The notes beneath the pieces are model-generated. The model saw nothing but the letters and a program-made list of their open reading frames with translations. It searched no databases and had not been told where the DNA came from. Below are positions 1 to 36,468 of a DNA stretch of 36,468 bases, piece after piece; position 1 is the stretch's first letter, and each line of letters starts with the position of its first letter. The stretch comes from a bacterium (GTDB lineage: Bacteria; Patescibacteriota; Microgenomatia; UBA1400; PJMF01). The stretch spans positions 1 to 36,468 of the forward strand of contig JAFRKQ010000007.1 of NCBI GenBank assembly GCA_017431625.1. The letters are read 5' to 3'. The position numbers and the translations under genes were made by a program.

Positions 1-110
1 ACCACACTTTTTGGCATTTTATGGGGCAATTTATAGCAAAATAGATCAATTTCGGTCATTTTTAGTCTCTTCTTGGGGTTTTTAAGTCTGCCGGCCACTC
101 TTTTTTTTGT

Positions 111-1028
111 TTAGATTGCTACTTGCTTACCCAATTTTTGTAATAAGAAATTTCGGGCCCCTAATTTTTCCACTCGTGACCCGTGAGTGAGCAAACGGAT
201 AGCCAAACGGATTACTCGCTGGCGAACCATCAAATTGCCATGAGTAAAAAAGAACTGCAAGCGATTGCGTGTCTGATAAAAAGTCTGCAAATCACTACCC
301 GAGCCAGCTGTCGAACCGCCATTTTTGTGCCAAATGATACTTTCTGGCACATAACCAATCTGATGGCCATGGGCGATCACTCGCTGACACAAGTCCACAT
401 CTTCATAATAAAGAAAATAGCGATCATCGAAGTCACCAATACTAGCTAAAATCTCGCGCCGGACCAAAAAACAACAGCCAGTGGCAAAGTCAACTTCGCG
501 CGCCTGGTCAAATTGTCCCCGATCCACCTCGTCCACACCCAGATGAATAGTGAGTAAATTGTCCCAATCAATACTGCCACCAGCATACCACAGCACACGG
601 CCACGATCATCAGCACGATAGCTATCGCGGTGGAATTCACAATCTTTGGCAAAGTAGATTTTTGGCACTGCCAGAGCCCACTCGGGTTTTTGTTGTAATT
701 TATTGTACAAATTAACTAAAAAATCTGGGTGTATCAATGTATCTGAGTTTAAAAGCAAAAAATAGTCCGGGTTAAACTCCTTACTAGCAGTGGCAAAGCC
801 GAGATTATTACCCCCAGTAAAACCAAGATTACTATCGGATCGAATAATACGGATATTTTTATTGTTTTTATCGTCTTTTTTTAGGGTAAATGGCTCTTTG
901 GAGGCATTATCCACAACAAATGTCCGCACTTCCAACTCACCCGTACGCAAATCTTGAAGTGATTTGAGAGTTTCTCTGGTGTCCTCGTCAGTATTGTAGT
1001 GGACAATAATGATTGCAATCTTATCCAT
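111..1028 (-). CDS. Family 2 glycosyltransferase
   Basis: A 305-residue GT-A fold glycosyltransferase that probably moves a sugar from a nucleotide-sugar donor onto a cell-surface glycan at the cytoplasmic face of the membrane. It opens with the GT2 start IAIIIVHYN, has a donor-binding DNAS at residues 40-43, the NLGFTGGN segment typical of rhamnosyltransferase-like members at 67-74, a DxD-type NSD at 94-96 and the acceptor-side motif FLYYEDVDLC with Glu-Asp at 209-210. No membrane segment is visible. It is a single-gene unit read away from serS. A TATAAT box lies seven bases before the ATG, so the message is probably leaderless. The family is secure; donor and acceptor sugars cannot be read from the sequence. 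Confidence 0.9.
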   Translation of the reverse strand: MDKIAIIIVHYNTDEDTRETLKSLQDLRTGELEVRTFVVDNASKEPFTLKKDDKNNKNIRIIRSDSNLGFTGGNNLGFATASKEFNPDYFLLLNSDTLIHPDFLVNLYNKLQQKPEWALAVPKIYFAKDCEFHRDSYRADDRGRVLWYAGGSIDWDNLLTIHLGVDEVDRGQFDQAREVDFATGCCFLVRREILASIGDFDDRYFLYYEDVDLCQRVIAHGHQIGYVPESIIWHKNGGSTAGSGSDLQTFYQTRNRLQFFFTHGNLMVRQRVIRLAIRLLTHGSRVEKLGARNFLLQKLGKQVAI

Positions 1029-1035
1029 AAGCTAT

Positions 1036-1041
1036 ATTATA
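1036..1041 (-). promoter_or_regulatory. -10 box of the glycosyltransferase gene
   Basis: On the minus strand TATAAT is preceded by TGA, giving an extended -10 (TGnTATAAT). Seven bases separate it from the ATG at 1028, so transcription should start at or next to the start codon. Confidence 0.7.
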
Positions 1042-1097
1042 TCACCAATCACCAGTCAATCCATAAGCAAAAAAGTCACTCAACCGATCTTTGGTGA

Positions 1098-2396
1098 TCA
1101 TTTTGCCACTTTTTGGTTATTTTTTGGCTTAACTATATCGGTACCTACCAACTGACGCAAAACTTCAGGAATGACTACTGAACCATCAGCTTGTTGATAG
1201 TTTTCGATGACACAGGCCAGAATCCGGGGTGAAGCCGCCATAGTGTTATTGAGGGTGTAAACAAATTTGGTCTTACCATCGCGATCTTTATACTTAATAT
1301 TGAGCCGCATAGCCTGGAAATCATTAAAGTAGCTAGCTGAGTGAGTCTCTCGATACTTATTTTGGCCGGGAAACCAGCTTTCGATGTCATATTTTTTGCG
1401 CTGACCCGCACCCATATCACCAGTGCACATCAACAATACCTGGTAGGGGAGACCCAAGTCTTGTAACAATTCTTCTGCCAAACCAGTCATTTTTTCGTGC
1501 CAACGACGCGTTTCCTCCTCGTCAGCTAGTGTGTAGACTACTTGTTCCACCTTATTAAATTGATGGACCCGGATTACACCTTGAGTATCCTTGCCATAAG
1601 TACCCACCTCACGACGGAAACAGGGCGAGATGCCAGCCATTTTAATTGGTAAATCTTTATAACTTAAAACTTCACCTTGATGAAAGCTTGTCAAGGCCAC
1701 CTCAGCGGTACCGGCCAGGATCTGCTCATCTTGAGTATAATAGTGATCTTGTTGCCCCCAAGGAAAATAACCTGTACCCACCATTGCTTCATGCTTGACC
1801 AGCGACGGCGCTGACATCGGAGTAAAGCCTTCTTTGATCAACTTCTTGAGCGCATAAGTCAGAATTGCTTGCTCCAAAAGCACCGCCTCATTCTTAAGCA
1901 TATAAGTGCGAAAGCCACCGATTTTAACGGCTCTTTTGGTGTCAAGCCAGTCCAAACCTTCCATTAGCTCAGCGTGTGTTTTGGGCTTAAAATCAAATTC
2001 TGGTAATTTACCCACCTGGCGGATGACTTGGTTGCCGCTTTCATCAGGCCCCACTGGCACGTCTTGTGCCGGCACATTGGGCAGATGTAGACTCAAATCA
2101 CGATACTTGGCTTGAGCTAGTGTCAATTCCTCTTCTAGCTTTTTCAACTCACTCTTGTATTGTTTACCCAAAGCCACCAGCTCTGGATCGGGTTTTTTTT
2201 GGTCGTGCACCTGGGCTTTGATTTTATCAGCATTACTATTGACCTGCGCGCGCATTTTTTCGGTTTTGGCCAAAACTTCACGCCACTGCTTGTCAGCCGC
2301 AAGCCAATTGTCAACCACTTCCGGATCAAGCTGTTTATCACGAGCCGCTTGACGCACTACTTCGGGGTTATTTCGGACAAAATCACTATTCAGCAT
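1098..2396 (-). CDS. serS: Seryl-tRNA synthetase
   Basis: Charges tRNA-Ser (and tRNA-Sec where present) with serine in the cytoplasm. The 432-residue protein has the N-terminal antiparallel coiled-coil arm (about residues 25-110, rich in Lys, Glu and Gln) followed by a class II catalytic core. Motif 2 includes FRREVGTYGKDTQGVIRVHQ. Motif 3 is around NNTMAASPRILACVIENYQ, a variant of the usual N-G-x-x-x-A-x-x-R-x-L form. The ATG at 2396 is chosen because AAAGGA lies five bases upstream and the protein then begins MLNSDFVRNNPEVV, as in the family. This start overlaps the end of lysS by 11 bases, so translation is probably coupled. It is the last gene of greA-lysS-serS. Confidence 0.96.
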   Translation of the reverse strand: MLNSDFVRNNPEVVRQAARDKQLDPEVVDNWLAADKQWREVLAKTEKMRAQVNSNADKIKAQVHDQKKPDPELVALGKQYKSELKKLEEELTLAQAKYRDLSLHLPNVPAQDVPVGPDESGNQVIRQVGKLPEFDFKPKTHAELMEGLDWLDTKRAVKIGGFRTYMLKNEAVLLEQAILTYALKKLIKEGFTPMSAPSLVKHEAMVGTGYFPWGQQDHYYTQDEQILAGTAEVALTSFHQGEVLSYKDLPIKMAGISPCFRREVGTYGKDTQGVIRVHQFNKVEQVVYTLADEEETRRWHEKMTGLAEELLQDLGLPYQVLLMCTGDMGAGQRKKYDIESWFPGQNKYRETHSASYFNDFQAMRLNIKYKDRDGKTKFVYTLNNTMAASPRILACVIENYQQADGSVVIPEVLRQLVGTDIVKPKNNQKVAK

Positions 2397-3870
2397 CTGT
2401 ATCCTTTGCATTGATACTCTTGAGGGTGGGGAAAGCAATCACCTCTTTGATCGACCAAGTATTAGTCAACAACATCACTAGCCTGTCTATCCCCAAGCCA
2501 ACGCCACCCAATGGCGGCATCCCATACTCCATCGCCTCCAAAAAATCCTCATCATAAGGTTGTGCCTCGTCATCACCTTCGCGCATCCGTTTTTGTTCGT
2601 TTTCAAAGCGAGAGCGTTGTTCAAGCGGATCAGTGATCTCACTCCAGCCATCAGAAATCTCCTTGCCACCAATGTAAAGTTCATAGCGTTCAGTGAGCTC
2701 ACTTGCCTGACGGTGAGTCTTGGCTAGCGGCGAGACATCTTTGGGATAATCAATAATCCAAGTCGGCTCAATTAGCAACTTGGTTACGAGATGATCAAAA
2801 AGCGAAAAAATCGCCTTACCACGGGTAAATTCACCCACTGGAGCCAAATTATTATCTTTCAGCCAAGCCTTAAGCTCATCATCACTCATCGTGTCCACAT
2901 CCAAGTCCACAAACTCATGCAAAGCCTGTTTCATAGTGTAGCGCCGCCACGGCTTTTTGCCATCCAACTCCACTTTTTGGTCTTCAATCATTAGTTCTTC
3001 GCTGTGATTGATCATCCGCTGCAAATAGCGGATCAGACCTTCAACTTCTGCCGTCATGACATTATAATCAGCATAAGCATGATACCACTCGATCATGGTA
3101 AACTCAGGCAAATGGCTTTGATCAATCCCTTCATTACGAAAATTGCGCGCAATCTCAAAAATTTTCTCCATGCCACCCACAATCAAACGTTTGAGATACA
3201 ACTCCGGGGCGATCCGCAAATATAGCTGCGCGTCATCCAAAGCCTTCATGGTAGTGGTAAAAGGTCGTGCATTGGTACCGCCGTAAAGAGGCTGAAGAAT
3301 CGGTGTTTCTACCTCGGTGTAACCCAACTCATCCTGCAAAAAGCGCCGCACCCCTTTGACAATCTGCCAACGCTTGGCCAATACGGACTGAGTCTGGGGA
3401 TTGATCAACATATCCAAGTAGCGTTGGCGAAAACGAGCCTCCTTATCAGTAGCAGCATTAAAACTCGAGGGTAGGGGACGCAAAGCCTTCCCCAAAAACT
3501 CAGTCTCTCCAGCAATAATTGTCACCTCGCCAGTGCGAGTTTTCTCCACTTGACCACTCACACCCAAAAAATCTCCAGGATCTACCAGCAAGAGAACCTT
3601 AAAAGCCTCGCTCTCGATGTTACCTTCACGACACATGACTTGAATTTTGCCCGTTTCGTCGCTTAAGTCAAAAAAGATCACCTTGCCATGAGCCCGGCCA
3701 GCCATCACTCGACCAGCAGTTTTGACTATCTCACCACGATCCAGAGCGGCAATACACTCAGCCACAGTTTGTTTTTTGTCGTAAAAATAAGGGCTTACAT
3801 TAACACCCATCGCCTCCAATTGCTGTCTTTTTTCCTTTTTTGCTTCAATTGTTTGTTCAATTCTTGACAT
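2386..3870 (-). CDS. lysS: Lysyl-tRNA synthetase, class II
   Basis: Attaches lysine to tRNA-Lys. The 494-residue protein has an N-terminal OB-fold anticodon-binding domain (AGRVMAGRAHGKVIFFDLSD, about residues 40-60) and a class II core with motif 2 (RNFRNEGIDQSHLPEFTMIE) and motif 3 (GVGLGIDRLVMLLTN). The start at 3870 is preferred over an in-frame GTG at 3894 because AAGGG sits about four bases before it, and the remaining N-terminus MSRIEQTIEAKKEKRQQLEA matches family style. It lies 82 bases downstream of greA and overlaps serS by 11 bases. Length and motifs are ordinary for bacterial LysS. Confidence 0.96.
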   Translation of the reverse strand: MSRIEQTIEAKKEKRQQLEAMGVNVSPYFYDKKQTVAECIAALDRGEIVKTAGRVMAGRAHGKVIFFDLSDETGKIQVMCREGNIESEAFKVLLLVDPGDFLGVSGQVEKTRTGEVTIIAGETEFLGKALRPLPSSFNAATDKEARFRQRYLDMLINPQTQSVLAKRWQIVKGVRRFLQDELGYTEVETPILQPLYGGTNARPFTTTMKALDDAQLYLRIAPELYLKRLIVGGMEKIFEIARNFRNEGIDQSHLPEFTMIEWYHAYADYNVMTAEVEGLIRYLQRMINHSEELMIEDQKVELDGKKPWRRYTMKQALHEFVDLDVDTMSDDELKAWLKDNNLAPVGEFTRGKAIFSLFDHLVTKLLIEPTWIIDYPKDVSPLAKTHRQASELTERYELYIGGKEISDGWSEITDPLEQRSRFENEQKRMREGDDEAQPYDEDFLEAMEYGMPPLGGVGLGIDRLVMLLTNTWSIKEVIAFPTLKSINAKDTDAE

Positions 3871-3952
3871 TTTCCCTTTTTTGATCGCCGTCACCTAATT
3901 TTCATATTTTTTTCGCCAACCAGACAGATATTTTCGGTCTTGTTTTGGCTTT

Positions 3953-4444
3953 TTAATTATCGTTGACAAATTTGCAGATGGTATAAGCCCGCTCACCGCC
4001 AGGAGTTTCCACATTGACGCACGCGCCCTCACCTTGACCCAGAATCGCTTTGCCGATCGGGGAGACCGCCGAGATGGTATCACCAGCTCCTGCTGTCTTG
4101 TCATACTCAGCAATAACTTTGTAGGTAGTTTCTTTGCCCCCATCCACCTTGAGAGTGACAAGCGAGCCCACGCGAATGACATTGTCGTTGATTTCGTCCT
4201 CATCGACGACTTCAGCGTGCTCCAGAATTTTATTAATCTCGCCGATGCGTACCTCCAAAAGCTCTTGTTGGTCTTTGGCATCCTTGTACTCACTATTTTC
4301 TGACAAATCGCCTTGCTCGCGGGCGCGTGCAATCCGCTCGACCACGGCTGGAAGTTTCACTTCTTCCAGCTCGTGCAACTCCGCTTGGAGATTGTCGAAA
4401 CTCGTTTGTGACAGTTGGGTGGTTTTGCTTTGTTTTGTTTTCAT
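3953..4444 (-). CDS. greA: Transcription elongation factor GreA
   Basis: Binds the RNA polymerase secondary channel and stimulates cleavage of backtracked transcripts. The 163-residue length is typical. The N-terminal coiled coil carries the conserved LPAVVERIARAREQGDLSEN, including the acidic tip (GDLSENSEYKDAKDQQ). The C-terminal FKBP-like domain contains VGSLVTLKVDGG and SPIGKAILGQGEG. It is the first gene of greA-lysS-serS. Nine bases separate a TATAAT box from its ATG, predicting a leader of only about three bases. Seven residues at the N-terminus (MKTKQSK) precede the usual start of similarity. Confidence 0.96.
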   Translation of the reverse strand: MKTKQSKTTQLSQTSFDNLQAELHELEEVKLPAVVERIARAREQGDLSENSEYKDAKDQQELLEVRIGEINKILEHAEVVDEDEINDNVIRVGSLVTLKVDGGKETTYKVIAEYDKTAGAGDTISAVSPIGKAILGQGEGACVNVETPGGERAYTICKFVNDN

Positions 4445-4453
4445 AAGGGCTTT

Positions 4454-4459
4454 ATTATA
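4454..4459 (-). promoter_or_regulatory. -10 box of greA-lysS-serS
   Basis: TATAAT with an upstream TGG (extended -10) on the minus strand, nine bases from the greA ATG. No good -35 hexamer is seen at 16-18 bases. Confidence 0.65.
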
Positions 4460-4519
4460 CCACTAAAATCACTATTTGCGTCTACCAGTTTGGGTAATCA
4501 ACTCTTTTGGTGATTATCG

Positions 4520-4580
4520 CACTGCCGAGCTCGGTGCGGAGCTCGGCAGTGTATTGCGTAGCTGCGCACCGAGCTCGGCA
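4520..4580. repeat. GC-rich three-arm element with two exclusive hairpins
   Basis: Three copies of the core GCCGAGCTCGGC or GAGCTCGGC lie in a 61-base block inside an AT-rich divergent intergenic region. Positions 4520-4532 pair perfectly with 4539-4551 (13 bp, 6-base loop). Alternatively 4523-4538 pair perfectly with 4565-4580 (16 bp, 26-base loop). The two structures share the left arm and exclude each other. There is no T-tract on either side, and the flanking genes diverge, so a terminator role is unlikely. Confidence 0.7.
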
Positions 4581-4692
4581 CTAGAACTTACTTTTAAGAG
4601 TATCATAAAATCTAAAAATAAGACAAAAATTGTCACCAAGAAAAACCAAAACTTATTTTTATCTGGACCTTCATCTTGATGACGCTCTTGAT

Positions 4693-4721
4693 TTGACAAA
4701 AACAATTATTTTCACTATAAT
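4693..4721 (+). promoter_or_regulatory. Consensus promoter of the pilus operon
   Basis: TTGACA at 4693-4698, a 17-base spacer and TATAAT at 4716-4721: a perfect sigma-70-type consensus, the best in the window. The ATG of the first gene is at 4729, seven bases after the -10 box, so the message should be leaderless. Confidence 0.9.
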
Positions 4722-4728
4722 GATTTTC

Positions 4729-5538
4729 ATGCGGCAAAATTATCGACATCGTCCAGCGCAGATTGGGATCACCACGGTGCTTTTATCGATTATCATGCTC
4801 TATATTGGTGTGTCGGTGAGTGCGCGGATTTTGCGTCAAGTCCAGCTAGAAACCGCCCGGACCGAGTCAGCGCAAAGATTTAATCGCGCCGAGATGTTGA
4901 TCGCACAAGAAACCAATAATGGCGACTTGAGTCAAAAAACCCAAGGAAATGATGATGATAATGAAAGTGTACAAAAACTTTTACCTCAAGATGATATTTT
5001 ATATGTAAAAAAGGGCGAAACTATATCAATTAGGCTTTGTGGTGATAATACAAGCAACACTTTAGGAGCAAGTGGCGGTAGCACCGGCTGTACGGGAACC
5101 AACTGCAAACTGCAAACGATATACTATGGTTCAAATAGCCCCACATCCACCCAATTGTTAATCAGAAGAATATACAAAGACAGCAGCGGCGTTACTAAAT
5201 CTCAGCAACAATACTTCGCCAATTGTCCCAATCTACAACCCCCCTCTTCACTCCATCTGAAAAGATTCTATTGTGGAATAGATCGCGGCTGGCAAAACCT
5301 TACATTTAAGTGGAAAAATAATTGTTCTGACAGTGATGTTGAAACTGCAATCATTATGGTTCTTGGTGATGATACCTATATCGGTATGAAAGGCCTTGCG
5401 CGCCACTATCGCTCAGCCTCGCGCAATCCCATGGGCAATGAGGTACGCGTAATCGAGCAAGCCGAAACTGACCCCTCGGCTCCAGGCATGTTTCAGTTCG
5501 GGATCTTAGTTAATGGTGCCATTAATAGTACTTATTGA
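4729..5538 (+). CDS. PilX-like pilus-associated protein
   Basis: A 269-residue protein with a short basic N-terminus, one hydrophobic helix (about residues 12-32, ITTVLLSIIMLYIGVSVSA) and then a charged amphipathic stretch (RQVQLETARTESAQRFNRAE). This is the arrangement of PilX/prepilin-like minor pilus proteins, which anchor by the N-terminal helix and expose the C-terminus. No clear prepilin peptidase site is visible. The exposed part has about seven Cys (CGDN, GCTGTNC, NCPN, YCGID, NNCSD), which could form disulfides outside the cell. It is the first gene of an operon with pilM, pilN and pilO, which supports a pilus role. The ATG at 4729 is chosen from the promoter position. The middle third uses AGA, ATA and other AT-rich codons more than the ends do. 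Confidence 0.65.
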   Translation: MRQNYRHRPAQIGITTVLLSIIMLYIGVSVSARILRQVQLETARTESAQRFNRAEMLIAQETNNGDLSQKTQGNDDDNESVQKLLPQDDILYVKKGETISIRLCGDNTSNTLGASGGSTGCTGTNCKLQTIYYGSNSPTSTQLLIRRIYKDSSGVTKSQQQYFANCPNLQPPSSLHLKRFYCGIDRGWQNLTFKWKNNCSDSDVETAIIMVLGDDTYIGMKGLARHYRSASRNPMGNEVRVIEQAETDPSAPGMFQFGILVNGAINSTY

Positions 5539-5643
5539 TTAAAAATAACAATTAATAGAAAGGAATTTAACCACACGTGATAGACAACTATATATTAACA
5601 ACCAAAAACATACCAAAAGCACGTTTAGTTAAATGAGAAATTT
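5539..5643 (+). other. Gap with a possible 19-codon leader ORF before pilM
   Basis: The 105-base space inside the pilus operon holds AGAAAGGAA at about 5557-5565 and, about 12 bases later, a GTG-initiated frame of 19 codons ending in TGA at about 5635-5637, just before the pilM ATG. The spacing of the ribosome-binding sequence is poor. A coupling leader peptide is possible but weakly supported. Confidence 0.25.
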
Positions 5644-6702
5644 ATGCCGAATCGACCCAAAATTAATCTACCTAAACTTTCTAGCAAAGGAATGCAAGAA
5701 GTCGTAGCTGTAGATCTTGGCACCAGTAAAATCAAGATCATTGTTACGGGTAAAGCCGGCGAAATTACCAAAACTTTGATCACTGACAATCCTCTTGGTT
5801 ATTCGGTTCCAACCAAGGCCACGCAAATTGAACCTTTGGCTAATCTTTTGCGTGATATTTTTGGACAAAATAAGCTCCCGCGTACCAATCTCGCGCTCGC
5901 TATGCCCGAGCGACATGTCTCCACTCAAGTTATTTCCATCCCCACGCTCACTGACTCCGAGTTGGCCACCTCGATCAGTTGGCAAGCGCAACAGTATATT
6001 CCGATTCCCACTGAAGAATTAGTGCTCAATTATCAGGTCCTATACAGACCCGAAAAAAAGGATGCCGCCACTACTGATATGCGGGTTTTATTGGCTGGTA
6101 TCAAGCAAGATGACCTCAATAACTTAACAGCCGCCTACAAACAAGCCAGCCTCGAGCCTACGGTCCTTGAAACCGAAAGTATTGCCGCTTTGCGCCATTT
6201 ACCGGCAGATTTGACCAATAATGCTTCCAGTCTAATTATTAATTTTGGTGCTAGCGGCGTGGACACTATTATCGTTAGTGGTAGCGAGTTGACAATGGCT
6301 ATGTCTCATCCGACCGGTAGCACCATGATCACCAAAGCCTTGATGGCTACCTTCAATCTTACCTACGAAAAAGCCGAAGAATACAAAATGGCTTATGGTA
6401 TCGATACCCGCTATGGCGAGGGTAAAATTGCCCAAGCGATCGTGCCTATTCTGCAAAATATTTTGGGTGATATTCGCAATACTATCACTTTTTATAATAA
6501 TAAGAATCCGGTGAGTGCTATTAATAAAATCTTCTTAAGTGGCGGTGGCGCCTTAATGCCAGGTTTTCCCGAGCTTTTAGCTGCCAATCTCAATATCGAA
6601 ATCCAACCACTAGACATTTTCGCCACTTTAACAGGGGAAATACCCGAAAATAATCAGCTTATTTTTGGTGTTGCTGGCGGCTTAACCAAAAGAAAGGGCT
6701 AA
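5644..6702 (+). CDS. pilM: Type IV pilus assembly ATPase-fold protein PilM
   Basis: Actin-like cytoplasmic protein that binds the N-terminus of PilN and links the inner-membrane alignment complex to the pilus motor. The 352-residue sequence has the phosphate-1 motif VAVDLGTSKIKI at residues 21-32, the second phosphate loop in IINFGASGVDTIIV (about residue 200) and the adenosine motif LSGGGALMPGFPELL near residue 300. Length fits the family. A weak GAG element precedes the ATG. pilN starts three bases after its stop. The pilMNO order is the classical one; pilP and pilQ are absent, as expected for an organism without an outer membrane. Confidence 0.93.
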   Translation: MPNRPKINLPKLSSKGMQEVVAVDLGTSKIKIIVTGKAGEITKTLITDNPLGYSVPTKATQIEPLANLLRDIFGQNKLPRTNLALAMPERHVSTQVISIPTLTDSELATSISWQAQQYIPIPTEELVLNYQVLYRPEKKDAATTDMRVLLAGIKQDDLNNLTAAYKQASLEPTVLETESIAALRHLPADLTNNASSLIINFGASGVDTIIVSGSELTMAMSHPTGSTMITKALMATFNLTYEKAEEYKMAYGIDTRYGEGKIAQAIVPILQNILGDIRNTITFYNNKNPVSAINKIFLSGGGALMPGFPELLAANLNIEIQPLDIFATLTGEIPENNQLIFGVAGGLTKRKG

Positions 6703-6705
6703 CTC

Positions 6706-7353
6706 ATGACACCGGCGATTAATTTTTTGGCCAAACAACAAGAAATTCACCAGTCGCGAACGGCAGCTGATCGACGTGTCTCCGTCTGGATAATTGCCTT
6801 ATTGAGTGTCACCGCCATTGTCTATCTGGCCGCTCGAGTGGGTAATATGTACTTCAAAAAAGAAACGATTGCCAAAGAACAAGCAATAACCGCCATTCAA
6901 GATCGGATCGAGCAAAATAATGACCACGAACAAGCCTACCTAATTTTTTACGAAAAATTAACTCGTCTCCAACAATTACTCAAACAACGTGAAGGCGGCA
7001 TGACTTCTTTGGACTATCTGTATCACTATTTTGCCAGCACCGGCAAGAGCACCATCACCGATATCAGTTATGATTACAGTGAACGCGAAGTTCTGGCTTC
7101 TATCAGTTGTAGCGATGTTTTTTGTGTCAAAGACGTGATTGACCTCGTCCATGCGCCTGAGTTTGAGCAAAGATTTCCCAATTATACCTTGACCAATTTG
7201 AGTCGTAGTGGCAATGGTACTTATAGTCTGCGACTTAATATCCTTTTAAGTGGCGGAGTGAGTTTTGACACTCAAACCCTGGACAGCAACTCTGAGGTCG
7301 AGGAGGGTGGCCTAGAAGAAAATAACGAAATAGTAATTATCCAAGACAAATAG
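6706..7353 (+). CDS. pilN: Type IV pilus inner-membrane protein PilN
   Basis: Bitopic membrane protein of the pilus alignment complex. Its N-terminal INFLAKQQEIHQ is the expected PilM-binding segment (the family has INLLPWR-like sequence). One membrane helix follows at about residues 27-44 (VWIIALLSVTAIVYLAAR), then a coiled-coil region (about 50-100) and a ferredoxin-like C-terminal domain. The acidic tail (EVEEGGLEENNE) is not a family feature. Length 215 residues. It sits three bases after pilM and one base before pilO, so the three are co-translated. Confidence 0.88.
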   Translation: MTPAINFLAKQQEIHQSRTAADRRVSVWIIALLSVTAIVYLAARVGNMYFKKETIAKEQAITAIQDRIEQNNDHEQAYLIFYEKLTRLQQLLKQREGGMTSLDYLYHYFASTGKSTITDISYDYSEREVLASISCSDVFCVKDVIDLVHAPEFEQRFPNYTLTNLSRSGNGTYSLRLNILLSGGVSFDTQTLDSNSEVEEGGLEENNEIVIIQDK

Positions 7354-7354
7354 T

Positions 7355-8344
7355 ATGCCAGAGACAACAACTGCTAATAACAAGTTCAAACTAGAAATGA
7401 CGATACCAGGGGTAGATGAGCGTCATCTACCGACTGACACTTTCTTATTAGTTTCGGTGGCCCTAATGGCTATCTACTTTGTTGTAGTAGTATACTATAT
7501 AGTACCGAAATTTCAACAAACATTAACCTCTTATCGTGACTTACAAGCCAAAAGTAAAGAACTAGAACACTATCAAGAGCGTCAAGAAGACATCGAACGC
7601 ATTCTTCATGACGAGCGCTACAATGATAGCATGGTAAGTCTTGTCGATCGGATCTTGTATAATTACAATCCCTACACTGAAGTCTTGCTCTCTATTGATC
7701 AGCTGGCACAAAAACATCGCCTTACTGTCAGCGGCTTGGAATATTCTCCAGGTTTGGTCGCCACGCCTTCCGCTCAGGTAGCTTCTAGCGAAGAAAGTTA
7801 TCCGATAACTTTTAATGTTTCGGGTTCTTATAGGGAAATCACCGCCTTTTTGCTCAATTTGGAAAAACAAGCGCCATTCAATAGTGTTAGCAGTGCGCGA
7901 ATAACCAACAATTATAATGACGGCTCGGCCACGGCCCAAGTAGAAGTCTTGGCTCAGTATCATCTGCCCAAAGTGCTCGTGAGTGTTGAGACCGACTTAA
8001 GTCCAATTGGTGCAGACGAAGAAAAAACTTTGGCCACGCTCCAAGAGTTTCAGCTAAACGACTATAACCTTGGTCATCCGACAATCACTCAAGAAAAGCA
8101 AAAAATTGATTTGTTCGCTCTTGAAGATTATGGTTTGGTCTTTAATGAAGACGAAAATCAACTCAGCGAGCTGATTTATGACCCCAACACTGGTGAATGG
8201 ATTTATTACAATCCCGCCGCCAATATTGATTCCGGCACCGATTTTTATTATCAGCTCGACACGCAATACAATCAGTCTCACACGACACCAGCACCAGAGA
8301 CAGCCCCAGCTACTACTACTCCTAGCGACAACAGTCAATCGTAG
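7355..8344 (+). CDS. pilO: Type IV pilus inner-membrane protein PilO-like
   Basis: Partner of PilN in the membrane. It has one helix at about residues 28-50 (FLLVSVALMAIYFVVVVYYI), a coiled coil (about 55-95, QAKSKELEHYQERQEDIERI) and a ferredoxin-like periplasm-side domain (SEESYPITFNVSGSYREITA, about 145-165). The 329 residues exceed the usual ~200 by a C-terminal extension ending in a Thr/Pro/Ala-rich tail (about 305-329), perhaps a flexible or glycosylated surface segment. The assignment rests on topology, coiled coil and position after pilN; sequence identity to PilO is only moderate. It is the last gene of the operon, followed by a strong terminator. Confidence 0.82.
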   Translation: MPETTTANNKFKLEMTIPGVDERHLPTDTFLLVSVALMAIYFVVVVYYIVPKFQQTLTSYRDLQAKSKELEHYQERQEDIERILHDERYNDSMVSLVDRILYNYNPYTEVLLSIDQLAQKHRLTVSGLEYSPGLVATPSAQVASSEESYPITFNVSGSYREITAFLLNLEKQAPFNSVSSARITNNYNDGSATAQVEVLAQYHLPKVLVSVETDLSPIGADEEKTLATLQEFQLNDYNLGHPTITQEKQKIDLFALEDYGLVFNEDENQLSELIYDPNTGEWIYYNPAANIDSGTDFYYQLDTQYNQSHTTPAPETAPATTTPSDNSQS

Positions 8345-8361
8345 ACTTGACCAACAACACC

Positions 8362-8390
8362 AAAACACCCTCGCAAGCGAGGGTGTTTTT
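8362..8390. terminator. Bidirectional intrinsic terminator
   Basis: A perfect 13-bp stem (8362-8374 with 8377-8389) carries a GC-rich core CACCCTCGC, a two-base loop, A-tract on the left and T-tract on the right. It can therefore end both the pilus operon (plus) and rpsP-khpA (minus), which converge here. Confidence 0.93.
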
Positions 8391-8409
8391 CAGTATCATT
8401 TGCCTTTAA

Positions 8410-8754
8410 TTAGACCAAATTGTCATCCAAAGCCTCTTGGTTGACCACTACTTCTTCTTGAGTAGCCTCTGGTTGATGTTGTTGTTTGATGGCTTCTCGA
8501 GCCATTTCCTCACGGACATCATCAGTCATCACGCGTACCATCACCCGTTGATGTTGTTTGATTGCTCGAGCTCTTGTAATTACGCGAATGGCTTGGATTA
8601 AATTGCCTTGACGGCCAATAATCCGGCCATAATCCTCTTGATTGGCCGAAATTGAATAAACAATCACGCCATCAGCATCAGTTTGTTCATCCACCTGAAT
8701 TTCATCTGGATAAGCGACCAAACTCTTCAAGATATATTCGATGAGTTCTTTCAT
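8410..8754 (-). CDS. khpA: KH-domain RNA-binding protein KhpA
   Basis: Small KH-domain protein that binds RNA in the cytoplasm; in other bacteria it acts with KhpB in cell elongation and small-RNA biology. The KH signature IIGRQGNLIQAIR, with GxxG at residues 47-50, is intact. The core family length is about 75-80 residues; this one has 114 because of a Gln/Glu-rich tail (QQHQPEATQEEVVVNQEALD). It follows rpsP by 66 bases, the same rpsP-khpA order as in many Firmicutes and Actinobacteria. Confidence 0.93.
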   Translation of the reverse strand: MKELIEYILKSLVAYPDEIQVDEQTDADGVIVYSISANQEDYGRIIGRQGNLIQAIRVITRARAIKQHQRVMVRVMTDDVREEMAREAIKQQHQPEATQEEVVVNQEALDDNLV

Positions 8755-8820
8755 GATCTTCTTCCCTTTTTTGTCAGCCCCCTGCTACAAGCGCGCCAGC
8801 AAACAGCCAACATGGTTATA

Positions 8821-9216
8821 CTACTTATTTTCTACTGCTTGATCTTGAGTCTCAGCAGGCGCTTGTGTCACAGTCTCACTTGCAGCCGCAGCTTTTTCAG
8901 CTTCACTCGCGGCTTTTTGTTCCTCCAACTTGGCCTTAGCCTTCCGGCTTAACTCCAGCTTTTTCTCAGGGAATTTACCCCCATCCAGCGCAATTTTATG
9001 CAAAAAAGCCACGGTGGCCGTTGGCTGCGCTCCCTTAGCAATCCACTCATCATAAGCCTTTAAGTCAAGCTTGAGGACTTTAGGAGTGGCTGCTGGATGA
9101 TAATATCCCAAACTCACCAAATAACTACCATCACGTTTATCGCGGCACTCATTCACCACGATCCGATAACGCGGCTCTTTCTTTTTTCCCAATCGGGTCA
9201 ATTTAATTTTTAGCAT
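8821..9216 (-). CDS. rpsP: 30S ribosomal protein S16
   Basis: Early-assembling protein of the 30S body. The S16 signature is at the N-terminus: MLKIKLTRLGKKKEPRYRIV, followed by DGSYLVSLGYYHPAA and the region KGAQPTATV. The core ends near residue 85. The remaining ~45 residues are an Ala/Glu/Lys-rich extension (AKAKLEEQKAASEAEKAAAA) giving 131 residues. AAGGA lies about ten bases before the ATG. This message has a leader of about 27 bases, unlike most first genes in the window. Confidence 0.97.
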   Translation of the reverse strand: MLKIKLTRLGKKKEPRYRIVVNECRDKRDGSYLVSLGYYHPAATPKVLKLDLKAYDEWIAKGAQPTATVAFLHKIALDGGKFPEKKLELSRKAKAKLEEQKAASEAEKAAAASETVTQAPAETQDQAVENK

Positions 9217-9250
9217 CTTAATTATTTCCTTTTGCTAGTCAAGATTCCCT

Positions 9251-9256
9251 ATTATA
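9251..9256 (-). promoter_or_regulatory. -10 box of rpsP-khpA
   Basis: Extended -10, TGG followed by TATAAT, 34 bases before the rpsP ATG. The leader contains an SD-like AAAGGAAAT. A 6-bp hairpin (9271-9276 with 9281-9286) overlaps the end of rnc just upstream; it has no T-tract. Confidence 0.7.
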
Positions 9257-9285
9257 CCACATTAGTCAGCAATTGCGCGAGCAAT

Positions 9286-10257
9286 TCACGCCAGAGACTC
9301 ACTTTCTACTACTTTCTGGTCTTGTTTTGGTAATTTATCGATAATTTTTTGGACACTTTCCCGCCTACGCGACAAACTTTCGTTCTTTTTTTGGAACAAT
9401 TCCACCAAGGCGTTAATCTTCGAGCCACCTACCAGTTGATTACTGGCTGACTCGCGAGTAATGGCTTGTTGTTGTGCCGCCAACTGATAGGGCCGGGGAG
9501 AGACTTTGTAGGCCAGCAGTGAGTCATCAGTTGCCCCTTCCAGCAAACCAGCACGATAATCATCGGCCGCCGCCATCACTTTTTGCGCCAACTCATCATT
9601 TTCCAGACGCTCAAGGGCGATTTCCGCCGCCTCTTGCTGGGCCAGTTGCTTACTGTGAGCCGAACCCTCGGCAATAATATAAGGACCAATGGCTGCCCGT
9701 ACCGTGAAGTGTTTATCGTGATCAGGGCCAATTTCGTGCAAAATGTCATAAATCGGTGTCTCATAGCCCAAAGCCTGCACCAACTCCTGGAAAAGGCTTT
9801 TCGAGTCTTTATAAGCACCCTGTTCCATAATATCCTCAAACTGATTCAAAATCGCCTCATAAATAAACGACCGGACTTTTTCAAAACCGGCGTCCAGATA
9901 AATCGCCCCCAGCACTGCCTCCAAGGTGTCAGCCAACAAGGCATCATTATCACGACCACCGCCAGCCTCTTCGCCATGACTTACATACAGCATTTCCCCC
10001 AGACCCAATTCACGAGCGACATCCCCCAGAGTCGTCGTTTTCACCAAAGTTGAACGAATAGCAGTTAATTTGCCCTCGGGTGCATCTGGCAGCTGAGTGT
10101 ACAAAAATTCTGTGGTCACCAACTCCAGGACGGCATCACCCAAATATTCTAGCCGTTCGTTGGACTCGCGCGCTGCCGTGGCGTGTTCATTAATCGCACT
10201 CCGATGGGTTAAAGCCGTCAGCAGCAACAACTTATTTTTAAAATCCGGGATCTGCAT
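9286..10257 (-). CDS. rnc: Ribonuclease III with long C-terminal tail
   Basis: Cleaves double-stranded RNA, chiefly in rRNA precursor processing. The catalytic signature ERLEYLGDAVLELV is at residues 34-47, with the second acidic cluster near NDALLADTLEAVLGAIYLDA. A double-stranded RNA-binding domain follows (about 150-220, DSKSLFQELVQ and the SGxSKxxAxxxAA-like AHSKQLAQQEAAEIAL). The usual length is about 225-245; this protein has 323, because about 100 extra residues (basic, Gln/Lys-rich, ending KIIDKLPKQDQKVVESESLA) follow the dsRBD. The ATG at 10257 shares TGATG with the stop of the upstream ACP-like gene, and GAAGGA lies about ten bases before it. Confidence 0.94.
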   Translation of the reverse strand: MQIPDFKNKLLLLTALTHRSAINEHATAARESNERLEYLGDAVLELVTTEFLYTQLPDAPEGKLTAIRSTLVKTTTLGDVARELGLGEMLYVSHGEEAGGGRDNDALLADTLEAVLGAIYLDAGFEKVRSFIYEAILNQFEDIMEQGAYKDSKSLFQELVQALGYETPIYDILHEIGPDHDKHFTVRAAIGPYIIAEGSAHSKQLAQQEAAEIALERLENDELAQKVMAAADDYRAGLLEGATDDSLLAYKVSPRPYQLAAQQQAITRESASNQLVGGSKINALVELFQKKNESLSRRRESVQKIIDKLPKQDQKVVESESLA

Positions 10258-10568
10258 CAACCTAAATCCTTCTCCTCCAAGACCAACTCCAAAAGGTCAC
10301 TCACAGTTTGGCCTTCGTCATTTTCCATGGCACTTTCATAAAGTGATTCGCCATCGAGTTCATATTTGATAGCCAGCTCATGTGTCAAACGTTTCAGGTC
10401 ATACTCAGTAAGATTTAAATCACCATAAAGCTGTGAGTCTTCACGAATATCTTCCAGCCGATTACCAGTAGAATCGCTCAACATCAAGCGCAGCTCCGCC
10501 AAAACCGCTCGGCGTTCTGCCATACCCTTTGCATCCTCTGGTAGATGTTCAATCACTGGACCTGACAT
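10257..10568 (-). CDS. Acyl-carrier-protein-like protein lacking the carrier serine
   Basis: A 103-residue protein whose second half looks like an acyl carrier protein: acidic, with EDSQLYGDLNLTEYDLKRL aligned to the DDLGADSLDTVEL region and a later TVSDLLELV resembling helix 4. The serine that carries phosphopantetheine is replaced: the DSL position reads about T-E-Y. It should therefore not carry acyl chains. Position supports ACP ancestry: rpmF and rnc flank acpP in many bacteria, and here the plsX/fab genes are missing. It may have become a protein-interaction module. It overlaps rnc by one base (TGATG) and lies eight bases after nusB. Confidence 0.65.
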   Translation of the reverse strand: MSGPVIEHLPEDAKGMAERRAVLAELRLMLSDSTGNRLEDIREDSQLYGDLNLTEYDLKRLTHELAIKYELDGESLYESAMENDEGQTVSDLLELVLEEKDLG

Positions 10569-10576
10569 AACTTTTA

Positions 10577-11146
10577 TTATTCTTTAGTTTCGTTGTTAGC
10601 GGCCGTCCTATCTTGAGCGGACGCCACCGTCACTGCCACACTTTCATTTGTTTGCTCATTATTATCTGTTTTCGTCTCACTTGCAGGTTGCTGCTCGGCT
10701 TCAGGGCCATCTGGCAACATCAATTTTTCCAAGACAGCATTGACAAATGCATAAGAGTTTTCGGCACCAAAATCTTTAGCCAACTCCACACCTTCATCAA
10801 TCAAGACTTTCACCGGCGTATCCTTGGTAGCGTGTTCATGCAAAATCAGACGCAAAATCGCCAGATCAATCTTGGCCAAATCATGGACTGGTCGTTCGGT
10901 CGCTACCGTTTGGATTTGCGCGTCATATTCGTGCTTATGAGCTCGGATTTCGTCCAAGAGATTCTGATTGAAACTCACCAATTCCATATCAGACCAACTC
11001 TGGCCAGGAAATTCATCGGTAAAAAGAGCCTGCACCATTGCCATTCGGTCACGATGCCGAGTATCATCCTTGATTTTATTCAACTCTGGATCTTCCTCGA
11101 TGATTGTTTTCACTTGTTGCGCGTCATCTGGAGAATTGTACAGCAT
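10577..11146 (-). CDS. nusB: Transcription antitermination factor NusB
   Basis: All-helical RNA-binding protein that with NusE/S10 loads onto boxA of rRNA leaders and promotes antitermination. Family features are RDRMAMVQALF near residue 32, LAKIDLAILRLILHE (about 90-104) and the C-terminal EGVELAKDFGAENSYAFVNAVLEKL (about 118-142). It has 189 residues instead of ~140: about 25 extra at the N-terminus and a 45-residue Thr/Glu/Gln-rich tail after KLMLPDG. The ATG at 11146 is 32 bases after rpmF, with GAGAGGG about 10 bases upstream; a later start cannot be excluded. Confidence 0.9.
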   Translation of the reverse strand: MLYNSPDDAQQVKTIIEEDPELNKIKDDTRHRDRMAMVQALFTDEFPGQSWSDMELVSFNQNLLDEIRAHKHEYDAQIQTVATERPVHDLAKIDLAILRLILHEHATKDTPVKVLIDEGVELAKDFGAENSYAFVNAVLEKLMLPDGPEAEQQPASETKTDNNEQTNESVAVTVASAQDRTAANNETKE

Positions 11147-11178
11147 AATCAGCTACCCTCTCAAATCAAATCACGGTG

Positions 11179-11424
11179 CTATTTTTTGTCCGCAGTCGCC
11201 TTTTTACCTTTTTTAGTCAGCATTTTGTCAGCCAGTTGTTTCTTGGCGACTGACTCATCAACTGCTGGTCGTGGTCGCAAAACCATCAATAGTTTTTGTG
11301 CCATCTTATCTTTGTGCAAAGGCACTTTGGCCGTTTTGATGTTCTTGGTCAACTTGGGGGTATTGCCGCGACGGCGCTTGCCACGTTCGGCCCGAGTGAT
11401 CTTATTTTTTGGTAACGGTGTCAT
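11179..11424 (-). CDS. rpmF: 50S ribosomal protein L32 (bL32)
   Basis: Small basic ribosomal protein, 81 residues. The N-terminus MTPLPKNKITRAERGKRRR matches the bL32 pattern (P-K-x-K-x-S-x-x-x-x-x-x-R-R). The zinc-binding cysteines of many bL32 proteins are absent, and the C-terminal ~40 residues are a Lys-rich extension. Its place at the head of an rpmF-nusB-acp-rnc operon supports the call. SD-like AGAAAG precedes the ATG by about seven bases. The leader of about 75 bases holds two hairpins. Confidence 0.83.
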   Translation of the reverse strand: MTPLPKNKITRAERGKRRRGNTPKLTKNIKTAKVPLHKDKMAQKLLMVLRPRPAVDESVAKKQLADKMLTKKGKKATADKK

Positions 11425-11450
11425 ATGTTACTTTCTTTTTGGTTCATGTT

Positions 11451-11488
11451 TTTGTCTATCAGACAAACAAGCGCTCGCATTAACGAGC
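11451..11488 (-). promoter_or_regulatory. Two-hairpin leader of rpmF mRNA
   Basis: In the minus-strand leader, a GCTCG/CGAGC stem (11473-11477 with 11484-11488, 6-base loop) is followed by a TTTGTCT/AGACAAA stem (11451-11457 with 11461-11467, 3-base loop). They lie between the promoter at 11509-11514 and the rpmF ribosome-binding site. Autoregulation by a ribosomal protein is an inference. Confidence 0.5.
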
Positions 11489-11508
11489 CGCCAGCGTCCA
11501 CTTAGCGT

Positions 11509-11514
11509 ATTATA
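11509..11514 (-). promoter_or_regulatory. -10 box of rpmF-nusB-acp-rnc
   Basis: TATAAT preceded by TGA (extended -10) on the minus strand, 84 bases upstream of the rpmF ATG, giving one of the few leadered messages here. Confidence 0.7.
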
Positions 11515-11598
11515 TCACAACAAATCCATTTTTTACCACCAATCAGTCAAAATCCTCGCAATTACTGACAATATCAGTCAATCAAGAAGTGACTCCAC

Positions 11599-11747
11599 GG
11601 TTAAAATCCTATAATATTAAATACTAATATTATAGGATGTTGACTCAAATTTTACTTCAAATTCCAGACAAGAAAAACGCATAAAGTCCTATAATATATT
11701 ATTCTGATTTAATTTAGTCTGGAGAACTAAAAAAATTATAGGACTAA
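11599..11747. repeat. 150-bp intergenic repeat, copy A
   Basis: Nearly the same sequence as 16649-16798. It holds a perfect 14-bp hairpin (11606-11619 with 11625-11638, 5-base loop) and an 11-bp outer pair AGTCCTATAAT/ATTATAGGACT (11685-11695 with 11735-11745). The latter encloses GTCTGGAG, which can pair with an upstream TTCCAGAC. The ends form imperfect terminal inverted repeats (TTAAAATCCTATAAT against TTAGTCCTATAAT). The right end lies within five bases of a stop codon. Confidence 0.85.
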
Positions 11748-11749
11748 TT

Positions 11750-12139
11750 TTACTCGCTGGTAATCACCGTCCCGTCATTGAGCAAATGGACTTGCAGTCT
11801 CTCGTGTTCATGCCCCCAGCCGTCCAAGAGGACTACAGTTTCACTCGGCAGCTTTGACAAACACCAATAACCAGGCCGCCAAGGACTGGCTGTCACCGAA
11901 AGTTGCTGGACTTGTCCTTGCTTGTAAGTCAAAATATATGCCTGTTCATCTTGATAACGGACGCTAGCTGCCGGAACAATGACCCTATCACTATCTTGAG
12001 CGTGCACCTGGAAAGCGGCCACACTCACCCAAGAGGGGAGAGTCAAACTGGTCGTGCGTACATCATGCCAGACAGAAGCGATCCAGATCACACTTATCCA
12101 GACATTAACTACTGGTAACCACCGTCGCCAACTAGCCAT
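11750..12139 (-). CDS. Small membrane-anchored extracytoplasmic protein
   Basis: Unrecognised 129-residue protein. One hydrophobic helix near the N-terminus (about residues 8-24, LPVVNVWISVIWIASVW) after a short basic start (MASWRRW) suggests an uncleaved signal anchor, with about 100 residues outside. The rest is beta-like with many Val, Trp and Tyr (QAYILTYKQGQVQQL, SETVVLLDGWGHEHERLQV). No catalytic motif is seen. It is a single gene with its own promoter. The start codon and -10 box lie inside a 14-bp inverted repeat, suggesting specific control. The 150-bp repeat abuts its 3' end. Confidence 0.6.
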   Translation of the reverse strand: MASWRRWLPVVNVWISVIWIASVWHDVRTTSLTLPSWVSVAAFQVHAQDSDRVIVPAASVRYQDEQAYILTYKQGQVQQLSVTASPWRPGYWCLSKLPSETVVLLDGWGHEHERLQVHLLNDGTVITSE

Positions 12140-12177
12140 AATCTGACGTATTATATCAGATTATGGCTATTTGTCAA
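12133..12177 (-). promoter_or_regulatory. Promoter embedded in a 14-bp inverted repeat
   Basis: On the minus strand TTGACA (12177-12172), a 16-base spacer ending TGA, and TATAAT (12155-12150) drive the gene starting at 12139. Arms 12133-12146 and 12156-12169 (TAGCCATAATCTGA and its complement) are perfect, with the -10 box exactly in the 9-base centre and the start codon in one arm. A dimeric repressor bound here would block the promoter. Confidence 0.7.
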
Positions 12178-12199
12178 TATTTATTTTTTACTATATCAA

Positions 12200-13147
12200 T
12201 TATGCCTGGATACTACCAGCATATACCTGCTTTAAGGCAGCCACGCCCGCCGCCAGCTGTTGCTGCTCAGTTTCATCCAGCTCGGCCTTAATTTGTTGCT
12301 GGATCCCACTCCGACCCAAAACACAAGGCACTGAGACATTGATGCCACCTTGGCCATAATAATCGTCAATAGTAACGCTCAAAGGCAAAATGGTTTGCCA
12401 ATCGCTCCAGATAGTCTTGACGATTTTGGTAATGCTCGCGCCAATACCGTAGTAAGTCGCGCCTTTAGACTCAATGATAGCGTAAGCGGCATCACGGGCC
12501 TTGGTGTAAGCCTCCTGAGCCATTTCTCGAGAAAATCCCGGGAAAGACACCATTTTTTGACCACCAATGCTCGCACTCGAAATCACCGGAAAACTGTGAT
12601 CACCATGTTCACCCAAAACATAAGCGTGAATGGAACGAGCGTTGACTGGCAAGGACTCACTCAAATGAAAGCGGAAACGAGCGGTGTCCAAAAGTGTCCC
12701 ACTACCAAATATTTGTCCCGGACGAGCCTGGGGTACCAGTTGAGCGGCCCGATAAGTCATCAAATCGCAAGGATTGGCCACCATCAGCAAGAGGGCATTG
12801 GGCGCGGCTGCTAGCAGTTGGGGCACCATCGTATCCACAATTCCCAAGTTTTTGGCTGCCAACTCCAGACGTGACTCACCGGGCTGTTGGGGGGCACCAG
12901 CGCAAAAAACAAAGACATCGGTGCCTTTGAGATCATTATAGTCATCGCTGATGGTGATTTTGGTTTTGTGCGAAAGCGTCATCGCGTGCTCAAGATCAAG
13001 TTTTTCACCCACCAACTTTTCTTTGTGTCGGCCAAAAAGGGTAATCTCCTGACAAAATCCAGCCAAAAGCAAAGCATAGGCAGCAGTCATGCCTACCTTG
13101 CCAGCACCCACAATCGTAACGTGAAAATAATCAGTTTCCGGGTTCAT
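12200..13147 (-). CDS. ldh: L-lactate dehydrogenase
   Basis: Reduces pyruvate to L-lactate with NADH, reoxidising the cofactor during fermentation; cytoplasmic. The 315-residue protein has the NAD-binding GAGKVG at residues 14-19. The substrate loop GAPQQPGESR (84-93) has Gln at the position (102 in LDH numbering) that separates lactate (Gln) from malate (Arg) enzymes, and the loop Arg is at 93. Asp154 and Arg157 (LLDTARFR) and catalytic His181 (GEHGDH) are present. AGAAAGGAA lies just before the ATG. It is the last gene after the epimerase (nine-base gap) in the TraG-like-epimerase-ldh run. Confidence 0.95.
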   Translation of the reverse strand: MNPETDYFHVTIVGAGKVGMTAAYALLLAGFCQEITLFGRHKEKLVGEKLDLEHAMTLSHKTKITISDDYNDLKGTDVFVFCAGAPQQPGESRLELAAKNLGIVDTMVPQLLAAAPNALLLMVANPCDLMTYRAAQLVPQARPGQIFGSGTLLDTARFRFHLSESLPVNARSIHAYVLGEHGDHSFPVISSASIGGQKMVSFPGFSREMAQEAYTKARDAAYAIIESKGATYYGIGASITKIVKTIWSDWQTILPLSVTIDDYYGQGGINVSVPCVLGRSGIQQQIKAELDETEQQQLAAGVAALKQVYAGSIQA

Positions 13148-13156
13148 TTTTCCTTT

Positions 13157-14161
13157 CTAGTTGTTTGTTTGCACCTGATAAAAAGCCAACATTCGCGCCA
13201 GTCCTTGGCGGAAAGGCACTTGCGGCTGCCAACCGAGCAGTTTTTTGGCTTTGCTAATATCGGGCTGACGCTTTAAAGGGTCATCAATTGGTAGTGGTCG
13301 ATACTCAAGCTGATCATCCGCTCGTCCAGTGACTTGATTGACAATTTGAGCCGTCTGCAAGATCGTAAATTCACCTGGATTACCAAGATTAATTGTCTCA
13401 CCAGCATAATCACTGGCCACAAAAGCCAAGGCCCCTGCTACCAAATCATCAACATAGCAATAAGAGCGCGTCTGCAAGCCATCACCATAAACAGTCAGCT
13501 TCTCGCCCGCTTGGACTTGCTTGATAAATTGTGGCAACACCCGGCCATCTTCCAAATCCATCCTGGGGCCATAAGTATTAAAAATCCGAATAATATAAGT
13601 TTTCAAACCAAAATCACGATAAAAAACACCACAAATTGACTCACCCATACGTTTGGATTCATCATAACAAGCCCGTGGACCATTGGGATTGACATTACCC
13701 CAATAAGTTTCCACTTGTGGATGGACTTGAGGATTGCCATAAGCTTCGCTCGAACCGGCAAAAAGCAAACGCGCCTCAGGTGCGTATTCACGCAACCACA
13801 CCAAGACATTATGTAAAGCCAAAGTATTAACCAAATAAGTCTCAGTCGGATGTTTTTGATAGCCGGGCGGAGAAGCAGGCGAAGCAAAATGTAGTACCAC
13901 GTCCACCCGCCCTTCCTGTTTTTTGATTTGCTCCAAAACTGACAGCGTGCCCGCTTGATCGTTTAAGTCTTGTTCAATCAAGCGAAAATTAGGATTGTTC
14001 ATCAAAAATTCCACATTGCGACGATTGCCAGTGATGAAATTATCAATACCGATGACCTTGGCACCACACTCGACAAGCCTTTCCGACAAATGTGATCCAA
14101 TAAATCCTGCTGCACCATTAATAATTACAACTTTTGATCTAAAAAATTGTTCAATCTCCAT
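13157..14161 (-). CDS. NAD-dependent sugar epimerase, probable UDP-glucuronate decarboxylase
   Basis: Short-chain dehydrogenase of the extended family acting on a nucleotide sugar. The 334 residues include the NAD motif GAAGFIG (16-22), GIDNFITGNRRNV, a catalytic Ser in FAGSSEAYG (about 135-142) and Tyr166/Lys170 in ACYDESK. The segments ARACYDE-like, RIFNTYGPRM and TRSYCYVDDLV are closest to UDP-xylose synthase (UDP-glucuronate decarboxylase); dTDP-glucose dehydratase or UDP-glucose epimerase are less likely. The product would feed glycan synthesis. A strong AAGGAGAG precedes the ATG, as expected for an operon-internal gene 17 bases after the TraG-like gene. Confidence 0.85.
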   Translation of the reverse strand: MEIEQFFRSKVVIINGAAGFIGSHLSERLVECGAKVIGIDNFITGNRRNVEFLMNNPNFRLIEQDLNDQAGTLSVLEQIKKQEGRVDVVLHFASPASPPGYQKHPTETYLVNTLALHNVLVWLREYAPEARLLFAGSSEAYGNPQVHPQVETYWGNVNPNGPRACYDESKRMGESICGVFYRDFGLKTYIIRIFNTYGPRMDLEDGRVLPQFIKQVQAGEKLTVYGDGLQTRSYCYVDDLVAGALAFVASDYAGETINLGNPGEFTILQTAQIVNQVTGRADDQLEYRPLPIDDPLKRQPDISKAKKLLGWQPQVPFRQGLARMLAFYQVQTNN

Positions 14162-14178
14162 AAATACTTTCTCTCCTT

Positions 14179-16524
14179 TTAAAGCAGTCGTGCCCGCTCA
14201 TTCATTTCAATTTCTATCTCCTCTCGATCACGACCATATTTGAGCCGTGATATCTGTTTAATGGCCGCCGCCAGTTGGGGATTCATCCTTGCCTGGACTT
14301 CAGCCATGTCCTTCTCCAGCGACATCGAAAATGGTGGCACTGGTTCATTTTTAACAATAGTTTTGACATATACATGATACTTCTCGATATTAGTCAAGTC
14401 GGTCTCAGTAAAAATCGGGGCAAATTCATGCTCCAAATATTGAGCATCAGTCACACCCACCCGGAAACTCACAATGGTACCCACGTTGCCAAAAACAGCA
14501 TTGCGGATTTCATCATCAATCTGTGCGATAAACTGATTGGCCACCACCAAATTGAGCCGATATTTACGAGCTTCAGACAAAATCGTGGCAAAATCCTCGG
14601 TGGCGTAGTTTTGGAATTCATCTACATACAAGAAAAAGTCTTGTCGTTGTTCCATCGGGATATCCTGGCGGCTCATCGCGGCTGTAAGGACTTTGGGCAC
14701 CAAAATTAACCCCAAAAACTTAGCGTCCTCCTCACCCAAAATACCCTTAGACAAATTGCACAAAATAATCTTTCTCTCGTCCATAGCCTGACGAAAATTA
14801 AAAGCCGACACAGGCTGGCCAATGATATTGCGCATGGTTTTGTTGGTAACAAAACGGCCAAATTTTGAGACAATATAGTCAAGCACTTCAGATTTGTGAA
14901 AGTCCGAAGTCTGAGCCATCTGATCAGTCCAGTAGCGTTTGACCATCGGGTCTTCAATCTCTGGCAAGATGTCCTCAACAAACTTGCTATCAGTAATCGC
15001 CCGAACCAGTTCAATAAAAGTTGCCCCAGGCCGATACATGATTGTCAGCATGGTATTGCGAATAGCGTGCTCAAAACGCGGCCCAATAATTCCTTGATGG
15101 TGAGGATCGTATAGCTTGTACATCAAGCCGATCACACTGCCGACTACAAACTGGCGTTGTTCCTCGGTGTCGGCTTCCATAATGTTCATCCCCAAAGGTC
15201 TGGCTAGATCTGACGGATTAAAATAAATCACATCTTCCGCTCTCTCAGGCGGGATCATTTGCAAAATATCCTCCACAAACTCGCCGTGGGGGTCAATGGC
15301 GCACACCCCAGAGCCAGCTTCGATATCCTGCAGGATCATTTCTTTCAAAAATTCCGATTTACCAGTACCAGTCTTACCGATAATATACATATGGCGACGA
15401 CGATCAGCCAGTGACATGTAAATATTGCGCACATCACCTCGATAAATTGATTTGCCCAAAAAAAGCCCGCTCTCAGGAATTTCTCGTGGAGCAGGGGCAT
15501 TTTTGGCATACAAAAAGCGGATGTGATGCGTTTCCACCGTATTGTTGGGAAAGTGGATCATGGTCGCTAACTCCTCAGAGTTAAAAGTCAACATCCCTCG
15601 ATCGCCAAAAAAAGAGGGGTAGCGATAAACAAAATCATTCATAAACCGCTTTTTGAAGGCAATAATCGACCGTTGCAAGCCAGTAAAAGGAGTGTCAAAC
15701 TGAGCAAAACTAGCGACAATATTGCGCAAAATTGACTCAGCCGAAAAACGATCGGGACTATTAACACAAATACGGATAATAACTTTAAAAATCGGCTTGT
15801 CCACCTTCGCTTCCATGGCTTGATCTTCTTTGGATTCTGTCTCTGAATGAGGTTGCTGCGTCTCGCTATCAGCCTGGCGGTCTTTACGTTTTTCAATCCG
15901 TCTGATAGTCTGGCGCCGATAGCGATCGCCCACGGGCTGGATCACAAATTGAACAATGGCTCCCTCATCGGTATTCATTTTTGAAAGCGCTGAAGTTAAG
16001 CCTTGCAGACCATCATTGGCCAACTCCTTGTAAGTTTTAATTGGCATGCGATCATCAGTGGCGCGCAACTTGGTAAAAGCTACTTGGCCATTACTTGTCC
16101 AGATATTAGGACTAATCACCGGCGTAATATCGGCCTCTGGGTAAGCGGCATGAATGCTTTTTTCAATCAAATCACGCAGTTCTCGAGGCAGTGTCACATA
16201 AAAGGCAATATCTTCCTTTTTGGCGACCACCTCAATAGTAAAAAAGGGCGGCCTCTTGATAAGAGACTGCCAAGGCAAAAGCTCGAGAGCGTGCAAAGCG
16301 TCAAACATCTGTTCGGCGGCCTCCACTTTCACCTCATTGTCTTTGGGTAGGCGGATCAACAGCGTCTCTGAGGTTGCCGACAGACGGTGACGATGCCGAT
16401 TACGCCAAGCATGATAAAGACAATAAACCAGCACTAGCGCCAGCACCAAATACGCAAATCCAAGGACTATCCAGCTTGCCAGCGTGAAGGTGTCCATTTG
16501 GTAAAGATAAGAATCTATCGGCAT
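14179..16524 (-). CDS. Membrane-anchored TraG/VirD4-HerA-like ATPase
   Basis: A 781-residue protein of a type common in CPR genomes and often annotated as a type IV secretion-system DNA-transfer ATPase. One membrane helix lies at about residues 14-36 (WIVLGFAYLVLALVLVYCLY). Then follow a ~330-residue region without recognisable motifs, Walker A GKTGTGKS at about 383-390, CAIDPHGEF, and Walker B FFLYVDEFQNYAT with its Asp near 635. It should form a hexameric motor at the membrane moving DNA or protein. No relaxase, VirB4 or other transfer gene is present, so conjugation is not supported. The start MPIDSYLYQ is chosen because TATAAT lies six bases upstream; a frame extending 12 residues further has no ribosome-binding site. 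Confidence 0.85.
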   Translation of the reverse strand: MPIDSYLYQMDTFTLASWIVLGFAYLVLALVLVYCLYHAWRNRHRHRLSATSETLLIRLPKDNEVKVEAAEQMFDALHALELLPWQSLIKRPPFFTIEVVAKKEDIAFYVTLPRELRDLIEKSIHAAYPEADITPVISPNIWTSNGQVAFTKLRATDDRMPIKTYKELANDGLQGLTSALSKMNTDEGAIVQFVIQPVGDRYRRQTIRRIEKRKDRQADSETQQPHSETESKEDQAMEAKVDKPIFKVIIRICVNSPDRFSAESILRNIVASFAQFDTPFTGLQRSIIAFKKRFMNDFVYRYPSFFGDRGMLTFNSEELATMIHFPNNTVETHHIRFLYAKNAPAPREIPESGLFLGKSIYRGDVRNIYMSLADRRRHMYIIGKTGTGKSEFLKEMILQDIEAGSGVCAIDPHGEFVEDILQMIPPERAEDVIYFNPSDLARPLGMNIMEADTEEQRQFVVGSVIGLMYKLYDPHHQGIIGPRFEHAIRNTMLTIMYRPGATFIELVRAITDSKFVEDILPEIEDPMVKRYWTDQMAQTSDFHKSEVLDYIVSKFGRFVTNKTMRNIIGQPVSAFNFRQAMDERKIILCNLSKGILGEEDAKFLGLILVPKVLTAAMSRQDIPMEQRQDFFLYVDEFQNYATEDFATILSEARKYRLNLVVANQFIAQIDDEIRNAVFGNVGTIVSFRVGVTDAQYLEHEFAPIFTETDLTNIEKYHVYVKTIVKNEPVPPFSMSLEKDMAEVQARMNPQLAAAIKQISRLKYGRDREEIEIEMNERARLL

Positions 16525-16530
16525 ACAGCT

Positions 16531-16536
16531 ATTATA
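16531..16536 (-). promoter_or_regulatory. -10 box of the TraG-like operon
   Basis: TATAAT on the minus strand, six bases before the ATG at 16524, with TGGTA upstream. It predicts a leaderless message. Confidence 0.65.
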
Positions 16537-16648
16537 TACCAGAAAAACGCATTTTCGCAAGCGATTCGGCCGGGCGAATCAAAACACGCTTATAGACAAT
16601 CAATGACAAAAAATAGCTGTAAACCAAGAAAAATAGCCAATAAGCTTT

Positions 16649-16798
16649 GGTTAAAATCCTATAATATTAAACTTAAATATTATAGGATTTTAACTAGTTT
16701 TAGCTCAACCAACTCCAGGCAAAAATTTAATAATATAACCTATAATATATTTTTCTAATTAAAATTAGTCTGGAGACATTTTAAAATTATAGGACTAA
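16649..16798. repeat. 150-bp intergenic repeat, copy B
   Basis: The best-preserved copy. The first hairpin is a perfect 19-bp stem (16650-16668 with 16676-16694, 7-base loop), containing GTTAAAATCCTATAATATT. The second pair is CCTATAAT/ATTATAGG (16739-16746 with 16786-16793) around GTCTGGAG, and CTCCAGGC lies between the two. Its right end is six bases from the stop codon of the neighbouring gene at 16805. The start of TraG lies 125 bases to the left. Confidence 0.87.
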
Positions 16799-16804
16799 AT
16801 CAAC

Positions 16805-17275
16805 TTAGGCCACCCGTAGGTAGTCACTAGTGACTCCCAGACGTGACAAGAGTCGTTCACGCTCGAGCTGCCTGGCAACACTTAAACCTGCCCAAGTAGT
16901 CGCCTGCCTGGTCGAGCCGCGAGCGGCTTGTTTGGCTTCTTGAGACTGATAAAAAGGATAGCCCGCCTCCGTGAGTCGTCGCTCAATCGGGGAGAGCACC
17001 TGTTTTTGTGTCGTTTCGGTAAATTTCTTCACCTCGAGACTATTATCAACCGGTAGGTTTTCTACCGGCGCCGATACTGGCTGGCTCTCTGGCGTGACAG
17101 CAGGTCTATTTTCAGGTGTGGGAGCAGGTATTTCTGGGGACCGAGGTCTTTCTGGAGCCACAACGACTCGCTCTGGCGCCGTCACTGGTGCCGACTCTGG
17201 AGCCTCCAAAGGTGTATTTTTCAGCGCGCCTTGCGTTTCCCAATTTGTCAGTGTATTCATGCCCATATTAGCCAT
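16805..17275 (-). CDS. Pro/Glu-rich protein of unknown function
   Basis: Unrecognised 156-residue protein. Residues about 15-75 are a low-complexity Pro/Glu/Ala linker (PESAPVTAPERVVVAPERPR and similar). The last ~60 residues are helical and charged (SPIERRLTEAGYPFYQSQEA, then RQLERERLLSRLGVTSDYLR). No signal peptide or membrane segment. It is the third gene after rnpA and pheT. Its ATG lies inside the pheT stop region (8-base overlap) with GGAAAG six bases upstream, so it is translationally coupled. In-frame ATGs at 17266 and 17260 are alternatives. Confidence 0.6.
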   Translation of the reverse strand: MANMGMNTLTNWETQGALKNTPLEAPESAPVTAPERVVVAPERPRSPEIPAPTPENRPAVTPESQPVSAPVENLPVDNSLEVKKFTETTQKQVLSPIERRLTEAGYPFYQSQEAKQAARGSTRQATTWAGLSVARQLERERLLSRLGVTSDYLRVA

Positions 17276-19238
17276 GTGTACTTTCCAGTGAGCCTACCAA
17301 CTCGCTCCCAAGTTTTTGCGCCGTACCAACAATTTCTTGGCGAAGCAGGCGCAAAGTTTCATTGTCTATATTACCTTCATTCGCTTGATAAGTCAAGTGA
17401 AAAGTATAGTGATCGCGATAAATATCACCGAGTGACACGCGGGCGACCAGAGGTGAAACAGCCTCGAGCGCAGCTATCAGTGGACCGACATTCGCCCCTT
17501 CAGGAAGCACAAACGTGAGATCTTCGTGCACAGGTACGCCGACAGGCAAGTGGCCTTTTACTTCCAAAGGCCGACAAGCAGCCACGACGGCGTCCAGATC
17601 CAATTCCACCGCTATCCGAAAGCCCGTGAGAGTCTGGATGGTGCCAAGCAGATGTCCTCCAGTGGTAATTTTTCCCTTGTCATCAATATTAATTTGCTCA
17701 TGTGCCAAGCGCAAGGTACGCTCCAAAAGTGCTCTAGCTTGGCGATAGGGCAGGGTAGTGATCCACGCTAGTCGGAGACATTCATTCACTTGATCATCAG
17801 TGTCGCCCGGAAAATATACATTGGCGAGCTCAAAAATCCCAGCCACCTCACGATTATCAATTTGGTTGTGCTCATAAACTTGCTGCAGACTCGGAATTAA
17901 ACTTTGGCGCAAATAGACTTTGTCTTCCGTCAGGGGATTGAGTAACTTGAGCCAGGTATCAGGATTACCCGCGACTTGTGCTTCACTGATCATGGAGTAG
18001 GTATACACTTCCGTCAGACCACTAGCGACCAAGGCGTGCTTGAGCTCGCGCTCAAGAGTGAAATCAAATCGCTCTTGACGGGGAATCTGGACTACCGGAA
18101 AATCTAAATTACTAGGCAAACGGTGATAACCATATATTCTGGCCACTTCCTCAATTAAATCCGCTTCCATAGTTACATCGTGAGCGCGGAACGTGGGCGG
18201 TGTTACTTGCCACTGACGAGCCGTTGTCGGCGTGACCACAAACCCTAGACTAACGAGAATCTCGCGCACCCGCTCGGGTTTGATCGCCACACCCAGATAA
18301 CGGTCCAAACGATCAAGGTCAAATTTAATCGCTTGTATCGGCTTTTTTAGACTTTCATCTTGATAAGAATACACCGGGCTGGCAATCAAAGCGCCGGCCT
18401 GCTTTTGCAATATCTCCACTCCCAAAGCCAAAACCTCATCCATTAGCATCGGATCGACATTTTTTTCGTTGAGAATCGCTGCTACCGTCCGAATAGCGTG
18501 ATTCATACTAGCCTGGCGTACAGTCGGCGCATCCATATTTTCTAGCCAAAAAAGTACCCGCTTGGTTGTTGGTGAAATCGCAGTGTTGGCAGTTCCTTTG
18601 ATCGCTGGCAGGTCAATAATCTCACCCGCTTTATTTTCAAAAACCACCTCGCCACCAAGAGTTTGGTGCTGCTCACCATCAAGAGTGACAAATTTTTTAC
18701 CAGCGGCCGCCTGTTTGACAATAATTTCACCACCCAAGCTCATAATTTTATCATAGTCAAATGTGTGACAGGGATGACCTAGTTCATGAGTGACATAATT
18801 GGACATGTCAATAATAATACCATGACTATTTTGACCAATTTGGTGTAGACGTTTTTGCATCCAGGCGGGTGAATCCTGATTTTTAACTTGATCCAAAACC
18901 ACGCACACAATGCGTTTGACACTTGGGGTCTGAACGCTCACCTTGGGCAAGGGGAGAGGTGTTGTCTGCAAGCTCCAAGAAATTTGTACTGGCTTATCAA
19001 GTTTTTTCGTCTTAACCCGCGTGCCAGCGATCGCCGCCAACTCCCGAGCCAATCCCTTAATCGACATGGAATCAACACGATTAGTGGTGATTTCAATGTC
19101 AAAAACAGGCTCACCATCAATATTTTCGAGACGCTCAAACGAAGGACCGTGCAGTGATCCCAAAGCCGCCAACTCTTCAGGCGACATTTTGGTTTCTAAG
19201 TATTCTTCTAGCCACGTCACTGGTACTAAAATATTCAT
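17268..19238 (-). CDS. pheT: Phenylalanyl-tRNA synthetase beta chain, short form
   Basis: Beta subunit of the (alpha-beta)2 enzyme charging tRNA-Phe. The 656 residues are well short of the ~790 typical length. The N-terminus MNILVPVTWLEEYL passes after about 35 residues directly into the B1 region FDIEITTNRVDSMSIKGLAR, so the EMAP/OB-fold tRNA-binding insertion is absent. The B3/B4 editing region (HELGHPCHTFDYDK), B5 and catalytic-like core (LIEEVARIYGYHRLP), and the C-terminal FDX-ACB domain (LPVGVPVHEDLTFVLPEG, about 565-650) are present. It overlaps rnpA by four bases (ATGA). pheS is not in the window, which is unusual because pheS and pheT are normally adjacent. Confidence 0.93.
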   Translation of the reverse strand: MNILVPVTWLEEYLETKMSPEELAALGSLHGPSFERLENIDGEPVFDIEITTNRVDSMSIKGLARELAAIAGTRVKTKKLDKPVQISWSLQTTPLPLPKVSVQTPSVKRIVCVVLDQVKNQDSPAWMQKRLHQIGQNSHGIIIDMSNYVTHELGHPCHTFDYDKIMSLGGEIIVKQAAAGKKFVTLDGEQHQTLGGEVVFENKAGEIIDLPAIKGTANTAISPTTKRVLFWLENMDAPTVRQASMNHAIRTVAAILNEKNVDPMLMDEVLALGVEILQKQAGALIASPVYSYQDESLKKPIQAIKFDLDRLDRYLGVAIKPERVREILVSLGFVVTPTTARQWQVTPPTFRAHDVTMEADLIEEVARIYGYHRLPSNLDFPVVQIPRQERFDFTLERELKHALVASGLTEVYTYSMISEAQVAGNPDTWLKLLNPLTEDKVYLRQSLIPSLQQVYEHNQIDNREVAGIFELANVYFPGDTDDQVNECLRLAWITTLPYRQARALLERTLRLAHEQINIDDKGKITTGGHLLGTIQTLTGFRIAVELDLDAVVAACRPLEVKGHLPVGVPVHEDLTFVLPEGANVGPLIAALEAVSPLVARVSLGDIYRDHYTFHLTYQANEGNIDNETLRLLRQEIVGTAQKLGSELVGSLESTHG

Positions 19239-19651
19239 AGTATTTCTTTCGTATCAATTTTCTCTATTTTACCACATTTTTCTTCATCTCGCTCGGTCAA
19301 TTTACGGTCAAAATTATAGTGGCAAAAAATATTAAGGTCAGCTAACAGAGACGATTGCGAGTAGTGTAGGATCGTTGGGTTCAGGCTTATGACAATATAA
19401 CTGCGAGGCCAGCGATACTGACGCAAGCACGACTGCACGGCTTCGGTCGCCAGTCTTTTGGCCCGATGACGATCCACACTCAAAGGAAAACTTTTTTTGG
19501 GTGTCAGAATCGCAATTTGTGGTAGTTGTCTCGCCTCGACATCCGTGTCCACCCGAAAGTAAATCCGTCCCCAAGGGCGATTCCAAACCCGCGACTGGAG
19601 AAAAAAGTCCGATGTGATTCTTCCTGGCCAGCGATACTTTCGTTCTAACAT
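19235..19651 (-). CDS. rnpA: Ribonuclease P protein component
   Basis: Basic protein cofactor of RNase P, which trims 5' leaders of tRNA precursors. The family signature is SVDRHRAKRLATEAV (about residues 68-82; the usual form is A-V-x-R-N-R-x-K-R-x-x-R-E), preceded by ILTPKKS and followed by SYIVISLNP, matching the beta strand after the RNR helix. Length 138 fits. It starts leaderlessly seven bases after a TATAAT box and overlaps pheT by ATGA. The usual upstream partner rpmH is not found. The call rests on a short but specific motif and on the neighbourhood. Confidence 0.82.
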   Translation of the reverse strand: MLERKYRWPGRITSDFFLQSRVWNRPWGRIYFRVDTDVEARQLPQIAILTPKKSFPLSVDRHRAKRLATEAVQSCLRQYRWPRSYIVISLNPTILHYSQSSLLADLNIFCHYNFDRKLTERDEEKCGKIEKIDTKEIL

Positions 19652-19658
19652 AATTAGT

Positions 19659-19711
19659 ATTATACCAGATAAAAGTCAATTAAACACCTTGACTTTTATA
19701 ACTAAATTATA
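19659..19711 (-). promoter_or_regulatory. Tandem promoters and inverted repeat before rnpA-pheT
   Basis: Two minus-strand TGGTATAAT boxes at 19664-19659 and 19711-19706. The proximal one is seven bases from the rnpA ATG. Between them an 11-bp perfect inverted repeat (19669-19679 with 19689-19699, ATAAAAGTCAA, 9-base loop) would form a hairpin at the very 5' end of the longer transcript. Confidence 0.6.
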
Positions 19712-20521
19712 CCAAAACCTTTTACTCTCACTATCAAGACAGCGACGTGATTTTTGACGTTGGTACAAAGTCTTATTTAGAGAACAAATTTATTAGCACT
19801 CGCAATGATGTATTGATAGACAAGTGTGAGTAGATTTTTCCTATTTTTTGTCTTTTGTCACTTATATGACACTTTTGCTTGAATTTTTTGGCGGTAATTT
19901 TCTCTTTCTTGAAAACTATTTGTCTACACCCAACAAAAGCCAAAGCTACAGATAATTAAAATTCTTAGCAGATACTCGCTAATGGATAAAATTATTTACT
20001 AGCAAGATAAAGACGCAAGTGCCAGGTGTATATAAGACCATGATTTTTCTTTTCCTAACCGGACACGAAAATTGTAGTACATAAGTAAGGAAAAATACTG
20101 TTAGTAATCAGGATAATAACACAATTTCCCTGTCAAAAAATAATCCCAATTTGGTAAAAATTCGGCTCATTTTTTATTTTTCTTAAAGTGGCGAAAATTC
20201 ATTTTTTCCTCGAGACAAACAAAACCCAACCCTCGGTTTAAGTTCAAGTATAAGTTATAAAGTCACTTTTTCTAGATTATAGGTTCGGCATAATTTTGGA
20301 ACCTTATGTCAATACAGAGGGTCACAGACTCAATTCTGACAAAAATTAACGTTAATGATGCTCAATCAGTCAAAAATGCACAAAGTCGTGTCTAGCAATC
20401 AAAAGCTGTTACTGCTAAAAAGTTGATTTTGCCCTTTTATTACTTACCAAAACAAACCCAACTTTTCTCATCACTGCTCACTTATAATAGAACAAACAAA
20501 CCGTCACTAGAATTTATTTGT

Positions 20522-20650
20522 ATGTTGACACCCAAATATGCCTGGGAATTATTGTTGCTTGCAATCCTTATGATTTGGTTTTCTTTCGTCAGTTATTTTT
20601 TGATAAATCATAAACTTAATAAGAGTTTTTATTTAAAGCTAACAGCATAA
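20522..20650 (+). CDS. Possible 42-residue single-span membrane protein
   Basis: A frame encoding MLTPKYAWELLLLAILMIWF and onward, with a convincing hydrophobic helix (about residues 9-27) and a basic C-terminal half. A TATAAT at 20483-20488 lies about 33 bases upstream, but no ribosome-binding site is visible. The surrounding DNA is AT-rich, so hydrophobic frames arise by chance. Not recognised as any family. Confidence 0.22.
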   Translation: MLTPKYAWELLLLAILMIWFSFVSYFLINHKLNKSFYLKLTA

Positions 20651-21090
20651 AAGTTAAAATATAATCAAACCTAAAAATATAGACTGAATAAAAAATATTC
20701 TGTTAATTTGACACCACAAAGTTTCACTTTTATCTCGTTGAAATTTTGTCGCTAAAAAAATCCAAAAAGATTTTTTATCTTGACCAAATATTTATGTCAC
20801 AAATAAATTTACTAGACAAATTATCTCTGCTAGTGAAATCATCATAGATACCATTAATTTGTAACTATATGGATAGTGACCATTATTCCAGCAAAGTGTT
20901 TATAAGCAAAATTTTATCTGTCAAATAATTTTTGACGAGCACATTTGTTATGTTGCTTAATCCGAAAATAGTAAATACTAAGATACAAAAATAAATAGAA
21001 AAATATAAAAATTTACAAAAAGTCACCCAAAACCGAATAAAATACGAAAATCCTATAAAACTTTCCTGCTTATCGGACGTTAACGTTAAC

Positions 21091-21224
21091 ATCCTATAAT
21101 ATTTTATGATTTTTTATAGGACTTTAACCAAAGTATCTTATATTAATTTCTAAAATTATAAGGACTTTAGGTCAACAACCTATAATATTTTTAGCCTGGA
21201 AAAGCTTAAAGTCCTATAATATTG
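21091..21224. repeat. Divergent copy C of the intergenic repeat
   Basis: Shares ATCCTATAATATT, TTATAGGACTTTAACC, AAATTATAAGGACT, AACCTATAATATTTTTAG, CCTGGA and AAAGTCCTATAATATT with copies A and B, in altered order and spacing. It directly follows the palindrome GTTAACGTTAAC. Confidence 0.65.
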
Positions 21225-21612
21225 TTATTAACAAAATGGGGCTTCTACTCGAGGAATTTTCTCTATCAAATAGAATCTAAGCAACAGCGAGTGATCTTAA
21301 ACAAGCACTTGTTTGTGACTCGCAACCGCATCCAATGGTGGAAAACTTTGCTCTCACTGATCTGTTATCAATTAGCAATCATGATAAAAGTCGCCTTTGT
21401 CATAGTTATTTCTTGCAAATTTTGCGGGAATAATTGTTATCCAGGCATACAGCAATTAATGTTGCCCAAAAGCATTGACCCGTGTGCCGTATTCATGCCT
21501 TTGGCTGATGAGCATCTAATCGTGAGATTTTAATGATTGGCCACAATTTTTGCTTGTTTTTCTTGCAATATTTTTTATTTTAAGCCGTCATTTTCGCCCT
21601 TTTGCTCATGTC

Positions 21613-21641
21613 TTGACAAAACCCCAGCTCAATGATAAAAT
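21613..21641 (+). promoter_or_regulatory. gyrB-ppa-gyrA promoter
   Basis: TTGACA at 21613-21618, 17-base spacer, TAAAAT at 21636-21641. The ATG at 21652 lies 10 bases downstream, so the leader would be about four bases. Confidence 0.75.
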
Positions 21642-21651
21642 CAACCCACTT

Positions 21652-23672
21652 ATGGCAAATAACGAATACAAAGCATCACAAATAAAAGTACTTGAAGGTT
21701 TGGAGCCTGTGCGCAAGCGCCCTGGCATGTACATTGGCTCAACCGATAGCAAAGGTTTACATCACTTAGCTCGCGAAATTCTAGATAATGCCGTCGATGA
21801 GGCTATTGCCGGTTTTGGCCATACAATCCAACTTTTTCACAACAAAACCCCAGAAAACTACCACCAAATCGTCACCGGCAAAGATGAGACTTTCGGCGAC
21901 GAAGAAATTATCGTGGTTGATAATGGTCGGGGCATTCCTGTGGATATGCACGTTAGTGGTGTTTCTGCCCTCGAGGTGGTACTTACCAAACTGCACGCTG
22001 GTGGTAAATTTGAAGAAACTGCCTACCAGGCTCTGGCGGTCTGCACGGTGTGGGTAGTAGTGCCGTCAATGCTTTGTCAGCTATTATGCAGGTAGTAGTC
22101 AAGCGAGATGGTAAATATCACTATTTGGCCCTATCTCAAGGTGAAATTCTCGATCATGTCAGTGTCATTAGCGAGGCTGATTTTCGTGCCAAATTTCCCA
22201 ATGCCTGCCAAGCCTTGATCGAAAAGTATGAAACTGGGACTTTGGTGAGTTTTGTACCCGACAAAACTATCTTTTCTACCACCAAATTTTCCACCTCACA
22301 ATTGGTAGATATCCTCAAAGACCGGGCTTATTTGATGGCTAGGATTTATTTTGAGCTTGATGATACCATTGCCCATATCAAACGACATTATTATTTTGAA
22401 AATGGTATCCGCTCATTGGTGGAGCATATCAATCGGGCCAAAAAACCAGTCCATGATGTTTTTTACATCAACAAGGCGTGGTCAGATCAGGAAACCGGCA
22501 AACATATCGGCGTGGAGGTGGCGCTCCAGTACAATGATAGTTTTACCGAGCGCCTGGAGTCTTATGTCAATGTAATTCCCACACCTGATGGTGGTACTCA
22601 TGTGACCGGGTTTCGCGCCGCTTTGCTCAAAGTCCTCAAAGACTATGCTGATAAAAATAAACTCCTCAAAGAAAAGGAGAATTTTACCAGTGAGGATTTG
22701 CGCGAAGGCTTGACAGCAGTGGTCTTTGTCAAAATGCCCGCTAATGATCTGCAATTTGAAGGTCAGACTAAATCCAGACTCAATAACTCTGAAGCTCACA
22801 CCGCTGTTTATCAGGTGATGAAAGATGCTCTCGCTGATTTCTTGGAGGAAAATCCCAAAATCGGCAAAGCCATGGTGGAAAAAGTCGTAGTGGCAGCCAA
22901 TGCCCGCATGGCCGCTCGTGCTGCCAAAGATGCTGTGATTCGCAAAAGTGCTTTTGAGGGAGGTGGTCTACCAGGAAAACTCGCTGATTGTCAAAGCCGC
23001 AATGCCTCTGAGTGTGAAATCTACATTGTCGAGGGCGACTCGGCTGGTGGTAGTGCCAAGCAAGGTCGCGACCGCAAATTTCAGGCAATTTTCCCTCTGC
23101 GCGGCAAAATTCTCAACACCGAGCGAGCTCGTTTACACAAAGTCATTGAAACCGAAGAACTCAAGAATTTAATTATTGCCCTCGGGGCAGGAATAGGGGA
23201 GACCTTCAAACCAGAAAAATTGCGATATCACCGTATAATTTTAATGACAGATGCTGATGTAGACGGTGAGCATATTACTACTTTGGGGCTGACATTTTTT
23301 TATCGCCACTTGCCAGAGATTATCAAGGGTGGCTACTTGTATGTGGCGATGCCACCCCTATACAAAGTCACTGACGGCAAAACTACAGAATACACCTATA
23401 CTGAGGCTGAACGTGACGCTGCCGTCGATAAAATCAAAGCCAAACGCCCCAATGCCAATATTTATATCCAGCGCTACAAAGGCTTGGGCGAAATGAATGC
23501 TGAACAGTTATGGGAAACAACGATGAATCCAGCCAATCGCATGCTCAAGCGCATTACTCTGGACGATGTTGAGACCATGAATAATACTTTTTCGGTACTT
23601 ATGGGCGATGAGGTAGCGCCGCGCAAAAAATTCATCCAATCTCACGCTCGACTTGCCAACTTGGACATATAA
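21652..23672 (+). CDS. gyrB: DNA gyrase subunit B, reading frame broken once
   Basis: ATPase subunit of gyrase, which introduces negative supercoils. The GHKL ATPase region has [31 protein letters not shown] and [10 protein letters not shown]. The TOPRIM domain has [17 protein letters not shown] and [11 protein letters not shown]. The C-terminal [15 protein letters not shown] is intact. The frame changes between 22031 and 22032: codons up to CAG-GC continue only if one base is added before TCT-GGC-GGT, which restores the invariant A-S-G-G-L-H-G-V-G. In the zero frame translation would stop at 22095. The rest is open to 23672; with one base restored the protein has 673 residues. The N-terminus [17 protein letters not shown] is chosen from the promoter; the frame reaches further upstream without support. 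Confidence 0.92.
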
Positions 23673-23694
23673 AAAGTATTGACAGAAAGGCAAA

Positions 23695-24198
23695 ATGTCT
23701 GACTTGAAAGTTTACATTGAAATTCCCGAGGGCTCACGCGTGAAATACGAACTCGATGAAGAAACCGGGGAGTTGTGCGTCGATCGTTTAATGCCCACAG
23801 CGATGGGTTATCCTATCAATTACGGTCTGATTCAAGGCACCCTCGGACAGGATGGTGACGCTTTGGATGCTTTGGTTTTTATTGATCAGACAGTGATTCC
23901 AGGCGTAGTGATTAAATGCAAGCCTATTGGTGTGCTGGGCATGGAAGACGAAGAAGGACTAGATCACAAGATTTTGTGTGTGCCTGCCACCACCAAGATC
24001 GATCCCGTCTGCGGTGCTTGGGAATCACTCGATGATATTCCTGAGGCCAAAAAGGCAGAAATTAAACACTTTTTTGAGCATTACAAAGATTTGGAAAAAG
24101 GCAAATGGGTCAAACTCAGTGGCTGGCACGACATCAACAAAGCCGAAAAACTCATTGATGAGGCTCGCCAACGCCACCAAAATAGTGAAGGAGAATAA
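23695..24198 (+). CDS. ppa: Inorganic pyrophosphatase, family I
   Basis: Hydrolyses pyrophosphate to phosphate, pulling nucleic-acid and aminoacyl-tRNA synthesis forward; cytoplasmic. The metal-binding signature DGDALDALV has Asp at 53, 55 and 58. The start IEIPEGSRVKYELDEETG and YPINYGLIQGTL match the family, and the later Asp-rich site is in DHKILCVP. Length 167 is normal. GAAAGG lies seven bases before the ATG. It sits 22 bases after gyrB and 53 before gyrA, an uncommon insertion between the two gyrase genes. Confidence 0.96.
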   Translation: MSDLKVYIEIPEGSRVKYELDEETGELCVDRLMPTAMGYPINYGLIQGTLGQDGDALDALVFIDQTVIPGVVIKCKPIGVLGMEDEEGLDHKILCVPATTKIDPVCGAWESLDDIPEAKKAEIKHFFEHYKDLEKGKWVKLSGWHDINKAEKLIDEARQRHQNSEGE

Positions 24199-24251
24199 TA
24201 CCTTTGTATCAAGATAAATTGATCGAGGCCACCCGAGATTAGAAAGCAATT

Positions 24252-27011
24252 ATGGCTAATGACAACCAAGCAGACGTAACTATCGAGAATCTTGACGACA
24301 CTTCTGTGGATACAGGCGAAACATCACCACTCACTGATCTGGAAAACACCACTGTTTCCGCAGAAAACGCCGGTGCTGCGGCTGAATCAGCCGAAATTGC
24401 TACTCTGGGTGACCTCGATCGCTCTCAAATTGTTCAGTCAGACTATGGACAGTTGTGGAATCGCAGTATTGTACGCGAAATGGAAACGTCCTACCTCGAC
24501 TACGCTATGAGTGTCATTGTTGCTCGAGCACTCCCTGATGCTCGTGACGGTATGAAACCGGTACACCGGCGTATTTTATATTCTATGCACCGTTCTGGCA
24601 TTCACTACAATACGCCTTACAAAAAATCAGCTCGCATTGTTGGCGACGTTTTGGGTAAATATCACCCTCATGGTGATGCTTCAGTTTATATGGCTTTAGT
24701 GCGACTCGCTCAACCGTTTAGCATGCGCTACCCCTTGGTCGATGGTCAAGGAAATTTTGGGAGTGTTGATGGCGATGCTCCGGCCGCCATGCGTTACACC
24801 GAGGCCAGAATGGCACGAATTACCGAGGAAATCCTCGCCGATATTGACAAAAATACTGTCCCGATGATTGATAATTTTGACGGTTCGCTAAAAGAGCCAG
24901 CAGTTCTTCCAGGCAAAGTACCCAACTTACTCTTGATGGGATCTGAAGGTATCGCCGTTGGTATGGCCACCAAAATCCCTCCACACAATCTGACCGAGGT
25001 GGGACACGCCATCATCAATATGATCAAGCATGGTCAGGTGGATAGTGCCGAAACAATTGCCGCTGATAAAATTATCAAACCCACCGACAAAGACAGTCTC
25101 GCTGCCAATCACGCTTTGATTGATGAGGCGGTCACTCTTGACGCCAAAAAAATTGCTGGCCACTTTGTCAGCAATATTACTTTTGAGGAAATCATGAGTG
25201 ACATTAAAGGGCCAGATTTTCCCTCTGGAGGTATCATTTTCGATCAAAAGGGTATCATGGAGGTCTATCGAACTGGTAAAGGCCGGATCGTCAATCGTGC
25301 CAAGGCAGAAATTGTTGACGATGGCAAAGGCCACATCCAAATTATTGCCACTGAGATTCCTTATCAAGTCAACAAGTCACTTTTAATTAAAAAACTTAGC
25401 GAATTATCCAAGCTGAAAAAAATTGTTGGTATCAAAAACGCCGATGATCACTCTGACCGCCACGGCATGCAAATTACCATTGATCTGAAAAAAGACGCTC
25501 AACCCAAAGTAATTCTCAATAAACTTTATCAACTCACTGAGTTTCAAGTCAATTTCCCAGTCAATATGGTAGCTCTCAACTGTGAAGGCGTACCACAGCT
25601 GATGAATATCAAACAAATCTTGCGCGAATACATTCTTCACCGTCAACTCGTAGTCATCAGACGCTGTCAGTTCGAGCTTGCCAAAGCCCGTGACCGTGCG
25701 CACATTCTGGAAGGTTTGCTCATTGCCCTGGACAATATTGACGAAGTTATCAAGACTATTCGCCAAAGTTATGATGACGCTGATAAGCGGCTGATGGAAA
25801 AATTTGGCCTCTCCAAGATCCAGGCTGACGCGATTTTGGCCATGCAGTTGCGTCGTCTCCAAGGACTTGAGCGAGAAAAACTTGAAGCCGAATACGAGCA
25901 GTTGCAAAAAACTATCAATCTTTTACTAGAAAAACTGGCCACACCGCAACAAATTCTCGACACTATCAGTCAAGAAATGGAAGAACTGATTGCCACTTAC
26001 GGCGACGAGCGGCTCACTACTGTCGTCAAGTCAAAAGTAGGTGAGTTTTCCAGTGAAGATCTCATTCCTGACCAAGAGACTATTATCACGCTCACCCAGA
26101 CTAATTATATCAAGCGCCTACCACCAGATACATTCCGCGCTCAATCTCGAGGCGGCAAAGGAACAGCTGGCGTCAAAATGAAAGAGGATGACATGGTCAA
26201 ATGTATCCTTTCTGTCAATACTCATGACAATCTGTTACTTTTTACCAATTTAGGCCGTGTCTTCCAGCTCAAGGCCCACGAAATCCCAGAAGTGAGCCGA
26301 ACTGCCAAGGGCACTGCGACTGTCAACCTCATCAATCTCAAGGCTGGTGAGAAAGTGGAATTTATCCTCAAGATTGATTTCACAGCCGATGCTGACAAAC
26401 ATATTGCCTTAATCACCAAGGCCGGCTTGGTCAAAAAAACCGCTGTCAAGCAATTTGACAATATTCGTGGCAACGGTATCATCGCTATTGCCCTCAATAA
26501 AGATGATGAATTGGTCTGGGGACAACTGGTGAGTCAAAAAGACGATATTTTACTCGTCACCAAGGGAGGAATGTGCATTCGCTTCTGCGAAGATCAAGTC
26601 AAGGCCACCTCACGTGATACCAAAGGCGTCAAGGGAATTACCTTGCGCCATGATGAAGTAGTCGATGTTGAGATTATCCACCCCGAAGATCAGGGTCAAG
26701 GTTACTTCTTGCTGACAATTACCGCTAAAGGTATGGGCAAAATGACCGCTATCGAACAATATCCACAACAAAATCGGGCGGGCACCGGTCTGAAAGTAGC
26801 GATTGTCAATGATAAGACCGGACCGATTGCCAGAGCCTTCTTAATCAAGGATAAATCACAAGAAATCATTATTAGTACCAAAAGTGGTCAAACTATCAAG
26901 ATGGCCCTCAAAGACGTGCCCACACCTGCACGCGTTTCTCAAGGTGTCATTCTAATTCGTCTCGATGATGATCAAGTAGCGACTGCGACCCTCACCGGCG
27001 AGAAAGAGTAG
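24252..27011 (+). CDS. gyrA: DNA gyrase subunit A
   Basis: Breaks and rejoins the DNA gate segment. The catalytic Tyr is at residue 182 ([10 protein letters not shown]). The quinolone-resistance region [19 protein letters not shown] and [14 protein letters not shown] are conserved. The C-terminal beta-pinwheel contains a GyrA-box QSRGGKG at about 631-637, which supports gyrase (wrapping) over topoisomerase IV. The protein has 919 residues, with about 75 extra acidic, Thr/Glu-rich N-terminal residues before [23 protein letters not shown] precedes the ATG. It is the last gene of gyrB-ppa-gyrA, followed by a strong terminator. Confidence 0.97.
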
Positions 27012-27034
27012 GGGAGAGGCGATAAAAAAATAGT

Positions 27035-27068
27035 CACCGCCCTTTATCGAGGGCGGTGTTTTTGTTTG
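27035..27068 (+). terminator. gyrA operon terminator
   Basis: A perfect 9-bp stem CACCGCCCT/AGGGCGGTG (27035-27043 with 27050-27058, 6-base loop) followed by TTTTTGTTTG. Confidence 0.93.
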
Positions 27069-27213
27069 TGACACTCACAACTGCCCTCAAAAAACTACTT
27101 CGCCAAAAAATCTCACTGATTTTGATGGTTTTTAATAGGTTTTGCACCAGAAAAATTAATTATTATAAAGCTACCTAAAATTATCCCCATGAATCAACTA
27201 CAAATTTTTTAGT

Positions 27214-27252
27214 TAGTTGTTAGCAGATTTATAGATTGTCTGCTAACAACTA
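27214..27252. repeat. 14-bp inverted repeat
   Basis: TAGTTGTTAGCAGA at 27214-27227 pairs perfectly with 27239-27252 across an 11-base loop. No T-tract follows on either strand, so it is not an obvious terminator. Confidence 0.6.
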
Positions 27253-27365
27253 GCCCCATAATCATAAAATCCATAATTATTGTTACTTATACGGTCAAGA
27301 CAGAACTACCAAGCATTTCTTTGACCAAACCTACTTTTGGTCTCTTGATTTGGCTAAAACTATGG

Positions 27366-27371
27366 TATAAT
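27366..27371 (+). promoter_or_regulatory. -10 box of tRNA-Ala
   Basis: TATAAT 18 bases before the mature tRNA 5' end; a TTGATT at 27345-27350 may be the -35 at a short 15-base spacing. Confidence 0.6.
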
Positions 27372-27389
27372 ACCCTCACTTTAACATTT

Positions 27390-27462
27390 GGGCCGTTGGC
27401 ACAGTTGGTAGCGCGCTTCTATGGCATAGAAGAGGTCAGGGGTTCGACTCCCCTACGGTCCA
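27390..27462 (+). tRNA. tRNA-Ala (GGC anticodon)
   Basis: A 73-base cloverleaf. The acceptor stem GGGCCGT pairs with ACGGTCC and includes the G3-U70 wobble that identifies alanine tRNAs. The anticodon stem is CTTCT/AGAAG with loop ATGGCAT (anticodon GGC). The T arm is AGGGG-TTCGACT-CCCCT. The discriminator is A. CCA is not encoded (CAT follows), so a CCA-adding enzyme is required. Confidence 0.97.
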
Positions 27463-27735
27463 CATAGTTATTCCCGCAGATTTTGCGTTAATAAAATGAG
27501 CAGAAAATAATTTATTCCCGCATAATTATTGTAAAGATAACTATCTTATCGGTCATTGTTAGTCACTACCATATCAATTTCGCACCAAACCTACAACCCA
27601 ACAGACTACCGATGAATCCTAGCATTCTTTTTATGTGACAGTAGTATAGCAGCCAGCCAATAGGGGAGGGGCAAAAAAATTAACAACTCTAGCAAAATAA
27701 TAGCGATTGATCAACAAAAAGACAGTAGGGGAGAG
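27463..27735. other. Gap between tRNA-Ala and xer, repeat-rich
   Basis: Contains two TGCGGGAAT-family sites (27470-27478 and 27514-27522, reverse orientation), a TTAACGCAAA-type segment (reverse complement of 27476-27492) and the 12-base AGTAGGGGAGAG (27724-27735) abutting the xer stop codon. No gene is seen. Confidence 0.5.
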
Positions 27736-28671
27736 TTAGTTTTTCAGCGAGTGGAACTGCGCGTGTGCTTTTTTGAGTTGTGGTTTGGTCACGTGAGTGT
27801 AAATTTGGGTTGTCATCACTGATTTGTGACCAAGCATCTCCTGAACATCGCGCAAATTGGCCCCATTGCTCAAAAGATCAGTGGCAAAAGAGTGGCGCAC
27901 TCCATGAGGGGATAGTTTTACTGGTAATTTGGCTTTTTTGGCGTATTTATCCACGATTCTCTGGACGCTTCTTGCTGTCAGGCGCATCTGTTCGCCACTG
28001 CCCAGCAGGTTTTTTTCTTTTTTGCCACCAAAATGGACAAAAAGAGGGATCCATTCGTCTTCCCTACTCCCCAACCACTGGCGCAACCAAAATTTTGCCC
28101 GATCAGACAAGAAAACCACTCGAGGACGCCGGCCTTTGCCAATCACCCCCAATTCGCCTGATTCCAGGTCAATTTGTGGCCGATTGAGAGCCACCAACTC
28201 ACTCACCCGCAAGCCTGTCGAGTACAAAAGTTCCATGATCGTCCGATCTCGCAAACCTGCTCTGGTCGTCAAATCTGGTGCTTCCAAGAGTTTGAGGATG
28301 TGCTCACTATCGGTATACTTCATCGATATCGCGTCCGCCTTGGGCAAATCAATCTTTTCTGGCGCTAGAGCCTCAATGTCATTTTTGGCCAGCCATTTAA
28401 GCAGACTTCTTATGGCAATCAGGTAATACGCCTGGGTTTTTTTTGATAAGGGATCACCGGTCTCAGTTTTTTGCCGACTCAGACTCAAGCGATATTGACG
28501 CAAACGCTCCAGATCGAGCTGACGAATATCATCAATCCCCTGGCGTTCTAACCACTCCACCAGATGATTTAAATAATGGCGATAATTACGCACCGTCAAG
28601 GGACTGACATTACGTTCCACCTCGAGGTGCTCCAAAAATAACTCCTTGACGACTATCGGTTGTGTCTGCAT
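27736..28671 (-). CDS. xerC: Tyrosine recombinase, XerC/XerD type
   Basis: Site-specific recombinase; the likely role is resolving chromosome dimers at a dif-type site. In 311 residues it has the SAM-like N-terminal core-binding domain (about 1-100) and a complete catalytic set: Arg155 (STGLRVSELV), Lys179 (IGKGRRPR), His256 and Arg259 (SPHGVRHSFATDLL), His282 (LGHKS) and Tyr291 (IYTHV). The start MQTQPIVV at 28671 is chosen because TACAAT with an upstream TGG lies eight bases before it; the longer frame to 28701 runs through this promoter. Whether XerC, XerD or a single Xer cannot be told. It flanks the repeat-rich gap, and an integrase role is possible but less likely. Confidence 0.88.
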   Translation of the reverse strand: MQTQPIVVKELFLEHLEVERNVSPLTVRNYRHYLNHLVEWLERQGIDDIRQLDLERLRQYRLSLSRQKTETGDPLSKKTQAYYLIAIRSLLKWLAKNDIEALAPEKIDLPKADAISMKYTDSEHILKLLEAPDLTTRAGLRDRTIMELLYSTGLRVSELVALNRPQIDLESGELGVIGKGRRPRVVFLSDRAKFWLRQWLGSREDEWIPLFVHFGGKKEKNLLGSGEQMRLTARSVQRIVDKYAKKAKLPVKLSPHGVRHSFATDLLSNGANLRDVQEMLGHKSVMTTQIYTHVTKPQLKKAHAQFHSLKN

Positions 28672-28679
28672 ACCTGCTG

Positions 28680-28685
28680 ATTGTA
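28680..28685 (-). promoter_or_regulatory. -10 box of xerC
   Basis: TACAAT preceded by TGG (extended -10) on the minus strand, eight bases from the ATG at 28671. This decides the start of the recombinase. Confidence 0.6.
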
Positions 28686-28819
28686 CCACAAAACTACTCA
28701 TATGTACGCCAATATTTAGCCGCCAATGATTTTACCACCAAGAGCAAACAAATTTTATGCGTTCAAGCCGTTTTTGACCCCTTACAAGCCAAATAGTCAG
28801 GAAAATAGCTATCATTCTT

Positions 28820-29111
28820 ATGCAAACACCTCCTCAATTAGTAATTACACAGTTTTTTGGCTTAACTAACGACCAATTTTATCAGCAATTCATACTCGCT
28901 TGTATTATTCACATGAACAATCTTTCATCATTGGAATTACAAGCCGATTTTGGGCCATTTAAATCAAAACCAGGCTAAAATCACGATTAAGCAAGGTTTT
29001 TGCGCGATCGCCCACTTATTACCACTCTCCCCGCCACTAGTTGCGCAAGTTGGCGTCTTTGGTGGATATAACATGTCTTTGCCAATTGACTGTCATCTCG
29101 TCACTGATTGA
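28820..29111 (+). pseudogene. Possible small or decayed gene in two overlapping frames
   Basis: An ATG at 28820 opens a 52-codon frame (MQTPPQLVITQFFGLTNDQF onward) ending at 28978. The +1 frame is open from 28917 to a TGA at 29109-29111 and encodes non-repetitive sequence (KQGFCAIAHLLPLSPPLVAQ). TATCAT at 28810-28815 could be a -10. An AT-rich 9-bp hairpin (29108-29116 with 29132-29140) followed by GTTTTTT ends the patch. Local GC is higher than in the rest of the gap. This may be a frameshifted remnant. No family is recognised. Confidence 0.25.
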
Positions 29112-29147
29112 TTAATTTTTCATTAAGGCTCATTAATCAAGTTTTTT
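29108..29147 (+). terminator. Terminator-like hairpin
   Basis: TTGATTAAT pairs with ATTAATCAA across a 15-base loop, followed by GTTTTTT. The stem is AT-only except for one pair, so strength is doubtful. Confidence 0.35.
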
Positions 29148-29409
29148 ACTCAACAGGGTCCTCTGCTCGTCTGATATCCAGGCTAAAAGGGGATAGCAGG
29201 GGAGACAAAATTGCAATTTTTGCCTGGAAAATGGGTCTTCGCCAGCATGGTTGACTAAGTTTAGATACCCTTATAAGTAAATTCAGCCTGAAAAGACCTC
29301 TCTTGGCGGAGAAGTCCACACCCATAAGTGCCAGTAGCTGAAAAAGTCAAATTGACAAATTAAAAATACGCGTCGCTAAAAATTGTCTAAAGTCATATTT
29401 TCCAGGCAA

Positions 29410-29439
29410 AGTGTCGCAAAAGTTATATTGTGCGACACT
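29410..29439. repeat. 9-bp inverted repeat
   Basis: AGTGTCGCA (29410-29418) pairs with TGCGACACT (29431-29439) across 12 bases, directly after a TCCAGGC site at 29401-29407. Confidence 0.6.
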
Positions 29440-29669
29440 CATAGATTCTCTATTTTGAGTACATTTTGGCCTAAATCACTGTCACTCACTTAGAGGGCAC
29501 TCTCAGGGTAGAGCCGAGCCCAAACAATTAAAGGTTATACGGCTGAAAAGCTTATTTTCACTCAATTGTTAGTAACAATTAACATGAGGAGCCTTCCAGT
29601 CATGGTCACGAGCTTATCGGCTTTAATATAATTATCGCGTCATTAGCCTGAAACTTATCGGTGCCAGTC

Positions 29670-29689
29670 TCCAGGCTATCTAGCCTGGA
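29670..29689. repeat. Palindromic pair of GCCTGGA motifs
   Basis: TCCAGGCTATCTAGCCTGGA is a 9-bp inverted repeat with a two-base centre, built from two facing copies of TAGCCTGGA. Confidence 0.8.
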
Positions 29690-29792
29690 TATGTAACCAA
29701 TATCAATCACTACTTTGAATGGTTGTCCTCATAATTCTGATGGTCTAGCCTGGAATCAACCCAGATAAGCGTATAAGTTTGTGATCGAGTAA

Positions 29793-29908
29793 GTTCGGGT
29801 TTTTTATAGAAAATTATATAAAATTACTATATCAAACTATATCATTTTTAGTGCCGATAAAAGTTTTCCACCTTGGTGGATAACTATATCAAACTATATC
29901 ATTTTTCC
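29793..29908 (+). repeat. Iteron-like composite array, copy 1
   Basis: Begins GTTCGGGTTTTTTAT, then carries two 24-base units (29826-29849 and 29883-29906). Each unit starts ACTATATCAAACTATATCAT followed by TTTT, that is, two tandem ACTATATCA steps. Between the units sits a TCCACC/GGTGGA palindrome (29867-29880). Confidence 0.85.
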
Positions 29909-30089
29909 AATTTATGGCTTTTCCTGCCTGGAAGAGAGCAACAATAACATGTGAAGAATAAGTTGTAGCGATATTCTTGTGTGTTTCAGGTATAAGTTTT
30001 GCATTTGTAAACATCTCAACTACAAAAACTACAATTTTTTAGACCTAATATATTCTAGAGATACCAGGCATAATTACCAATAAGAGTCT

Positions 30090-30178
30090 GTTCGGGTTTT
30101 TATCGTATCTGAATAAAATTAACTGTATCAAACTATATCATTTTTCCTACGGTCACTATATCAAACTATATCATTTTA
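30090..30178 (+). repeat. Iteron-like composite array, copy 2
   Basis: Repeats the order of copy 1: GTTCGGGTTTTTAT, ATAAAATTA, a unit at 30122-30145 (one base changed, ACTGTATCA) and a second unit at 30155-30177. The units are 33 bases apart here against 57 in copy 1. Confidence 0.85.
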
Positions 30179-30693
30179 AAAAATTATTGGTTACTTTAGC
30201 CTGGTGTGACTATTCCCGCATTTTTGTCTCACTCCTCTACTCTTACTTCACCCTTTGGTCACGAAAACGCGGATCAAAATTACACCATATTTTTTTGGTA
30301 AATTTACTTTTAGCCTGGATACAGTCAATTACGCAAGAATTAATTCATGCAAATTTATCTCAAGACTTATTATTGCAAGATTGTCGCAATTCCAGAGGTC
30401 AACTCGAGACAAATAAGTTTCAATTCCTAATTTTGCCTGGGCTTACCAGGGTTATTTCAAAGGTTAAAACAAAAATTTGCCTCCTCTACCCTAATTCACG
30501 CCTGGAATGCCAGAATTACTCGAGGAAAATTAGTTTGAGGAATCAAAATTTAGCCAACAAAATCAGTAATTATCATTGATGTTCACGCTTTTTGATTTAA
30601 ACAGTTCATTTTGACCGGCAAAGATTATTTGTTCAATCTCCCCCATTTTGGCAATATCAAGTCAATTCTCAGGCCAATCAGGAATTTTTGTGG

Positions 30694-30809
30694 TATAATA
30701 CCCCAAGTTGTCAATGACCAACACTGACCAACAATTGATCTTAGAAGAATATTATTGTAGTCATAGCAATTATTCTGCTCTTTGCAAAAGTGAAAATCGT
30801 GGTTTTTAG
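30694..30809 (+). promoter_or_regulatory. Promoter with possible 31-residue ORF or small RNA
   Basis: Extended -10 TGGTATAAT (TATAAT 30694-30699). An ATG at 30714 opens 31 codons (MTNTDQQLILEEYYCSHSNY onward) ending with TAG at 30807-30809. A hairpin spans the stop: AAGTGA/TCACTT plus a 6-bp TCGTGG/CCGCGA stem with one wobble, in about 30788-30823. Either a microprotein or a small RNA could be made. The -10 box closely matches those of real genes here. Confidence 0.35.
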
Positions 30810-31507
30810 CCCCGCGATCACTTATTTAAAAAACCGAAAATTTATTTTATAAAGTCTTTTTTTCCTAAATAATTGCCATCATAAGTACAAAAAGTATTAA
30901 AATCTAATTTATTCTGACTCATCAAGTGTTTTTACCAATTTTTTTTGTTAGCAGTCGACACTCATTACTGCTAATCCTTCCCCTATTATCTCAAGTAGGT
31001 GGTAAGTTTCGGGTCAATGCGAGAAGAAAACACCACTAGGACGCTTTTCTTGACTAAATATAACTATCCGGCAAAAAAACATTATCAAAAGGCCCGACAA
31101 TGACCAAAATTTATTATTGCTTAAATGTAATAAAAAAAATATTATATAACAGCATTATTACCGCAAATACCTGGTTTTATCTTTCTGCGTTAATTATGCG
31201 GTAATATTTTAATCTTATAACAATAATTTTCTCACACTATCAGGTACAAACTCACTAATTATTAACGCAAAATCTGCAATAATAATTTTCCTAAATTATT
31301 CTTGAATTATTACCGCAATAATTAATAATTAACGCAAATATTGCAAAAATATTTATATTGTCACTTTTGCAACTATATTTCATTAATTTTCTTCTCTCCC
31401 CTTTCATCTTGGAATGATTGCCCTCGACAGGCTAGGTTTTAAAATCAACAAGCGGCTTCTTAAGTCGCTATCATTGTTCAAATCAAATTTGCCGCCCGCA
31501 ACTGTGA

Positions 31508-31513
31508 TATAAT
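31508..31513 (+). promoter_or_regulatory. -10 box of the membrane-protein gene
   Basis: TGATATAAT (extended -10) with the ATG at 31521, seven bases downstream: a leaderless arrangement. Confidence 0.7.
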
Positions 31514-31520
31514 AGGGCAT

Positions 31521-32288
31521 ATGCGAGAGCGTGAGCGTTTTGTTCTGACGGCAATCAGTTTGGGTTTTTTCTTGTGGATTATTCAGTTAATTCCTATTTC
31601 CTGGCGTTATCTAGGTATTGCTGGTTTTACACTCCTGACTTATCTTACGAGTGCTTGGACCTTGCGTAAATATCTCAAATTTCATCACTGGCTAATTTTC
31701 TTACCTTTTCCGGCTTTGTATTCCCTATTTATCGGCTGTTTTTATTTTCTTTTGCCGACAAATTTCTGGAGCATGATTACAGTCTTAGGTCTCTTTTCAC
31801 TTGGCATGTATGCCCTATTTTTGTGCGGCAATATCTTTTGTGTCGCCGAGCATGACAAAAAAATCCAACTTACCAGAGCTGCCCAAAATATTATTCTCTT
31901 TTTTGCCATTATTATTTCGCTCTTGGGCTGTCAAGTCATCTACTCTTTCGCTTGGCCTGTATATTTAAGTTTTTTGGCTGTTTTTGGGCTTCATTTACTT
32001 TTAACCTTGACTGTTGCTTGGTCAGTGGAGCTCAACCGAATTTCACTGGAATTATTCCAATTGAGCTTTTTTGGTACACTTTTGATTGCTGAGTGTGCTC
32101 TTATCTTGTCATTTTTGCCGATTGAACCGTGGCGGATTGCCTTGCTGATTATGTCAACTTTTTACTTAATTTTGGGGATTTTACAAGTCTTTATCGGTGA
32201 AAAACTCTACCGACGAGCCTTGGGTGAATACACGCTTTTGATGATTGTTATTATTTTGATGTACATAGCTATTTTCCCTGGTAAATAG
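31521..32288 (+). CDS. Multi-pass membrane protein of unknown function
   Basis: Unrecognised 255-residue protein with about eight hydrophobic helices (for example LGFFLWIIQLIPISW, LIFLPFPALYSLFIGCFYFL, NIILFFAIIISLLGCQVIYS and YTLLMIVIILMYIAIF) joined by short charged loops such as AEHDKKIQLTRAAQ. Starts MRERERF, a basic cytoplasmic cap. No transporter or enzyme motif is visible. It is a single-gene unit converging on yebC, with a hairpin between them. The exact start is supported by the promoter. Confidence 0.75.
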   Translation: MRERERFVLTAISLGFFLWIIQLIPISWRYLGIAGFTLLTYLTSAWTLRKYLKFHHWLIFLPFPALYSLFIGCFYFLLPTNFWSMITVLGLFSLGMYALFLCGNIFCVAEHDKKIQLTRAAQNIILFFAIIISLLGCQVIYSFAWPVYLSFLAVFGLHLLLTLTVAWSVELNRISLELFQLSFFGTLLIAECALILSFLPIEPWRIALLIMSTFYLILGILQVFIGEKLYRRALGEYTLLMIVIILMYIAIFPGK

Positions 32289-32301
32289 TCTTAAAACCAA
32301 A

Positions 32302-32330
32302 AAATGCGGGAATAAATAATTCCCGCATTT
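32302..32330. terminator. Hairpin between converging genes
   Basis: A 12-bp stem AAATGCGGGAAT (32302-32313) with its complement at 32319-32330. On the minus strand it is followed by TTTTTTGG, so it should end yebC; on the plus strand the T-tract is short. Both arms contain TGCGGGAAT, the same 9-mer found in other gaps. Confidence 0.75.
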
Positions 32331-32346
32331 CCTGCTGTATCACTCA

Positions 32347-32895
32347 TCATTCAAGCTCACTCACCGCGGCGTAGACACCTTCCACGCCCTCAACCTCTGA
32401 CAGCTTTTCCTTCAATTCCTCCAATTTTTCCCGATCAGTCTTACTAATTTCCAAGGGCATGGTCACTTTATATTCTTGCGTTTGTTTGTCAAACTCAAAC
32501 ATATAGCTAGCGGCTCCTGGTCCAGCCATACTACCTTCATTGCGTGTCAGAATCGCCTTCAGTTCTGAGCTAGTGCGATTGGTATTATCAGTCACGGTCA
32601 TAATCATTAAACCAACACCGCCTGGTCCAAAAGCCTCATAAGTAATTTCTTGCATTGTCCCGCCAGCAATCTTGCCGCTACCAATGTCGATGGCCTTTTG
32701 GATCTTTTCTTTGGGCATATTGGCCGCTTTTGCCTTATCAACCCAAAGTCTTAAGGTAGGATTGGAGTTGACGTCGCCGCCATTTTTAGCCGCGATACGG
32801 ATATTTTTCACTAAACCTGTAAATATTTGGGCTCTTTTAGCGTCTTCAGCACCTTTTTTATTTTTTATATTGTTCCATTTACTATGTCCAGACAT
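32347..32895 (-). CDS. yebC: YebC/PmpR-family protein
   Basis: Member of the YebC family, known as transcription regulators (PmpR) or as translation factors that relieve stalling at proline-rich stretches (TACO1/YebC2 branch). The hallmark N-terminus MSGHSKWNNIKNKKGAEDAK is intact, followed by AAKNGGDVNSNPTLRLW and EKIQKAI. The 182 residues are shorter than the usual ~240; the third domain appears reduced, ending EGVYAAVSELE. Unlike its neighbours the gene has a short leader with GAAAGGG before the ATG. Confidence 0.93.
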   Translation of the reverse strand: MSGHSKWNNIKNKKGAEDAKRAQIFTGLVKNIRIAAKNGGDVNSNPTLRLWVDKAKAANMPKEKIQKAIDIGSGKIAGGTMQEITYEAFGPGGVGLMIMTVTDNTNRTSSELKAILTRNEGSMAGPGAASYMFEFDKQTQEYKVTMPLEISKTDREKLEELKEKLSEVEGVEGVYAAVSELE

Positions 32896-32920
32896 AATCC
32901 CTTTCTAACTAAGCCTACTT

Positions 32921-32926
32921 ATTATA
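32921..32926 (-). promoter_or_regulatory. -10 box of yebC
   Basis: TATAAT on the minus strand, 25 bases from the yebC ATG, leaving an ~18-base leader that includes the SD sequence. Confidence 0.65.
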
Positions 32927-32972
32927 CCCCAAACCCAACTAAAATTACCCGGCAAAACTACAGTTTGTGTGG

Positions 32973-32978
32973 TATAAT
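32973..32978 (+). promoter_or_regulatory. -10 box of the TPR gene
   Basis: Extended -10 TGGTATAAT. The ATG at 32986 is seven bases away. It diverges from the yebC promoter 47 bases to the left. Confidence 0.7.
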
Positions 32979-32985
32979 GCAGCAC

Positions 32986-33696
32986 ATGTCAACAATCAGT
33001 AATCTTGAATCTCAAGCAGTCTTGGCCGCCAAAAATGGTCACTGGGAGGAGGCGCGTGCTCTCAATGCCGACATTCTCAAGGAGCACCCCGATGACATCA
33101 ATGCGCTCAATCGGAGTGGTTTTGCTTGTCTACAATTGCAAGAAATTGACCGCGCGATCGAGTTTTTCAAGCGTACTCTTGAGATCGAAAAAAGCAATTC
33201 TATTGCCATTAAACAATTGGAAAATATCCGGCGCGACAAAATCAAAAAACCCGAGTTTAACGCCGAAAATTTTGTTGAAGAACCAAGCAAATCGAAGATT
33301 GTTTCTTTGATGCGTTTGGCCAATCGCGATGTCCTCGAGAGTCTGAGTATTGGACAAAAGCTTCATCTTAAAGCCAAGGGGCGGTTCATTGGTGTTGAAA
33401 CCGAAGACAAAACTTATATTGGCTCACTACCGGAAGATATTTCTTTACGCTTGAGTTTTTTGCTGGAGCGAGGCAACCGTTATTTGTGTCAACTCCACTC
33501 AGCCAGTAGCAAACATTGCAGTGTCTATATTCGCGAGACCTACCAGGATCCGCAAAACCGCGATTATCACTCTTTTGTCAGTAATTTTACACCTGGTAGC
33601 GATGATAATATTGGCGAAGAACTCCTACTTTTGGCCGACGAGTCACCACTGAGCCTAGAAAGTGAAGATAGTGATAGCGAAGCTGGCGAAAGCTAA
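32986..33696 (+). CDS. TPR-repeat protein
   Basis: A 236-residue cytoplasmic protein. Residues about 8-75 form two tetratricopeptide repeats (AAKNGHWEEARALNADILKE and the ALNRSGFACLQLQEIDRAIE segment). A middle domain (about 105-190) is mixed alpha/beta and unrecognised, and the tail is acidic, Ser/Glu/Asp-rich (LESEDSDSEAGES). No signal peptide is seen. An in-frame open stretch reaches back to 32827, but the promoter sits inside it, so the start at MSTISNLE is preferred. The stop is one base from the converging LytR_C gene. Confidence 0.75.
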   Translation: MSTISNLESQAVLAAKNGHWEEARALNADILKEHPDDINALNRSGFACLQLQEIDRAIEFFKRTLEIEKSNSIAIKQLENIRRDKIKKPEFNAENFVEEPSKSKIVSLMRLANRDVLESLSIGQKLHLKAKGRFIGVETEDKTYIGSLPEDISLRLSFLLERGNRYLCQLHSASSKHCSVYIRETYQDPQNRDYHSFVSNFTPGSDDNIGEELLLLADESPLSLESEDSDSEAGES

Positions 33697-33697
33697 G

Positions 33698-34816
33698 CTA
33701 GCGTGCCAACTCCTCACCCAAATACAAAACTGCACCCACTCGATAAGAGTGCGCTTTTTGTCCCTGATCAGCCACCGCCGCCACTCCCTTGGGGAAGTTT
33801 TCTTGTAAAATCGCCACCAAACGCTGACAATCTTCTTCGCGTTCATCATAGTAAATTGTTGTTTGATCAATTTTTTCTGGAGCATTCTCAAGTTTGAGCA
33901 CCACAACACCACTAGAGCGCAAAAGTCCACGTACCCGTTTGGCCAACCCGTTGGTCGCCGCCGCATTATAAATGCGCAACTGACAGCCTAACAACTGTTG
34001 TCGACTCAAACTCGCTAGTTGTTCACTCACTGCCTCCAAATCAGTAGCTGGTGTCACGGCCACACTCTTGGCCGAGCGAACACTTAAATAATTGGTAAAA
34101 AGTACGCGGTCAGCCTGGCCTGTGCGCAGCCAGCTTTCACGAAACAATTGCCACAAAGCCGCCTGTAGGTCAGCTTTAGTGGTCAGCGACTGCAACTGTG
34201 GCATAAAATAAAACTCGTCCAAAACCGTACCCAAAGCAAAATTGTAAGCACTTTTAACTTCCTGAAGATTATCATTGCCATAACGATAAATCAGGGGGCC
34301 AATAGAAGCCAGAGGATACTGATTGTACTGACCTATTAATTCTACTTGAGTGCTCGTATCGAGTGACCAAGCCTGGATCGCCTGATTGTCAGGATCAAAG
34401 CGCAATAAATACATGATCTGGGCGCGTTCATTCACACTCGAACCCACCAAAAGAATAGTTTTGGGCCGCTCCAAACGGAAATATTGCGGCAAAATCTGGT
34501 CAGCCACCGCCCAAAAAAGAGCCATTAAAGTCACGATCACGACAATACCGACCAATAAATAAGCACTGCCAAGCACCAAAAAATCCAGCCACCAAGCGGG
34601 TCGCAGCTGGCGAGTGGCCTTTTTTTTGGACACTCGAGTGGGTAGACTAGCTTTTGTCACAGTCTTGCGAGTGCGTTTGACCACACGAGTGGAGGCCGTT
34701 TGGAGTGCTGGCTCCTGGCGCGCCGCTACTCGAGCACTAGACTGGCGCTGTCGCTTTTTTTTGGCGGCATAGCGTTTATTGGCCTGCTGATTCTTTTGCG
34801 CCGTGTATCGATACAT
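33698..34816 (-). CDS. LytR_C-domain membrane protein
   Basis: A 372-residue bitopic protein. A very basic cytoplasmic N-terminus (KKKRQRQSSARVAARQ, RKTVTKASLPTRVSKKKATR) leads to one helix at about residues 77-105 (LDFLVLGSAYLLVGIVVIVT). The next part (about 115-255, TILLVGSSVNERAQIMYLLR, PLIYRYGNDNLQEVKSAYNF) looks like a degenerate LytR-CpsA-Psr region, without confident catalytic residues. The C-terminus (about 280-370) is a LytR_C domain (CQLRIYNAAATNGLAKRVRG, then TTIYYDEREEDCQRL). It probably acts at the cell wall. The ATG at 34816 lies eight bases after a TGTTATACT box; a GTG 13 codons upstream has no support. Confidence 0.8.
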   Translation of the reverse strand: MYRYTAQKNQQANKRYAAKKKRQRQSSARVAARQEPALQTASTRVVKRTRKTVTKASLPTRVSKKKATRQLRPAWWLDFLVLGSAYLLVGIVVIVTLMALFWAVADQILPQYFRLERPKTILLVGSSVNERAQIMYLLRFDPDNQAIQAWSLDTSTQVELIGQYNQYPLASIGPLIYRYGNDNLQEVKSAYNFALGTVLDEFYFMPQLQSLTTKADLQAALWQLFRESWLRTGQADRVLFTNYLSVRSAKSVAVTPATDLEAVSEQLASLSRQQLLGCQLRIYNAAATNGLAKRVRGLLRSSGVVVLKLENAPEKIDQTTIYYDEREEDCQRLVAILQENFPKGVAAVADQGQKAHSYRVGAVLYLGEELAR

Positions 34817-35033
34817 TAAGTATAAGTATAACAAATTACGATCACTTTTTTTCACGCAAATAGTGCAGTAATAAAAATAAAAATTACAGGTTTTTAACGC
34901 ATATTTACCGTAAACCAGAGGTAAATATACTTATTACAGTAAATTACGCAATAATAATTGAGATAATTTTCATTTTTTCTGACAATTTTTGCAGTAAATA
35001 TATTAACGCAAATTTTGCAAAAATAGCTCTCCC
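34817..35033. other. AT-rich repeat-containing gap before the LytR_C gene
   Basis: Contains the LytR_C -10 box (34825-34830) and several TTAACGCAAA / GCAGTAAA-type repeats. One at 35003-35025 matches 31329-31351 at 22 of 23 bases. Confidence 0.6.
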
Positions 35034-36371
35034 CTACTCTGTTACCAGGCCTAAATGCTCCTTGATCGCTCCCACCAGATAAAATGAACCGATGACCAGA
35101 ATCGGCAATCCCGAGAGTCTTGATCGAGATAAGCTAATCTCACTAGCTTGACGCCAATCAGGAATAACTTGTGGCACCAGGCCTTGTTGATCACACAAAC
35201 CAGCCAAGACGGATAGATTAATGCTTTTATCGGGACCCGGTTGAGTGAGGATTACCTGAGTGAAGACTTGACGCAGACAAGCCAACATTTGTGGCAATTT
35301 TTGCTTGATATCACAAGCAAAAATCAAATGTCCCCCGCGGGGGTATAATTGTTGCCAGGTCATCACAGCCCGCTCGATACTAGCCTGGGTGTGAGCACCA
35401 TCAAAAACAATGATCACTGGCGGGGAGTGTGAATACGTCACGATCTCAAAGCGCCCTGGCAAAAACGCCTGGCTAAGTCCAGACTCGATTTGCGTCGCCG
35501 TCAACTCAGGCCAAGCCACGCGCGCGCCCAGAGCTGCCAGGGCAGCGTTCTCAGCCTGAGCAGGCCCCAAAAGACGCAAACGCGTTTGTAGTGGTCGAAA
35601 AAAATACTGGCTCGAGAGTGATATTTCCATGCCATCAGCCTCAAGCGCGCCCAGTTTGCAATCCACTTGTCCTGCCACTTGAAAAAAAGGTGCTTGCTGT
35701 TCTTGCGCTTTTTGCCGACAGATACTCTCTAGCCGCAACCAACGTTGCCGACCTAAAACCACGGGTGTATTTCGCTTGATAATACCAGCTTTTTCCCAAG
35801 CAATTGCCTCAATATCACTACCCAAAATCTGGGTGTGTTCACGCTCGATGAGCGAAATTACACTCAAGCTGGCAGGAATCACATTGGTCGCATCCAGACG
35901 ACCACCGAGTCCCACTTCAAAAACAGCCAGCTCCACTTGTGCCTGGCGAAAAACAAGCATGCCCCACAAGGTCATCAGCTCAAACCAACCCAGGCCTCTA
36001 CCGGTTTTATTTGGCAAATCAAGCAAAAACTCACGCTCGGCATACAATTGCTGACAGGCCTGCACGTAAAGCGTGTCGGCGAAAAAACCTGTGGGACTCA
36101 TCGCGCGCTCGCGCCGATCAACCACATGTGGCGACAAAAAGACCCCCACTCTTTTGCCAGTGGTGGCCGCAATTTGGGCCAGCATCATACTCACCGAGCC
36201 CTTGCCTTTGGATCCAGCCACGTGCCAGCACTCATAAAATCGCTGTGGATCGCCAAAATGTTGACAAGCCAAAAGCATCGTGGTTAAATCAGCTCGTCTT
36301 TTGCGTTTGCTAGCGGTGGCGGCAGCAAGATCATCTAGCCACTGCCAACCTTGCGTCAGCGTGTGTATCAT
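35034..36371 (-). CDS. folC: Folylpolyglutamate/dihydrofolate synthase FolC
   Basis: Mur-ligase-family enzyme that adds glutamate to folates (and in bifunctional forms makes dihydrofolate) using ATP. The P-loop WHVAGSKGKGSVSMML is at residues 49-64, followed by GVFLSPHVVDRRERA; the central domain has VFEVGLGGRLDATNVI and EREHTQILGSDIEAIAWEKA, with IVFDGAHTQASIE later. Length 445 is typical. A TATAAT box nine bases before the ATG predicts a ~3-base leader. The stop is within GAGTAGGGGAGAG, the same sequence as at the gyrA stop. Confidence 0.95.
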   Translation of the reverse strand: MIHTLTQGWQWLDDLAAATASKRKRRADLTTMLLACQHFGDPQRFYECWHVAGSKGKGSVSMMLAQIAATTGKRVGVFLSPHVVDRRERAMSPTGFFADTLYVQACQQLYAEREFLLDLPNKTGRGLGWFELMTLWGMLVFRQAQVELAVFEVGLGGRLDATNVIPASLSVISLIEREHTQILGSDIEAIAWEKAGIIKRNTPVVLGRQRWLRLESICRQKAQEQQAPFFQVAGQVDCKLGALEADGMEISLSSQYFFRPLQTRLRLLGPAQAENAALAALGARVAWPELTATQIESGLSQAFLPGRFEIVTYSHSPPVIIVFDGAHTQASIERAVMTWQQLYPRGGHLIFACDIKQKLPQMLACLRQVFTQVILTQPGPDKSINLSVLAGLCDQQGLVPQVIPDWRQASEISLSRSRLSGLPILVIGSFYLVGAIKEHLGLVTE

Positions 36372-36380
36372 TATCCGCCG

Positions 36381-36386
36381 ATTATA
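36381..36386 (-). promoter_or_regulatory. -10 box of folC
   Basis: TATAAT on the minus strand, nine bases from the folC ATG. The remaining bases to the window end are AT-rich with nothing recognised. Confidence 0.6.
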
Positions 36387-36468
36387 GCCAAAAGGCAGTG
36401 AATGTCAAGTTGTCTCTTAAAACCTATATTAATTATACTAAATACTGCATTATTTGCAATAAATATAT

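Follow-up and report, generated by a model that had tools for sequence, protein, structure and literature searches.

Gene content and repeats of the xer–DUF5656 gap

The analyzed window is a stretch of 36,468 bp (contig JAFRKQ010000007.1) from the draft genome of a bacterium of the order UBA1400, class Microgenomatia. In it, the genes for an Xer-type tyrosine recombinase and a DUF5656-like membrane protein (Table 1) are separated by 2,820 bp without a convincing gene, measured from the xer start (28701, minus strand) to the DUF5656 ATG (31521). The longest open reading frame (ORF) in this gap encodes 130 aa (30187-30579) and had no Pfam match, an Rfam search for known RNAs gave tRNA only, and GC content drops to 0.31-0.36 between 29.5 and 31.5 kb. 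Folding z-scores were weak throughout the gap except around the palindrome of a dif-like site.

Several repeat families occupy the gap. GCCTGGA-type sites are found at 29177-, 29222+, 29401-, 29670-, 29683+, 29748+, 29926+, 30313+ and 30500+, and the core GCCTGG/CCAGGC occurs 13 times versus 0.6 expected. The related AGCCTGG, two copies of which form a palindromic pair, was counted 55 times in 21 homologous gaps (3.1 expected), is present in 19 of them and constitutes a third, less ordered class of repeats; as a candidate polar sequence it was rejected for lack of strand bias. Toward the right end, TTAMCGCA recurs at 31158, 31262, 31310 and 31329. Here, the DUF5656 gene is inverted in the window’s genome and its two nearest relatives, G001 and G003 (L166, L167), versus the rest of the family, and the TTAMCGCA repeats and a TATAAT box are, therefore, assigned to its upstream region rather than to the dif module. 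The same upstream region comprises the TTAACGCAAA repeats; TTACCGCA/TTAACGCA words also precede DUF5656 in G001 and G003, and GTGATATAATA precedes its ATG in the window and G003.

A preliminary description of this stretch had reported a gene-less region beside xer with several repeat families, and our analysis agrees on the lack of a convincing gene and on every listed repeat, including exactly nine GCCTGGA-type sites and iteron-like arrays, recovered as four copies of a phased CTATATCA pair. Of the isolated hairpins that it mentioned, the one at 29410-29439 turned out to be the key element of the locus, the dif-like site, and its gene-like promoter corresponds to the TATAAT sequence that probably serves as the -10 box of DUF5656. 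The gene-less stretch is real, but the span proposed for it started inside the xer ORF. Nor is it the only long gap, as the window holds a second one upstream of gyrB, from 19652 to ~21550. This other gap (~1.9 kb, GC down to 0.26) contains TCCTATAATATT repeats, two GCCTGGA sites and one TTTTCCACC. The adjoining gyrB is split over overlapping frames (21550-22095 and 22050-23672), indicating a frameshift that is either genuine or due to a sequencing error.

Table 1 Positions of features within the window
Feature	Position	Strand	Remark
AGGGGAG, left of dif, pointing toward it	1445, 12034, 18950, 23195, 27010, 27662, 27727	+	
AGGGGAG, left of dif, wrong-way copy	27448	-	
Xer tyrosine recombinase, 321 aa, dif-linked	27736..28701	-	Pfam Phage_integrase 3.5e-40
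AGCCTGG, further sites	28970-, 29178-, 29747+, 30198+, 30312+		
AGGGGAG, left of dif, pointing toward it	29198..29204	+	
dif-like site GTGTCGCAAAA-GTTATA-TTGTGCGACAC (11+6+11)	29411..29438	+	conserved in 21/21 gaps, arms 10/11 identical
AGCCTGG palindromic pair, TCCAGGCTA-TC-TAGCCTGGA	29670..29690	.	
TTCGGGTTTTT element, first copy	29794..29804	+	
10-bp-phased pair CTATATCA-AA-CTATATCA, copy 1	29827..29844	+	
DnaA-box-like TTTTCCACC	29864..29872	+	variant of relatives’ TTWTCCACA
Phased CTATATCA pair, copy 2	29884..29901	+	
TTCGGGTTTTT element, second copy	30091..30101	+	duplicated unit
Phased pair CTGTATCA-AA-CTATATCA, copy 3	30123..30140	+	
Phased CTATATCA pair, copy 4	30156..30173	+	
TTAMCGCA repeats, upstream region of inverted DUF5656	31158..31336	+	not part of dif module
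AGGGGAG, right of dif, pointing toward it	31396..31402; 35029	-	
TATAAT, probable -10 box	31508..31513	+	7 bp before DUF5656 ATG (leaderless)
DUF5656-like membrane protein	31521..32288	+	PF18900 weak match

Conservation of the locus in relatives

Using Xer as a query, we found the locus in 52 genomes and read 20 of these stretches, which together with the window provided 21 gaps. In relatives with sufficiently long contigs, the gene order gyrB-gyrA-xer-gap-DUF5656-yebC is widely conserved, with extra genes between gyrA and xer in some genomes. The gap measures 1.1-3.8 kb in relatives and is mostly gene-less; a few lineages (L039, L051 and L053) carry extra genes, which in L039 and L051 (genus g2) lie between the dif cluster and DUF5656 and comprise two sugar-nucleotide genes, one for a dehydrogenase-like and one for an epimerase-like protein. 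Being retained and mostly gene-less, the gap is thus a maintained non-coding locus. The preliminary description had proposed this very comparison of gene neighborhoods, naming a degraded ordinary gene and a misassembled repeat as outcomes that would overturn its reading. The locus recurs in around 20 relatives, and no gene within the gap is conserved among them. We, therefore, rejected a decayed gene, for which there was neither an ORF, a Pfam match nor a counterpart in relatives, as well as misassembly, which is countered by synteny across independent genomes. As judged from sequence, the gap is a conserved DNA-signal locus, the product of neither decay nor misassembly.

A single dif-like site and the linked recombinase

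A single, slightly varying 28-mer of the RYGTCGYAAAAGTWATATTGTGCGACRY type occurs in every one of the 21 gaps, and its strand with respect to xer never changes. Its geometry (28 bp, two inverted 11-bp arms, 6-bp center) is that of dif sites. The non-coding copy in the window is the single match in its own genome, and exactly one match was obtained for 73 of 88 genomes in the order, with none for a reversed control. Across the class, 223 of 374 genomes have the 28-mer, mostly once each (control, two matches). The recombinase gene adjoins the site in all 62 genomes of the order in which both share a contig: the 28-mer always lies on the 5′ side of xer at a median distance of 1.25 kb from the catalytic domain, and the orientation is the same in 61, with the near-palindrome being ambiguous in the exception. 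A similar arrangement was seen in the wider class, where 18 of 19 compared sites are 0.3-6 kb from xer in the same orientation and the remaining one, in G343, is 77 kb away. While the arms are conserved, the 6-bp center differs between species, a pattern that fits a recombination site because the center need only match itself. Judged by similarity to the E. coli or B. subtilis dif, the 28-mer does not stand out in the window.

The linked Xer possesses both integrase domains, aligns with E. coli XerD (1a0p; 1.8e-39) and retains the catalytic R, K, H, R, H and Y positions, as expected for a cognate recombinase. FtsK was present in all eight genomes searched, with a C terminus that reads as a gamma domain in each; Pfam confirmed alpha, motor and gamma domains in the three genomes scanned, including that of the window. 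Alongside the linked Xer, a second Xer-like protein (~295 aa) exists in most genomes of the order, and other integrases occur in the window’s genome. Two genomes separate the linked Xer from such proteins. In the family member G015, which is 100% complete, neither the linked xer nor the dif pattern nor a DUF5656 match is present, and another Xer-like protein is retained; in G021 (99% complete), dif is present and the linked Xer is the sole Xer. dif, therefore, goes with the linked gene, and, on balance, we predict that the linked Xer acts on it alone.

Sequence polarity and the replication terminus

For the position of the site on the chromosome, we turned to four closed relatives (G031, G034, G039 and G004), which were sampled by stretches. 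The 7-mer most biased between their dnaA-to-dif halves was AGGGGAG (49:12, 35:9, 38:4 and 9:2), a polarity that is partly circular in these four genomes, as the word was chosen with dif and dnaA as boundaries, and independent in the window and the other relatives. AGGGGAG outperformed its 20 anagrams. Near dif, copies pointing toward and away from the site stood at 64:4 in the 20 relatives and 10:1 in the window. With dnaA taken as origin, the best switch point of AGGGGAG was ~1 kb or less from dif in G031, G039 and G004 and, in G034, was an interval spanning dif. AGGGGAG thus resembles KOPS and SRS in being a short, G-rich, strand-biased word that flips at dif, and we infer that it is a putative FtsK-orienting (KOPS-like) sequence.

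Further terminus signals were compared with the site. In G031 and G039, the GC skew step is no more than 1 kb from dif, compared with 52 kb in G034 and 250 kb in G004, and gene direction switches 2-108 kb from dif in the closed relatives. In these genomes, dif is located at the replication terminus, allowing for the 250-kb offset of skew in G004; the window’s genome is a draft. GC skew in G031, G034 and G039 has almost one sign throughout (L105-L164), with its level changing at or near dif. For complete Microgenomates genomes of the order UBA1400, a GC skew without any sign change has been reported, with an origin and terminus lying close together or unidirectional replication suggested as explanations (PMC7143001); the skew of the three relatives matches that state, in keeping with a placement of the window in this order. 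Since the skew steps at or near dif and far from dnaA, our data point to bidirectional replication over a constant strand bias and argue against the unidirectional replication of that report.

Scans for the origin with dif fixed, using AGGGGAG, genes or skew, were imprecise (0 to ~300 kb from dnaA). DnaA boxes and TACTAC-type runs follow dnaA in most genomes checked. In the window’s genome (L084, G000:C20), dnaA is followed neither by dnaN nor by this DnaA-box/TACTAC region, and its origin may have been relocated.

A second element linked to dif

Beyond dif, on the side away from xer, motifs follow in a conserved order and nearly always on one strand: TTCGGGTTTTTT (16 of 21 gaps), TCCTATAA (14), the DnaA-box-like TTWTCCACA (19, usually one copy) and then CTATATCA (18, often as 10-bp-phased pairs). 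Relative to the sampled G004 chromosome, these motifs are ~15 to 90 times denser in the gaps. The 9-mer occurs on the plus strand 220-455 bp to the right of dif in the 19 family gaps, and CTATATCA was observed 38 times in the 21 gaps versus 1.7 expected. The element TTCGGGTTTTT is present in 16 of 21 gaps, mostly 176-240 bp to the right of dif, against a background of 0.005/kb. In the window, DnaA-box-like matches number four (0.5 expected), and the C-ended variant TTTTCCACC also occurs upstream of this genome’s dnaA. CTATATCA-nn-CTATATCA pairs are found nowhere else in the 1.14-Mb genome. The window carries a duplicated copy of the element, with pair copies 3 and 4 forming a second unit ~297 bp after copies 1 and 2. 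Outside the gap, intergenic inverted pairs CCTATAATATT ... AATATTATAGG at 11608-11636 and 16658-16686 are operator-like and share the TCCTATAA word with the dif region.

Across the class, most of the sampled dif loci have a DnaA-box-like 9-mer followed by AACTATATCA repeats. Of the 27 places examined, the box was present in 19 and AACTRTATCA in 20; both are always positioned right of dif on one and the same strand, also at sites far from xer. A weak second 28-mer match in G343, located inside an ORF, has neither. Because the element accompanies dif even at distances of 5 to 77 kb from xer, it belongs to dif rather than to an xer promoter. To our knowledge, no described dif has such a DnaA-box and AACTATATCA element. 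Its class-wide tie to dif raises the tentative possibility that the initiator DnaA or a partner acts at the terminus, linking initiation to dimer resolution or segregation. Our best guess for its function is an accessory nucleoprotein complex that would couple the activity of dif or the handling of the terminus to the replication cycle.

Discussion

Conservation, uniqueness, linkage to xer, sequence polarity and terminus position agree in identifying the 28-mer as a dif site, an assignment that we regard as very probable. We consider it similarly well founded, if slightly less so, that the gap as a whole is a dif/terminus locus at which FtsK would be guided by AGGGGAG and the adjacent Xer would resolve chromosome dimers. 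At division, FtsK would be led toward dif through recognition of AGGGGAG by its gamma domain; Xer is predicted to bind the two near-identical 11-bp arms and to cleave the site, and strand exchange across the 6-bp center would turn dimers into monomers. The rest of the gap may represent a cluster of other putative binding sites, of which the DnaA-box-like 9-mer and AACTATATCA repeats travel with dif. Of the roles raised in the preliminary description, a chromosome-dimer-resolution region used by the adjacent Xer has gained strong support from 28-mer conservation, uniqueness, xer linkage and polarity. A centromere-like or replication-control function is left as a candidate role for the second element with its DnaA-box-like 9-mer and CTATATCA repeats, and a decayed mobile element found no support, the same locus being present in ~20 relatives.

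One alternative concerns the number of recombinases acting at the site. The linked Xer and the ~295-aa protein coexist in most genomes of the order and the dif arms differ at one base, and the two could work as a XerC/XerD pair. Against this, arms this nearly identical are unlike those of XerC/XerD, G021 has dif with the linked Xer only and G015 retains the ~295-aa protein in the absence of both dif and the linked xer; a shared site, therefore, seems unlikely to us. Small RNA promoters near such sites have a precedent in Pcer/Rcd at the plasmid site cer. With TTCGGGTTTTTT resembling a terminator tail and TCCTATAA a -10 box, the second element could be a promoter of this kind, a reading that would leave dif itself in place, but Rfam gave no match and there was no consistent folding signal, making it rather improbable.

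Two further readings concern the gap as a whole. The class-wide DnaA-box-like 9-mer, phased repeats and AT-rich DNA are parts of iteron origins and could mark a second or former replication origin or a replication-control site. However, gene direction and AGGGGAG converge on the gap and skew steps there as at a terminus, the locus usually has just one box and lacks a TACTAC trio run, and boxes and trio runs are instead found downstream of dnaA in most genomes checked. An oriC at the gap was, therefore, rejected, and we judge the broader origin reading to be very unlikely. Even more remote is a decayed mobile element or gene with Xer as its integrase: extra genes in the gaps of L039, L051 and L053 and other integrases in the genome would suit it, but the same locus and ordered motifs are kept in ~20 family genomes and across the class.

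The proposed dif/terminus locus shares much with the XerCD/dif, FtsK and KOPS system of E. coli and the CodV/RipX-dif and SRS system of B. subtilis, namely, a single 28-bp palindromic site (11+6+11) in non-coding DNA at the terminus, an FtsK gamma domain and converging G-rich polar sequences. In some class members, the left arm reads TCGCATAA, a sequence identical to the XerC arm found in many proteobacterial dif sites (PMC2731167). With its sequence TTGTGCGACA, the right arm differs from the conserved XerD arm, for which the classical consensus is TTATGTTAA (PMC2731167); in the window, the right arm TTGTGCGACAC resembles the left one, placing the site outside classical XerCD/dif with its distinct XerC arm. 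Also unlike classical dif are the recombinase gene beside the site, the polar word AGGGGAG and the linked DnaA-box module.

A recombinase gene adjoining its site is known from XerS/difSL of streptococci and XerH/difH of epsilon-proteobacteria, where, as here, near-symmetrical arms suggest one recombinase (PMC5357621). The locus differs from difSL in its 6-bp center (11 bp in difSL) and from both systems in its 321-aa Xer (354-362 aa there; around 356 aa for XerS). The closest solved relative of the linked Xer is XerD, not XerH, and a second Xer-like protein is also encoded, being present in most genomes and absent from G021. The archaeal XerA/dif likewise uses one Xer on a 28-bp dif (PMC5357621). 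Archaeal XerA appears to be FtsK independent, whereas here FtsK-type polar sequences converge on the site. In the plasmid sites cer and psi, an Xer core is flanked by binding sites for the accessory proteins ArgR and PepA. The locus similarly combines a core with a flanking cluster of putative binding sites, but is chromosomal, has its elements further from the core and has DnaA-box-like and CTATATCA sites in place of those for ArgR/PepA.

Our search of the open literature yielded no paper that treats dif or KOPS in the candidate phyla radiation and no dif site published for this class. The site described here supplies a terminus marker for the class, and the dif-linked DnaA-box module represents a new, testable element.
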